NCBI GenBank assembly: GCA_001600495.1
Contig: BCKE01000062.1
Coordinates: forward strand, 168,790 to 232,789
Reading direction: 5' to 3'
Source of the DNA: Pilasporangium apinafurcum
Lineage: Eukaryota; Oomycota; Peronosporomycetes; Pythiales; Pythiaceae
Length of the DNA stretch: 64,000 bases
Of the stretch, positions 1 through 64,000 are shown in pieces (position 1 is the stretch's first letter; each line of letters begins with the position of its first letter). The notes beneath the pieces were generated by a model. It saw only the letters and a program-made list of their open reading frames with translations, ran no database searches and was not told the DNA's origin. The position numbers and the translations under genes are program-made.

Positions 1-1071
1 TTTATCCTACAGTCGTCGTCATAAAACATCCACCCAAAGTGGATCTTGAGCAAAATAGAAGTGGAGCGTATCGCAATAAGCGGCGGACAAGGGTGAAGAA
101 GTAGCGAATACATAATAAGGTCGTTGTCTGAAGCGATGTTCCGTATCGCAGAGAGTAATATTGGAAATAGACAGCACGAGTTTGCTCTCTATTCTCTTTC
201 TTGAAGAGGCTGTGTAATCATCAACCCATTTCCCATATGTCTAAATGTATACGACCATAAATCATCGTGAGTTTAATCTCACGATGATGAAGATCGAACA
301 TGACAGGTGAAAACTAGCAAATCCTGTAGCAATAATACAGAAAATGGGTATTTCAGACACTTATGCCACGTTCGATGACGAGATAGTAGCAATTACGTGA
401 TGAGATCATTTGAGTTGTTCTATCCTGTATGGTTTCCCAATTATGCGCACAATTTGCATTCGCTCAATTCCCACAAGGGTAATTTGAAGTAGATAGTAAT
501 TGGTAAAAGGAAAGCTATGTTTGATAAACCTTGACATAAGATGAAAACGTAAAGGATACGGTATCCATGAGAGGCTTTGCTGATTGGAATTATGCGCTCC
601 AATATGCTGGGGTATTCACAACAACAACAAAGATGATATTATGGGAGCATTATCATCATTGCCATTGTTATCGAACAAGGGTTTACATTCTTCTCGTAAA
701 ATTACAGAACGGTGTAAGAAATATTCGTTTGTTACCGCGAAACATTTCTTATACAGTTGTTAGATTTCAGTAACAAACGATGAAAAATACGTTGTTAAGC
801 AACTTCAACATACGCCTATATGGGAACAGAAGAAAATGCGCAATCAGCGCGGATCGTGCAGGAAACTATATGGACGAACGTTTGCATTGCTACTTCCACG
901 GAAGGCTGCGATCGGCAGCGTTGGCTGTATGTAGGCGTTTTCCATGGCGTAATATTCAGATGCCATGAGGTTGCTTTCTTCCTCATTAGAAGTACCTTTG
1001 AGACGTGACTGGTCGGGTATTTTTCGTGTTCGTAATTAGATTCAAACTAGGAGCCATAACAATTCCACTCA
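1..1071. other. Intergenic region, no gene seen
   Basis: AT-rich sequence upstream of the WW/EF-hand/ankyrin gene. Only short open frames without recognisable protein character occur. It contains one perfect hairpin at 261-288, listed separately. Confidence 0.6.
261..288. repeat. Perfect 11-bp inverted repeat (hairpin)
   Basis: The arm ATCATCGTGAG at 261-271 and its exact reverse complement at 278-288 are separated by a 6-nt AT loop. There is no T-run after it and no adjacent gene end, so a role as terminator or operator cannot be claimed. Confidence 0.7.
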
Positions 1072-4000
1072 ATGACTGAGTCTAATACATCCTACGACGA
1101 TTCAGTACCGAACAATACTGGAGAGGACAATGCTGAATATACTGCCGAGTACTGGCGGCTGGACGAAGAAGCCACCTCCTGCTTTTATGATTTGGTCCCA
1201 GAGTCTCAGGGTGCATGGGTGCCACTGAACGAACTGAGTGAACTCTGTCGCCGCATGCGCCGGCCACTTCGTGACGCCAATGAGGAGCTCCGCTTGATGA
1301 GTGAATTGGATACAACCAACCAGATGATCATTTTGCGGCATGATTTCATCACGTGGCTTCTCCAGGATATGATTCAGCAACGGCAGCTCACACAGTGGAG
1401 TGTCAATGGGCCACCAAAGCAACAAGTTCCGGTAGCCTATCCGGCGTGGGAAGAAATTGTCGAGGAACAGGAGGATGCTGTTGGAGCCAAAGCAGTCTAC
1501 TTTTACAACACCATCACGGGTGAATCGACGTGGGAACTGCCCAGTTTCATCAAGTGTCTGTGGGACCATATCACTGAGGTTATGGACAGACAGGCAACCT
1601 TCAATGAAGAGAGTGATACGCAAGAAGAAGAAGGAGTCGAAATGCTGGATCAATTGCATCTGTTGTTCACGAAGCATGATGACGATCGATCGGGGACGTT
1701 GGATATAACGGAATTCGAGGATTTGTGTGTCGCAATCGGCCAATCGCTCAATGGACGTGAAGGTGTCCTCGCCTTGATGAATGAGGTGGATCCATACAGC
1801 AGCTATGAGGTGGTAGTTTCCTGGGACGCACTACGTGCCTACTGGATTACCAATGCGCCGTTCCAACGACGCACTCGCCTCACGGGATGCTACAGTTCCT
1901 GGGAACAAATCGACGTGCTAAACCAGTGCAACACTCCAGTATCGTTTCGTCATATAGTCACACTGCAAGAGCGATGGAATCACCCCGCAATGGAAGCCAA
2001 GGTCGTCGAGGTGTTGCGTACGCTCTTTCCGAGCAGCAAACTGGATTGGAATAAGAAAGTTGAGTTATTTTGCGATCTTCAATTCCAGCAACAAGAAGGG
2101 AATGCAACCACGATCGCTACAGCCGTTCATGATGACGGAAAGGAGACGCGACGATGGAGTATCTCGCAAGTTCGACGCGTGTTATCACAATTTGACCACC
2201 AAATTGGGAATCGGATGCATGTGAAAGCAGCGATCAACCAAATCCAGCAGCGATTCGGAAGTCACGGGCAAGAACAAGACGAAGACTCAGTCACGAAGCC
2301 GCCAACAAGCTCAGCTTGGCTAGAGGAAGCGTGTCTCGTTCGCTGGCTGATGTATTGCATCAAAAAAGTTGAGATGCGTGGGTGGGAGGAGGTCGTTGAT
2401 GCCGCTACCGGTCAAGTGTACTACTACCACGAAGACAGTGGTGAGACACAATGGGACCCTCCACACTTAATGGACCAGATGTCGCAGCTATTGACCAAGT
2501 TTGGCGGATCATCGACGACTAGTGCTAATGCTGATTCAGCTGAAAAAAAAATCACTCGCATTTTTCGTCACTATGACATCGATGAGAGCGGGACGATCAC
2601 GTTCGATGAATTCCAACGTTTTTACCGTGCATTGTTGGGTTCGAATGATGCAGATATCAGCAATGACAGCAAGATTCAGCAAGTATTTAATGTCTTAGAT
2701 ACAAGTGGAGATGGAAACGTTAGTCTTGAGGAGTTTCTGCTCTGGTGGCGGACCAAACTGCAGCTTGAAGAAGAAGAAAGCGAAGAAAGCAAACGCGAGA
2801 AAAAATATACGAGATGGCGTGACGTGGCGACATCCTTTCTGGAAAACACCAATGCCTTGATTGTTCACAGTAACTCAGTTATCGCGCCAACTTCCATGAT
2901 CGACGATACTGACGCCCATAATCAGTTCTTCTTTGAGTCCATGTTGCTACCTCGGTTAGTGGAGGTGCTTGGAGAATACCAACTAAAAGGAATCGCTTAT
3001 CGATTAGCATTGAATGAATTGGTCACGGATCTTGACCAAGAAATTGCTTTAGAAACGTTTCTACATTGGTACGAACGCTTTGAGGCGATAGAACAAGAGA
3101 AAAAAGAGATTGAAGCGGCGAAAGCCAAGGCACAAGCCGAACTACTTTCACAGGAAGCCAAGAAGAAAGCCAAAGAGCAGAAACGCAGCAAGAGAAAGCC
3201 GCAATACAAGGCAGGTGAACTGGACCATGATGCAGACGACGAAGCTGCGACACGTGCGAAGCAAATCGAAGCGCTCTTTAAGGCGTTCGATAGCAATGGA
3301 TCAGGATTTTTGGACGAGGCGGAGCTGCAAAATCTGGTCAAAGCCTTGGGTCATGAGATGGATCGTAGACAAGTCCATCAAATGATGCAAGTAATCGATA
3401 TGAGTGGCGACAATCAAGTGAGTCTGGACGAGTTTACTCGCTTTTGGAATGCGTTCGAACGTAAACAAACCACAGTTTCTAGTCCATATAAAGCGCAGGA
3501 AACTACAGCGACTATGCCGCTATCGATTGGATCGCAGCTTCAATTAGATAAAGAGCATGCTGGCGGTGTAGAAACCAAGAAGCGTCTTTTATTGATGGAA
3601 ACGAAAACCAATCTCGCTGTGGAGTTAGAAATAGCCAAAGAGCGCGCTCTTAAGTTCTCACTAGACGATTTCAAAGATGCAATTAGTGACTGGAAAGACG
3701 AGTTGATGGATAAACGTAGTGCCCAAAAGAAGAAACAACCCGCTGCAGTGGTCGCACGTGAAGAAAAGCGGAAACGGTACGCGTTTATCCCAACACGCAA
3801 GCGACGGTATGCATACTTTGACGTCACATGGATAGAGCCAGAGGTTGTGGATTGCGTCGTCGATATCATTCGCCAAATTGCCAGAGAAACACGTCCACTG
3901 ATGCGACCGGAAGCAGCTCAGCGCATTCAGGCGCTCACGCGTGGGTATCTCGCTATGTTACGCGTAGATCGAATTATTTGCGACCGCTTCCAGACCCACA

Positions 4001-6237
4001 TTGACCTTCACACACAATTCTCCTACTATGTGGATAGGCAAACAGGTACAGTCCATCTCCAACGACCCGTGTATCGGGCGAATCGATCGTCTGTGGCGCC
4101 ATTCGATTTGGATGACTGCGAAACCAAATCCGAAATCTACCACTTTGTCAAGAAGGCGAGTGAAATGGACGCCAAAAAGCGGTTTTATGATCGCAATTCA
4201 TTTGCTTACGGATTGGCCACAAGTAAAGCAGCTCCAAACATTATGGAAGAACGCAACCGCTTCTACGTGCCTGCTGCATTCTACATCTATGATGTGGTCC
4301 AACTCGTACAACGGAGGATCTTGGGTAGTATTTGGACGGCGTTACGTGCGCGTGAGTTCACTTTGATCCAACTCATCGCGCAACGTCATCGTCGGCAACT
4401 TCAACATCATAGCAGTGAAGTAGCTGCATATTTGCCGCTCCATTTCGTCGTTCGTCATGCGGATTTCCCGATTCAAGTAATTCATACGATAGTGAATGGT
4501 TATCGTGACGGTTGCGTGGAGGTGGACGCGTTTGGGATGACGCCACTGCATCTGGCGTTGCGTGAAAAGCGGTCTTCATTGGAGCTGATGGACTTGCTAA
4601 CTCGAATGAGACCGTTGGAAAATTCTGTGATAATTAATAAAAAGATAAAGAAGAAAAGTATCTGGGAGATGCAAACGCAATGCGGCGACACACCGTTGCA
4701 TACTGCAGTTGTGCATGGCGTCTCATCTGAAATGATTAGGTGGATCCTTAACCGCAACGAGTTGCAACAAAGTCCAGAGGTTGTTGGAATCCTGAACAGC
4801 AAGGGCGAAGCAGCTTTCCACGTAAGCGTCAAACGATTTCGTCCGTGCTCTCAACAAGCGAAATCAACAATCTTGGCATTCCTGAGGCTCGCGGATCCAA
4901 ACATGCTGTGCTGCTTGAGAACAAAAAAAGGAGATTTACCGCTGCATTTGGCGATGGATGGTTTTAACGACTGGAAGATGAACAACAAGACTTCTGAGCA
5001 TGAAGAAACGTACAGCCAGCAACAGCATGATTGGGCGTTGCTGGTCAATATCCTGATTACGCATTTCCCACATGCATTGATACTGAAACGCAAGTCGAAC
5101 GGTTTACTTCCTATCCATTTAGCGATCAAATACGAAATGCCAAATGAGTTGGTGACTCAGATTTTCACGTTGACTATGCAAGAAATTCAGGCAAACTACT
5201 CCCCACATACAGAACAAACATCGCTGGACATGACAACGATAGCAGAAACCCGAATGACGTTGTTGCATTACGTGCTTCTCCATCAGCCCAGCGCAACTTG
5301 TGTTGTTAGCTGCATTTTAGAAGCAATGCCACATGCCTGTCGAATTCAATGCCTTCCCAACAACGAGATACCCTTGCATTTTGCAGCAGGATCGCAGAGA
5401 GATCCCAATAACAGTGACATTATCACAGCACTCTGCAATGTTTACGCTCATGGATGTCAAATATACAATAAGAAGCACGAATTACCGCTGCACTTGGCCA
5501 TCACTAGTGGCAAGAGCGTTCAAGTAATTAAGATCTTGCTCCAATATTGCGGTACTGTTCTCACAAATAAACATGAACGCGATGGCTTTCGCGCGTTAGT
5601 GATGGCAGCCAACACAAAAACGCCCGAATACAATGTGATACTGGCTTTGCTAGACGTGACGCCATCCCAACGCTTGACAGCTTCAGATCTGAAGAATCGA
5701 CCCGTGACTCCACTCTACGCACTTTCCTTGCGAACATGTAGCAAAGAGATCAATCAACATCGTATTCCAGAGATATTCGCGGAGAAATTTGAGCAAATAG
5801 AGGATGAAGACGTGTACTTTTTGTCCATGGCGAAAGCCAAGATGCGTAAGCAGCACCATTGCCCCAATGCAAAATGGGAGTTTGCCAAGATCATCGACTT
5901 GATGGAAAGAAATCCGTCGGACGATGCCGTGATGCAGCGATCGTTGTTAGCAATTAACAAGAAATTGCAGACGATGACTGAGGTTATTCAAATGAAATCT
6001 CCACACCACACCCAAAAGATCGACCAACAAATAGAGCAGCAGCAGAACAATATTGTCGAAACCGTGACACTCGATCCCGAATTGATGCTCGTACGGAAAC
6101 TCCATCAAATCATGTACGAATTCCCCATGAATGCACGGATTCAATTGCTCGGACAGGCCGTTCTGAAAAAGCTCTTCCCCACAGCGTTTGCGAAAGCGTC
6201 ATACAAAGCTAAGATCGATCCATACTTTGATTTATAG
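1072..6237 (+). CDS. Large WW / EF-hand / IQ / ankyrin multidomain protein
   Basis: A single uninterrupted frame of 1721 residues. In order I see: a WW-like segment near residues 125-158 (WEEIV...YFYNTITGESTWELP), an EF-hand-like loop near 200-225 (DDDRSGTLDITEF), a second, more typical WW near 432-462 (GWEEVVDAATGQVYYYHEDS), an EF-hand pair near 490-565 (DIDESGTITFDEF and DTSGDGNVSLEEF), a second pair near 735-805 (DSNGSGFLDEAEL and DMSGDNQVSLDEF), a charged helical stretch, an IQ-like motif near 946-965 (AAQRIQALTRGYLAM), then degenerate ankyrin repeats from about 1120 to 1510 (TPLHLALREKRSSLELM, LPLHLAITSGKSVQVIKILL). EF-hands bind calcium, IQ motifs bind calmodulin-type proteins, WW domains bind proline-rich peptides and ankyrin repeats bind proteins. 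A calcium-responsive scaffold is my inference. No catalytic domain, signal peptide or membrane segment is visible. The ATG at 1072 is the first in frame. Confidence 0.9.
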   Translation: MTESNTSYDDSVPNNTGEDNAEYTAEYWRLDEEATSCFYDLVPESQGAWVPLNELSELCRRMRRPLRDANEELRLMSELDTTNQMIILRHDFITWLLQDMIQQRQLTQWSVNGPPKQQVPVAYPAWEEIVEEQEDAVGAKAVYFYNTITGESTWELPSFIKCLWDHITEVMDRQATFNEESDTQEEEGVEMLDQLHLLFTKHDDDRSGTLDITEFEDLCVAIGQSLNGREGVLALMNEVDPYSSYEVVVSWDALRAYWITNAPFQRRTRLTGCYSSWEQIDVLNQCNTPVSFRHIVTLQERWNHPAMEAKVVEVLRTLFPSSKLDWNKKVELFCDLQFQQQEGNATTIATAVHDDGKETRRWSISQVRRVLSQFDHQIGNRMHVKAAINQIQQRFGSHGQEQDEDSVTKPPTSSAWLEEACLVRWLMYCIKKVEMRGWEEVVDAATGQVYYYHEDSGETQWDPPHLMDQMSQLLTKFGGSSTTSANADSAEKKITRIFRHYDIDESGTITFDEFQRFYRALLGSNDADISNDSKIQQVFNVLDTSGDGNVSLEEFLLWWRTKLQLEEEESEESKREKKYTRWRDVATSFLENTNALIVHSNSVIAPTSMIDDTDAHNQFFFESMLLPRLVEVLGEYQLKGIAYRLALNELVTDLDQEIALETFLHWYERFEAIEQEKKEIEAAKAKAQAELLSQEAKKKAKEQKRSKRKPQYKAGELDHDADDEAATRAKQIEALFKAFDSNGSGFLDEAELQNLVKALGHEMDRRQVHQMMQVIDMSGDNQVSLDEFTRFWNAFERKQTTVSSPYKAQETTATMPLSIGSQLQLDKEHAGGVETKKRLLLMETKTNLAVELEIAKERALKFSLDDFKDAISDWKDELMDKRSAQKKKQPAAVVAREEKRKRYAFIPTRKRRYAYFDVTWIEPEVVDCVVDIIRQIARETRPLMRPEAAQRIQALTRGYLAMLRVDRIICDRFQTHIDLHTQFSYYVDRQTGTVHLQRPVYRANRSSVAPFDLDDCETKSEIYHFVKKASEMDAKKRFYDRNSFAYGLATSKAAPNIMEERNRFYVPAAFYIYDVVQLVQRRILGSIWTALRAREFTLIQLIAQRHRRQLQHHSSEVAAYLPLHFVVRHADFPIQVIHTIVNGYRDGCVEVDAFGMTPLHLALREKRSSLELMDLLTRMRPLENSVIINKKIKKKSIWEMQTQCGDTPLHTAVVHGVSSEMIRWILNRNELQQSPEVVGILNSKGEAAFHVSVKRFRPCSQQAKSTILAFLRLADPNMLCCLRTKKGDLPLHLAMDGFNDWKMNNKTSEHEETYSQQQHDWALLVNILITHFPHALILKRKSNGLLPIHLAIKYEMPNELVTQIFTLTMQEIQANYSPHTEQTSLDMTTIAETRMTLLHYVLLHQPSATCVVSCILEAMPHACRIQCLPNNEIPLHFAAGSQRDPNNSDIITALCNVYAHGCQIYNKKHELPLHLAITSGKSVQVIKILLQYCGTVLTNKHERDGFRALVMAANTKTPEYNVILALLDVTPSQRLTASDLKNRPVTPLYALSLRTCSKEINQHRIPEIFAEKFEQIEDEDVYFLSMAKAKMRKQHHCPNAKWEFAKIIDLMERNPSDDAVMQRSLLAINKKLQTMTEVIQMKSPHHTQKIDQQIEQQQNNIVETVTLDPELMLVRKLHQIMYEFPMNARIQLLGQAVLKKLFPTAFAKASYKAKIDPYFDL

Positions 6238-6991
6238 GAGAAAGCGGATGGAGATAAAAAAAATACAAACTTTTGCCAGTGGAATGGACAAGGTGTGCTG
6301 TAACTGATAAAGAGAAATATCTCATAGTTCGGTTGAAAAGCCGTCACGCACCGTTGTATCAGTCTATTTCCATTGAGAACCAAATTACACTTTCATAAGT
6401 TCCTCTGCGATGAGTAAGCACATTTTATCCACTTGCGTCCAGTTCAATATGATTACGCTTGTACGAGCCAAGGCGGTGAAGATGTCTTGATTGTTTTTGC
6501 CTCAGCTTGTGGGTGAAGATGGTTAGCCCCAGACAGTAATCAGTTCGTCTCCTTCTGATCACTGAATCGGTTGATTATCTTCGACACCAGGATCCATTAC
6601 GATATGCAAGCACATTTACTCGAGAGATTTCTTCATACAAACTGTGTGGTACAGTAGAGCAATGCTTCAATGCAACAACGGGCCGCTCGATCAATAAGGT
6701 AGTTGGAAAACAATATGTACTCATCGTAGTGATTCCTGTAGTTGGATATATGTCCTTCTCGGGAAAGTAAACGGCAGAGAACGCTATGACCAACAGCCAT
6801 AGCTCTTTCCTGGATCGCAAACTGGAAAAGGCAAATTAGGGAGGCTTAGAGAGGTCAGGATTGCTGGATTTGGTGTATACAGACATCTAAAGTCGCGCCA
6901 AATATTTATCAGGAATGCATAAACCCAACTGCAAGGGTAAGTCAAGCACACCAAGCACCTGGAGTTGAGTATTTTGACCTTTAATCGATTA
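6238..6991. other. Intergenic region, no gene seen
   Basis: About 750 bases between two convergent genes. No frame has protein-family character and no repeat was noticed. Confidence 0.5.
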
Positions 6992-8724
6992 TTAAGTTTC
7001 TTCGGATTTCTGCAAGTAGTGACTCAGCTGCCTGTACTGTTGAGCTATTGCGGCCATGTGTGCAGCCAAGTCTACATCATTGGACATAGTATGAGTCAAT
7101 ACCAGGACGATAACGATCGCAATGTTCACGTACATGGAAAGTGCTTGGTGAAGATGCTCAATCGATTGCTCCATGGCATCCTTCTTAAACTTGTCGCGAT
7201 GGTCTTCGTACAAAATTTTGCCAATTTGGAAATGCAAGAGCCCTCGTGATGGAAACTTGAATCTTGGCAGGATCCATTCTGTTGCATGTAGCTCCTCCAT
7301 AAAGTACTTTAGCGAATTATCGAATATATTTGGAAAATTCCTAGCCTTCATCTCCATGAGGAAGTTGCCTATTTCACGTGCCAGCGTTGCCCGTTGCGTA
7401 TTCCTTGGATGTAGTTGTGCCGCCAGGATCCACGCACGTTGATAGTTTATCCACCGATCTGAACTGGTAAGTCGGTTCTTGGAGTTACCAATTTTTTCAA
7501 GGGATACAAGCTCTTGTTCAATATGACGTAGTTCTGCGATACTTCTCTCAGTGCCGCACTTTTTGCACGGGCAAGTGTCATCTCGACCATTTGATTCGAC
7601 GATAGCAACAACAACGCCCTTGGAATTGCATTTCTTGTCTAAACAAGCAAATCCATCAAGATACCAATCCTCACGACTTGGATCCGCACACGAAGTTTCA
7701 CAACGATCGCATTGACACTGAAAAAAATATGACTGTTGCAGGGCAAACTGCCGTTTGGGTGTGGATTCTAACAATTCTACATAGGAGATCTAGGCAATGA
7801 AAGCAAACACAAATCAGTCTGGTTATCCATGCATCAGAATTTTGTTTTACCAATATGGAGGTAAATTCATAATAAGGTTCACCGTAAGTTCTTGACCTGG
7901 CAGAAGATCTTCAATCGCATGCACCATCATTTCCTGTCCCATGAAACTCACGATGCAATTCGGTGCACACGAATGGTTAAAAAGCGCTCCATGTGGGAAC
8001 AATCCAATACCTAGTGGTGCGTTCATGTCATCTGAGATTGAAAAAGCATTGCAGTTCACACGGCCAAACAGCAATTGAACCTGTGCCGCCCACTTCTCAG
8101 CAAATGTTTCGAAATCAAGTTGCTCGGTGTTGAACTTAGAGCGTGACAATAAAAGCAGCACCAACTGTGCCATTTCTGCATACTGCTTTTGCTTGTTCAG
8201 CGGATGATCGTCTACAAAATATGTACAACAGGAAAGCAAAAATATGAGGATGACTCACCTAGAAGGGATCGTGTGAATGTAAATAGATACTTACCAAAAT
8301 GGTGGCATAGTTGTAGCACCTCCTGATGCTCACCTTTGTCTACCATGCCACCATTTAAGTACAACTTCGCGGCGATTCGAGCGACCAGCAGCACCGTCGG
8401 TACCACTTGTGCGGCTGCTTCTTTTGGAATCTGCCTCCAAGCGCCGCATTCTTTGCCATGATTACCGTCTTGCCAGTCCAGTTGCTGGCATTTCCGTGTG
8501 CAATATTTGACTTGTCGACACCCTCCACATCGAAAAAGTTGAACGTTGGTGGCTGTCGAGGCACTGGTGAAGCACCAATTGCAGGCAGAGCGGGCAATGG
8601 CTGCGTACGCGCGCGTACGTAGTACACACGTTCCCGCGCGAATCTTCTTGGTGGCCACAGCGCTGCGTCCTTTTTCTGGGTGGTGGACTTCGCCGTACAT
8701 TGATGCAGAGCTCTTCAGTGTCAT
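6992..8724 (-). CDS. SET-MYND (SMYD-type) protein methyltransferase
   Basis: Three exons on the minus strand: 8724-8295, 8211-7883 and 7789-6992, joined by consensus introns (donors GTAAGT and GTGAAC), giving 518 residues in phase. The N-terminal part is the first half of a SET domain interrupted by a MYND zinc finger (CNWC ... CGGCRQVKYCTRKCQ ... HGKEC), as in SMYD enzymes. Exon 2 carries the SET signature NHSCAPNC. The exon 2-3 junction reads GQELTISYVELLE, a classic SMYD motif, which decides the acceptor. A post-SET cysteine cluster follows (CQCDRCE), then a helical C-terminal region. SMYD proteins transfer methyl from S-adenosylmethionine to lysines of histones or other proteins; the substrate here is unknown. 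An in-frame TTG lies upstream of the chosen ATG at 8724, so an extra 5' exon is possible. Confidence 0.88.
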
Positions 8725-10070
8725 TTCTACTTGTGTGACCAAATGTTGGTCGTCATTTTATCTTCATATTATTGGATAAAATTATATTATATAATCTTTT
8801 AATTGGTTAAAAATAATTGGATGGAAATCAGATAATTTTGGATACATTTTGGTGGAGTGATGCATGGATGAAAGGCAAGACGCTGACAAGCTTCCACAGC
8901 GTGTTTCTCTTGATACAATAAACAAGCCGGGCATCTGCGTGTGCTCGAGTTAATTGATCATGCTTCACACTACTAACATTATCTTGTTTAGCCATCAAAA
9001 GAGCGAGGTGACTAAGGCGAAACTGCTGAAACCCAAGGGCTTCTTCATATAGGTGCTGTACAGCACTAGGTAATGATTATCAGTCGACTTACGCGCTTGA
9101 GCTTCCAAAACCTAGTTGAAGAATCGATGGGTAGCCGACTCAACTACCATTATTGTCCAGTTTAGTTTTGAAACTATATGGTTACGACTCCGTGTATACG
9201 TACCACAGTCGGTAGTTGGTCACATTGTCGAGACAGCGGTCGAAAGACGATTGCTGGTATATCGGAGTGGATTCCTGCAACGCTTGAATGTTCTCTCTCA
9301 GCAGATAAAAGAGAAGAATGCTACTGTGACCGGAACATCTGCGGCAACAAGCGAGGGTTAGCCGTTTGCGACAAGAAGATTCACTTCATTTCTTTCGCGC
9401 GAAATGAAACAATAAGGAATATTGTGGAAGCCCGATTAATAGATGAGAGGGATATGGCGAGAGTGTACATTGACTCTCTTGACAATAAGATCCAGACAGG
9501 TGTCCGTTATGATTGATGTGCAAACCACACTTATGACGTAAACAGCACTGAGCCGTGTGACTAGTTGCCACAGAAAAAAACGACCATAAAATTCTGTATA
9601 CTATATAAATGTAGACCATGCGACATAGGTTGTACGTTAACAAGCATCTAAAGTCATTGACGTCGCCACAATAAAGGAAGCAGCAGCGGTTCGATGTGAC
9701 TTCATGTTATTCGATGCAAGAGCCCGCAGCAAAGTGCTAGACTAGCAATAGTGCTTCCATGTACCCTACTCGTGGAGACACGTCATGGTATACATTGTCA
9801 AAGAGATTATTCGGATAATAAACAAATTTATAGGAGATCAAATACCGACGGTTTATTATCCGGATAGCTGAATTGTCTAGTCTGTGACACTAGCGCCACG
9901 TGGGATGCGCTGCCCAAAGATGGACTCGCCATCTGCTGAGACCACATCTTTCGATTTCGTAAGCGCTTTTGACCCCTCCCCTCCCCTACCTCATTCGTTA
10001 CGCTTTGATCATCAACAAGCGACGCATTTCACTCTCGCTCCTTTCTTCCTTGCTTTCTTCTCACTCCCAA
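8725..10070. other. Intergenic region, no gene seen
   Basis: About 1.35 kb between the SMYD gene and the first glutathione transferase. An open frame of 112 codons at 9178-9516 (ATG at its first codon) has no recognisable family character. The only structure noted is the inverted repeat at 9812-9862. Confidence 0.5.
9812..9862. repeat. 12-bp inverted repeat with 27-bp spacer
   Basis: CGGATAATAAAC at 9812-9823 is exactly reverse-complemented at 9851-9862. It lies about 250 bases upstream of glutathione transferase 1. It could be a factor-binding site or a short mobile-element scar; nothing decides between these. Confidence 0.55.
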
Positions 10071-10089
10071 TTCATTCTTCAATTTGTCC
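10071..10089 (+). promoter_or_regulatory. Oomycete initiator plus flanking promoter element
   Basis: TTCATTCT followed by CAATTTGTC fits both published oomycete core-promoter elements: INR (YTCANTYY) and FPR (CAWTTTNYY), in the expected order. Transcription would start near 10074, about 43 bases before the ATG of glutathione transferase 1. It is also the best taxonomic clue in the window. Confidence 0.75.
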
Positions 10090-10116
10090 AACAACAAGAA
10101 CTCAAGATATTTCAAG

Positions 10117-10809
10117 ATGACCGTCAAACTCTACGCCAATTGGGTCAGCCAACCATGTCGTGCTGTTGGCTGGGTGCTTAAGATCAAAAATGGCGAGCAT
10201 GAGTACATCACGACTGATTTTGGCGGTCCCGTGATCAACTCGGAAGAGTTTGCAGCTATGAATCCAAACAAGTTCGTCCCAGTGATCAAGGACGATGACT
10301 TTGTGCTCTACGAGGGCAACGCCATCCTCACGTATCTGGCCGACAAGTTTGAGTGGACCGATCTCTACCCAACCGATCGCAAGGCGCGCGCAAAAATTGA
10401 TCAATACCTGCACTGGCACCACACGGGCGCTCGCTTGTTCACAATCGACATTGTGCGTCCGCTTTTCCGAAAGGCGCTACATTCTCCCTTGCCCGGAGAC
10501 GAGGAGAAGATCGCCAAAACGGATGAGGTCTTTGCCAAGGTCACCTCGCTATTGGAGCAGTTTCTGGTGAAGGATTACATTGCACAAAGCGATATACCGA
10601 CGCTTGCCGACTACGCGTGCTACTGCGAAGTAGACCAGTTGATCACGCTTGGGTTTGATTTCACGTCGTATCCGAAAGTGAACGCGTGGATTGGTCGCAT
10701 GAAAGAGATCGCGTACCATGACGAAGTGCGTGTGGCGCTTGAAGGTGTGTTTGGAAAATTGGGCATGACCGGTTCGCAGAAGAAATCTCCTGAGACGAAG
10801 CAGCCCTGA
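10117..10809 (+). CDS. Glutathione S-transferase 1 (intronless)
   Basis: Single-exon gene of 230 residues. The thioredoxin-fold N-terminus reads MTVKLYANWVSQPCRAVGW, with the SQPxRA motif of theta-like soluble glutathione transferases, a NPNKFVPVI segment containing the conserved cis-proline, and EGNAILTYLADK, which binds the gamma-glutamyl part of glutathione. An all-helical C-terminal domain follows (PTLADYACYCEVDQL). The enzyme would conjugate glutathione to electrophiles in the cytosol. It is one of four relatives in the window and the only one lacking introns. The ATG at 10117 is chosen because it aligns with the starts of the other three and follows the INR/FPR promoter; the frame extends upstream only through a TTG. 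The last 12 residues are a polar tail absent from the others. Confidence 0.93.
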   Translation: MTVKLYANWVSQPCRAVGWVLKIKNGEHEYITTDFGGPVINSEEFAAMNPNKFVPVIKDDDFVLYEGNAILTYLADKFEWTDLYPTDRKARAKIDQYLHWHHTGARLFTIDIVRPLFRKALHSPLPGDEEKIAKTDEVFAKVTSLLEQFLVKDYIAQSDIPTLADYACYCEVDQLITLGFDFTSYPKVNAWIGRMKEIAYHDEVRVALEGVFGKLGMTGSQKKSPETKQP

Positions 10810-11506
10810 ACATTTGCGCGGACGTTTTGGAACGGATTGGGCTACGTGAAGCGCCGAGGCCAGATGCGGTTGAAACAGGTCAAATCAATGCTGAAGTAGT
10901 AGAGGAAGACGTCCGCGATGTTTCGCAAAACAGCACGAATCAACACCGCATAGTGATTTCTCGTCAGTCAATCAAATTTGGGTCAGGTTTTAGCTGTTGT
11001 ATGTCGTTCCAACTAGTAAAGAAAACAAAAAAATATACAAGTACACAAAGCTACTGTGACGACATAATGCAATGGCGTATCTTGGCTTTATACGTATACA
11101 TGGTCGCTCTTTCTTCGCACATGCTATTGAATGCATCAACACATTCGCCAGGCATGTGTGACAAGATGTGGTGTGCCCAATTATGAATGCCCTTTGTTTC
11201 CACAATAAACAGTTAATTAGCCTCAACAATATAACTGATAATATCCGTTAATTATTACTTATAACTGAAAAGTTATCACTGCCATTTTGATAAAAAATCT
11301 TCCGCAATCGTGGAAAAGGTACGTGGATCGCGGCGTGACCCTTTGCATGGATCGTAGGAATAAGCATTTATTCTCTGTCCATCTCTACTTTTACTTGGCT
11401 TTGCTTTCTATCCATTCTCATCGAGTGTCATTTTTAATCTTGATCTGTTAAACATATACGGGAACTAGAGAAACAAGAAAACACCAAGCAGCAGTAAGTA
11501 GCAGTC
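10810..11506. other. Intergenic region, no gene seen
   Basis: About 700 bases between glutathione transferase 1 and glyoxalase II. Short frames only; AT-rich around 11210-11300. Confidence 0.5.
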
Positions 11507-12361
11507 ATGGAAGTCGTTCATGTGCCCGTTTTCTCCGATAACTACGCATATTTGTTGATTGATACCACCAACGGTAAGGTAATTTATGATCGTAATTTGG
11601 TTCATCCAGGATTTCTCACCTTCAGTTTGCCCAAGTTAGGTGTCGCGGCTGCGATTGATCCAGCCGATGCCAACGTCGTCTACAAGCGTGCCAAGGAGCT
11701 GAACGTGACGATCGCAAAGATTTTGACTACACACGCGCATATGGATCACGCTGGTGGAAACAATGTACTAAAGAAACTCATTCAACAACATGAAAATCGT
11801 CACATCGACGTTGTCGGTGGTCAAGGAGACGATGTCCAGGGTGGCACTATGGAGGTTGCACATGGCGATACAGTTGATGTTGGTGATTTGCGCGTTCAAG
11901 TGTATTTCACGCCGTGTCACACGCGTGGCCATGTGCTCTACCACTGCCAGGATGCGCTCTTCACGGGTGATACGCTCTTTATCGCAGGCTGTGGTCGATT
12001 TTTTGTTGGTACGCCTGCAGAAATGCATTTCGCATTAAATGAGGTTATCGCGAAACTACCTCAAGAGACCAAAGTATACTGTGGGCATGAGTACACGGTC
12101 AGTAACCTGCGGTTCGCGGCTCACGTTGAACCAGAGAACGAAGCCGTGCAGAAGAAATTGACCTGGGCGTTGCAGCAACACGAGGCGGATTTACCGACGA
12201 TTCCGTCGACGGTTGCAGATGAACTCGCAACGAATCCGTTCATGCGCGTGGATCAACCACAGGTGCAGAAGTTTGCTAAGGGGGAAACGGATCCAGTGGC
12301 TGTAATGGGCACGCTGCGAGCTGCCAAGGACAACTTTGGGATTGGCAAGGGCAAGATCTAG
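11507..12361 (+). CDS. Hydroxyacylglutathione hydrolase (glyoxalase II)
   Basis: Hydrolyses S-lactoylglutathione to lactate and glutathione, the second step of methylglyoxal detoxification. Metallo-beta-lactamase fold: the metal-binding THAHMDHAGG motif, a second-shell histidine in TPCHTRGH, a bridging aspartate in FTGDTLF and the final histidine in CGHEYT are all present. The C-terminal substrate-binding helices follow. The frame is open throughout (284 codons), but bases 11574-11639 look like a 66-nt intron (donor GTAAGG, acceptor AGTTAG) whose length is a multiple of three and which has no stop. Removing it joins exons 11507-11573 and 11640-12361 into 262 residues and restores DTTNG/VAAAIDPADA, matching the family's strand containing the conserved DP; the read-through version inserts 22 foreign residues there. 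Confidence 0.93.
   Translation: MEVVHVPVFSDNYAYLLIDTTNGKVIYDRNLVHPGFLTFSLPKLGVAAAIDPADANVVYKRAKELNVTIAKILTTHAHMDHAGGNNVLKKLIQQHENRHIDVVGGQGDDVQGGTMEVAHGDTVDVGDLRVQVYFTPCHTRGHVLYHCQDALFTGDTLFIAGCGRFFVGTPAEMHFALNEVIAKLPQETKVYCGHEYTVSNLRFAAHVEPENEAVQKKLTWALQQHEADLPTIPSTVADELATNPFMRVDQPQVQKFAKGETDPVAVMGTLRAAKDNFGIGKGKI
11574..11639 (+). other. Probable stopless in-frame intron of the glyoxalase II gene
   Basis: Begins GTAAGG, ends AG, is 66 nt long, has no stop in the coding frame, and interrupts a strongly conserved strand. An automatic caller would translate it as 22 extra residues. Confidence 0.8.
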
Positions 12362-12903
12362 AAAGAGAAGTCAGTGAGAGTCCTTGAGTTTGATAATACC
12401 AGTCTATTGTTTTGTTTGCTATTAAAAGCGTGCTGTGTGCGGAATTTGTGTGTTTGCTGGACTAGCCTTCCACATGTCCGACATATCGCGCTCTAGTGTA
12501 CTTGTTGGTGATGAAAGACTTGGTAGAGCCGTTGAATTGACGCTTTCATCCAAACCGCTTTGCTTTCTTCTCCTTGGACTGTGTGGGGCTTTGGCAGCAC
12601 TTTCTCGAATCAATGCATCCAATGTCATCTGCACGGAATGTAGTCATTTTAGGAATTACCATCGAGAACATAAGGCTGCGCTGTGGTAGTTTTAATGACT
12701 ACGCACCGGGGCTTGTAGTATTTTCCTTCCTCGTCGAAAATTGGATGGAGAATAACAGTCTTTGGAAAGCATGATTTTCTTTTTCACTACCGGTGATTGT
12801 CCACATAATGATGGCTTGCCTCCAGATGATGCCTCACCAGATCTAAGCTATGAAACAATAATACAGCTCAAAGAATAAGCGCAATTTATCATGGCTACAC
12901 CAT
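12362..12903. other. Intergenic region, no gene seen
   Basis: About 540 bases between the convergent glyoxalase II and coiled-coil genes. Nothing recognisable. Confidence 0.5.
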
Positions 12904-14298
12904 TCAGATAGTATGCAAATATACCATATAAGCACGTTGCTGATAGTGGCTTCGATGATATCGTAAGACTGCATCCACTTGCTTCTTCGTAAACTCCCTG
13001 CGTTGCAAATGCTGTTCCAACACACCTGTGATGGCATTCAATTGATCACCTGCAGTGTCTATATCTATATCATTATTGTTTCCTCCATCGAAATAGTTAT
13101 CTTCCTCGTCTTGGTCCAGTGCAGAAACAGGAGAAAACAATGGTGATAGTGCAGAAGACACAGTCGACGCCGCTCGGGGTGATCCGAGCGAAGGTAGTGG
13201 CGGTTTTCTTGGTGCTCGCAGCCGATGATGCTCCTGTAAATGACCAAATTCTGGATTTGTCGGAGTAAGCGCGTTTGTCTTGGCTCGGTCTTTCAACTGC
13301 ATCTTCGCAAACAACTGCTCATAAAACTTGATCTTCCGGCTCAATGCCACATTCATATCCTCGAAAATTTTCTGCTCCTGCTGCGCCTGACGGGCTTCAT
13401 TTTTGTGCTGATCGACCTGCTTTACCAGTTTCTCCAGTTGTGCACTTTGATATCGTAATTCCAACTGTACGCGTTCGTTTTCTTCGATTGTGCGGTGTGT
13501 CGTCGTATCCAATTGCATGCGCATTTGCTTCTCCATCGATTCTTGGCAGGCATGCAGTTCCGTTTCTTTCTCTTTGCGTAGTCGCTCATGCTCCATCACT
13601 AATTTCCGTTCCATTGTATGTAGCTTCTGGTCTTTCTCCGCTGTGATTGCTGTGATTTTTGCCTCAAGTTGCTGGATTTGTGCGTCAGTTTCCTGTTTCT
13701 GTGTCTGATAGAAGCGCATCTCACGTGCGAGCGCCTCGTTGGTCAGTGTTTCCTGTAGCAGTTGCTCATATTGCAGCCGCTTTTCGTTGTACAATCGCTT
13801 GTATTCCTGCTCTTTGCAGCTCTCCAGTGCATGAAAAAGCGGTTTTCCACTATTGATCAGCGAGATCATTGCTGCTCGTGTTCCTGCTGCAGCCATCGAG
13901 CCATTGCTGCCATCACTTTCGTAGGTAGTAGTCGCTACATTTCCGCCATTGAGTGTCTGCAACAATGACGCATTGATCGCTTCGTATTCACGCAATTTGG
14001 TGTTCAATTCATCGATGCGTTTGGATTTAAAGGCTAAGACCCGCTCACGATCATCAATGTTGGCTGTCAGTGAGACCTGCAGATCACGAACTTCCTTGGC
14101 TAATTGCATATTTTCCGCGTGCAGGCGTCCATTTTCTTGTTTGGTTTGCCGTAGCTCTTCATCAATTTTCTGCTCATGCAGTGCACGGAACGCGACAGTT
14201 TTGAATTTCTCAATCCCTTCGGGGTCATCTTTCCCGAAGAAATCCAATGCATTCAATACATTTCCAGCCCCGCCACCAGTGCTGGTAACAGTAGCCAT
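12904..14298 (-). CDS. Coiled-coil protein of unknown function
   Basis: 464 residues from the first ATG (MATVTSTGGGAGNVLN); the frame continues upstream only through a GTG. Residues about 40-330 form long heptad-rich helix with high Glu, Gln, Lys and Arg (EQLLQETLTNEALAREMRFY). A low-complexity Pro/Ser/Ala stretch follows (APRKPPLPSLGSPRAAST), then an acidic Asp/Asn run (DNNDIDIDT-like), and a short basic helix at the end. No catalytic motif, signal peptide or membrane segment. It lies just downstream of the ERCC8-like gene on the same strand (113 bases). A cytoskeletal or centrosomal role would be a guess. Confidence 0.8.
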   Translation of the reverse strand: MATVTSTGGGAGNVLNALDFFGKDDPEGIEKFKTVAFRALHEQKIDEELRQTKQENGRLHAENMQLAKEVRDLQVSLTANIDDRERVLAFKSKRIDELNTKLREYEAINASLLQTLNGGNVATTTYESDGSNGSMAAAGTRAAMISLINSGKPLFHALESCKEQEYKRLYNEKRLQYEQLLQETLTNEALAREMRFYQTQKQETDAQIQQLEAKITAITAEKDQKLHTMERKLVMEHERLRKEKETELHACQESMEKQMRMQLDTTTHRTIEENERVQLELRYQSAQLEKLVKQVDQHKNEARQAQQEQKIFEDMNVALSRKIKFYEQLFAKMQLKDRAKTNALTPTNPEFGHLQEHHRLRAPRKPPLPSLGSPRAASTVSSALSPLFSPVSALDQDEEDNYFDGGNNNDIDIDTAGDQLNAITGVLEQHLQRREFTKKQVDAVLRYHRSHYQQRAYMVYLHTI

Positions 14299-14411
14299 GA
14301 TAGGTATCGCGCAATTCCAATTTCGATTTATAGGCACCACTAGTCATTCCATCCGCAAAAACCTAACAATAAAAACCCGGGCGGCATTGTTATTTATAAC
14401 GCCGCTCTTCG

Positions 14412-16115
14412 TCAATATGGATCTTCACGCAATATAGGAGGAATGAATCGCTGATTATTAGTGCCGTCATTGTTATCTTCATCTTCGTCACTCCAAGCGT
14501 CCACGTCGCCCTCAGCTGCGCCTTCAATATGCACCGACGCATCTCTCCCTGCTTCCACGCGAAGAGTGTTGTCATGCATCTCATCGTCATCCTCTCCTAT
14601 ATCCGGACAAAGTATAATCGGTGAAGGCCGCCATTTCATGATGAGTCCGTCCTCTCCACCGGTAAACAACTCTCGATGCGTCTTTCGATACACACAGCTT
14701 GTGACCTGCTGGTAATGCGCTGTCGACCGCAGCAATGGCGTGCCAGATTCACCAAACACTCGATATGCATTCAATTGCCCCTGATGGCCATTCGGATGGA
14801 ACACAAGCGTGCTTGTCCATGCGTCCGCTTCCTGAACAACTGCCATCTGCACACATCTCGCCGTCAATTGGTTGGTTATACCTTCGTAGTTCATAAACAA
14901 ATGATCACCAGTCTTGCTGTTCCAGAGTCGAAGCGTCTGATCCGTACCGCTGCTCAGCAAGAATCTCCCATCAGGCGTGTAGGTGAGGCTATTGATACCA
15001 CCTTGGTGAGCAGACACATACGATACAGACGCTGCAGCATGGGGATCATTTCGCTTAACGGTTCTGGGTGCGGGTGGACTGTGATTAACCACCGTGCTTC
15101 GCTCATCGCTTCGAAAAATAGCATTGCCATTTCTGGTTGATTGATCATGACGATGTCGATTGCTTCTGCCTCTTTCTTCGTCGTTATCTGATGCTTCTTG
15201 TCCTCGGCGTCGCTTGCGTGACGCTCTCGCCGCAGCCGCGAGTGACATCGTCGGTAGCTTCTTCACGTTGGTATACAGACTCGACCGTCCAGGCACAACA
15301 GCAGGTCCATCATGATTCAAACAGAGCAGACACGCAGTGGATCCAGACCGTCGAATGTCCCACAACCGAAGCTCGCCATCTCTGCTGCCAGTCGCCAACT
15401 GATACTCGTTCTCGCATGACCACGCCAGCGACCAAATCTCGTCTTTATGACCTAATAAACTGTGAATTGATGCCTCAATAGCCATATCACAGAGTCGCAA
15501 TTCACCTTTCGCGGTTACAGCTGCGATCAATGCATGCGAGGTCGCAATGGGCGAGAACTTGGCGGCAAAGACTTTTGCATCGAGTGCAAACGTGCTGACG
15601 ATGCGGAGCATGTCGCTGTCCCACACATGTACTTGTTGGTCAAACGAACTTGTAACAAAAATGCCACCGTCTACAGGGTACCAATCGATCGCTGAGATGC
15701 CATATTGCAACGGCCTGCGTGGGTTCAATGGTGTATCATCATTACCATTGCGGACCATTTTCGCACCCACAAACGCGACTGGTGGACAAAGATTGCTCGT
15801 GTCGTATGGATAGGAAGTACTACTGTCAGTAGTAGAGGATCTAATACAACTAGAGCGGTTGATGTTGGTCGCACGGTCCAGTATCTGCAGGTCGTAGAGC
15901 AGCAGGTTCGAAGTCGCCGTACCGACAAGCAGATATCGGTTGTCGATCGGATCGAGCGCCATACTCCAGACTTTCATGGATGGACGGTAGATAAAATTCT
16001 GCCTCACAGCCTGCATTGTTTGTGTCTCTTGCGCATTGAGATCGTCTTGGAACCGCGAGCGCAGTCCGACGCTGCGGTCATCTACATAGGCAAATGCGCT
16101 CGACCGCCTCGACAT
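14412..16115 (-). CDS. Cockayne syndrome A (ERCC8)-like WD40 protein
   Basis: 567 residues of WD40 repeats. The central part matches the ERCC8/CSA family closely: an IDWYPVDGGIFVTSSFDQ repeat, HVWDSDMLRIVSTFALD, an LLGHKDEIWSLAWS repeat ending LRLWDIRRSG, HQGGINSLTYTPDGRFLLSS with LRLWNSKTGD, then FTGGEDGLIMKW and an acidic tail DAWSDEDED, which parallels the human C-terminal DAWSSSDEE. CSA is the substrate receptor of a DDB1-CUL4 ubiquitin ligase that acts on stalled RNA polymerase II in transcription-coupled repair. Odd features are a basic, Ser/Arg-rich insert of about 90 residues between repeats, including KRRRGQEASDND, a possible nuclear signal, and an N-terminal extension. The frame opens further upstream to 16331, but that part overlaps exon 1 of glutathione transferase 2 on the other strand, so I start at the ATG at 16115. 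Confidence 0.87.
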   Translation of the reverse strand: MSRRSSAFAYVDDRSVGLRSRFQDDLNAQETQTMQAVRQNFIYRPSMKVWSMALDPIDNRYLLVGTATSNLLLYDLQILDRATNINRSSCIRSSTTDSSTSYPYDTSNLCPPVAFVGAKMVRNGNDDTPLNPRRPLQYGISAIDWYPVDGGIFVTSSFDQQVHVWDSDMLRIVSTFALDAKVFAAKFSPIATSHALIAAVTAKGELRLCDMAIEASIHSLLGHKDEIWSLAWSCENEYQLATGSRDGELRLWDIRRSGSTACLLCLNHDGPAVVPGRSSLYTNVKKLPTMSLAAAARASRKRRRGQEASDNDEERGRSNRHRHDQSTRNGNAIFRSDERSTVVNHSPPAPRTVKRNDPHAAASVSYVSAHQGGINSLTYTPDGRFLLSSGTDQTLRLWNSKTGDHLFMNYEGITNQLTARCVQMAVVQEADAWTSTLVFHPNGHQGQLNAYRVFGESGTPLLRSTAHYQQVTSCVYRKTHRELFTGGEDGLIMKWRPSPIILCPDIGEDDDEMHDNTLRVEAGRDASVHIEGAAEGDVDAWSDEDEDNNDGTNNQRFIPPILREDPY

Positions 16116-16274
16116 TCTACTGGAGCTCTGCAAAATAGATGGGTTGTTGATATGAGAAATATAACCGTATTTTACGGGGAATAAATCTAATATACCGTGA
16201 GAACGGTAAATTTTTCCGGACCGATAAAAAAAGAAATCTCGCGATCTTTTCACTTGTTCAATAAGCGGTTCAAC
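16116..16274. promoter_or_regulatory. Short divergent promoter (ERCC8-like / glutathione transferase 2)
   Basis: 159 bases separate two divergent start codons. An initiator-like TTTTCACTTG lies at about 16246-16255 in front of glutathione transferase 2. A shared bidirectional promoter is inferred from spacing only. Confidence 0.45.
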
Positions 16275-17086
16275 ATGACGCTCAAGGTCTATGGCAATTT
16301 GATCAGCCAGCCCTCCCGCGCCTGTAAGCATTAGCTACCAGCACGCAGCGCGTCTCGTAGTATTTCATAACCCTCCCGTTTTCGTTGTATATGTTTATGC
16401 AGTGGCATGGCTGCTGAAGGTGAAGAAAGTGAAGTATGAGCTAATCGTCACGCGTCCACCAGGTGACATGCCCGCAAACTACGCCAAAATTAACCCCAAC
16501 AAGCTCGTCCCAACCATCCAAGATGGTGATTTCACGCTCTTTGAAGGGTAAGCTAGGGAATGATGGAGTCTCTTTTGCCGTTCTGATTGTATCTCGTGCT
16601 TCACGTAACAGCAATGCGATCATGACGTACTTGGCAGACAAGCATCAATGGACAGACGTATATCCTACTGACTTGAAAACACGCGCAAAGGTGGATCAGT
16701 ACCTACATTGGCACCATACGAACACGCGGTTGGGAACGAAAGAGGTCCTCATCCCATACGTTCGGCGAGCGCTTGGTAATGCAACTCCTTCGCAATTGGA
16801 GGCGATCGAGAACAAAGAACAGGTTATCTCCAAGTTTGTCAATCTATTGGAGATCTTCTTGAAAGGTCCTAATATTGCCAACACAAACCAACCGACGCTT
16901 GCAGATTACGCAGCCTACTGTGAAGTGGACCAGTTGGAGATCATGGACGTCTTTGACTTCTCCAAGTATCCCAAGACGTCCGAGTGGATGCTGCGCATGA
17001 AGGAGATTCCACACCATGACGATATTCGCACAGAGCTCAACACCTTCTTGACGAAATTCAACCTCAATCCTGTGCCCAAGGAATAA
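16275..17086 (+). CDS. Glutathione S-transferase 2
   Basis: Three exons, 16275-16323 (49 nt), 16403-16547 (145 nt) and 16612-17086 (475 nt), joined at GTAAGC/CAG and GTAAGC/ACAG sites, giving 222 residues. Exon 1 ends after SQPSRA, exon 2 carries NPNKLVPTIQDGDFTLFEG, and the second junction restores EGNAIMTYLADK, the glutathione-binding segment. The C-terminal domain has QPTLADYAAYCEVDQLEIMD and MKEIPHHDDIR. Both introns occur at the same codons and phases as in glutathione transferases 3 and 4. Role as for glutathione transferase 1. Confidence 0.9.
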
Positions 17087-17318
17087 GAGATGCTGTGTGT
17101 AGATTGCAACTTCAAAAGAAAGACGTGTCTTGGTCAGCAGCGAATCGTATGTTATTACCGAGCGCATCGAGAATGTTACCGTAGTGTTAATTAAAAAAAT
17201 AAAGAAACAAACATCATTATAAGAAAAGCTCTGTCGGAGAAGTGATACGATACTGTTCGTGTCATCTGTGTATGTGTGTGCTTGCATATATGGTCACGTG
17301 GCATAACTATATAGAATA

Positions 17319-17695
17319 TTAACTATTTGTTTTATAATGATGGCGACGCTTGTGCTTGGACAAAGTGTTCTTGTTATTGAACGAATCGCCACATTCTTCA
17401 CAACAGACTTTCATTTTCTTGAGTTCTTTTTCGCGTTTCAGCAACGCACTCTTGTTTGGGTTGCCAGAACAATATCGCTTATGATTGCGTAGCTTGAGTT
17501 TAGCTTCAGCTTTAAGGGGGCACCAATCGCACTTGAATGTTGCCATCAATGCTGCTTTGGTTTTCTTCTTCTTCCGCTTGATGCCTTTATTGTCACGTGT
17601 GCAACGTGTGCCTGACCTCGAACTTGAGGTTAAGCAATCATCTTCATATAGTTTAAATGCATATAATTTAGGAGAAGATTCAGAAAGACATATAG
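17319..17695 (-). CDS. Small C2H2 zinc-finger protein (3' exon, 5' end unresolved)
   Basis: The frame from the ATG at 17546 gives two zinc-finger-like units, FKCDWC...LRNHKRYC and VCCEECGDSFNNKNTLSKHKRRHH, about 76 residues in all. The frame stays open and protein-like upstream to a consensus acceptor at about 17696, adding a basic KRKKKKTK stretch and an acidic Ser-rich segment, so I take 17319-17695 as a terminal exon. A possible first exon starts at an ATG at 18013 (MDGESTLEKFSCCYHEGHRD) but I could not find a donor in matching phase. The first finger is irregular, ending in Cys. A nucleic-acid-binding role is likely from the family; the target is unknown. Confidence 0.5.
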
Positions 17696-18087
17696 CTGCA
17701 TGTTATGCATATGTAAAGGAAGAAAGTAGAAAGATGATCGTAATCAGGCTAGGAAAGCATGCATTCAAAGGGAGCTTAGATGTAGTGTTAGCGAACTAAG
17801 TTCTCACTCTAATTCACTTTTCATTTTGCCATCAAATCGCTACCTCCGTCCACCAACATCCTTGAAGTTTTCCTATTTTCATCCAATCATAATCCATAAA
17901 GTATACTTTTGTCCAATAATCGCCTGCAAAATCCGAGAAACATCACAGTGACAGTCTCGATGCCCTTCGTGATAACAACAGCTAAATTTTTCTAGCGTTG
18001 ATTCTCCATCCATACACACGAAGCGCGTTTAGTTGTACCCATATGCACATAGATTTATATGGACATGCATTCCTATCCTCATCTCCT

Positions 18088-21000
18088 TCATACACTCTCT
18101 ACTTCGACAATATAGCGGATTCGAGCTTGCGCCTCGTTGTAGACGATGTATTCCGCGTACTCGGAGCGATTAGGAGTAATTAGCGTATAGCCTTCATCCA
18201 CTGCACTTCGGTAGAGCATGTTGCGGTAGCGTCTGATGTTATAGCTATATAAAAAACGATCGCCTTCGCTGACGGTGATCTTGGCGGTGATATCATAGTG
18301 TTCCGTCAACCCTCGGTCATTATCATCTGCATCATTCCCGCTAATTTTATCCACCACCTCGATCTTAATCGTCTTGCTTTCGAAGTTATATGTTATGAAA
18401 TGGGCTTTCTCTGCGTGTTCTTCCACGATAAACGACTCGCCTTCGCCCAACTTATCCACGACTTTTTCCAAGTACGCCTGCGTTTCTTCAGTAAACTTCG
18501 GATTGCGTTCGTACCAGCTCGTCGGTTGTGGGTTTGGCTCAGTTTTTGCCCAAACCTTTTCGATTGGAATGCTCTCGCCTACAACAACGACACGTCCCAT
18601 GTGCATTAGTGCACCCGACATGGGGGACACAAGTGCTCCAGCAGGATGAGGAGTATTGCGAGATAACGCCTTAACACTCTGTATGCCCTCTGGGATCGTA
18701 TCGTAGAACGTCGCAGTTACCAATTCTGTGGGTGTGCCCAACGCAACCTCACAGAGAAGCATGTAGTGCACCCTGCGCTTCTTCTCGACTACTTCGCCAT
18801 CTTTTTCAATGCTCGTACTGGTAATCACATAGGGCGCATCACAGTAGTTCAAACTCTTGGCGGAGATATCAGCGAAGTACAAACCTTTCCCATATGCATA
18901 ACCTTGATGTGGTGCCTCGGGAGGTGCGATGCGGAGCCCCTGCGAAAGAATCCCCATCAAGTTGGTCCGTCGTGTACCGTGCCACAACAAATGAGAATGC
19001 TTCTCCTTAAACGTTGGGTTTTCCTCGAGGAAATTGAAAAAACGACTTTTCTCTCCATGACGCTCCACCTGGAAAAGATTCGAAATCCGATATTTCTTGC
19101 GGTCATGCTCGCGCGTGCCCTTGAAGAAGTACTCTGACACGAACTGAGCCTCTTTTGATTCCTTTGGCATGGAAGAGAGGCGCACTTGCATCGCGTTGTA
19201 ACAATATTCCAGTGGATGGATCGTATGTTGATTACGTTTGGCTCCAAGAATCATCTTGTATGTCTCCATGATTTCCATCAGCAAGCGGAGTCGTGTGATT
19301 TCTTTGTTCACATCCTGTACGCTGTCAAAACCCTTAATCGCTGAACCGAACGCATCTTCATCACATGGCATGACTTCGTAATATCGACTAGATTTTTCAC
19401 TGATTTTCTCCGTCATCTTCGTATGCGTTTCGGACAAATCAGCAAGGGAGCTCCCGCCATCTTCCGTTATCGTGCCACTTGCCTTCTGGATGTCGTCCGA
19501 TACTTGGTTGCGCTCCTCAATCAAATCGCGAATTTCATGCAGCGTCTTCAAAGCTGCACGCAAACCTTCTTGTTCGGCAAGAGGGAGGTCACCATTGAAG
19601 TCGCATTGCTGTGTGGCGGCTAGCTGGAGATTTCGAATATCTGTGATAGCGTGTAGCATATCTGTCACACTGGGCATGGCACAATCACTATTGCGAAAGT
19701 CAGGAAGGGTTGTCTTTTCTGCTTTAGCTGTCTCAATGAATGGACACATAATTTCTTTGTCCAATTCGGTATGATGATTGACACGTTGTATCAAATTATA
19801 CTTTTTGTCGTGCTTCACAAAGTCTTGCCGAGCTTCCCAAACATTTCCGGTTTTGGATCTAAAGATCTTCTTAAATTCAGAAACCCCATCCTCCTCTGAG
19901 TGGAACGGCGTGTTCTGATACTTACCCGTCTCGCCGATACGACCCCAGTTCGTGAAAAGAATATAAATGCCTTGGATTTCATCCAACACCAATTGCATGC
20001 GATAAAATACGTTGAGCCCAAACCGTCCGTTCTTGACGTCTACTTTAGTCAATAGTGCGTCATATTCTTCGCCCTTGATCAAGTTGTTGTTATCATCCAG
20101 CTTTCCGTGTACATGGCTGAGATTGCCGACGTCGCAATTATTGTTGACTTTTGGATCAATTCTTGTTCGCTTAATTTTGCCGTTCTCCTCACATTCTTGT
20201 ACATACTTGGCCGCATCTTCAGCATAATTTGGCGCAGCTTCAAACATCATTTCATCGTCGCTTCTAAAGCATGCCTCCTCGGACTGAGTTACGATATTTG
20301 GATATTCCTTTTTCAGAAAGCGGAACACAAAGCGAGATGCCTGAGATCGTGCATAGTCAATAATAGTGAGTCCGTCTTTATCTTTTGCACGAATATTCCC
20401 GCCCGCATCGATGAACTGTTTTAGAAGAAAGGTGTTTTCATATGAGCCATACTCGACAGGCTTCATAGCGAAATGGAGCACAGTCCGACCAGACCGGTTA
20501 GCTTGATTGAGTGCTAATTTAATGTCTCCTGCAGGGATGTGCAGCGCCTTGAGTATTTTCTTTGATGTATCCGTTGGATCACGGACATTTTTTATCTTGC
20601 CCAATGCAAGTTGGATTTCATGGACTAGATTCTGACTCACGAGATGCATCAAAAATGAGTTTCCTTCGCCATCTGTCCCCGTAATCTTCGCACCATACCG
20701 CAGTAGGAGTCCAATCATATGCACGCGAGTATATGCTGAACTCGTATAAATCATGCGAATCAGAGCAGTCATCTTGATGTTCACACTTGATTTTGCTAGT
20801 GCTGGATTACGAAACATATCTTTCCGAACCATACTTGTAAATTTTCCATTTGGGTCCACACCTCGCTTCAATAATGTCTCAACCCAAGTAAAGTGTGCTT
20901 GCGTCTCGACCCACGCAAAGCATTGTTTTAAACATTCAATTTGGTTGCCAAATCGGTCGAGGAAAGCTGTGAGCAAATTCAACCCCATGTGGTCAACCGC

Positions 21001-24000
21001 ATGAATATTCACACCAGGTTTGTCCAGGAAGTATTGTAGAACATCCATAATTTCTTTGATGTTGAGCGTTTTACTCTTCTTCAATGCGTAGAGTGGTGGC
21101 GTCTCACCAGAACCGTTTTGTTGATTCACGTCGCATTGCTGATAAAGAAGAAAATCAAGTAAATGAATGTTTCCAATCTTAGCAGCATAGTGGAGAGCAG
21201 AATTTCCTTTCTTGTTCTGTTGCATCGAGTTTGTGCCAGCGTCAATCAGTGTCCACGCAATTCTCCGCGCAAGATTGTCAAAAGGTTTGTTTACCTTTGC
21301 TAACGAATGTAAAAGTGTTTCACCTTGATCATTTACTCTTTTCAAGAGCGTATTGTCATTCGCCATCTCAATTAACGTGATCAAATTACTTGCAAGCTGA
21401 AATTGGCCACAGAGTATTGCATCTTCAATAGCTTGGCGTCGGCAAAACTTGGCTGCAAGGAATAAGTGACAGATACCAGTAAGCGAGTGGCTGACAGCAT
21501 AGTAGAAGTAGCTAAGGGACTTGATCTTGTCGCGTTCCTCTCCAGTAAGGGTATCGATGACTTTGCTTTTGACATGAATCTTTCCGTTAACATCAGCGTG
21601 GCTCTGAAGAAGGGTCATTATCGTTGTTTGTCGTAAGTGCAACACAGCGCTTCCGAGCGGGGTGAACTTTTCAACATCTTCAAGCGATAGCAACTTCTGC
21701 TTACTCTGTTCCTTCGAATGCACTGCAAGGATAGTTGACGCACATACAAATGCACCAGTTGCCGCTGCCAAGTGCAAAGGTGTTCGACCCAATACATCTT
21801 GAGCATTGACATTAACACCTCGGACGGCGGATAGATTTGATACTGTTTCCACAGGATCTGTATTTTTCTTTGGAATCTTGGATATAACTTCAAGAAAGGC
21901 TTTCAATTTCTTGCTTTCGTATGTACCATCTTCACGCTCTTTTCGAGTATCATCTGTATCATTCGCCTTCTTCTTCTCTTTATCATATTTATATTGCCAT
22001 TCAAAGTCAACTTTGAACAGTGCAAAATGGAGTGGTGTGAACTGGAAATTATCTTGTGCATTTATATCGGAGCCGCATTGCAAGAGAAAACGCTCGACGT
22101 CGAATGATGCGTCTGGACTGATTACTGCGGCATTAATAGCATAGTGAAGTGGGGATCGTCCTAAGGAATCGAGTGTGTTCACTGCCGCTCTCTTGTCTTG
22201 GCTGATATTGACTAAAGCACGAAGTAAGGGCATATCACGGTATCCAGCAGCAAAATGAATTGGTGTGCGATTGTTGTCATCACCTAAAATCACCGTTTGT
22301 TTGGCGCGCTTGTCTTGCAACGCTACTTCAATTGCTGCAAGCGATTTTTTGTCCCTCAATCCAGTATTGACAACAGAAGCAGTTGAGTTGTTCTTCGATA
22401 GGTCGGTATATATAACCTCTCCTTCATGGGGTTCTTTTGCTGGTATTGATTTCTTGGCTTGTACTGCTAGATGAAGTGGTGATGCTCCAACTGCGTTCTG
22501 CTGAGAAAGATTTGCTCCATGCGCCAAAAGTGCTTCAGTAATTTCTATATTATCTTTTTGAAGCGCTATGTGAAGCGGTGTGTCCATAGTTTTTCGCACA
22601 AAGCAACCCACCTTAGCGCCGTTCTTTAGCAATGTTTTCGTTATTGCTGTATTACCTCTTTCCACGGCAATATATAATGCTGTCGCAACGAGCTCCTTCC
22701 CACAATTCGACGTGCATGTTTGTTTCGTATTCAAGGGTTGACTAGAATTCTTGCAGACTTTGCAGCGCCATGGTGAATGATTTGGATCCGCTCCATTGGT
22801 CAATAGTACGTTTACGCTCTGTAAATCATTTACTTCAACGGCATAATACAGTGCTGTCTTGTGATGATTATGATCTGGGAAATTGATAGTTTCTGTATCA
22901 AAGAAGTTTGGACGGATTTTGAACACAGTCTTCATCAAATTTGAGCCAAACCATCGCAGCTTAATGTTCTTGGCATCACAGCTCAACTGACGATTTGCAA
23001 TCAAGTGTAACGCTGTCTGATTTTTGATCACCTTTGATCTGCCTTGCTTTTCTTTTACTCCACCAGCGTCTTCTTCACTCTCGCCCTCATTTTTGTCATT
23101 ATCTTGGTCTGATCGACTGTGATCATCATCATTATTACGATCCATGCTACTATCAGCCATGATGCTTATTGCACATTTGCTTGGGTATACATATTGAATA
23201 TAAGCTTCCAAATCTGTGGTTTTCTCTACAAATAGCTCAACAAGTTGGGAGTATTTGATGTCACACTCTTTGGCACGTTCTTCAACCTTCGAAACAGATC
23301 TTGGTGACTCCGATTCCCCTATCCTTGCACGTTCACTTCCTAATAAAATCAGTAATGGACTCCATCCATAAGAATCTTTCTCGTTCATTAGCGTCAATGT
23401 ATGCGGGCACATATCCGCACACTGACGCACAAGCTTGGGCGATATCAAGTTCATGGGGTCAAGTTTTGCCACAACATGGAAGAAATTCCTGTTTCCGTTC
23501 TTTATTTGCTTTCCATTGAGTTCTAGTGGCTTGTTGCGATGTGTTTTCTTGTGGTGCTGCAACAGGGCTTCTAGAAAGTAATTTCCAGGCTCGCCTAAAG
23601 AAGCAGCTACCATCCAGGCGTCCAATCCACTTGAACCTGTGGCATCAGGACTAGCACCGTAAGTGTTTAGCAGCATATCGAAAACTGCGCGCTGGTTACC
23701 GATCATGGCCAAGTGTAATGGTTGTTGAATTATCTTTTCAGACTGGGCTGTGTTGTCACGCTCAGTCGTTGTTTCCTTAGGGATCTCATATTGCGCCAAA
23801 GCACCATTATCAAGAAGGAGTCGAATCGCCTTGATGAAGAACGATTCATTTTCTGTGGCAATGTTGGCATTATTGTCGGAATGCGCTTTACTTGCACGCG
23901 TAATCATGGTTTGCAACGGGTATTCGTTTTCTGAATCCGGAATATTTGGGTTCAGCCCTTTTTCTAAAAGATATTGAATCTGAGCAAGGTTCTTTGAGTG

Positions 24001-26498
24001 TTTGCACTGCAGAAGCAGCATCGTACAACCCTGACGATCACGGAAATCGACGAAGCGCTTGTCGGCATCTCGTTCAAATATAAACTCAGAGCAATGCAAT
24101 CGTTGTTTCAGTAAGGCGCATGTAAGTGGTACAAAACCCCACGAGTTTCGTGCCCAAAAATCCGCACCCGCGTCTGCAAGAAGCTCGAGACAGGATTTCC
24201 ATCCATAGCTAGCCGCATAATGGACGACACTATTCTGCGATGTATCGAAGGCGTTCACATTTGCGCCATTATTAATGAGGAACGCGGCGATTTTAGTGTT
24301 CCCGTTCTTGACAGCATTTATCAATGGGGTCTTCTTCAGTTTGTCTCCCAGATCAACTTTAGCATTGTGTGCGATTAAAAGCTTCACACATTCCAGATGA
24401 CCGTGTTGAGCAGCAAGGATCAACGGTGTGATTTTGTCAGCACTCACACTATTAACATCAACACATTCTAGCTTTAAAAGCTCCTCAAGAACACGTACAC
24501 ATCCATTCATTGCTGCATAGTGAATAGGTTGGCGTGAGCTTGGACCACGCTCCGAAGCAAGTTTTACAAGGACGTCTCCATCTTCTTCGGCTGCATGGTT
24601 CAACATTAAAATGGCGTTGTCCTCACGCTGAGTGTTGATAGCACACATGATTGGCGTGAATCTGGATTTCGTCCTTGCAAACAGGTTACATCGTCGCTCT
24701 AATAAAAACTGCAACGGCTCTGTTCCTTCACAAACAGCAGCATAATGAATTGGCTCGTATCCATAATCATCCTTCACGGCACTCCACTCTGTCCCAGCGC
24801 TCTCCCATAAAATCTCTAAATATTTCTTATTGGGATTAATTGCCGCCAAATGCAACGGTCGAATCTTCGTTTGAAATGCCTGCTTGATAGCTGACACACT
24901 CCGAAATGCAGGCAAGTCTTCTGTCCCATCACCAAGAACTTTGTAATGCAACTCGTTAAACCCCCATCCTCCCTTTTGCGCTAGTATCTCGATGGCTTTG
25001 TGCGTTAACTTGTAGTTGCCGTTGCGCGCCGCATAAGCAATATTGTTCGATGCGTAGTATCCTTCATTCCACTCTCCTTTGGGATATAAAATAGTCAGCA
25101 TTTTCACACTAGCGGTTTTGCTGTGCCAAATGTAGCTTGTGTCCAACGACGCGTCAGGTTTTTTCGTGTCGGCCATCAACGCATTGTTCCCTTCTTTTCC
25201 ACCACGGCTGGCGTTAATAGCTCTGCGATTGTAATCGCTAAAGGCGCTAGTGTGGCTTCCCGTGGAATGAGTTGGAAGAGAAACCTCTGGAGCGGCCGCC
25301 AGATCCTTAGCTTTGATCTTATGAGCTTTCAATAGCATTGCAGCTGCAACTAAATCGTCACGATCAATTGCAATTTTCAGGGGTGTTTCCTGCACATCAA
25401 CGCTACGTGTGGCTTGAAACGTATTAATTTCCTTGTACGCCGATTTGTCGGTCGTTAGCTTCTTGAGTAATTTGTGGTTTGTCGTGAGCACAGCGCGAAT
25501 CACTTCTGTATTCGCCGCAAAAATGTCACCTTTCATCGAATGATAAGGATGTGTGCCAAAAAGTTCATTGTCTTCGTATTTATCCGCATCAATCGTTGTA
25601 TACCGAGGTGGGATATGCATCTCGGCTTCTCGTTTGCTCAGTTTCTTTGACGATGTATTGCTGACACGCCCACCACTTCCTCGGGATCGCCTGCTTGGTT
25701 TATCATCGCCGTCATCACTGCGAGCAGTCACTGTTACTTTCCGTTTACGGCGTGATGATGCTGGTGGTTTTTCATCATCGACATCATCTTCGTCATCTAT
25801 AGCATTAAAGTTTCCAGATTTTGTTCGTTCAAGACTTCGTTGGATCTAAATCGTTTTACATGCCATGCATAACAAAGTCACAGCAGGGGATCCATCAAAA
25901 CAATTTCGAAGACTAGATTACGTACCCTTGCCATGGATTTCTTTGTAATTTCAAAGGTGTTATCGTCGAATTCATGGACGTATACGTGACAAAGGATGGA
26001 CTGCACGTCAATCCGCTCGTCGTACGCATATTCGTACCGATTCGGTACTCCCGATTTCTTGTTCAGCCAGGTCACTTGCACCACAGCGTCTTCCAGGTCC
26101 AGCATATCTGCTGTCACGTCGTCTTGCAACTGCGCAATCCAAAATTCATCCGTGTCCTTGCTCGTCGTCCCCATACCTTCAGTTACTGGATGTGTTATAA
26201 CCGCTTCCTCTTCTTCTTGTATGCTTTTCGTCTTCACAGACCGCCCGCTGCGCTTCGTAGTAACGGTCACCATCGCTTTCATAGTGGACGTTTTCTTCTT
26301 CTTCGTCATGGCACCGCGTTTTCCGCGAGTTTTTTTGGTTGTTTGCAATTGTACCGGTAGCACTTCCTCGTCTTGTTCGGTGGAAGCGTACACAGCGACA
26401 AAAGACTGCGCCTCCATGACGATCTCCCAGTCCACTTCCGTCCATTTCCGCTTGCCGCCGGTGGCTGGCAAAGCAACACTCTTCGGTGAAGCCACCAT
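18088..26498 (-). CDS. Giant ankyrin-repeat / WGR / PARP protein (two or more exons)
   Basis: Main exon 25845-18088 and an upstream exon ending at 25926, joined across an 80-nt intron (donor GTACGT, acceptor GATTTAG) that keeps phase: KKSMAR then IQRSLER. From the first in-frame ATG at 26498 this gives about 2776 residues. Counting from 25731, residues about 270-1800 are some twenty or more ankyrin repeats; a WGR domain follows near 1900-1980 (ILFTNWGRIGETG), then the helical PARP regulatory domain (SRYYEVMP), then the ART catalytic fold with LLWHGTRRTN (His), GKGLYFADISAKSLNY (Tyr) and AEYIVYNEAQARIRYIVE (Glu). The H-Y-E triad predicts poly- rather than mono-ADP-ribosylation. The order ankyrin-WGR-PARP resembles nematode PME-5, not animal tankyrase, which has a SAM domain. 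The N-terminal exon holds a basic linker and a compact region (VQVTWLNKKSGV...HVYVHEFDDNTFEIT), perhaps BAH- or Tudor-like. About 120 residues are inserted before the catalytic Glu. The frame of the 5' exon stays open to 26588 with an acceptor-like site at 26578, so another exon may exist. Confidence 0.9.
25846..25925 (-). other. Intron joining the PARP N-terminal exon to the main exon
   Basis: 80 nt with donor GTACGT next to AGG and a pyrimidine-poor but usable GATTTAG acceptor. Without it the large frame lacks an ATG: its first codons upstream run open to a TAG that is the acceptor itself. Confidence 0.78.
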
Positions 26499-26588
26499 TT
26501 CCCACCCTCTTGGAAGCTGTTCAAGTCGCCGGTGTGCAGATGCCTGATGCAAGCAATTGGGAACTGGGAGGCTGGTCCTAAAAACCAA

Positions 26589-26932
26589 AAAAAATACATG
26601 AATTCTTCGATAAGTTTACCTCAAGTTGCATGAATTACTCGATAAAGTATGGATTTTAATTTGAAAAGAAGGTGATGGGAGAGTTTGGTATACTCTTGAT
26701 AAAGTAATCCAACTCGCTGATTTTTCACGTTTGAACCCATGTTGTATGGGAGTTACAGACAAGAGATGAACCCTTACCATAATGAATAATTACTCTAATA
26801 AACCTCAAAATCCAAAATGACGTATGGCAGCATCCATAAATACATAAATTAACATTATTTAAGGAATAACGAAATTAAACAAGGTTGCAGCTCCTCAAGA
26901 AAAACTGACCATCACTCTTCATTTTTCATAGG
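26589..26932. promoter_or_regulatory. Divergent promoter region (PARP / LarE-like)
   Basis: About 340 AT-rich bases between divergent genes. An initiator-like CTTCATTTTTCA lies at about 26917-26928, immediately before the LarE-like ATG, implying a very short leader. Confidence 0.5.
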
Positions 26933-28318
26933 ATGTTGCGCACGAAGGTAGATGCCCTGATGGCGATTGTCGCTGCATGCGGCGCGCGGTCGCCTCTATC
27001 TGCGGCAGCTGGAGCGATGGGAGAGCGAAAGAGTCATATCGTGGCGTTTTCTGGCGGTGTCGACTCATCGTTGGTTGCTGCGATTGTGCACCGCGTGTTT
27101 CCGGAGAGAAGTGTAGCGTGTCTTGGTGTATCTGCATCACTTGCGAATATCCAATTAGATCAAGCACGTGATGTAGCCAAAAGCATTGGAATTCCGCTAT
27201 GGGAGTGTCCTACGACTGAAGGAGACCATGAAGAATACGTGGCGAACAACGGACAAAGGTGGGTGCTAGATAAGAGAATTAGATGACAAGGTGGTACGCC
27301 ACTGACTGTTGCAAACCTGAATGAATGTAGCTGCTATTATTGCAAAACGACATTGTACTCGATGATCAACCAAGTCGCAAAATTTTCCATGTGCGCTTGT
27401 ATTGATCGATATGGACGAATATATATCATTAGTACGCATAACGAATGCACTGTTGGAACAGGAAGAAGGTTAAAGATGTTGATGGGGGGGCACCCGATTC
27501 TGCTCACAAGCCCGTTATTTATAATGGAACAAATGCAGATGACCAATTGGACCCAACTCGTTTAGGTGAGAAAAAGCGAATACTGGGTATGAAAATGACA
27601 ACAACAAATTGAGATGATTCAGATCACGTGCTTTAGGTCTTATCGCCGCTTCCGAGTTCAACGTTGTTAGCCCACTAAGTCAGCTCACCAAAAGGGAAGT
27701 TCGCGAGGTCAGTTCCTTCTCAACTATATGTGTTTATATCCTTGGTTCTTTGACATAGAGGTTCCTTAACGGAGATAGGTTGCAAAATACTTGGGTATTC
27801 CCAACTGGAACTATGCCGCTTCGCCATGCTTGCGATCTCGCCTTCAATTTGGTGTAGAAGCGACACAAGTACGTACGCTTTGAATCTTTTGTAAGGTAAA
27901 TGCTCCCATCTGACACTGACATAACTTATTCCTGCAGAAGCATCTGAATCGAGTTGAGCTCGCCGAAGAGTTTGTTCGTAAACTTGTTGATCTTGAACGA
28001 CACATGAATATGCGTGTGAGATTTCTTGCTGGAAACCGCGCTGGTGTTGGTATGTATCCTTTGACTGGTATTCTTTACCTTCACACGACTAAATACTAAT
28101 ATCATACAGAACTGGATGCTAAAGCATTAAACAAGGCGTTGGTTCACAAAGAAGCAATTCAATCAGAGCTACAGCGGCTGGGTAAGTTTCAAATGCATCA
28201 TGTACATGATTATTCCTATTTCCCTGATCTTAATACATGCTTAGGATTCAGCGGCGTTGAACTTCGCATTTTTCGATCTGGTAGTCTGAGTGGGTACAAT
28301 CCCACTGTAAATTCGTAA
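26933..28318 (+). CDS. LarE-type PP-loop sulfur transferase homologue (8 exons)
   Basis: Exons 26933-27258, 27331-27390, 27462-27565, 27637-27707, 27779-27868, 27938-28049, 28110-28181 and 28245-28318 join in phase to 302 residues. The PP-loop SGGVDSS binds and adenylates with ATP. Further LarE-like blocks follow: CYYCKTTLYS, VIYNGTNADDQ, VVSPLSQLTKREVREVAKYL, GIPNWNYAASPCLRSRL, VRFLAGNRAGVEL and a final LGFSGVELRIFRSGSLSG. In bacteria LarE donates sulfur to make the nickel-pincer cofactor of lactate racemase, either from its own cysteine or through an iron-sulfur cluster. The cysteine in SPCLRSR is at the place of the sacrificial cysteine; CYYC could be a cluster ligand set. No LarA, LarB or LarC is in the window, so the substrate here is unknown. 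Introns show this is a settled nuclear gene, not contamination. Its end is 28 bases from the convergent sugar transporter. Confidence 0.88.
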
Positions 28319-28346
28319 AACGTCTTAGACGCAAATAAATGACGCT

Positions 28347-30281
28347 TTATGCAGTTCGTGATAATGTTGGCATTGGTGGCACTATGGGCATGATAATGTC
28401 CACAGTTGTTGGTTTTCGTGTAGGTCTTGAGATTGACTCTTCTGTGCCCTGTTCAAGATCTTTTTCGCAGCTATCTGTGTCATCCAACTTACTGAACTTG
28501 TTCAAAGATTTGAAATATCCTAGAACACTTTCTTGACCCACAAATGCTTGCTGGATTTCCTCGTTTGTTTTACTTCTTGTTTCTGGGAGCATTGTGTAGA
28601 CACACAACCAGAAGACCACAAGCAACCCGGTAAAAGGTAGAAATATGTAGTTGCCAGCATGGTAAGCCAGAATGGGAAAGAAGATACCCACAAGGAGATT
28701 GCAAAACCAGTTGAGGAAAGTAGTGAAACTGATTCCTTCTGTTTTGATATGCTCAGGTAAGACTTCCGCAGTAACTAGGAAGGGGAGGGGATTCAAGCTC
28801 AGGGAATTGAACATCACATAGAGCGCGGTAAAGAGAATGGAGACCGGGTGCTTATTGACGAGCCCAAAGGTCACTCCCACCGAGCAAAAAATCATACCAG
28901 CGATTCCGAAAAGCAATGCCAGGCGTCGAGGCAGTTTTTTCATGAACGCGCAGATGACAAGCACAGCAAGTAGACTGACAACTCCCAGCATCAGATTTCC
29001 CACCCGTGAATCTTCTATACCAGCCTCGGCAAAGATACTTGAAGAGTAAAAGAACACAGCTGAAACCCCACCAAATTGGCGCGCCATGCAGAGGATGCAG
29101 GAAATGATGAACTGCTGCTGGCATCGTGGCGAGAAGGCATCACGCCAGAATGAACCACTCTTATTGCTCGCATTTGCAGAGCCAGCCTTCACTGCTGTTT
29201 GACGTTGTTTTGCTTTTTCTTCCTCTAATTGGACGGTATTCTCAAGTTCTTGAAAGTTGCCGTGCTTGTAGAGCGCCTGGAAAGTGGATACGGCATCCTT
29301 GTGACGATGCTTGACAAGCAGCCATTTTGGGCTTTCGGTGAGAAAAAATGGCGAGGCAAGAAGTTGAATGAAACCAATTAGCATTGGGAATGCCATGATC
29401 CATCGCCACGAGGTAGGAGAGTTAGAAACAGCAAAATGTGAGCTCACAGCGGCGATGAGACCGGTCGTTGTGGCTACTTGAAAAGCAACCACAAAACTGC
29501 CTCGTTGATGTGCTGGGCAGATTTCTCCCAGATAAACGGATGCGATCGTGGAGCCAGACCCAGAGGTAATACCTGAGAAGAATCGCCCCATTGCGAAGAT
29601 GTATATGTTAGGCGCAAAGGTTTGAAGAGCTCCACCCAAGACCATAATAACTGCATTGCCTACGATAACGAACCGGCGTCCGAATCGCTTCGCTGGGATG
29701 CTGGACAAGAGTGCACCAAAAGCTGCACCGAGAACCCACGCCATCACTGCGGCGATCCACGCGACATCGGAGTGCCCAGGAAAGATGATACAGGTTCCAG
29801 GTTTGATTGGTTGGGCCGCACAATCTTTAGCGTTATGAAACGAGCGCAAATTCAGTTGTGTGATTTGCCATCCGAGTTGTAAACCACCAAGGATTGTGAT
29901 CAGCGCAGATGTGTACAACAAAGTTTTGCCTTCAAGAGGCGTTGGCTCAGCTTGGTCAGACGGTTTTAGTTGCTCTCCGAGATTACTTGTTCTCCGTCTA
30001 CTCGCTTGATCCGTCGCATCAGGCACTCCACCGAAATTGCTAACCCTTCGTGTACCATGAACTGAAAGCGAAGTCGAGGATGCACGTCTTGTGATCAAAC
30101 TATCCGTTTCGCGTGCGTCAAAATCGCCGTCCTCGTCCCCAGAATCTTCATCGTTGATGGAGATTGTTGTTAGACCCAAATCTGCTAGAGGTAGTGGTGT
30201 TGTTATCTGGGATGACCACCTTCGACAACCTGAAGTTTGTAGTGTTGTTCCACCAATGCTGGCTGGTCTGATGATCGGCAT
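28347..30281 (-). CDS. Sugar transporter, major facilitator superfamily
   Basis: 644 residues, one exon, true ATG at 30281. About 130 polar residues precede the first of twelve membrane helices. Family signatures of the sugar-porter branch are present: RFGRRFVIVGN after helix 2, GRFFSGITSGSGSTIASVYLGEICPAHQRG, TESPKWLLVKHR before the central loop, and LPETRSKTNEEIQQAF after helix 12. It would move a hexose or similar solute across the plasma membrane; substrate and direction cannot be read from the sequence. The C-terminal tail is acidic then Pro/Met-rich. Confidence 0.9.
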   Translation of the reverse strand: MPIIRPASIGGTTLQTSGCRRWSSQITTPLPLADLGLTTISINDEDSGDEDGDFDARETDSLITRRASSTSLSVHGTRRVSNFGGVPDATDQASRRRTSNLGEQLKPSDQAEPTPLEGKTLLYTSALITILGGLQLGWQITQLNLRSFHNAKDCAAQPIKPGTCIIFPGHSDVAWIAAVMAWVLGAAFGALLSSIPAKRFGRRFVIVGNAVIMVLGGALQTFAPNIYIFAMGRFFSGITSGSGSTIASVYLGEICPAHQRGSFVVAFQVATTTGLIAAVSSHFAVSNSPTSWRWIMAFPMLIGFIQLLASPFFLTESPKWLLVKHRHKDAVSTFQALYKHGNFQELENTVQLEEEKAKQRQTAVKAGSANASNKSGSFWRDAFSPRCQQQFIISCILCMARQFGGVSAVFFYSSSIFAEAGIEDSRVGNLMLGVVSLLAVLVICAFMKKLPRRLALLFGIAGMIFCSVGVTFGLVNKHPVSILFTALYVMFNSLSLNPLPFLVTAEVLPEHIKTEGISFTTFLNWFCNLLVGIFFPILAYHAGNYIFLPFTGLLVVFWLCVYTMLPETRSKTNEEIQQAFVGQESVLGYFKSLNKFSKLDDTDSCEKDLEQGTEESISRPTRKPTTVDIIMPIVPPMPTLSRTA

Positions 30282-31599
30282 TAGGATTGCTTGTATTAGA
30301 ATGGTACCGCTTTTGGTTCGCGTGTGCGAATAATGAGCGAGATCTGCGAACGAAAAAGGAAATATGACTGTGTCCTTTGCTAGTCAGGGATTCCATTTGG
30401 CAGAGAGTCGGCAAGGTGCTATCTTCGCTCCAAGGATACATTCTGTCCTCAGAGAATCTATATTTTGCTGAGTTGAAAGAACACACGATGCGCACCTCGG
30501 CTTCACTGCCACAGGATTGTTCGTTCAGATGGGATCCCAAGTTGGTCAACATAGTGAAAAGCATCGAAACAAATATTTATGGAACAGGTTTACCAAAACC
30601 CAGTGCGATTGACACAGAAATGCACTCATCAAAGCGTGCAAGAGCCAAAATCCATCCAATGACGTTTATCCTGGTCATTCTTAGATCAGATCCTGCAAAA
30701 ACAAAGATCTATTTACAGGTGAACGAAGCTTTCCTAGCAAAATAACGTATGTGGAAGATCCTGGCTGTTTAACACAAATAGTTATTGAAGCGTTTTTGAT
30801 AGCAGTGATGACGCAAAAATAGATCTGCAGATGGCTGCACTCTTGCGACTACAGAATTCGAAATCGTTTCATGCAACGAATACTTTTTTTGTGCCGGTGC
30901 TGCAGACTACGATGATGAGATGCTGCATCGATCAATAGATAGGTCAAGCATAAGAAACGAAATCGGATCGAAATGATATGAATGATTCCCAATCATCGTA
31001 AACAGTATTTAATGATGTTTCTATCGCAGCTGTATGTCCAATGCAAAGTAGGATATACGCGTAGCGTGTGTTTGAGAATGGATTCTTCATGAAGATCTGT
31101 ACTTACTTTGTCATAGTAGTGAAGTTCTTTCAGAATCTTGCGATGCACGTGGCAGCAAGAGTATCCCATTTAGTTCAGCTGTTTGTCCAGTTAAAACTCC
31201 AAAAACTGGACAAAAGCTTGGTGATGGTTTGGTACTGGATCTTAGCAAAGCATTGAACAGGTGTTTATGGAACCAACTTTCTTCTATCAACAAAACGATT
31301 AGAGTATTAGCTCGCTCATCAAATTCATACGCGCCAAGATCCATCCATTCATGACCAATTCTCAGGTAAAATCCTGCAGACATTGATCTTGAGATGAACA
31401 AAACTTCTTCTAGCGAAACAATCATACAACCTAGAACTGTCGAACGTTAACCAAAACAAATATATGTATAATCGGAACAGTTTGGACATGGCAAGTGAAA
31501 GATAATAGACTCGAGAGATACGTATCGATTCTAAAAACTACCACGAGAACCCATCGTGAATTTATCTGCGTACCCATTTCTGGTTGCCTATTTGCTTGT
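30282..31599. other. Intergenic region with a diverged repeat pair
   Basis: 1.3 kb with no convincing gene. Segments at about 30557-30745 and 31245-31420 resemble each other in order and spacing, which suggests a decayed duplication of one sequence. On the minus strand both can be read as weakly similar peptides (WMDLGAYEFDER and WILALARFDEC), the first copy with stops. Confidence 0.45.
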
Positions 31600-32521
31600 C
31601 TACAGCTTCGCTGAATTAACATCAGGGTGGTCGTTCAGGATGGGTTTCAGCTTGAATTTATTCAAGTATTGGTGGAGATCCTGGCGTACTTCATCGTGGT
31701 GAGGTATCTCCTACATAGCAGAAATCCATCGTATACCATCTTTAGTGCCATGGAGTTCATTATAACTTATTATTCCGCCTGTTTCCACCTTCATGCGCTG
31801 CATCCAGGCCCATGTCTTGGGATACTTGGTGAAATCAAACACTTGCATTAGTTCCAATTGATCCATCTCACAGTAGCAGGCATAGTCCGCCACCGTCGGC
31901 TGAATGGTGTCGGCGATATAGGGGGCCTTTGTCAGCCAAATCTCCAAGATTTGGACAAACTTGGCGATGGTTTGTTCTTTACTTTCAATTTCCTTTAATT
32001 GAGTAGCAGTTGCCTTGCCAAGTGCTTGCCACATATATGGTCGCAGCACTTGGGTGGTAGCTAATCGGGTATTTGTGTGGTGCCAGTGCAAGTACTGGTT
32101 CACTTTTGCCCGCGCCTGAAGGTCTGTTGGGTAGACATCCGTCCATTGGAACTTGTCGGCCAAGTGCGTCAGGATGGCATTGCTATTGTGCGAAGCAAAA
32201 AGACCTTCGCAAGTGGGAATGATAAGAAGAGTCAACTGACCGGCAATGTTCTCACCTCTCAAAGAGCGTCAGGTCGCCGTCCTGGATGACGGGGACGAAC
32301 CGATTTGGGTTCAATTTCTCAAATTCAGGTGTTACGTTGCGTGGGGGACGCGTCCAGACAAACTCGAACGGCGTTTGCTTGACCTTTAACAGCCATACAA
32401 CTACACACATGCCATATCAATCAGCAAACGTGCGAAATGGGAAAGATGCATAGCTGGGTGGTACTGCTATACCAGCACGCGTGGGCTGGCTGAACATAAA
32501 CCCATACACCTTCAGAACCAT
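31600..32521 (-). CDS. Glutathione S-transferase 3
   Basis: Four exons on the minus strand: 32521-32473 (49 nt), 32400-32256 (145 nt), 32182-31789 (394 nt) and 31710-31600 (111 nt), giving 232 residues. Exon 1 encodes MVLKVYGFMFSQPTRA; exon 2 has NPNRFVPVIQDGDLTLFE; exon 3 restores SNAILTHLADKFQW and QPTVADYACYCEMDQLELMQ; exon 4 reads EIPHHDEVRQDL and a polar tail. The frame of exon 3 read through would stop at the TAG of the next acceptor, which hides the last exon. Ser replaces the usual Gly in E(G/S)NAI. Cytosolic glutathione conjugation is inferred from the family. Confidence 0.88.
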
Positions 32522-33216
32522 TTTTGCTACTCTCACGATTCTCTTTGACGGCTAGATTGACGCGGAAGAAATGATCGATTCTCGTCAAAAAAATCCTCTG
32601 ATTCCTTCCAGACTCACATTCACTCATCCACTCCACATTCATTCTGAGTCAATTGCCATGCAAGTACGAGAAAGTAGCTACGACTAATGCAACTTTAGAC
32701 AACTATTATCATCATATGGATACACGAACTTGCCATGCATTATTATTGCTATACGAAAACTATAACTTGCGAATCTGGATCATGATGGAATAACAACAAA
32801 ATAGAGCAGAGAGAAAGAGTGGCTCTGGCTCACTAATCTCAAAATCAGCTTAATACAGGTAGACGCAATGGACTTGAGTAAAAGAGCGAATTCAATTACG
32901 TGAATCTACAATTGCTCACGTCTGCTTTCGAACGCTCCAGATTGCGCTTGTTGCATGTTATTGTGCGTATGTGGAAAGTTGTTGTACATTCATTCTGTTC
33001 TTGATCTCCTCAAAATGGGTACAAAGAGAAACAATTCATTTTCGAATTGAGAAATACTGTAAAACACTTCTATAATGCGCTCTGGCTTTCCCAATTATTT
33101 TATTGAACCGGTTCAGAATGCATGACGTCTAACCGAAATTGCCCAGGCAACTGAGCGCTTGGTGTCAGCTATAATTATTGTGTCAGGTAGAGTACGAGAA
33201 GACAGTGTGGCCTCCA
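32522..33216. other. Intergenic region, no gene seen
   Basis: About 700 bases between two divergent genes. An initiator-like ATCATTTCTT on the minus strand at about 32563-32572 could serve glutathione transferase 3. Nothing else recognised. Confidence 0.45.
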
Positions 33217-33224
33217 TTCATTTT
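33217..33224 (+). promoter_or_regulatory. Initiator-like element of the RPS23 gene
   Basis: TTCATTTT matches the oomycete INR consensus and lies 71 bases before the proposed RPS23 ATG. The flanking FPR element is poor. Confidence 0.45.
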
Positions 33225-33294
33225 CACCCTCGGAAGAGCGCCACTCACATTCGCAGGCAATTCTGTCACTTAAGATTCCGATTCGAGTGGGAAC

Positions 33295-34232
33295 ATGAGC
33301 AAGCGTAAGTCTCTACGTATTGTACATGAGTATTATGATGATGACCAGCCACCGTTCTCGTTAGAGGAGAAAAATCAGAGAGTCCTCTTCTACCTCTTCA
33401 TCGAGTGTCTGCGCGCAATGTTTCCGTCTCTACTACCAATGCGTAACGACAGCAGCAACAAACAGCAAAGAAAGAAACAAGCAGCTGCTATGCTTCAAAG
33501 CAAAAAGCACTTCCAGCCGCAGTATATGGTGCTTAGTGTTACTGAAATTCGGAAAAAGGAAAACTGAGCTGGATTATGATAAACATGAAGCATGTAATGG
33601 CGGCAGATAAGCGGATGGAGTGGGAGAGAGGACTCGCAGCTTTTTCTATGATGGCAGGTCGTCATCGAGAAAACAGGGGAAAGATGCTGAAACTGTATTT
33701 TGTATTTGTTTTGATCGACAGATAAGCCTTCCGGTATTCGTTGCGCGCGTAAGCTGCGCGTGCACAGACGTACGCAACGCTGGCACCAAAAGGTACTTGT
33801 GTTTACAAACGAAGTGACAGGTCGATGGTGAATTGATGGATAACATTTTTTTTTACTTGTGCTACCCGTAAACAGTCGTACAACAAGAGCCACTCGGTGA
33901 CGGCCATGAAGGCCAACCCTCTCGGTGGTTCGTCCATGGCCAAGGGTATTGTCCTTGAAAAGATTGGTATTGAAGCCAAGCAGCCTAACTCGGCTATTCG
34001 CAAGTGTGCTCGTGTGCAATTGATCAAGAACTCGAAGAAGATCGCTGCCTTCGTGCCTCGTGATGGTTGCTTGAACTACGTTGATGAAAACGACGAAGTG
34101 CTGATCGCCGGTTTCGGTCGTCGCGGTCACGCCGTTGGTGATATTCCCGGTGTGCGATTCAAGGTCGTCAAGGTCTCGGGAGTGTCGCTCCTCGCGCTGT
34201 ACAAGGAAAAGAAGGAAAAGCCGCGTTCGTAA
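33295..34232 (+). CDS. RPS23: Small ribosomal subunit protein uS12 (RPS23)
   Basis: Universal decoding-centre protein of the 40S subunit. Exon 3 (33876-34232) has the hallmark [19 protein letters not shown], with the conserved proline region that is hydroxylated in other eukaryotes, then [20 protein letters not shown] and KEKPRS at the end. Exon 2 (33722-33792) encodes [19 protein letters not shown], the expected N-terminal basic part. A 10-nt first exon (33295-33304, ATGAGCAAGC, donor GTAAGT) completes a start MSKHKPSG in phase after a 416-nt intron, by far the longest in the window. The total is 145 residues against 143 in human. Exons 2 and 3 are certain; the mini-exon is the best candidate and not proved. 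Confidence 0.92.
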
Positions 34233-34634
34233 ATGTTATACCAATCTCGCCTCGTCGTGTTGGTATGGATGGTCAGATGGGTTAGCTTCCACATGGAGCA
34301 CAACACATCTTTCTTTAACAACGGATAAGGGTCTTACTGAATTGCTTGCCTCACCACATCCCGACGTATCATTATTTTGCTTGTCTTTATTCTCTTGTTG
34401 CTCTAGCATGCATGTTACTATACCATTCAATCTTCTTCAATTGCAAATTGCATAGATATCAGCGACACACTGATCAGCGTCAGCATGAAGTGCAGTGAAT
34501 AAATAGCTGGTATGAGCGCAGAACATCACCCGCCTAAAAATATACTGGAGCAACCCGGAATGGCGATGATGGTACTTTTTTCTAAGGCAATAATGGCTAC
34601 TCACCTCATAGTTTCCATTCCATCCGAATAGCAA
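34233..34634. other. Intergenic region, no gene seen
   Basis: About 400 bases between RPS23 and the CFAP99-like gene on the same strand. Nothing recognised. Confidence 0.5.
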
Positions 34635-36986
34635 ATGAAGCGCAAGGAATTGTTAACAATATGCGAGCAACTCATCAAATCCTTCAATCCCGATAAGACA
34701 ACGGCTGATTCCCATGCTGAAGAAGAGTTGCGTGAATGCGACACAACCGATCGACTATTCCTCCAGCAAGTCTTTTACGGGTCCTACCGCTATCGAGACT
34801 TATTGCGATCGTTGTTAACGCATTTCTTCAACAGTAACTCGAGCAAAGTCAGTCGCAATGACTACACCAAGTTCATGATCATTGGATACCTAGCCATTTT
34901 TCGGCTGGAAGAACTGGGGATGCAAAAGTTTACTTTACTCGTCACAGCGCTGGACCCAACCAGCATGCATGTCTTCATTTCTTTTCTGTTTGACCAGGCC
35001 AATCTACTGGGAGCAATCAAACAAGAGTGGATTCAAATCTTGGATCAGGAATTTGTGGAGCAAGAAATAATTGCGAAAATGCTGCGCTTCCATCCCGAAA
35101 TCGACCAATTACTACAACAACTGGCTGCAAAAGCATTTGGTCGAGCAGCAGCGAAAGAAAGTCTTCGGCAAGCTGGTGGCGTTAATCCTGTGGAAAAGAA
35201 ACCATTAACTGTGCCCGTAGCACCAAAAATCACACAGCCAAAGCCGAAACAGGCAATGGAACCTATTCGTATCCCTCAAGAGGTCAAGGCGAACCCCGTA
35301 CCTGCGAATCTAAACACGATTACTTTGGCTGACCTGAAGCAACAGCAGCAAGAACGCAAGGCCAAGATCAAACAGGAAGTCGCCAAGAAATATGAAGATG
35401 CGGAGAAGCAAATGTTTAAATTTGAATCCACAGCCAAGAGCAACTTAGAGGACATACGGCAAGAGGTCGAGACTACGCGGCAGGCGCAATTGCAATTCGA
35501 CTTCAAAGCCAAACCAGCCCCTAATTTTACAGCAAACGCAATCAAAGCCGAGGTCAAGCTCAACACTGCGGCAATTCTACGAGAAGACGCACTCTATAAG
35601 AAGAAACAAGCGAAAGAAGCCGAGTTGATCAAGGCATATGAGACCGAACTAAGGGATCCAATGGAGTTTTACCGGTGGCAGAATGAGATGCTGCAGCAGG
35701 ACCACGACAAGCGGAAGGCCGAGGTAGAAACGCGGCGTCTGGAGATGGTTCAGGCGCAATTCGATGCCATTGAGGCCGCGCACCGCCAGAAAATGGAGAA
35801 CCGCGAAGTTGCACTGCAGATGAAAGCGATCGCAAAAGATCTGGCTGTGGAACGGTTACAAGATGAATGCGAACTCGTCGAGAAGAACCGACAACTGATG
35901 ACCGAAGTCAAACGAATTCGTGAGACTGCTCCACGCGAGGCCGAAGAGAAGATCATTGAGGAGAAGCACAAGCAGCGTGAAGAGCTCAATGAATTTCTCC
36001 GTATCGAGCGGGAGCGGAAGGCTGAGCAGGATGCATTGGATCTAGCGCAACGCGAAGAACTAATCCGCCAGATCCGAGCTCTGGATCGCGTGCATCGCGA
36101 GCGTGTTGTCGTGTTGGACCCCACGGAGACGGCACAGCTTGGACTGCTGGAAGAAATGTCGCTAGCTGAGCTGAAAGAGCGGCTACAAGTGCGCAAAGCG
36201 CAACAACTCGCCTGGGAAGAACAGCGACGTGACGCTATCTTGACCGACAAGCAGGAAAAGGAGGCTGCGCTGCAGGACAAAGTCCAGAATTTGTCCAGAC
36301 TCCGTCGAGCGGCCGCTAGTGCGAATGCCACGCAACGTCAGACCAAGAGAGCGCAAGAAGCTATCAAGAAGCAAGCACAGGAAGCGTTGCGCAAAGAAGG
36401 TAATCTCAAGCTTGCACAGAAATTAACTGAGCAGCGACTTGCACGTGAGCGCGAAATTCAGCGACTCCAGCAAGAGGCAGATGAATTGGCTAAGAAACGC
36501 ATGTTCCTGGGTGCGGCCAAGAATATGATGGAGGAAAAACACTTTGATCAACTTAATCGTGGCGCTGAGCGAGCAGCAAAACAGCGGCAAACGACTCACC
36601 AGACTGCAGCCATCACAATGGAGAACGTCCGAGAACAGGAGCAAATCATGCGAATTGAGTACGCTCGATCACAACGCACGAAGAAACAACAAGAAGATGA
36701 CGCTAAGGCCAAGCTCTTGGAGCAAGCACAAATTGAAGGCAAATTCCGCGAACGAGAAGAAGAGGAAACGCTACGCTCTATGGTGCGCCACGAACGAAAG
36801 CGATTTCTACATGCGAAGGAAATCTTGCAAAATCGGAACGTGTATGCCACTCGACAATCCGAGATGAATACGATGAAAGCAAGAGCAACACGAACGAAAA
36901 TGTTGGGAACGCAGATTCAGCCGCTCAGAAATAGTCATATCAGTCGTAATCAACTAGAGGATAATCCTCTGATGGCGAGCTCTTGA
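34635..36986 (+). CDS. CFAP99-like axonemal coiled-coil protein
   Basis: 783 residues in one exon. The N-terminal 180 residues form a compact helical domain (LFLQQVFYGSYRYRDLLRSL, DYTKFMIIGYLAIFRLEEL) like that of cilia- and flagella-associated protein 99. The rest is nearly continuous charged helix, with LNTAAILREDALYKKKQAKE and MEFYRWQNEMLQQDHDKR typical of this family. CFAP99 belongs to motile cilia in other eukaryotes; here it would serve the zoospore flagellum. The name rests on remembered family character, so treat it as likely, not certain. No membrane segment or signal peptide. Confidence 0.72.
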   Translation: MKRKELLTICEQLIKSFNPDKTTADSHAEEELRECDTTDRLFLQQVFYGSYRYRDLLRSLLTHFFNSNSSKVSRNDYTKFMIIGYLAIFRLEELGMQKFTLLVTALDPTSMHVFISFLFDQANLLGAIKQEWIQILDQEFVEQEIIAKMLRFHPEIDQLLQQLAAKAFGRAAAKESLRQAGGVNPVEKKPLTVPVAPKITQPKPKQAMEPIRIPQEVKANPVPANLNTITLADLKQQQQERKAKIKQEVAKKYEDAEKQMFKFESTAKSNLEDIRQEVETTRQAQLQFDFKAKPAPNFTANAIKAEVKLNTAAILREDALYKKKQAKEAELIKAYETELRDPMEFYRWQNEMLQQDHDKRKAEVETRRLEMVQAQFDAIEAAHRQKMENREVALQMKAIAKDLAVERLQDECELVEKNRQLMTEVKRIRETAPREAEEKIIEEKHKQREELNEFLRIERERKAEQDALDLAQREELIRQIRALDRVHRERVVVLDPTETAQLGLLEEMSLAELKERLQVRKAQQLAWEEQRRDAILTDKQEKEAALQDKVQNLSRLRRAAASANATQRQTKRAQEAIKKQAQEALRKEGNLKLAQKLTEQRLAREREIQRLQQEADELAKKRMFLGAAKNMMEEKHFDQLNRGAERAAKQRQTTHQTAAITMENVREQEQIMRIEYARSQRTKKQQEDDAKAKLLEQAQIEGKFREREEEETLRSMVRHERKRFLHAKEILQNRNVYATRQSEMNTMKARATRTKMLGTQIQPLRNSHISRNQLEDNPLMASS

Positions 36987-37512
36987 GTAAACAAATCTTT
37001 TTGCAAACTTGGCGTGAGATTCACGCTCATATCTTCTTTGTATCCATAAGACATGCCCTGGTGTTGATGCAAGGAAAATCTAGCTGGGAAGCTTATTTTT
37101 TTCAGATAGATCACCCTATAAATACATCACCAATGTGATTAGAAAAACACCGTTCGCCAAGTCGCACTACTACATCTCATGCGTACCTTTCAGCGCCTTT
37201 GCTACTGGAAGCTCCAGAAGCAAAAGCGCACTCAGGAACAATCGAAGCAGCGAAGTTCGTTTCATATCTAGCGCTGACTGCGTAGGGTAACGACATTGTA
37301 GGAGCAGACATCTCGTTCGGTAGACATTTTTGCTCCTGCGTTTTTGCTAGCAGACGGTAGACTGAACGGGAATCAGAAAGCCGCCCTAATGCGTCACTCA
37401 GAAGACCCAAGACGGCATTCTGTTCTCGGTGAGTCTTGGTTGATATCGCAATGTATCCCGTCTTCATCCTTCAAATTGATTGAATATATTGTCACATGGG
37501 ATAGGAGATCGA
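36987..37512. other. Intergenic region, no gene seen
   Basis: About 525 bases before the nitrate porter. An AG acceptor-like site at about 37491 leaves room for an undetected 5' exon. Nothing else recognised. Confidence 0.45.
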
Positions 37513-39177
37513 ATGAGCGCAGTCCATCAACGGCCTAGTCAATTGTTGTATGATTCATACCATAGTGGACTTCAAACTCCCATGGACAGACCAAGTCTAG
37601 TGAGATTCTCCATTGATCAATTCCATCAGTCACAGCAATCCCAGCACAACCACGAGAATCATCACCGACAGACGCTATCTTCGAGTCACTTGGAGCGCCA
37701 AGTGTACTCTATCACCACTGATCCAGCTCAAGATGATAAAGGCACTGAAATTAAACTTCTCACCTTCGATCGACCGCATATGCGCGCATTCCACTATTCG
37801 TGGATATCCTTCTTCGTTGCATTCTTGGGCTGGTTTTCTATCCCACCATTGATGCCGACGATCAAGAAACACCTGCAACTTACACCCGATCAAGTAGCCA
37901 ATTCCAACATCGCTGCTGTTGCTAGCACTATTTTCGCTCGCATTTTGGCCGGTCCACTGTGTGATCGATATGGTCCGCGAGTCGTTCAGACCGCCTTACT
38001 CATCTTGGGAGCAATTCCTGTCGCATGCGTCGGATTGGCACAAAGCTACTGGTCATTTATGTGCATTCGCTTCTTCATCGGGATCGTTGGTTGCTCATTT
38101 GTTGCGACAACATTTTGGACGTCCATTATGTTTTCTAAAGAAGTCGTCGGCAGTGCCAATGCCCTCGCTTCCGGATGGGGAAATCTTGGAGCAGGTGTGG
38201 CCTACCTGATTATTCCGCTACTTTTCGATTTTCTTACGATGAATCCTGCGATTTCAGACGACTTAGGCTGGCGAGTGACACTAATCTGCCCGGCAATTTT
38301 TATGGTGGCTGCTGGCATTGGGCTGTACTTTTTTTCCGATGATTGTCCTCATGGTAATTATGCTGACTTGGAGCAGGCTTCAAGTTCAATATCAAATCGA
38401 GCAGAAGCAGCTTCCACTAATATTTGCACAGCGCTCCTAGTTGCAGCTTGCCAATCTGCAACTTGGATACTTGCGTTGCAGTATGCATGTTCCTTTGGCG
38501 TTGAGGTACAAGTGCACAATGTCTTGAGCATGCACTACTACGAAGATTTTCATCGATCTTCTTGCGACCCAGCGACTGACCCACAGAAGTGTCGATTACT
38601 TTCCCAGACACGTGCGGATTTGATTTCAGCTCTCTTTGGTCTCATGTGTATCGCAGCACGTGCTGCTGGCGGATATGTTTCCGACCGTGTGAGTCTGCGA
38701 TACCAAATGCGAGGACGGATCGCGGTGCAATTTGTATGCTTCGCCGGCCAGGCGTTGTGTCTGTTCCTTTACAGTCGAGCAGGCGACTTGAAATGGAGTA
38801 TATCATATCTCATTACGTTTGGATTCTTTGTTCAAGCGTGTACAGGTACTACATTCAGTATCGTGCCGAACATTCTTCCACAGTTCATAGGCGCAGTGTC
38901 TGGGATTGTCGGGGCCGGTGGAAATATAGGCGCGTTGTGCTGGGGATTGCTCTTCAAAGCAGTAGGTGATCACAGAACCTCCTTCAAATATTTGAGCATA
39001 CTCGTGGCTGCTGTAAGTTTGCTATCCTTCGTGATTAATATCGATGAAGAAGCAAATACGAGGAGAACTAGAACGAGAAACCCAGTCGAAATTCTCATGC
39101 CTACAGAAACAGAACAACACCACTACGAACCTAGCAATTCCAGTGTTCATGGTCGAAATGTGACTATGCCTGTGTGA
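37513..39177 (+). CDS. Nitrate/nitrite porter (NRT2/NNP family)
   Basis: 554 residues from the ATG at 37513 (the frame extends upstream only through a TTG). A polar N-terminus of about 90 residues precedes twelve membrane helices of the major facilitator superfamily. The loop motif GPLCDRYGPR and both NNP signatures are visible: ASGWGNLGAGVAYLI in helix 5 and GAGGNIGALCWGLLF in helix 11. The family imports nitrate with protons at the plasma membrane. No nitrate or nitrite reductase lies in the window. Presence of an intact porter argues weakly against an obligate biotroph, since several of these have lost nitrate assimilation. Confidence 0.9.
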   Translation: MSAVHQRPSQLLYDSYHSGLQTPMDRPSLVRFSIDQFHQSQQSQHNHENHHRQTLSSSHLERQVYSITTDPAQDDKGTEIKLLTFDRPHMRAFHYSWISFFVAFLGWFSIPPLMPTIKKHLQLTPDQVANSNIAAVASTIFARILAGPLCDRYGPRVVQTALLILGAIPVACVGLAQSYWSFMCIRFFIGIVGCSFVATTFWTSIMFSKEVVGSANALASGWGNLGAGVAYLIIPLLFDFLTMNPAISDDLGWRVTLICPAIFMVAAGIGLYFFSDDCPHGNYADLEQASSSISNRAEAASTNICTALLVAACQSATWILALQYACSFGVEVQVHNVLSMHYYEDFHRSSCDPATDPQKCRLLSQTRADLISALFGLMCIAARAAGGYVSDRVSLRYQMRGRIAVQFVCFAGQALCLFLYSRAGDLKWSISYLITFGFFVQACTGTTFSIVPNILPQFIGAVSGIVGAGGNIGALCWGLLFKAVGDHRTSFKYLSILVAAVSLLSFVINIDEEANTRRTRTRNPVEILMPTETEQHHYEPSNSSVHGRNVTMPV

Positions 39178-39379
39178 TCTGATACCTGAAAGCAATGCCC
39201 TTCCTTTGGACCCCAGACGTACTGAGGTATTCTACGAGCTAAACATTAAGTTAAACACGATGAACAAGACATTTCAGTCAAAGTATAGCAACATCAGGTC
39301 ATAAACACCAAGTATAGATAGCAAACTCACAGCCACTGAAGTGAAATAAATCTGAGTCAATGTATCGATGCGTCTCAGC

Positions 39380-41710
39380 CTATAACTCGTCACGATCTTG
39401 CTTCTTATCCTTCTTTTTCTTAGAACTATTTTTCTGCTTCGATTTCTTTGATTTCTTTGACTTCTTCGATTTCTGACTTGGCTGTTGCTCCGCTTCCTCT
39501 GACCTTAATTGATCTTCTAAGATTTCGCGATGAATCTGTTCTTCAGTCAGAATTTCACTTAACAAATCACTAAGCGAATCATCATCTTCCTCGACGATTG
39601 CATCAACCGATTCGTCCATTAAGTCGGCTAAGGTACACTCAGCCGCCAAATTAGGTACATTGTTAATTGGAGCGGTGACAATTTTTCCAGATAGAACACC
39701 TGTCAGGAATCCAGACGCGTGCTCTTCATCAAATAGTCCAACATTGGTTGCATAGCGTTGTTTCGATGGAGAATACACAGCAATCGTTGGCATTTGAAAA
39801 TGACCAATACCAAACGCTTCTGCAAAAGCGTGCTGGCACTTGCCATTGATCCACATGAAGTGGTACGGCTCTTTGTTCTTCTTACTCCAAGCTGCCACAC
39901 GCGAGAGTGTAGCAATATGCTTGTTCAAGGGAGATTCAGGATCATTAAGGGTATCGACATGGTCTTCGAAGAATCCGATCGCACAAATCATACCACCGTT
40001 ACAAAGTTCGGCAAAGTTGTCTTTTTGCACATATGGAATAACAGAGGCGGATTCGGGTACGTCACGCAGGATATCGTCGGCCGATACATCAGTCTTCGGA
40101 TACGGATATTGTGACAACACATTCATCATAAACCGCATGAAATTGAAATAGCCGAAAGACCCCATTGTCGCTCTATCGTACTGAATGATACCAAACGGGA
40201 ACGCACCTTCTGGCTGACCTTCTTGTTGCTCCACCGGTACTAAACACACGAGTGCGGTCGTTGTGGACGGGTCGATGGAAAATTGTGTCTTCACTTCTGG
40301 GCCAGCATTGTTGATTACTGCAAACGCTAGATTCTGAGTGGGAAATGACAGTGAGAGAGATTTTATCACAGCTGGAGTTTCAGGTTTGGAGGTAAAGAAC
40401 ATTACTGGCATCGCCAGCTTCTCCGTAGCATCCGAGATAAATCCCTGAAGTTCGGATGACGAGTCTAAAACTTTCACGAGACCTGGGAGAATCTTCAAGG
40501 CAGCTTTCTTGGCAGCGTCAATTGTGGTAAACTTTTCATCCAATACTTCGGCACGTTCAATTCCATTCTCTCCCACAAGTTGAACTGGGAATACACGAAT
40601 ACCTGGGCCACCGAAACGTTCACATAGAGCTTCTTCTTGCTGACAGCTGACTGCTGCGACTGTAACAAGGCCCACTTTCTTTTGTAAATCAGTAATGACT
40701 TTCTTCCACTCTTTTTCATTGTACGATTTCTCTTGTTCAGCATCCATGAACATAACGATCCAGACCATAGTCGACCCTTCAATTTCTTGATCAAAATTGG
40801 TTTCACCGAGAAACTTGAGTGCCGAAGACTTTTTTGCTACTCCGGATTGACTGTTTCCATCATGCTGTTCAGTAGCGTCCGGTAACGCGTAATTCTTAAC
40901 AAACTCCTTTAAGTCTGCATATGATTTCATATTTTCCTCCGCCAAAATGGAATAATCGACAGGCGTTTGAAATACCACAAGAGATGGCACGGATGGAAGC
41001 TTTAGTTCATCCGCAATATTAAGTCCATCATGGTCATCCTGGTGCCTCCAATAGGTGAACTTCAGCCCCTTTCCGTGAAACTCCGTGGAGAGCGCTCTAT
41101 ACAAATGCGACGGTGTTTTCTGTTTGCTCACTAACATCACCAAATGTTCATCTTCTTTTTCGAGGTATGGTGCAATGGAAGCTTCAAAATCAGTGATGTG
41201 CTGGATTTGTTGTTGATGTTCTTCAGTGATCTCCGCGACAAATTCCGATGGAATGCTTTCCTTGAGCATCTTCTTCAGCTTCCGCGGCTGCTGCAGTAAT
41301 TCCAAATTGACTGTCATCGCCTCCCGGTAAGCAGCATTCGTATAGGGGTTGTGCTTCGGCTGGTCCTGGTAGATAATCAGCGCCGGTAGCGTCTGCAGTG
41401 CCCATTTTTTTGCGAACGCATGCTTTTGGGCAGCGATGTCCACCACAGCAAACGTCACGAGTCCATCAAGATCCTTCTCTAGTTTCTCTATCGATGGATA
41501 CGCCTTCGTAACTAACTCCACCGGACTGTCAAGCTTGTCCGGTGTCTCCTCACTGGATACCACAATCAATGCGTGTAGTTTGGAGGAGCGTTCAATGGCG
41601 TCCACTTGGTCAATGGTTTTCACTAGTTCGAGCGCATAAACCGGAGAGCATAAGTAACAGCACCATGCGCAAATCACGCTGAAAAGTGACGTCACAGTGT
41701 GCATCCGCAT
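39380..41710 (-). CDS. ER-resident multi-thioredoxin-fold protein ending in RDEL, no CxxC
   Basis: 776 residues. A hydrophobic signal peptide (residues about 5-26) is followed by several thioredoxin-fold units, each with the expected strand and cis-proline pattern (WALQTLPALIIY, LKLPSVPSLVVF, GGPGIRVFPVQL). The C-terminal unit (FMWINGKCQHAFAEAFGIGH...MPTIAVYS) resembles the last domain of PDIA6/P5. No CGHC-type active site exists anywhere in the mature protein, so it should not be an oxidoreductase. A Lys/Ser tail of short tandem repeats ends in RDEL, a KDEL-class retrieval signal. It may be a non-catalytic chaperone or scaffold of the ER lumen. An acidic patch (VEEDDDSLSD) precedes the tail. 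Confidence 0.88.
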   Translation of the reverse strand: MRMHTVTSLFSVICAWCCYLCSPVYALELVKTIDQVDAIERSSKLHALIVVSSEETPDKLDSPVELVTKAYPSIEKLEKDLDGLVTFAVVDIAAQKHAFAKKWALQTLPALIIYQDQPKHNPYTNAAYREAMTVNLELLQQPRKLKKMLKESIPSEFVAEITEEHQQQIQHITDFEASIAPYLEKEDEHLVMLVSKQKTPSHLYRALSTEFHGKGLKFTYWRHQDDHDGLNIADELKLPSVPSLVVFQTPVDYSILAEENMKSYADLKEFVKNYALPDATEQHDGNSQSGVAKKSSALKFLGETNFDQEIEGSTMVWIVMFMDAEQEKSYNEKEWKKVITDLQKKVGLVTVAAVSCQQEEALCERFGGPGIRVFPVQLVGENGIERAEVLDEKFTTIDAAKKAALKILPGLVKVLDSSSELQGFISDATEKLAMPVMFFTSKPETPAVIKSLSLSFPTQNLAFAVINNAGPEVKTQFSIDPSTTTALVCLVPVEQQEGQPEGAFPFGIIQYDRATMGSFGYFNFMRFMMNVLSQYPYPKTDVSADDILRDVPESASVIPYVQKDNFAELCNGGMICAIGFFEDHVDTLNDPESPLNKHIATLSRVAAWSKKNKEPYHFMWINGKCQHAFAEAFGIGHFQMPTIAVYSPSKQRYATNVGLFDEEHASGFLTGVLSGKIVTAPINNVPNLAAECTLADLMDESVDAIVEEDDDSLSDLLSEILTEEQIHREILEDQLRSEEAEQQPSQKSKKSKKSKKSKQKNSSKKKKDKKQDRDEL

Positions 41711-42278
41711 CTTCTAAAGATCGTCGCTTGCTTGTCTGCTATTCGATATCTGGGAATATAGAATTTTGCGCAATTCGGAGTTGGATACGTGGCGCGCTCA
41801 CTTGAAGTCAGAAGGCGTGGGCTGTTGGCCTAATTTCGTAATTTTCTAGATTTTTCGCTTATCCCAATCAGGCATTTATGCTAATTGATGTAAATATAAA
41901 ATTAGTATGAAAGAAATGGTATGTCCAACAACAGAAATGAGGATAGAAGGCCAGAGCCATCATCACCTATATGTCACTGCTGTAGATGGCCATGGTGCAA
42001 TATCAAGCGTTAAAGATGATATTGGTGTGGTAATTGACGAGTTAAGGGTGCCATAGTGAAATATGGCGCAGAGTCGATGTTTGGCAGAGATAGAATTCTT
42101 CGAAGAGGATGGAAATTGCTATATCGTCGCCTATGTCCAAACTGAGAGTGACCCGGAGCATTGCCAACATAGCGGTGGTCGTTCATAAGCGCATGACCTA
42201 TACTGTCTCTTGTCTCTATTTGCCGAATGCAACATAAAAAAATGAACATGAACAACAGCGACATCGTGTATTCAGCGT
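41711..42278. other. Intergenic region, no gene seen
   Basis: About 570 bases. A minus-strand frame at 42010-42264 starts with a hydrophobic stretch (MSLLFMFIFLCC) and runs 84 codons; it begins 15 bases past the mS34 stop and is treated as chance. Confidence 0.45.
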
Positions 42279-42640
42279 TTACAATTCAGCAAGTCGCCAA
42301 TCTTTCTTCAGCACACCGTTGATGCGCTTTTCCTTTGGGTCTGTCTTGCCTGCGAATACAACCGACCATCCCATTCAAGTAAGTGCAATGTTCATGACGC
42401 ATACACTTTTACATATTCAGGTCAAGTATACAGACATATTTACTAACCTCGAAACGTGAACTTGCCATACACTTTACCGTGCTTAAGGTCTAGAGAAGGG
42501 CGAATGCGAGTGATTTCCCAGTAGGAAGGCTCTGCGAACTTGGACCAAATACCGCGGGTCACACGCTGACCGATGCCGTAGTTCCGCATCGGGCAGACTA
42601 CCTGGAAGACGTTCACCATGGTCTTGCGGGCGGTCGACAT
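42279..42640 (-). CDS. MRPS34: Mitochondrial small-subunit ribosomal protein mS34
   Basis: Two exons, 42640-42448 and 42349-42279, joined over a 98-nt intron to 87 residues. The core RNYGIGQRVTRGIW, EPSYWEITRIRPSLDLKHG and KVYGKFTFRGKTDPKE follows the mS34 family, including the SYW...TR.RP pattern and the HGKxxGxxTF(K/R)G block. The C-terminus is short (KKDWRLAEL), so this is a minimal form compared with the longer animal protein. It would be imported into mitochondria; no long presequence is visible, though the N-terminus MSTARKTMVNVFQ is basic. Confidence 0.82.
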
Positions 42641-42828
42641 CTTGAGTACGCAAAGACTAACGAATTGGGCTCTTCAATCCTTTGGTGCAGAATGACTTAT
42701 GATTGTTTTAGCCAATCATTGTGCAAAAAATATTTTTTTAGCGAATTATATGGTCACAAACAAAACAAACGAAAATGTATTGGTAAAAATGTAGCATAAT
42801 TCGCCTTCGATTCACTCGTTTTAGCCAA

Positions 42829-43823
42829 TCATAGCTTGGACACAACGGCAAGTTTGAATTTCGTGAAAAACTTGATCATAGGATCGATCATTTCGGCATG
42901 GTACGGCAAATTCTATGACGCAAGCAGATAGCAACAACAGATTTAGTTGCGCTACATACCATACCACAAAACTTACTTGCATTCTTACCTTCATGCGCTT
43001 CATCCAAGCTGCAGACTTTGGGAATTGCTTATCCAAATCAGTAAGCAACCCCATGACTTCCAGTTGCACGACTTCATTATAGCATGACAGATCCGCCACA
43101 GTCGGCTCGGTATTACTCACGATGTAGTTGTTGCCATGACGTAACCAGAATTCCAGAATGCGGAAGATATCAGCGATGGTTTTCTCCTTACGCTTCAATG
43201 CCGCCTCTTGTGATGGTTTGGCACGACCAATGTTGGTCAAGAGCTGGCTAAGGAAAATTTCCGAGCTGAGCCGAGTGTTATGGTGATGCCAGTTCATGTA
43301 CTCATTGATCTATAGTGCAAAGGAAAAACAGTCACTCATTAAACATATCGGTGAATCATGGAAAGGATCATTTCTAAACATACACGAGCGCGCGTCTTGA
43401 GGTCCGATGGGCACCACTTCTCCCAACCGTACTTGTCTGAGAGGTAGATCATGATAGCGTGGCTGCATATACATTTACAGCAATCAACCCATTTTCTTGT
43501 TTCATAGCTGAATAGAAAGTAACGATGAAACTATACCTCTCCGTGAGTACGAAATTGCCATCCTTTAGCACGGGAATTTTACCAATCGGACTCAATTGAA
43601 GAAACTCCTTTGTGCGTGACGCCCCCTTTCCAGAGTCCGTGTACTTGTAGTCAACTTCGTGGTTGTTCAGCTTACACAGCCAGTACACTGCAGCAATCAA
43701 ATCAATAAGTCACAGATCGATTATCTCGTTTCATTAAAGATATCATGTCTTTGTGTAAGACGCTCAAAACGTACCTGCACGGGATGGCTGGCTGATTGCA
43801 CTCGCATACAGTTCTTCGGGCAT
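42829..43823 (-). CDS. Glutathione S-transferase 4 (most intron-rich copy)
   Basis: Five exons on the minus strand: 43823-43775 (49 nt), 43687-43537 (151 nt), 43462-43384 (79 nt), 43309-42989 (321 nt) and 42912-42829 (84 nt), giving 227 residues. The N-terminal domain reads MPEELYASAISQPSRA/VYWLCKLNNHEVDYKY, then LSPIGKIPVLKDGNFVLTE and SHAIMIYLSDKYGW. The helical domain has INEYMNWHHHNTRLSS and EPTVADLSCYNEVVQLEVM. It is the most divergent copy: His-Ala replaces the usual Asn-Ala after the Glu-Ser that contacts glutathione. Introns 1, 2 and 4 match positions in copies 2 and/or 3; intron 3 is private. Confidence 0.88.
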
Positions 43824-44189
43824 CGTGATGTTGGTATTTAACGTTCCGGTGTTGACCTCCTGTTCGCTCCCGTGCTTCTCGGTTTCTGGCAGTGCTGTTG
43901 ATGCATCCAATTTGAAGTTCAGCAATACCTATGGTGCCCAGCTGAAGTTGTGCCACATAAAATTAGTAATTTTCTAAATTCCCTTAAATAGTGTTTCGAC
44001 CAGTTAGAATGCTGCCATCGCATTTTGCCCTTTGTCAGGTGGCGCATGGCTGATCGATGGCATCAAGAGTTGACGGCAGTTCCGGGGCTGCAGCAACTGG
44101 TATTTCTACGCAATGATACATACGGTCTATTAGCATAACCACTTTATGGAACTGAGCGTCGAATATGCAAATCCTATCTGTGCATCTTT
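43824..44189. other. Divergent intergenic region
   Basis: About 365 bases between glutathione transferase 4 and the coiled-coil gene. No gene or clear initiator was recognised. Confidence 0.45.
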
Positions 44190-46593
44190 ATGGAAGTAGA
44201 CAGCCTCGCAGTTGCGGGATTTGACTTGGAAGACAAAGGAAACCGTGTTGCTCGCGCTGTTTCAAGAGGTAATAATCCTTATATGCAAGTTGTTTTATCA
44301 TGTTGACTGGATAAAAACTTGAAAGTTGCCATGACAGCATGCATCGTCAGCACTGGTAGTTGAAGAATTGCAACGTATGTGCAAGGACAGGAAACAGGAA
44401 CGCAAGACCGAAAAACTTGAAAACTGGTACGAATTCTTCTTTTTATTTTTTCTCATTTGTGGAGAGTGCTATAAGAGCAATATCTATGTGGTTGCTGATA
44501 TTAATATTCGCTGCTTCAATAGGGAACGTGACACGATACGCAAGAAAGAAGAGAGTTTTCGCTCCGACTTCATGCAAGCCGTTGCTACGGAGCTGGCGGT
44601 GAGTGCGTCAGACTTGCACAAATTCGTATTCATGCAAGTGCAAACTATGTAGTGACCCTAGCATATTCTGTTTGCATAGCGATTAGGTGCGCCGACGATG
44701 ATCTCATGGCAAAAGTTAATGTTTGATAAAGAGTGCTCCAGTCAGGCATTTCGTGTCTTGCTCACGAAGATCAAATCCTCACGTCGAAGTGGAAATAGCA
44801 GCAGCAGTAGCACCAGGCGAGTTGGCATGAGCAACTCTACAACAATCCGTAATCGTAATAATCGTCCGGAAGATGTGAACGATGATGAAGAAGTCATTAG
44901 AGATGCAGGTGACGACGATAGATTGGCGGATGAAGGTGAGCGTACTCCTCCTGGAAAGCGTGGAGAGTCGCGGTTTCCTCCGCTTCGGGCGTCATTTGTT
45001 GGTAAAACACGATCAGGGCCGCCATCGAAGTTGGACTGGAACTATGACACAACAACCAAGTCCCCTGGAAGGTTAGATGATGACAATAACCAAGAATATG
45101 AACATGGTGGTGATAGTACAGAGAGATATTCCAATAACCGAATTCTCAGGAGTAGTGCCAGCAGCAGCGCGGGAGGGCCTGAGATGATTATTGAACGAGT
45201 AAGAGAACCAGGAAAACCGTCTGGCTCATCCACGTTCGTTGCCAAATTTAAGAAAAATCAGTTGCAGATGGTGCAGCACGAAAATGCGATGTTATTGGAA
45301 GAGAATCTAAAACTAAAAGATGAGATCGCACATCTTGAAGCGCTGAATGTTGTTCTACATGATGAGAACAACAAAGAGAAATCGGCTGCTGGTGGCGGAT
45401 CGTTCGACTATCGACGAATGCGATTGTTGCAAGCACAGAACATGCAACTGCAACGCCAAATAAGTATGCTTCAAGATGCGATACATACCCATCAAGACGC
45501 CGGATCTAGTCTACTCGGGGCGTTACAACACTGGCGAGATATTATTGATGCTGGTAGGCAAGAGGCTAAAGCAGCCGGCGCATCGGACCAAAATGATGAC
45601 CAAAAATCGGTCAAATGGATGATGGCAGTCCCTGATAAACTCATGGGCGAACTGAATCGCGTTGAACAACAGATTCATGTGGCGAGCACAGCACTCAACG
45701 CAACTTTTGAATCAAAGCTTCGCATGAGCAGTCGATCAGCAGCATATGTAAAATCATTATCCGGGGCATCGAGCGTTTTGATGAACAGTATATACAGCGG
45801 TACTATGGGCCATTTGCGAAGTGACAAGGTGAAACAGCTTGAGGAGAAACTTGCCAGCGTAGGAAAAGTATTAGATGAGTGGACAGATCAGGCGCTCAAG
45901 CTCGATATTCCACTGATCAGTTTACCAGCGAAGCGAGAAAGTATTGCTAGTACCTCTGTGAATGGTATCCCTGAGTTGGCGAGTATGACTCGCGATCTGA
46001 TATTCGAATTGGGAGCATTTGGTGTTGTTGTACCACCATCCTCTGTGGCGAACATTAAAGCGCGTGAAGGTATTACAACTGCATTGGATGTTGTAAAGGT
46101 GATTTCATCTTCAACCTTTGCCAGTACCGCGAAAGAACGTGAAAAGCAAGCAAAAATTATGCTCAAGCAACTACACGCGTATCACACTGCAATGGAAAAC
46201 GAAATGAAAGCTTGTCGACGAGAAACAACGTATTGGAAATCAGGATGGCTCCGCCAAGAAGAAATTTTGTGTAAGTTGATGAAGCGTGTACTACATCTTG
46301 GAGAGAAGAAACTGCAATGGATTGATGAAAATGTGGTAAAACCGATGCAAGACGTGGAGCAAGTCTTTGCATCCTTTCTCAGAGCTCATGTGGAAAATAC
46401 AACTCGACATAATCCATTCCTACCGCTTCTCGTGGAAACTTTGACAAACCAACAACCGTTGATACTGGGTGGTATAGAGCAATGCAAAACGTATTCAAGC
46501 ATGATCCAATCTGAGCTAGAGGAGTTATGTACCGATTACGAGGCAAATCGACAAGTACTTGCATCTTCTTCATCAACTTGTGCTTCAGATTAG
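44190..46593 (+). CDS. Coiled-coil protein of unknown function (4 exons)
   Basis: Exons 44190-44268, 44351-44426, 44523-44598 and 44680-46593 join in phase to 714 residues. The N-terminus reads MEVDSLAVAGFDLEDKGNRV, then charged helix (EELQRMCKDRKQERKTEK). A low-complexity region rich in Ser, Arg and Asp follows (about residues 110-260), then a heptad coil (HENAMLLEENLKLKDEIAHL) and a long helical C-terminal half (about 340-700) with conserved-looking segments such as ETTYWKSGWLRQEEILCKLM. No enzymatic motif. The large exon alone would start at the ATG at 44698; the three upstream exons are supported by consistent phase and consensus splice sites. Confidence 0.82.
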
Positions 46594-46617
46594 TAGCGTG
46601 GATAAGTACTGCGTGAT

Positions 46618-47724
46618 CTATAAACCATGCAGCTCAGTAACTTGATCTACCACTTTCTGTTGATGATCTTGTAGCTCCTGATACTCCCAACGCTCGACTT
46701 CGTCAAGAAATGGATCTTCAATTTGATCTGTCTTTTGATCAATGCCTAGTAAGGCTTCAATTACCGCTGCACCACAAAATGGCACATACGTCTCTGAATA
46801 CCCTCCCTCATGAACAAACACAATTTGCCCTTTGGATGTTTGTTGTGCCAAATGAATAAGCTTTTGCGCCATAAATCGAAATACTTCACTGCTCAGGATC
46901 ATCGCAGCCAGTGGGTCCGCATAGGAGGCATCAAAGCCCGAGGAGACCAGAATGAAATCAGGTTGAAACCGAGATACAGCAGGAATGACGATTTTCTGGA
47001 ACGCATACTCATATGCTCCGCTTCCAGAGCCTGGTGGGAGGGGTACATTGATGGTAAACCCCTCTCCTTTATCTGAGCCTTTTTCTTGCCATGTTCCAGA
47101 ATTCGCGGGATAGTTGTTAGCTTGATGCAACGAAATAAATAGTACCTTATCGTTCTCATAAAAGATGTCTTGAGTCCCATTCCCATGGTGCACATCATAA
47201 TCCACAATAGCGATCCTCTTAACGGCATCTGGGTACTTTTCCAACAAATGGTTAGCAGCAATCGCCACGTTATTAAACAAACAAAAACCCATTCCACGGT
47301 TGGGCGTGGCATGATGTCCCGGCGGGCGCGTGAGCGCATACGCTGCGTCTACTCGATGCTCCATGACTGCATCACACGCCGCAATAACACCACCGGTGGA
47401 TAGACACGCAATGTCGAACGCAAATTGTGAAAACGGCGCCTCTTCCCCCGCATTTCCCCCTTCCTCTCGCTGTGATTGCACTTCAATTTCATCAATATAA
47501 CGTCTTGTGTGCGCAAGTTCTAATTGCTCTTTACTCGCAGAAAATGGATCAATCATATGTAGTTTCTTCAGCAAACCCGAAACAGCGAGCAGTGCATGGA
47601 ACCGTCGTTTTGTGCTGGGGGATTCCCAGTGCTGGAAGGGCTGGACCAGCGACGAATATTGGATACTCCATGGGCGATGCCACATGTACCGTTCGTCAAA
47701 CACGTATCCCACTTTTCTTTCCAT
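46618..47724 (-). CDS. Histone deacetylase family protein (class II-like)
   Basis: 368 residues from the ATG at 47724 ([18 protein letters not shown]); the open frame upstream has only a TTG. Zinc-hydrolase residues are intact: the double histidine in [20 protein letters not shown], the metal ligands in [15 protein letters not shown] and [13 protein letters not shown], and the C-terminal HEGGYSE. This arrangement is typical of class II and bacterial acetylpolyamine-amidohydrolase-like enzymes. Substrate could be acetyl-lysine on histones or other proteins, or a small acetyl-amine. It ends 24 bases from the convergent coiled-coil gene and faces alanyl-tRNA synthetase divergently. Another frame (47908-47696) overlaps its start. 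Confidence 0.92.
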
Positions 47725-48102
47725 CTTTACGCGCCATAGAACGAGCACAGAGCCACACACGCAGATCGGTCGAAAGCACCACAAGATCTTGTGTCTGGTC
47801 TACTCTGAAGCCACTTCCTCTTTCTTCTGCAATGCCCAGAGTGAAGGTCGTTCCGAACATAGTTTCCTTTATGTCCCGCAATGTGAAACAGCCTCTGACT
47901 GTCACCATTTTCTACCAATAATATTAAATTATTTGTGGAGAAACCTCCTGTGATTGGTCAAGAATTTTCATTTTTCAACCCCTCCACACATTTTGTTCAT
48001 GATGATGGTGTAGTTTCATTCAGCAATTTTCCCCAAGGAGAGAGAAGCACCGGTGGAAGAAGCAGAAGCAGCAGAAGAAAAAGAAACAGATTGAGAGACA
48101 GG
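47725..48102. promoter_or_regulatory. Divergent promoter (HDAC / alanyl-tRNA synthetase)
   Basis: 378 bases between divergent start codons. An initiator-like TTCATTTT at 47967-47974 is oriented toward the synthetase, giving a leader of about 130 bases. Confidence 0.5.
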
Positions 48103-51100
48103 ATGAGCAGTGACCAGGGATTACAGCAGCAGGTGGCGTCGTTGGAGCAAGGTGTGGCCGCACAGGAAACGCGGATCTCACAGCTGGAAACGAAAGTCGC
48201 GAATTTGACGACTGAGAGCAATAACGTGTGGCCGGCGGCGCGGATCCGTCAGACGTTTGTCGAGTTTTTCGCACACCATCCGACACTGCCGCACACGTTC
48301 TATCCGTCATGCCCGGTCGTACCACTGGACGACCCGACGTTGCTCTTCATCAATGCCGGTATGAATCAGTACAAGCCGATTTTCTTGGGGCAAGTGGATC
48401 CCTCCCATCCAATGGCCAAATTGACGCGTGCCGCGAATTCCCAGAAATGCATCCGTGCTGGCGGAAAGCACAACGATTTGGATGATGTTGGCAAGGACGT
48501 ATATCATCACACCTTCTTTGAGATGCTTGGGAACTGGAGTTTTGGTAATTATTTCAAAAACGAGGCGGTCGACATGAGTTTTAAGCTGCTCACGGAAGTG
48601 TATGGCATTGATGCTAATCGGTTGTATGCGACCTACTTTGGTGGTGACGAAAAGCAGAACCTGCCTGCTGATGAAGAAACTCGACAGATCTGGTTGAAGT
48701 ATTTGCCAGCGGAACGTGTCTTGCCCTTTGGCTGCAAGGACAACTTTTGGGAAATGGGTGATGTTGGTCCATGTGGTCCATGCACAGAGATCCACTACGA
48801 TCGTATCGGCAATCGTGACGCCTCAAAGCTCGTGAATGCTGATCTTCCCGATGTCATTGAGATCTGGAACAATGTGTTTATCCAGTTCAACCGCGAACAA
48901 GACGGAAAGCTCGTGCCATTGCCAAGCAAGCATGTTGACACGGGAATGGGTTTTGAACGCTTGGCGTCGATCCTGCAAGGCAAGACCTCGAACTACGACA
49001 CGGATGTGTTCACGCCGCTGTTTGCGGCGATCCAGAAACTCACCAAGGCGGAACCGTATGGAGGCAAATTGGGCGATGAAGATCCGACCAAGCGCGATAT
49101 GGCGTACCGCGTTGTGGCGGACCACATCCGCACGTTAACGTTTGCGATCACGGACGGTGCGATCCCGAGTAACGATGGTCGTGGGTACGTGTTGCGTCGT
49201 ATCCTTCGTCGTGCAGTTCGTTATGGCCAGCAATTCCTAAATGCGCCGATTGGATTCTTATCCGAGTTGGTGCCTGTGGTCGTCGAGATGCTGCATGAAG
49301 CCTTCCCGGAATTGAAGGCCAAGCAAGCTGAAGTGGTGGAGATCATCCTGGATGAAGAAAAATCATTTGGCCGCACGTTGAACAAGGGTATCGATCGCTT
49401 CAAGAAGATCGCACAGAGCATCCGTGAAAGCAACTCGTTGGTTATCCCAGGAGTGGATGCGTTTTTCCTGTATGATTCCATGGGATTCCCGTTGGATTTG
49501 ACACAGATTATGGCTGAGGAAGAGGGAATGACGGTCGATGTCAAGGGTTACGAAGAGCAAATGAAGTTGCAGAGCGAGCGTTCGAAGTTGGATCGTAAGA
49601 AGGGTGGCAACAGCGGTGCGCGACCATTGGTCTTGGAGGCTAATGAGACCAGTACTCTTGCTAGCAAGGAAATCAAGCCCACGGACGATTCGGCCAAGTA
49701 CGAGTGGAATGTGACCGTCCCAGGCAAGGTCGTAGCGATTTTCACGACCACAGAGACTAGCTCGTCGTTTGTTGATGAAGTTAAGGCTGGTGACTTTGAA
49801 CGCGTCGGTGTGATCTTGGACAAGACCTCGTACTACGCGCAGTCTGGTGGCCAAATCTACGATACGGGTGTACTTCGTGCTTCGGACTTCACACTAGATG
49901 TTGACTCGGTCGAATCCTATGCTGGATATGTGATGCATATGGGACCGGTTACGTCGGGCTTGATCAAGGTTGGCGACACCGTAGAATGCCACGTTGATTA
50001 CGCGCGTCGCAGCAAGATTGCACCTAACCACACGATGACACACGTGCTCAACTTTGCGCTTCGCAAGGTGCTGGGCACAACGGTAGATCAACGTGGGTCG
50101 CTTGTGGATGAAACCCGTCTGCGGTTTGATTTCACGGCTAACAAAGCTGTGAAGACGGATCAGTTGAGGGAGATCGAAGCAATCTGCGACGACATCATCA
50201 AGCAACAATTGGAAGTGTACACACAGAACTCGCCTCAGGCACACGCCAAGCGCATCCAAGGCTTGCGTGCCATCTTTGGGGAAACCTACCCAGACATGGT
50301 GCGTGTCGTGTCCATCGGCCAACCAATTGCTCCGGTACGTTACTTGTTGCTCTTTTTCTTCAGTTTGATTTTGGGGCTTGTCCTTACATGACGATTGTGT
50401 TTTTGCTGTTATAGATGTTGGAGGACCCAGAAAACAGTGTGTGGAATAACTATTCTGTTGAATTCTGTGGTGGAACGCACTTGAAGAACACGCGTGAAGC
50501 GAAGAAATTTGTCTTGTATGAGGAAGGCGCGATCGCCAAGGGCATTCGACGTGTTTCTGCGTACACCGGTGAAGCCGCTAGTGAAGCGGAAGCGCGTGCT
50601 GTTAAGCTCCAGGAACAATTGGACGCGATCAGCAAATTATCAGGCAATGAATTCGTGGAAAAAGTGTCGGCATTTAAGCCTGTGTTGGACAGTACATTGA
50701 TTTCCTTGCCCACCAAGGACTTGCTTCGTAAGCAGGTCGACGGACTGGTTGAGCGCGTGAAGAAGATCAAGAAGGAAGCTGCTGCTGCACGTGCTGCCAA
50801 TGGTGTTCGTGATGCTAGCGCCGAAGCCACCAAAGCCAAGGAAGCTGGGTCAGAGTTTGTTGTTGTCAAGTTTGATGTAGGCACGGATGCCAAATTGGGC
50901 CGTGAAATGCTAGAAGCCATGAGCCAGATCTTGCCCACAGGTAGCTTCATGATCTTCAGCGTCGACTCAGATGTCAATAAGACTGCTGCGTTCACCCAGG
51001 TGAGCCAACACCACATTTCTTCGCGTCAACTGGATGCCCGGCAATGGGTGAACCACGCGATGGCGGTCATGAATGGTAAGGGTGGTGGCAAGGACGCCTC

Positions 51101-51179
51101 CAACGCTACGGGTCAGGCCAAGACGTTAGAAAAAGTAGATGAGGCCGTTGCACTCGCCAAGGCTTACGTACAGAACTAA
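48103..51179 (+). CDS. AARS: Alanyl-tRNA synthetase
   Basis: Charges tRNA-Ala with alanine. Exons 48103-50334 and 50415-51179 (donor GTACGT, acceptor TTATAG) give 998 residues. The class II catalytic core starts at [20 protein letters not shown] and runs through [30 protein letters not shown] and [14 protein letters not shown]. The editing domain has the zinc motif HTMTH (residues near 650) and, across the intron, [12 protein letters not shown] short C-Ala domain follows. The extra N-terminal coil of about 45 residues ([20 protein letters not shown]) is not part of the core. The frame opens further upstream with basic residues but without an ATG; a mitochondrial form by alternative initiation is conceivable and unproved. 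Confidence 0.96.
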
Positions 51180-51730
51180 GGAGCCTCAGCTAATGCGATT
51201 GATGGTAGAAGTTTTTTTCGTCGCTCATAAGAAGAGTATGAGATGATTGGAGCCAGATATCGCGGTTTTCACTGATGCTATACAGGGTGGTTGCTGACGT
51301 TAGCTTTGCATTTTTTCAGGATATACATAGTATATATCATATCTGTTGGCTTCATTCCGTTATTTTGTCTCCAACTACGCATGGACATTGCTCCGTACGC
51401 GATTTCCACACTCAGCTAACACAGACATAGAGAATCATGCTCAGTCTGCGTTGGGTTCATGAATGAATACGCTTTGCATTATTTGACCAGTAGCTACACT
51501 ATCGCTAATATAGGCTAGAGCTGTGGACTCGCGTGCATTGAACCAGTTGGTTGCTTGGAAGCATGCTTGATATATAAATGGAGGAACTTGATTTCCCTAA
51601 GAGTTTCTATTTTGCGAGGAAACGGTGTAATTGAAGATCTTCGGTCGTCTGAAAATGGCGCCCATGTGAAGATTAGCTAGAATAACATGGAAGCGACGGA
51701 GAACATGTTTAAAGAGGTATCAGCGCGCCT
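51180..51730. other. Intergenic region, no gene seen
   Basis: About 550 bases downstream of the synthetase and next to the LINE relic. Nothing recognised. Confidence 0.45.
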
Positions 51731-52114
51731 TCAGCAATCGATTATGTAGCGATTCATAGTCATAATGTAGTTTGAAATGCGGCGTGGATAATAAATGTCA
51801 AGTATTTTGCAAAATTGTTTGCGATGCAAGCTTTCCAATTGGAATACGTCAGTGCCAATCAATGCTCGTGTTCCACAATTATACAGGATAATAGGAAGGA
51901 TGTAGATGCTGTAGAGACGTGTAGGTCCAAAAACGTGCTCATGGCGGACCCAAATAGTCCACATGCGGTTAAAAGTAACAGTAGTAAAATGTTTTCGTTG
52001 GGAAAAGTCTTCCAAGTCATCAAGCAGGGATCCGAGCTTACATCTGGGTCGCTAGAATTCTTCTTGTGCACGTAGCTTGTGATTGGCAGTGATATGTCTG
52101 TTGGGGTCATAATG
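51731..52114 (-). pseudogene. Relic of a non-LTR (LINE) retrotransposon reverse transcriptase
   Basis: The minus strand reads KLGSLLDDLEDFSQRK, then FNRMWTIWVRH, LYSIYILPIILYNCGT and LESLHRKQFCKILDIYYP. This matches the region after the catalytic core of LINE reverse transcriptases, where a KxLGS block, a leucine-rich LPxLLYNCGTW-type block and an RRILG-type block occur in this order. An in-frame stop at 52052-52054 and the absence of the catalytic part show a short dead fragment. Confidence 0.68.
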
Positions 52115-52209
52115 ATATTAAAAATACATAAAACATGGATGGTGGTGCCTACGTCTACGAGATTTATGGGCCAGCAAGGGTTTCTTTTCGCTGTTGCTGA
52201 CGATTTTCG

Positions 52210-54917
52210 CTAAGATACCTGTACGCGCTCATCTAGGAAAACTTCGTTCTTAATCGTCTCTATCGATGTCAGTTGCCGCCTGTCGGATTCTTTCCATAAG
52301 CTATAATTCTGCTTGGCGATGTTGTGAATTACGCTGAATTCCTTCTCAAAAATCACTTGTGAGATCGTCTCATAGAACGGAAGCACGATGAACTCGAAAA
52401 AACCAACTTGGTTCTGCGAAAACAAAACATATATGAGATATCAGTAGTCAATCAATTCCAAATAACGTTGAAGGATCAACAGCTATTAGGAAAAGTAGTT
52501 ACCTTGGCACTGTTTTCAGAAAATCGGTCCATGAACGGAGAAATGTCTGAGTTGTCCGCTCGTTCGTTATCACCCTGGAGGAAGAATTCTTCGATAATTA
52601 ACGAGGACCACATGACATGCAATTTCCGTTCTTTTGCAGCATGGCCGATGTCGGCGCATTTGATGACAACCTTCATGATCATCATGGGGTCAGTTACTGG
52701 TTTCGCAGCCCCAGGCATACCACCCGATGCATTTTCTTGAAGAACAAGCGCCTTCAAATTCCCCACCAGCTGCAAATGCATAGATAGATCGGTACTCAAC
52801 ACCATTTCAATGATGGCCTTTCGAATCTCACGATAAGGTTTATCCTTCATCCGGCCAAATATGTCACACATCGGATTCCGCATGATGAAGAACGTTTCGG
52901 CCAAGTGCATACTCTCCAAAATACTGCGATCGTTGTATTGAATGGCTAACTCGTGCTTCGATTTGATCATGTAATTGTTAGATTTCCCTGGGTGTCGGAA
53001 GTCGTGAATCGCAGCAGCTACCAGAGCAGCGTAAATTTCCAAATTGGTCAATGTATCACGGATGTGACCATCGGAGAGGACCGTAATTAAATAATTGACT
53101 GAATTCACCACATCCGCTGCATGACTGCTATTATGATATGGATTTGCCAAGTACCCATCGTCCAGTAAATAGAGAAAATTGCGCAAAATGGTCCGATCAA
53201 TCCGAAATTCCTCATGCAGTTCGTGGATCTCAAACATGGCAGCAGTGACATACATCAATGGGCGATTGTGAGATATTTCAGCGATTTTCAAAGTATCTAA
53301 ATCCCAGCCGTCCTGATGGATGCGGTACTTCACGTTTGCCAGTATGTCATCCTCCCACGCTGGCATGTTGTGCAACGGCATAATTGTCAGGGAATTCGGT
53401 CCCATTCCAACACCATCTTGATAGCTTCGTCGTACTTCACTATTTGAGTGGGAACTCGTAGATATGGTTGCATTAGTACGCCCCGCACCAGCGTAATCTT
53501 TTCGTGCCAAGACCGATAGAGCCCAGTTCTTCGTGTCATTATCAACATCAGGCTCGGACTTCATTTGAGCACTAATATCAGGCATAAACAAGTTTGTGTC
53601 TAGCTTCGCTAACTTCGTCAATATCTCCATCCCACGTGCCGTGGTCTCCTCGCTCATATCTGTGTCATCAATGAAGAACTTCAATTCAGCCAAGAGAGAG
53701 TGCAACGGTGAAGTCAAATCAAGGCTGAAATCATCATCGTCACGCTGGGCAAGTTCTTTCTTCAAGTTTCGATTCTCTTCTGCGATAAGGTTCTTCTCTC
53801 GTGTTGCTTTCTCAGCTTCTAGCTCAACGGCCCATACATGAAGAAAGTCCTGGCGGATAACACGGTCAACGTCGCGATTGCGCAGCAGCATCACGAACGC
53901 AAACAAGATGGGGAAGCAAATCACAAGAATTCTGTTCTGGATGAAGGGTCCCGAGTCTGTCATAGGATAGTACAAGACAGTCAATATATTGTAGGAGAGG
54001 CACGTGATCACGCCAATCACCGTAAAGTGAACTGTGTCAATACGTAGGAGAGGTACAAATACGAAGATCATCATGAGCCGAAGCATGTTGATGTTCATCG
54101 TGGCTGCAGGGAGCAGGATCTCTTTGGTATATACTTGAAGCACTTCCGTCCGCGATCCCGAAATGGGCTTAAAAAGCCAGTCACTTCTTGCAGTGGAGTT
54201 GATATAATACGTAGGGCCGTCTGTTTCGATTATATCGAGTGCTTCCATTAGAATATTGATATCTATTGCAATATAATTGCACCATTCCGTCATCATTGAA
54301 AACATGCCACCCGCTAAGATGGAGAAGCTCCAACATAAGATGATGACAGTATAGATTCGCTGAAATCGGACTTCGTATTTGCGCTGTCGACTGACATAAA
54401 GGAGCAGTGGAATCAGCGCAAGAGGGGTAAAAACCAGTAAACAATATCGCACACTTTCTTTCCTGGTCTTCTCGTCCGACGAGAAGAGGTTGGTCACGTT
54501 TGAACCCGTAAAAATCAAATAGAGAAAGAAGAACAGTGACGTTATCCGAAATGACCGAGGCGAATTCTCGCGCGCGAAAGTAACTTGATACAATTTCTCT
54601 AACCGCGATTCGTTGATGAAATGACTCGTCAACGGATGAAACTTGACCTCCACGGGTGTTTTCTTGTTCTTTGTAACACATACTGAATCAGCCATTGGAT
54701 ATATACGTGAAACGCGTTGATTGACTCGATCTTGGTTTAGCATCGCGTTAATGTCTGAAGGCGCATTATTTCCCTTCATTGGAAGTGTAGTGGCAAAGCT
54801 CACGGACACAGCCCGACCGCGATTAGCAGATTGGTTGGTACCTTTTCCCAACTTCTCCGTCCCAGTTGGTGTGGAGACATATGACGATTTATCTCCCAGG
54901 GCAGATGACTGCCTCAT
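52210..54917 (-). CDS. Membrane-anchored 3',5'-cyclic nucleotide phosphodiesterase
   Basis: Two exons, 54917-52503 and 52413-52210, give 872 residues. After a polar N-terminus come about six hydrophobic helices between residues 140 and 365 (VIILCWSFSILAGGMFS, VICFPILFAFVMLL), a coiled stretch (KNLIAEENRNLKKELAQR), then a class I phosphodiesterase catalytic domain. Metal and catalytic residues are visible in YHNSSHAADV, AAIHDFRHPGKSNNY, YNDRSILESMHLAETF and IKCADIGHAAK, and the domain ends in exon 2 with VGFFEFIVLPFYETI. It would degrade cAMP and/or cGMP at a membrane. Specificity cannot be read with confidence. The 5' end may lack an exon: a basic frame reaches to about 55102. Confidence 0.92.
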
Positions 54918-55949
54918 GGGCGGTGCAGATCGTACTGGAAGCAGTGTGCTGAGTTGTTTGAGCCGCTCAGAATGCTTCTCGCTTGTCTTTCAACAAAGTC
55001 ACTATCTTGGCGGCTCCTTTTTCGTGCGCGTAGCCTAGACTTGCGACGATCGGTGCTGCTGAGCCAACTGGAAATACTCGCTCCTGTCACCTCTTTGGTC
55101 AACGTTGCAAATCGATAACCACTCGATCAAGAAGGGCAAGGATAGGAGAACACCTTTCTGGATGAGCTTCCAGTGGGTGAGCGCGAGTACGTTTTATTCC
55201 GTCACCAACTTGTCCACTTCCCGTCAATCACGCTCCTCCTCGTCTGCTGTGGGCGGTCGCGCTTTCAATGGGGCGTCAGAGCGTGGGTATATTTATTTAT
55301 CCCTTCTCTCGTTCTCTCTTCTTCAGTGTTTGGTGCCCAGAAACTGACACGTTTTTGTGTGTGTTGGTTGATAAGGGTGTTATTTTTTTCCTCTGCTCGT
55401 CTTCCAATCCGACCTTCAGACTGTGCAATGCCAACACCACAGAAAAAACAGTGTGTATCTAAAAAAAGGTCGTCGAGCTACACACATCACAATGATTGCG
55501 CGGTGTTGTCAAACGATGTTCAATTTTAACTTTACCCACCTACACGAGTTTTTTGCTCTTGCTGTTGACGCTAATTTCGTAATTTTGTAACTTCGTGACG
55601 TATGTGCGATCATAGTGTTATCTGCTCATGATTCCGCCACCTGTAGCCCACCCGACAGAAAACTTTCACTTGCTTCATTTTTCTCATCTCTTTATCGGTT
55701 CCGCGCACGCAAATCTGATCGTCTGCATCTCCATGTTCCCACTTCAACATCTTACATGGGAAGCATGCAAAAAAAAGCGGGTTTTTGGTGACACATAATT
55801 CGGCGTAGTACGGTACAATAGATACTTATGCAAATATTATATACAAACTTAAAGTGATCAAGCGACTTGTGTTGATTTGATTAAGTATCCGTGTTGGTCT
55901 TTTGATTGGCCGCCACTGGCACATCTATTTGAACAAAGTCAACGTGATA
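54918..55949. promoter_or_regulatory. Divergent intergenic region (phosphodiesterase / YqeH-like)
   Basis: About 1.03 kb with pyrimidine-rich tracts at 55290-55440. Short frames only. Part next to the phosphodiesterase may be untranslated leader or an unrecognised exon. Confidence 0.4.
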
Positions 55950-58013
55950 ATGTTGCAGCGGAATGCATGGCAGAGGCTCCTGTTGCGAGGAGGCAGCTCC
56001 AGCAGGATCAAAAATGCTGGCAATGGATTAATGTGGATGAGCAGACATACTGATATGGCTACTCCTGCGTTACGCTTTGTGCAACAGCCATCCGCTACAC
56101 GTCTTTTTCGTAGCTCCAGTGTGATGTGGAAGAAAGCGGCGTCTGCTTCTCATTCTCTTTCTTCTTACCGTGACACAAAAGTTGCACATACTTCGCCACT
56201 GGACGTAGAGCGAGTGCTCAGCCACCTGGAGATCATGGACAAGTGGACGTGCAGCGGCTGTGGGATCGATTTGCAATATGAAGACCCCAAAAAAGTGGGG
56301 TTTTTCCCCAAGAAACTGCTGGAAAACATTTACGCCATCAAAGACCTGAAGAAAATGCGCTGTGAACGGTGCTTCCAGATGACGCAGTATGGAAAAATCT
56401 CAGATGCGCGCATGCCTTACCAAGAATACGAAAAGCGTGTGATGGAGCTCCGATCACGAGACATGCTTATGGTGCAATTGGTGGATTTGCTCGATATTTC
56501 GGGCAGCCTGCTGCCAAAGGCGCGCCACGTATTTGGCAAGAAGCCTGTGATGCTAGTAGTAAACAAAGGTGATTTGATTCCAGAGAAATCGGGTATCCGC
56601 CGATTGATGCGTCGGATCAAGTCTGAAGCAGCGTATGTGCTACGCATTGCTGAGAATAGGTGAAGAAGCATTGTTTGTACTGACTTCTCTGTAAATTTAT
56701 GTGCAATTATTCTTCATTCTAGGCTGGCTGGTGTTGAGAACATCATCGCAATTTATCTGATCAGTGCGATGAAAGGGATTGGCATGAAAGAAATCGTGGA
56801 TGATGTCAAGAAACATCGCAAAGGACGAGACATTTGCGTGGTGGGTGCCGCTAATGTCGGGAAAAGCACATTCTTGAATTCATTCATGAAGTACTTGGTG
56901 GATCGCAAGTGGCAGCACAATCACAGAAAATACATGAAACTTCCTGAAGTGTCGCTAGCTGATTTACAGAACGAAGAATCTATTGCCTTGCTGAATATCG
57001 ATGATGATACCTTGCTACAGGAAAATGAAAACTACAATGCACCGTCAGCTAATGGCAATGATGATAAGGCTTCGTCGGTATCGAAGCAACACGGTGATTT
57101 TTTCGTTTTTGAAGGAGAAGATCCACAGATGGTCGCAGAAAGTGATGAAGAGAACCGTGAAATGACCACCTCACCGCTGCCTGGTACGACGTTAGCAGTG
57201 CAATATCTGCCAGTGATGCTTAAGAATGAAGTCTTTAACGTCTTGGATACCCCCGGTTTAATTACCGACACAAAACGACAAAAGTTGGTCGAGGTGCTAG
57301 CTCTCGATGGAGCTGCACAGCTGAAGAATGTGTTCCCCACCAAAAAATTATCGGTGAGTGCTCAACTGTAGTTGCTAAGATGTTGATGTGTATCACTAAT
57401 GCTCTTTGAGATTTCTCTCAATAGGTTACCACATATCGTGTAGAACCTGGACGCAGCCTCTTTCTCGGTGGATTGGTTCGTTTCGATTACGAAACAATGG
57501 GTGGTCACAACGATAAAAACCTGTTGCTTCTCTCATGGTATGGTGTCTTACCTGGGCATCTCACAAAAACAGCAAGTAAGTATTTGTGTAAGTTCGATTC
57601 GTTGCAGGAGAGCACTAAGCGTTTCTTTCATGTGAATAGACGCAGAAGAAACCTACATCAAACACGCTGGCGGGCTCCTGTCTCCTCCTCGAGGCTTGGA
57701 TGCCATGAGCTTCGTTGGTCCTCTCGTACATACCCAGAATGTCTATTTGAAGGACTACATCATAACCGATATTCAAACAAAGTCGAAGAACCCCAAGAAG
57801 CCGAAGCGCACTACTGTCGTAGAGCTGGAATTACCTGGCTTTGGGTGGCTGGCCATCACTGCTGTCGATCTTGATGGTACCGATGCGGCCCTGCAAACTC
57901 TTGCACAAGGGAAGATCTCAATTTCAACATGCCGTGGACTCTCCGTCGTTCCACGCACGCCACTGTTCCCATTTGAGATGTCAGCATCTAAGGCCACAAC
58001 ATGGAAGAGCTAA
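55950..58013 (+). CDS. Circularly permuted GTPase, YqeH/NOA1 type
   Basis: Four exons, 55950-56659, 56723-57353, 57425-57575 and 57640-58013, give 621 residues. The order of GTPase motifs is permuted: the base-recognition motif VNKGDLIP (G4) precedes the P-loop VGAANVGKSTFLN (G1), with SPLPGTTL (G2) and LDTPGL (G3) after it. A treble-clef zinc finger lies upstream (CSGC ... CERC). The Arg/Ser-rich N-terminus (MLQRNAWQRLLLRGG) looks like a mitochondrial presequence. The family assists assembly of the small ribosomal subunit in bacteria and organelles, so a mitoribosome-assembly role is expected; mS34 is also in this window. An acidic insert of about 60 residues sits between G1 and G2. The ATG at 55950 is the first in frame. 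Confidence 0.92.
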
Positions 58014-58878
58014 GTAGTCACCTATATGCTATGCCATAATGACGAATATGTAGACAATTAGAACTGCACAAACCTTTTTCTTGTTGCTATGAAATTGATG
58101 TCGATGTGCCTGATCCAACTGGAAACCGAGGAGTCTGGTACAATTTCGTTGACTATATACCCTGCTCGATCCAATATGAAATTGTAGGATTGGTTGGGTT
58201 ATATTCATCTGCTATCCACCTGGGTATAAATTCACTTGTGATAGAATCAGCATAGTTCCCAGAGTTGGCTTGACCTGCTCGCTATTATATGGAGCGAGTG
58301 AACACAGTTAAAACAATTCTCGCGCTCGTGAATGGTTCGCAATTGCAGTCGTACTGTCGTATGATGCCCATAAAGAGCTGAGAAATACAATGCACTTATG
58401 ATGACATAAAAGATTTGGAAATGTTTATTCGTGTCGATAATCAACCTATCAATACATCCTTATTGGCACATCTGACGGCATTAAACACGTCACATAACGA
58501 TACCGCGACGTTAATGCAAAGTCTTTAGGCACTTTTTAGTTGTTCAAATGGAGAAGCTATTTTGTTCAAAAGAATAAATGCTATTGTTGGACAGAATCTC
58601 ATGACCTAAATCTACCGTGCAACCACAATAATAAAGAATGAGTATTTGCTTGGTAACTGCGGTCGTTGGTGAGCAAGTGGTTGTAAGCGAAGACGATACA
58701 GTTGGCTTTAATGCAGACGCTGAAGTGATCATGTCTATACTCATCAGATGCTGTCATTACAAAGCAATGGCCTAAGTAACTGGTCTTGAATGTGATCAAT
58801 CACTTTTCCTGCAACTCTCAATTTCTATAACTCCATGCCTACAATATACTATAAATCGACTTCAGCACAATTTGTCTC
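58014..58878. other. Intergenic region, no gene seen
   Basis: About 865 bases between convergent genes. Short frames only. The part near 58812-58870 could be a last intron of the PAH gene (see that entry). Confidence 0.45.
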
Positions 58879-60093
58879 TCACCTTTTGTTCTTTCGTCGC
58901 TCTGCTAGCTCAGCTGCAGAGAATAATCGTTCTTTCGCGTCTTTCTTCAAATGGTCGGGGACGAAAGAAGCGAAGCTACGAAGCAAATCTGGATGGTCGC
59001 GAAACAAATAACAGATACGATCCAGCTCCTGGCGAATGGAGGCATCATCCTTTTGACCTTCGGCGAATATGGTCAGAATCTCTTCGTACGCTGTAGGTTG
59101 GGTGGCAAACCGCTGTCTTATCATCGAGATGTACTCCATAGCACAATCAAAAGTCATCTTATCTGTCTTGTGTTGCTTGTTGGGCTTGCCATTTCCCGCG
59201 ATTTCCACCCTGTTCTCTACTTGTTCTGTCTTGATAACTTTCGACCCCTGTCGTTGTATTTCCTGGATACATTCAGTCCCATTTTTCGTCTGGGCCTGGT
59301 TGGTTATTCGCATCACTGTGGTATTATCTGGAGATTGCTTAAGCCATTTGATTTGCTGCCCCCCCGTTGACGGCGTTTCCTTCGCGGCAGGTCGCTTGCC
59401 TGTTGAAGAACAAGATGAAATCGCCGCAGTTACTTTGTCTTCCTCATCAGAACTGACGCTGATGGATTCAAAGCTATTACTGTAGTCGTCCAAAGATTTC
59501 ATTGCATCGTCTTCAACTTGATTCCCCAACTCCGACTCCGACTCCGTGTCCTGATCTTGACTCTGCCAAAGCATCTCTTCGTGATGCTCATCAGTATTTT
59601 CTCCCCGTGACTCCTCTTGATCTGTCACGGTCGTTTTATCAGGTGCTTTTGTAATCCCAGTGGCATCTGGAATTGATTCTGTTTGGTTCTGTTGATCGGT
59701 GACCTATCATCATATGCATTTATTCATTAGTTCAGATACAGAACAATAATCGCACCAGCCCAGTATGATCAGCTACAAGCTCACCTCAGGTGAACCGACG
59801 AAGAAAGTCCAAATATTACAGAAAGAGAGGGTCATGTCCTGATGCAATGCATCCATTGTCAACACCCCTGCGACTAAATCGTCCGTCTTCCACGCAGTAG
59901 GAGAGTCTTTGGTGTCGAGCTTGGCGACGGCGTCACACGCGTTCTCCAATCGCTGTAGCGCCAAACGGGCATCCTGAAACGACGTTTGTGCGTGTTTAAG
60001 CTCCTTGTGCAGCACCTTGTGGCAATGCACCGCCAGTTGGGACGGATCGACAAGTGCGAGAATCGACTGAAACACCTGCGCTGTATCTGTCAT
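58879..60093 (-). CDS. PAH (SIN3-type) domain protein
   Basis: Exons 60093-59785 and 59703-58879 give 377 residues. The N-terminal 100 residues form a helical segment (MTDTAQVFQSILALVDPSQL); then a polar, acidic low-complexity linker; and near the end one paired amphipathic helix, DCAMEYISMIRQRFATQPTA through DRICYLFRDHPDLLRSFASF, which is the four-helix PAH fold of SIN3 co-repressors, including the HPDL turn. SIN3 itself is far longer with several PAH copies and an HDAC-binding region, all absent here. A nuclear adaptor that binds activation-type helices is inferred. The stop TGA lies within AAAAGGTGAGA, a good donor; using it and an acceptor near 58811 would change the end from KNKR to KNKRKSD. 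Confidence 0.82.
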
Positions 60094-60119
60094 GTTAGTC
60101 AACTGTTACTTTAGGATAA

Positions 60120-60163
60120 CCTTTAGTTCATCTGTACCACGCGTGGTACAGAACATGTGGGGC
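60120..60163. repeat. Degenerate copy of the CCACGCGTGG palindrome
   Basis: The core CTGTACCACGCGTGGTACAG (60132-60151) is a perfect 20-bp palindrome; the outer arms are diverged. It is the same sequence as the centre of the palindrome at 63906-63963, and it lies 39 bases upstream of the PAH gene start codon. Confidence 0.75.
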
Positions 60164-60400
60164 TTTGGGATAAATGAATTTATTCCAAAATCAAACCTTA
60201 TTCGTAATCTAAACACACCATAGTGCAATTTGTTGAGCTAATAAAGGTGAAAAGGAAATACTTCATTTAATATTTCATCCAAGAAAATTACTTGTTGCTC
60301 TAATTCAAAATACTTCTCATTTATTTATAGATAGTGGGCAATTATTTAATAGCGAGCAACAATTCCACGTCAAATTCAAAACTGTTCAAATATTTAGTTA

Positions 60401-60495
60401 GGGAAAATATAAAAAATGCGCCATATGCAAACGTAAATATAAAAAATACCCCACAGGTTTGGAAAATATAAAAAATACTCCACAAGGAAATATTA
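60401..60495 (+). repeat. Left terminal inverted repeat of the MULE
   Basis: 95 bp starting GGGAAAATAT. It holds three spaced copies of a short AT motif, AAATATAAAAAAT, each followed by a C-rich triplet block (GCGCC, ACCCC, ACTCC). The iteration suggests multiple transposase-binding sites. Confidence 0.88.
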
Positions 60496-60922
60496 TACTC
60501 CAAGACACGAATAATACATGTAATTTTCGGTTGTTCGATGTAAACTATATTGTCGTAGTAAAGCAGAATCCTTTGCTCTATTTACTACAGCTACATGGTC
60601 TGATCAAAACTTTATACATACCATTGTGTAATGAGTGGAACTTGATTAATCGCCAGTATGCTAAGTGCTTCGAGCCGGACACACAACTGATAGGTCTTGC
60701 GAGGNCAAACAGTCTAAAAGGCAATATCATTTCCATGACCATGGCGTACATAGGTTAATCGTTTACTGAAACCCCGATTTTTTCATAGAGAATGCCCATC
60801 TATGAAATACCCAATTATGTAAGTACGGCAAAACAGCATACAAGGCAGGTCCTAGTTCGTTGATAATGCTTCATCTAGCCTGATTCATTATGTATCTAAA
60901 AGATGTATAACATGATATTCTA

Positions 60923-62722
60923 TTATACTGGTCTTGCCCTGTTATACATTTCGTTGCATCGACGTTTGTTGTGTCCCGTGAGCCCACATTTACCACAATG
61001 TTGCGTTTTCGCTGGGTCTCGCTCTAGTGCCAGTGTAGCAGCCTGAGATTCCCGGCGGCGAGGCTTCTTCGGTCGGCCACGCCGCTTGGCAATAGCGGGC
61101 GCTAAACATTCACCTTGCTTGAGGTCGGACTTCAATACAGGTGGGTGAATAGTTGATCCATCGCACACACCATAAGCAGCAGTATACGTTTGCGTGCACC
61201 AGGTCACATCATGATATTTGTGTAGGTAATTAAGCTGATTTGATTCCCGAAGGCAAATCAATCCATGATCACAGGGGGCTCTCATGTCTTCTTCGACACC
61301 GCACGCACAAATGGCTCTTGAATTGCTGAAATGAACGGCATATTCAGCGATAATTGAACCAATTGTGGGAAAACTTTTAACGAGAAATGATACCGGCGAG
61401 TACGAAGTCACCTGCATTCGGCAAGCGGTACCCAACACTCGTGCTACACGATCACTGGCTTTCTTCGTCAATTGTCCCCATGATGAGCTTTTCGAAAGAC
61501 TCTGTGCCCACTTTTCGCCAACATAGCGCTCTATCCCCATCAAACAATCAAGAATAGGTAGTTTTCTGATACTTCGCAGCCTATTGTTGATTGATTCCAC
61601 GTTGTTAGAAGTCAGCATTCCGTACCGTGGACAAGGACTGAAATAGAGTGACCACTTCTCTTCACCGATGTCCATCAGCCACTTCAGTGCACCAGGGTTC
61701 ATACCCCTTAGGAGTTCCGCTTGATGTTCAAATGAACCCTTAGACATTGAACGGGCAAGTGCCCACGCTGCATTCTTGAGTTCCTTGGATCTAAATTTCT
61801 TGTTAAAATTTTCCATAAGATGCCGGAAGCAAAAGAAGTGATAATGAACTGCGTCAATCTTGGCTGCGGCCGGCACTAATCCTTTGTCACGATCAGATAT
61901 TATAAACGCTGGTTTATTATCGAGGTTACTCAGCAAAAAGTTCAAAAAGTACGACCAATTATCTTCATTTTCGATAGCCACCACCGCAATTCCCACAATT
62001 TGAATTTCTCCGTTTCCGTTACGAAAGCAGGCCACGAGAAGTACTCCTCCGGGTGATGTCTTCAAAAAGGTGCCATCTACGCTTAAGCCACGATCTGCGT
62101 ACTGAGAAAATGATTTTGATCCTTCTCGATAAACGATACACAAACGTTTAAAAACACCACTTGACGTTTCGAGAGTTCCAGCGTGGCCAAATTGTTTCAT
62201 TGCTTCGATATAGGACGGGAGAAATGCGAATTGAGCGATGTCATCCTTAAATAATTCAGATCTCAATCTCTTACACGCGGTCACACAGTTTATATAAGAT
62301 GCAGAATGCCCCAACTTTGCCACCGTCCGTTGAATGATGACTGGAGAAACATCTCGCCCATGCTGAACAAAAAGCTCTCGGATAGACTCGTTCTGTGCTA
62401 GCTGCTTCCCTGTCCACTTTCTGTTAAATGAGTGGGATTGTGTATCGACAGTTTCAATCGGACATGTATGCTTCAGGAACTTGGAGGGTTTCTTGAATTC
62501 CGTTTTGAAGGCAAACTGAACTACAAATTCACATTGTAAGGTCACACAAACGACTTTGTATCGTCGCTTGTCGCTTNCTACGACCTTATAAGCCCTGTGG
62601 ACAGATTCATGATAGGCTAGGACAGCATTGACGATATCCGCTTTGCTCGTGTACACTTGGTGATCAAAGAACTCGTTGCTTGACTCATAGGATGGTATTG
62701 GAGACAGACTGTGTGAAGACAT
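60923..62722 (-). CDS. MULE transposase with SWIM and zinc-knuckle domains
   Basis: 599 residues, open throughout, one residue unknown because of an ambiguous base at 62577. DDE catalytic residues of the Mutator family are apparent: the first Asp in GLSVDGTFLK, the second in FIISDRDKG, followed by the CFRH motif, and a Glu in LTSNNVESINNRLR. A SWIM zinc finger follows (CACGVEEDMRAPCDH), then a basic AT-hook-like KRRGRPKKPRRR and a CCHC knuckle (CGKCGLTGHNKRRC) at the C-terminus. Such an enzyme cuts and pastes DNA carrying its terminal repeats. The length and intact motifs suggest it may still be active. Confidence 0.92.
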   Translation of the reverse strand: MSSHSLSPIPSYESSNEFFDHQVYTSKADIVNAVLAYHESVHRAYKVVXSDKRRYKVVCVTLQCEFVVQFAFKTEFKKPSKFLKHTCPIETVDTQSHSFNRKWTGKQLAQNESIRELFVQHGRDVSPVIIQRTVAKLGHSASYINCVTACKRLRSELFKDDIAQFAFLPSYIEAMKQFGHAGTLETSSGVFKRLCIVYREGSKSFSQYADRGLSVDGTFLKTSPGGVLLVACFRNGNGEIQIVGIAVVAIENEDNWSYFLNFLLSNLDNKPAFIISDRDKGLVPAAAKIDAVHYHFFCFRHLMENFNKKFRSKELKNAAWALARSMSKGSFEHQAELLRGMNPGALKWLMDIGEEKWSLYFSPCPRYGMLTSNNVESINNRLRSIRKLPILDCLMGIERYVGEKWAQSLSKSSSWGQLTKKASDRVARVLGTACRMQVTSYSPVSFLVKSFPTIGSIIAEYAVHFSNSRAICACGVEEDMRAPCDHGLICLRESNQLNYLHKYHDVTWCTQTYTAAYGVCDGSTIHPPVLKSDLKQGECLAPAIAKRRGRPKKPRRRESQAATLALERDPAKTQHCGKCGLTGHNKRRCNEMYNRARPV

Positions 62723-63742
62723 TCAGGAAGTGTTTTGTAAGAAGAGCACCTTTTTGGAAATGGTGTTCATACGCGATATCCTCAATCCGATATTTTGATT
62801 TGCTTCAAGTGTTTACACGACATATGATCATAATACCTGAACCAATAAATTANGAGAAAGATGATGAGTAGATCGATATTCCATGACGTAGTATCAGCTT
62901 ACAATTGTATTGGAGCTCGTTATGTGGATATGATTTTTTATTGTTTATTAATCACGCGTTCCTCGCGCAATCAACACGAAATACCCAAATTTCAGGATAG
63001 TTTTGATATATCGCCAAATCCGGAAATTTCTGTTGCATTGAAATAAAAGGACAGCGATACAGTTTTCTATCTTATTATCTTAATTTTGATATCATGTGCA
63101 TTGANCGGCATACCAGGATTGAGAACGGTTGCCTTGAAATTAACCATTCCTAGCAGGTGTGTATGCCTTTTTTCCAAGTTAACATACAATTTGCTATATA
63201 TAAAAGATATTCCAACTACGTGCTTAGTCGAGATAATACGATATCCTCTGTCCAGCCTGCACTTAACAGATGCCGTAGAATATTCGCTGGCAGTCTCGAA
63301 TCTCTAGGTCGAAGCGTTCGAGGAATAACGCGTGCGATACGGGTATATCGTATAAAAAATTGGATGTACACTTACAAATTAAGATGGAATATGTGAAAAG
63401 ACATGCACAAAGCACTAGAATTTGCTCAATTTGTGTATGTGAAGCATGTAAATTCACTCAAAATTGCACGAAGATTGTTGTGGGTTGTTTCACATTTAGG
63501 GAGATATCTCTGCAACCACATTACCGAATTCAATACTTTTTCGTTTTTTTCATCTAGATATAGAGCTCCCATTGTACGAGCTTTCAATTGCTTACTGCAA
63601 CTTCTGGATTTGACGATAGAGCTAATCGTCACCTGGTGCTTTCTGATTGTGAGAGGAATGCATGATTAAACAGAATTATCCCCATTTTCATCGGCAGGNA
63701 GTCCTCCACTACTGAGCAGTGAAAGATAACAATATAATACAG

Positions 63743-63837
63743 TAATATTTCCTTGTGGAGTATTTTTTATATTTTCCAAACCTGTGGGGNATTTTTTATA
63801 TTTACGTTTGCATATGGCGCATTTTTTATATTTTCCC
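63743..63837 (-). repeat. Right terminal inverted repeat of the MULE
   Basis: 95 bp, the reverse complement of 60401-60495 with one ambiguous base at 63790. Outer end reads TTTTCCC. Confidence 0.88.
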
Positions 63838-63905
63838 ATTTAAAAAACAATATTTTAAATATGGAATAGTATTGTAATCAACGTGCAACTTCAACATTGA
63901 CTTAA

Positions 63906-63963
63906 CCTTTATTCCCCATGTGTTCTGTACCACGCGTGGTACAGAACACATGGGGAATAAAGG
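63906..63963. repeat. 58-bp perfect palindrome
   Basis: 29 bases (63906-63934) are followed without a spacer by their exact reverse complement (63935-63963), centred on CCACGCGTGG. A diverged copy lies at 60120-60163. It could be the tip of a foldback element or a strong cruciform; it is outside the MULE terminal repeats by 68 bases. Confidence 0.88.
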
Positions 63964-64000
63964 CTACACTCATCCGTTTCCGGAATCATAGCAGTGAAAT

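Follow-up and report, generated by a model that had tools for sequence, protein, structure and literature searches.

We identified, in the oomycete Pilasporangium apinafurcum, a gene for an ankyrin-WGR-PARP that its domain content places in clade 1 and whose catalytic domain carries 126-134 residues more than human PARP1 before the catalytic glutamate. The extra residues are real and beyond chance. The protein is probably an active enzyme, and our tentative reading, to which we give slightly less than even confidence, is that the insert rebuilds the acceptor site. The gene lies in a window of 64,000 nucleotides, the whole stretch of DNA that was analysed, as a stop-free frame of 2547 residues on the minus strand. 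Its start is uncertain: the ORF tool opens it at a GTG, an ATG first appears in frame at residue 38 (25617-25731), and there may be a further exon upstream. The frame and its domains are as follows.

18088..25731, minus strand: open frame with ankyrin repeats, WGR, PARP regulatory and PARP catalytic domains (ORF reading and Pfam)
20332..24525, minus strand: ankyrin-repeat region, about residues 403-1800, limits approximate (Pfam Ank_2, E = 1.3e-84, 10 stretches)
19819..20064, minus strand: WGR domain, residues 1890-1971 (Pfam, E = 1.1e-18)
19198..19671, minus strand: PARP regulatory (helical) domain, residues 2021-2178 (Pfam, E = 5.7e-8)
18091..19158, minus strand: PARP catalytic (ART) domain, residues 2192-2547, interrupted by the insert (Pfam, E = 3.7e-41)

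The ankyrin repeats are N-terminal to the WGR domain, with the Ank_2 match falling before residue 1890, and the WGR and regulatory domains both precede the catalytic domain, which is the WGR-type order of clade 1. Scores stand at 67.6 bits against a Pfam cut-off of 22 for WGR, 33.4 against 26.8 for the regulatory domain and 141.3 against a curated cut-off of 26.7 for the catalytic domain. PARP1 is both the closest PDB structure by sequence (E = 6.6e-37) and the top fold match of the structure model (1.8e-18). The ankyrin array is broken by a CxxC...CxxxC cysteine cluster that looks like a zinc knuckle by eye (22696-22764, residues 990-1012).

The succession of ankyrin repeats, WGR, regulatory and catalytic domains is that of clade 1A (PMC2964712), the type of Dictyostelium ADPRT3, and the H-Y-E triad is kept in our protein. 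Similar ankyrin-WGR-PARPs include C. elegans PME-5 and one protein of Saprolegnia diclina (PMC4245714). The domain architecture is already known, and the loop insert is the added feature; the accessible text of PMC2964712 and PMC4245714 does not mention a loop insert in clade 1A members. Its range may be a single species, its order, or all of clade 1A. In Phytophthora infestans, two other WGR-PARPs have been reported, with ankyrin repeats unmentioned in the text searched (PMC11766942). Human PARP1, PARP2 and PARP3 share the WGR-regulatory-catalytic block but have no ankyrin array. Tankyrases (clade 4) likewise combine ankyrin repeats with a PARP catalytic domain; however, they carry a SAM domain and neither a WGR nor a regulatory domain (PMC2964712), whereas the present protein has a WGR domain and no SAM domain among the 10 Pfam families found in it at E <= 0.01. 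On this domain content it would fall outside the tankyrases, whose acceptor loop is far shorter than that of PARP1 (PMC3868897).

The catalytic residues have the following coordinates.

18979..18981, minus strand: H2251, triad histidine
18877..18879, minus strand: Y2285, triad tyrosine
18151..18153, minus strand: E2527, catalytic glutamate, equivalent to PARP1 E988

The original prediction of a PARP catalytic domain with the H-Y-E triad kept is borne out, since H2251, Y2285 and E2527 were all found, and the activity that it expected from the kept triad is one that we also consider probable. The acceptor-site residues His826, Lys903, Tyr907 and Tyr986 of PARP1 all have counterparts here. In PARP1, Met890 stacks on the acceptor adenine. 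The corresponding position is Ala2279 in the present protein, Met in one paralogue from the same genome (C25) and Thr in another (C83). Alanine at this position may alter chain growth and fits a remodelled acceptor site; the retained acceptor residues and this substitution together lead us to infer that the enzyme is active and that its acceptor site is rebuilt. The same substitution, along with a large insertion adjoining the glutamate, might instead mark a pseudo-enzyme whose active site has been disrupted. We regard this as very unlikely, given that the protein retains the whole triad as well as the His, Lys and Tyr residues of the acceptor site and that the catalytic core is modelled at high confidence.

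The insert divides the match to the catalytic domain. This match ends at residue 2362, its best stretch covering profile positions 1-149 of 199, and the C-terminal tail scanned alone matched positions 174-198 with E = 1.4e-4 and 21.9 bits, under the 26.7-bit cut-off. Between the two lie a strand and a long loop.

18577..18597, minus strand: GRVVVVG, residues 2379-2385, which probably corresponds to the PARP1 strand GVDVPLG, with some doubt about the register (paralogue profile)
18154..18576, minus strand: expanded acceptor loop, residues 2386-2526, 141 residues (loop counts against six PARPs)

The 141 residues between G2385, at the end of GRVVVVG, and E2527 compare with 15, 18 and 16 residues in human PARP1, PARP2 and PARP3, and with 16 in a PARP encoded on a viral contig (L024). 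Two further WGR-PARPs of the same genome, L011 (C83) and L012 (C25), resemble the ankyrin-PARP in that their WGR and PARP catalytic matches share a strand but have acceptor loops of 14 residues each, one of these two counts depending on a hand-placed exon join. The six compared loops thus range from 14 to 18 residues; the letters of the PARP1 loop match PDB chains exactly. Because the interval can also be counted from the TPxP motif, the question of strand register can be avoided: TPxP and the glutamate are 167 residues apart here and 33 in PARP1. The net excess over PARP1 is 126 residues counted from G2385 and 134 from TPxP, and the existence of extra length before the glutamate is independent of where the strand is placed. 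The catalytic domain also exceeds that of PARP1 by 16 residues at a second place, which lies between NYC and EVALG (residues 2298-2328), so that 134 and 16 make up the 150-residue difference in His-to-Glu spacing (276 here; 126 in PARP1, from residue numbers in PMC3868897). Among PARP loci on viral contigs, this spacing was 101-129 in the 43 of 52 that could be measured, several of which are near-identical copies; eight of the others had no open frame by our filter and one no match for the glutamate. In five plasmid PARPs, nothing aligned opposite the insert. About 120 residues had been predicted at 18140-18530; the size agrees with the net excess of 126-134, and the coordinates shift slightly, to 18154-18576. 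It had been set out beforehand that such a segment might be normal for all WGR-PARPs, and it is absent from the two paralogues, from PARP1-3 and from the measured viral PARPs.

An intron or an error in the gene model, by which the segment would be spliced out in part or in whole, is highly improbable. A run of 141 codons without a stop has a chance of about 0.0004 at 46% GC. With a codon model trained on the remainder of the same CDS, the insert scored 0.197, equal to the rest of the CDS (window mean 0.192, range 0.071-0.289); the five other frames scored from -0.041 to -0.628, and 12 intergenic windows from -0.445 to 0.098, 11 of them at or below zero. A search of the region for donors matching GT[AG][ATC]G gave just two, one within the insert and one after it, and none precedes it. 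Moreover, an intron covering the whole insert would be at least about four times as long as the four introns placed by hand in the C25 paralogue (61-102 bases). One of those four has a donor, GTAACG, outside this pattern, so weak donors remain conceivable at the insert. Nonetheless, codon use and the open frame indicate that the insert is probably coding and that an intron spanning 18160-18520, named at the outset as a way in which the prediction could fail, is unlikely.

Where the extra residues sit relative to the preceding strand was assessed by sliding profiles of the pre-loop strand along residues 2331-2526, with significance estimated from shuffles. The profile built from C25 and C83 peaked at 2377 (25 of 1000 shuffles as good), as did that of C25 alone (57 of 1000; second-best position 2421). 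The peak was at 2371 for PARP1 with PARP2 (87 of 1000), for a four-PARP profile of C25, C83, PARP1 and PARP2 (28 of 1000) and for a six-PARP profile (184 of 2000), and at 2357 for C83 alone (89 of 1000). Since every peak falls ahead of most of the insert, the insert is likely to follow the strand, as originally proposed, and hence to belong to the acceptor loop. Two results point the other way: MAFFT set the strand of C25 against residues around 2419-2430, and in the structure model GRVVVVG is not formed as a strand (pLDDT about 30 there).

The acceptor loop is highly variable, lines the acceptor site and may specify targets (PMC3868897), and the loop preceding the glutamate influences target specificity (PMC1266365). 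Swapping the acceptor loop of PARP1 lowers PAR synthesis (PMC6486540), and branching has been linked to a few extra residues in the loop of PARP2 (PMC8150716), given as three in PMC3868897 and six in PMC8150716; our own count is three. In these papers the loop is described as able to affect target choice, elongation and branching (PMC3868897, PMC1266365, PMC6486540, PMC8150716). We found no description of a large acceptor-loop insert in a PARP in the open-access text searched.

The insert was modelled both within the protein and alone, and two low-confidence elements were present in both models.

18445..18489, minus strand: predicted helix, residues 2415-2429, low confidence
18214..18399, minus strand: predicted beta-meander, residues 2445-2506, low confidence; in the in-context model a helix replaces part of the last strand

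In context, with 36 aligned sequences, the core was mostly at pLDDT 80-97 and blocks of the insert at 31-62. Alone, the insert had a mean pLDDT of 44.6, with a helix and four strands whose blocks reached about 55-71. By charge-hydropathy the insert scores as disordered (-0.085), whereas the ART core scores +0.097. The expectation that the insert folds as a module is not supported by these values. The insert may be a small alpha-plus-beta module of an unrecognised kind whose first third is flexible, or it may be largely flexible. A rival reading, which we consider somewhat unlikely, is a neutral or nearly neutral expansion that is mostly disordered, has no specific role and is tolerated because the surface loop is a variable one. 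The known variability of this region (PMC3868897), the low pLDDT, the disordered charge-hydropathy value and the lack of a family or fold match all speak for it. Against it, the insert contains 12% aromatic and 36% hydrophobic residues, its second half scores as ordered sequence, and a helix and several strands are proposed for it in context and alone. It also adjoins the catalytic glutamate, where chimaeras of PARP1 pay for changes in length (PMC6486540).

Candidate relatives of the insert did not hold up. A Pfam search to E = 10 returned just the PARP tail, and the best matches in PHROGs (E = 0.058), NCBIfam (E = 0.076) and PDB sequences (E = 0.88) were rejected. Foldseek with the low-confidence insert model gave no matches at E <= 0.001. 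Besides itself, the insert had one genomic match, with E = 1.79 and a stop inside, which we rejected as a second copy. The closest match of the insert elsewhere in the protein pairs residues 2434-2456 with residues 2220-2242, at the start and first strand of the ART domain, with 43% identity over a 23-residue stretch (E = 0.015, uncorrected for composition). This is too weak to establish an origin by duplication within the protein, although a partial duplication is conceivable. In searches of plasmid (10 records) and phage (five records) sequences, matches fell only upstream of the insert or up to its start, and a viral-contig scan that used two insert peptide patterns found no relative.

These searches also recorded PARP genes in other settings. 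The PARP at L024 (2420-4054) is a WGR-PARP on a 54.7-kb viral contig that appears giant-virus-like by eye; it has a PARP3-like acceptor strand, VVVPCG, and the neighbouring frame shows a RING-like cysteine pattern. At 47 viral-contig loci (L026-L072; tblastn, E <= 1e-3), relatives of a phage PARP-like protein are encoded, and PARP-like genes seem to be common in phage contigs. A scan of genome contigs gave one locus, a PARP1-like fragment. The broken-up PARP1-like frame at L019 (4878-5549), on a bacterial MAG contig titled Verrucomicrobiaceae, is probably eukaryotic contamination.

If the insert does rebuild the acceptor site, the enzyme would bind NAD+ in an ordinary donor site, its activity would be controlled by the WGR and helical domains as in PARP1, and the ankyrin array would recruit partners. 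The insert would emerge beside the catalytic glutamate, cover the acceptor site and decide what enters, so that certain protein targets, or the insert itself, would be preferred to the free growth of long poly(ADP-ribose). The altered acceptor access predicted at the outset would be plausible. The same position beside the active site, and the acidity of the insert (19% Asp and Glu, compared with 11% elsewhere in the ART domain), would also suit an element that blocks the acceptor site until displaced or that offers its own acidic or serine residues for modification in cis. However, acidity on its own says little for autoinhibition or self-modification, and we judge such a role quite unlikely.

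The insert might also act as an in-cis counterpart of HPF1, which serves PARP1 and PARP2 in trans, completing the acceptor side and picking the target residue; this is only a faint possibility. HPF1 contacts the terminal Leu-Trp of PARP2 (PMC8150716). PARP1 and PARP2 both have this tail, whereas the ankyrin-PARP protein ends without it, and the absence of the docking tail would fit an HPF1-like insert. However, the frames read for the two paralogues do not end in Leu-Trp either, so its absence is weak evidence. The Pfam search to E = 10 gave no match to HPF1 in the insert, and HPF1 itself is encoded in the genome, with two exon matches over the Pfam cut-off (contig C67:107597-108339; L076, L077).

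In summary, this genome would offer a natural experiment on the role of the acceptor loop, in which a PARP with nearly ten times the loop length of PARP1 occurs together with HPF1 and two WGR-PARPs whose loops are short. Should the insert be kept in orthologues, it would represent a new regulatory or target-selecting element in the PARP family.
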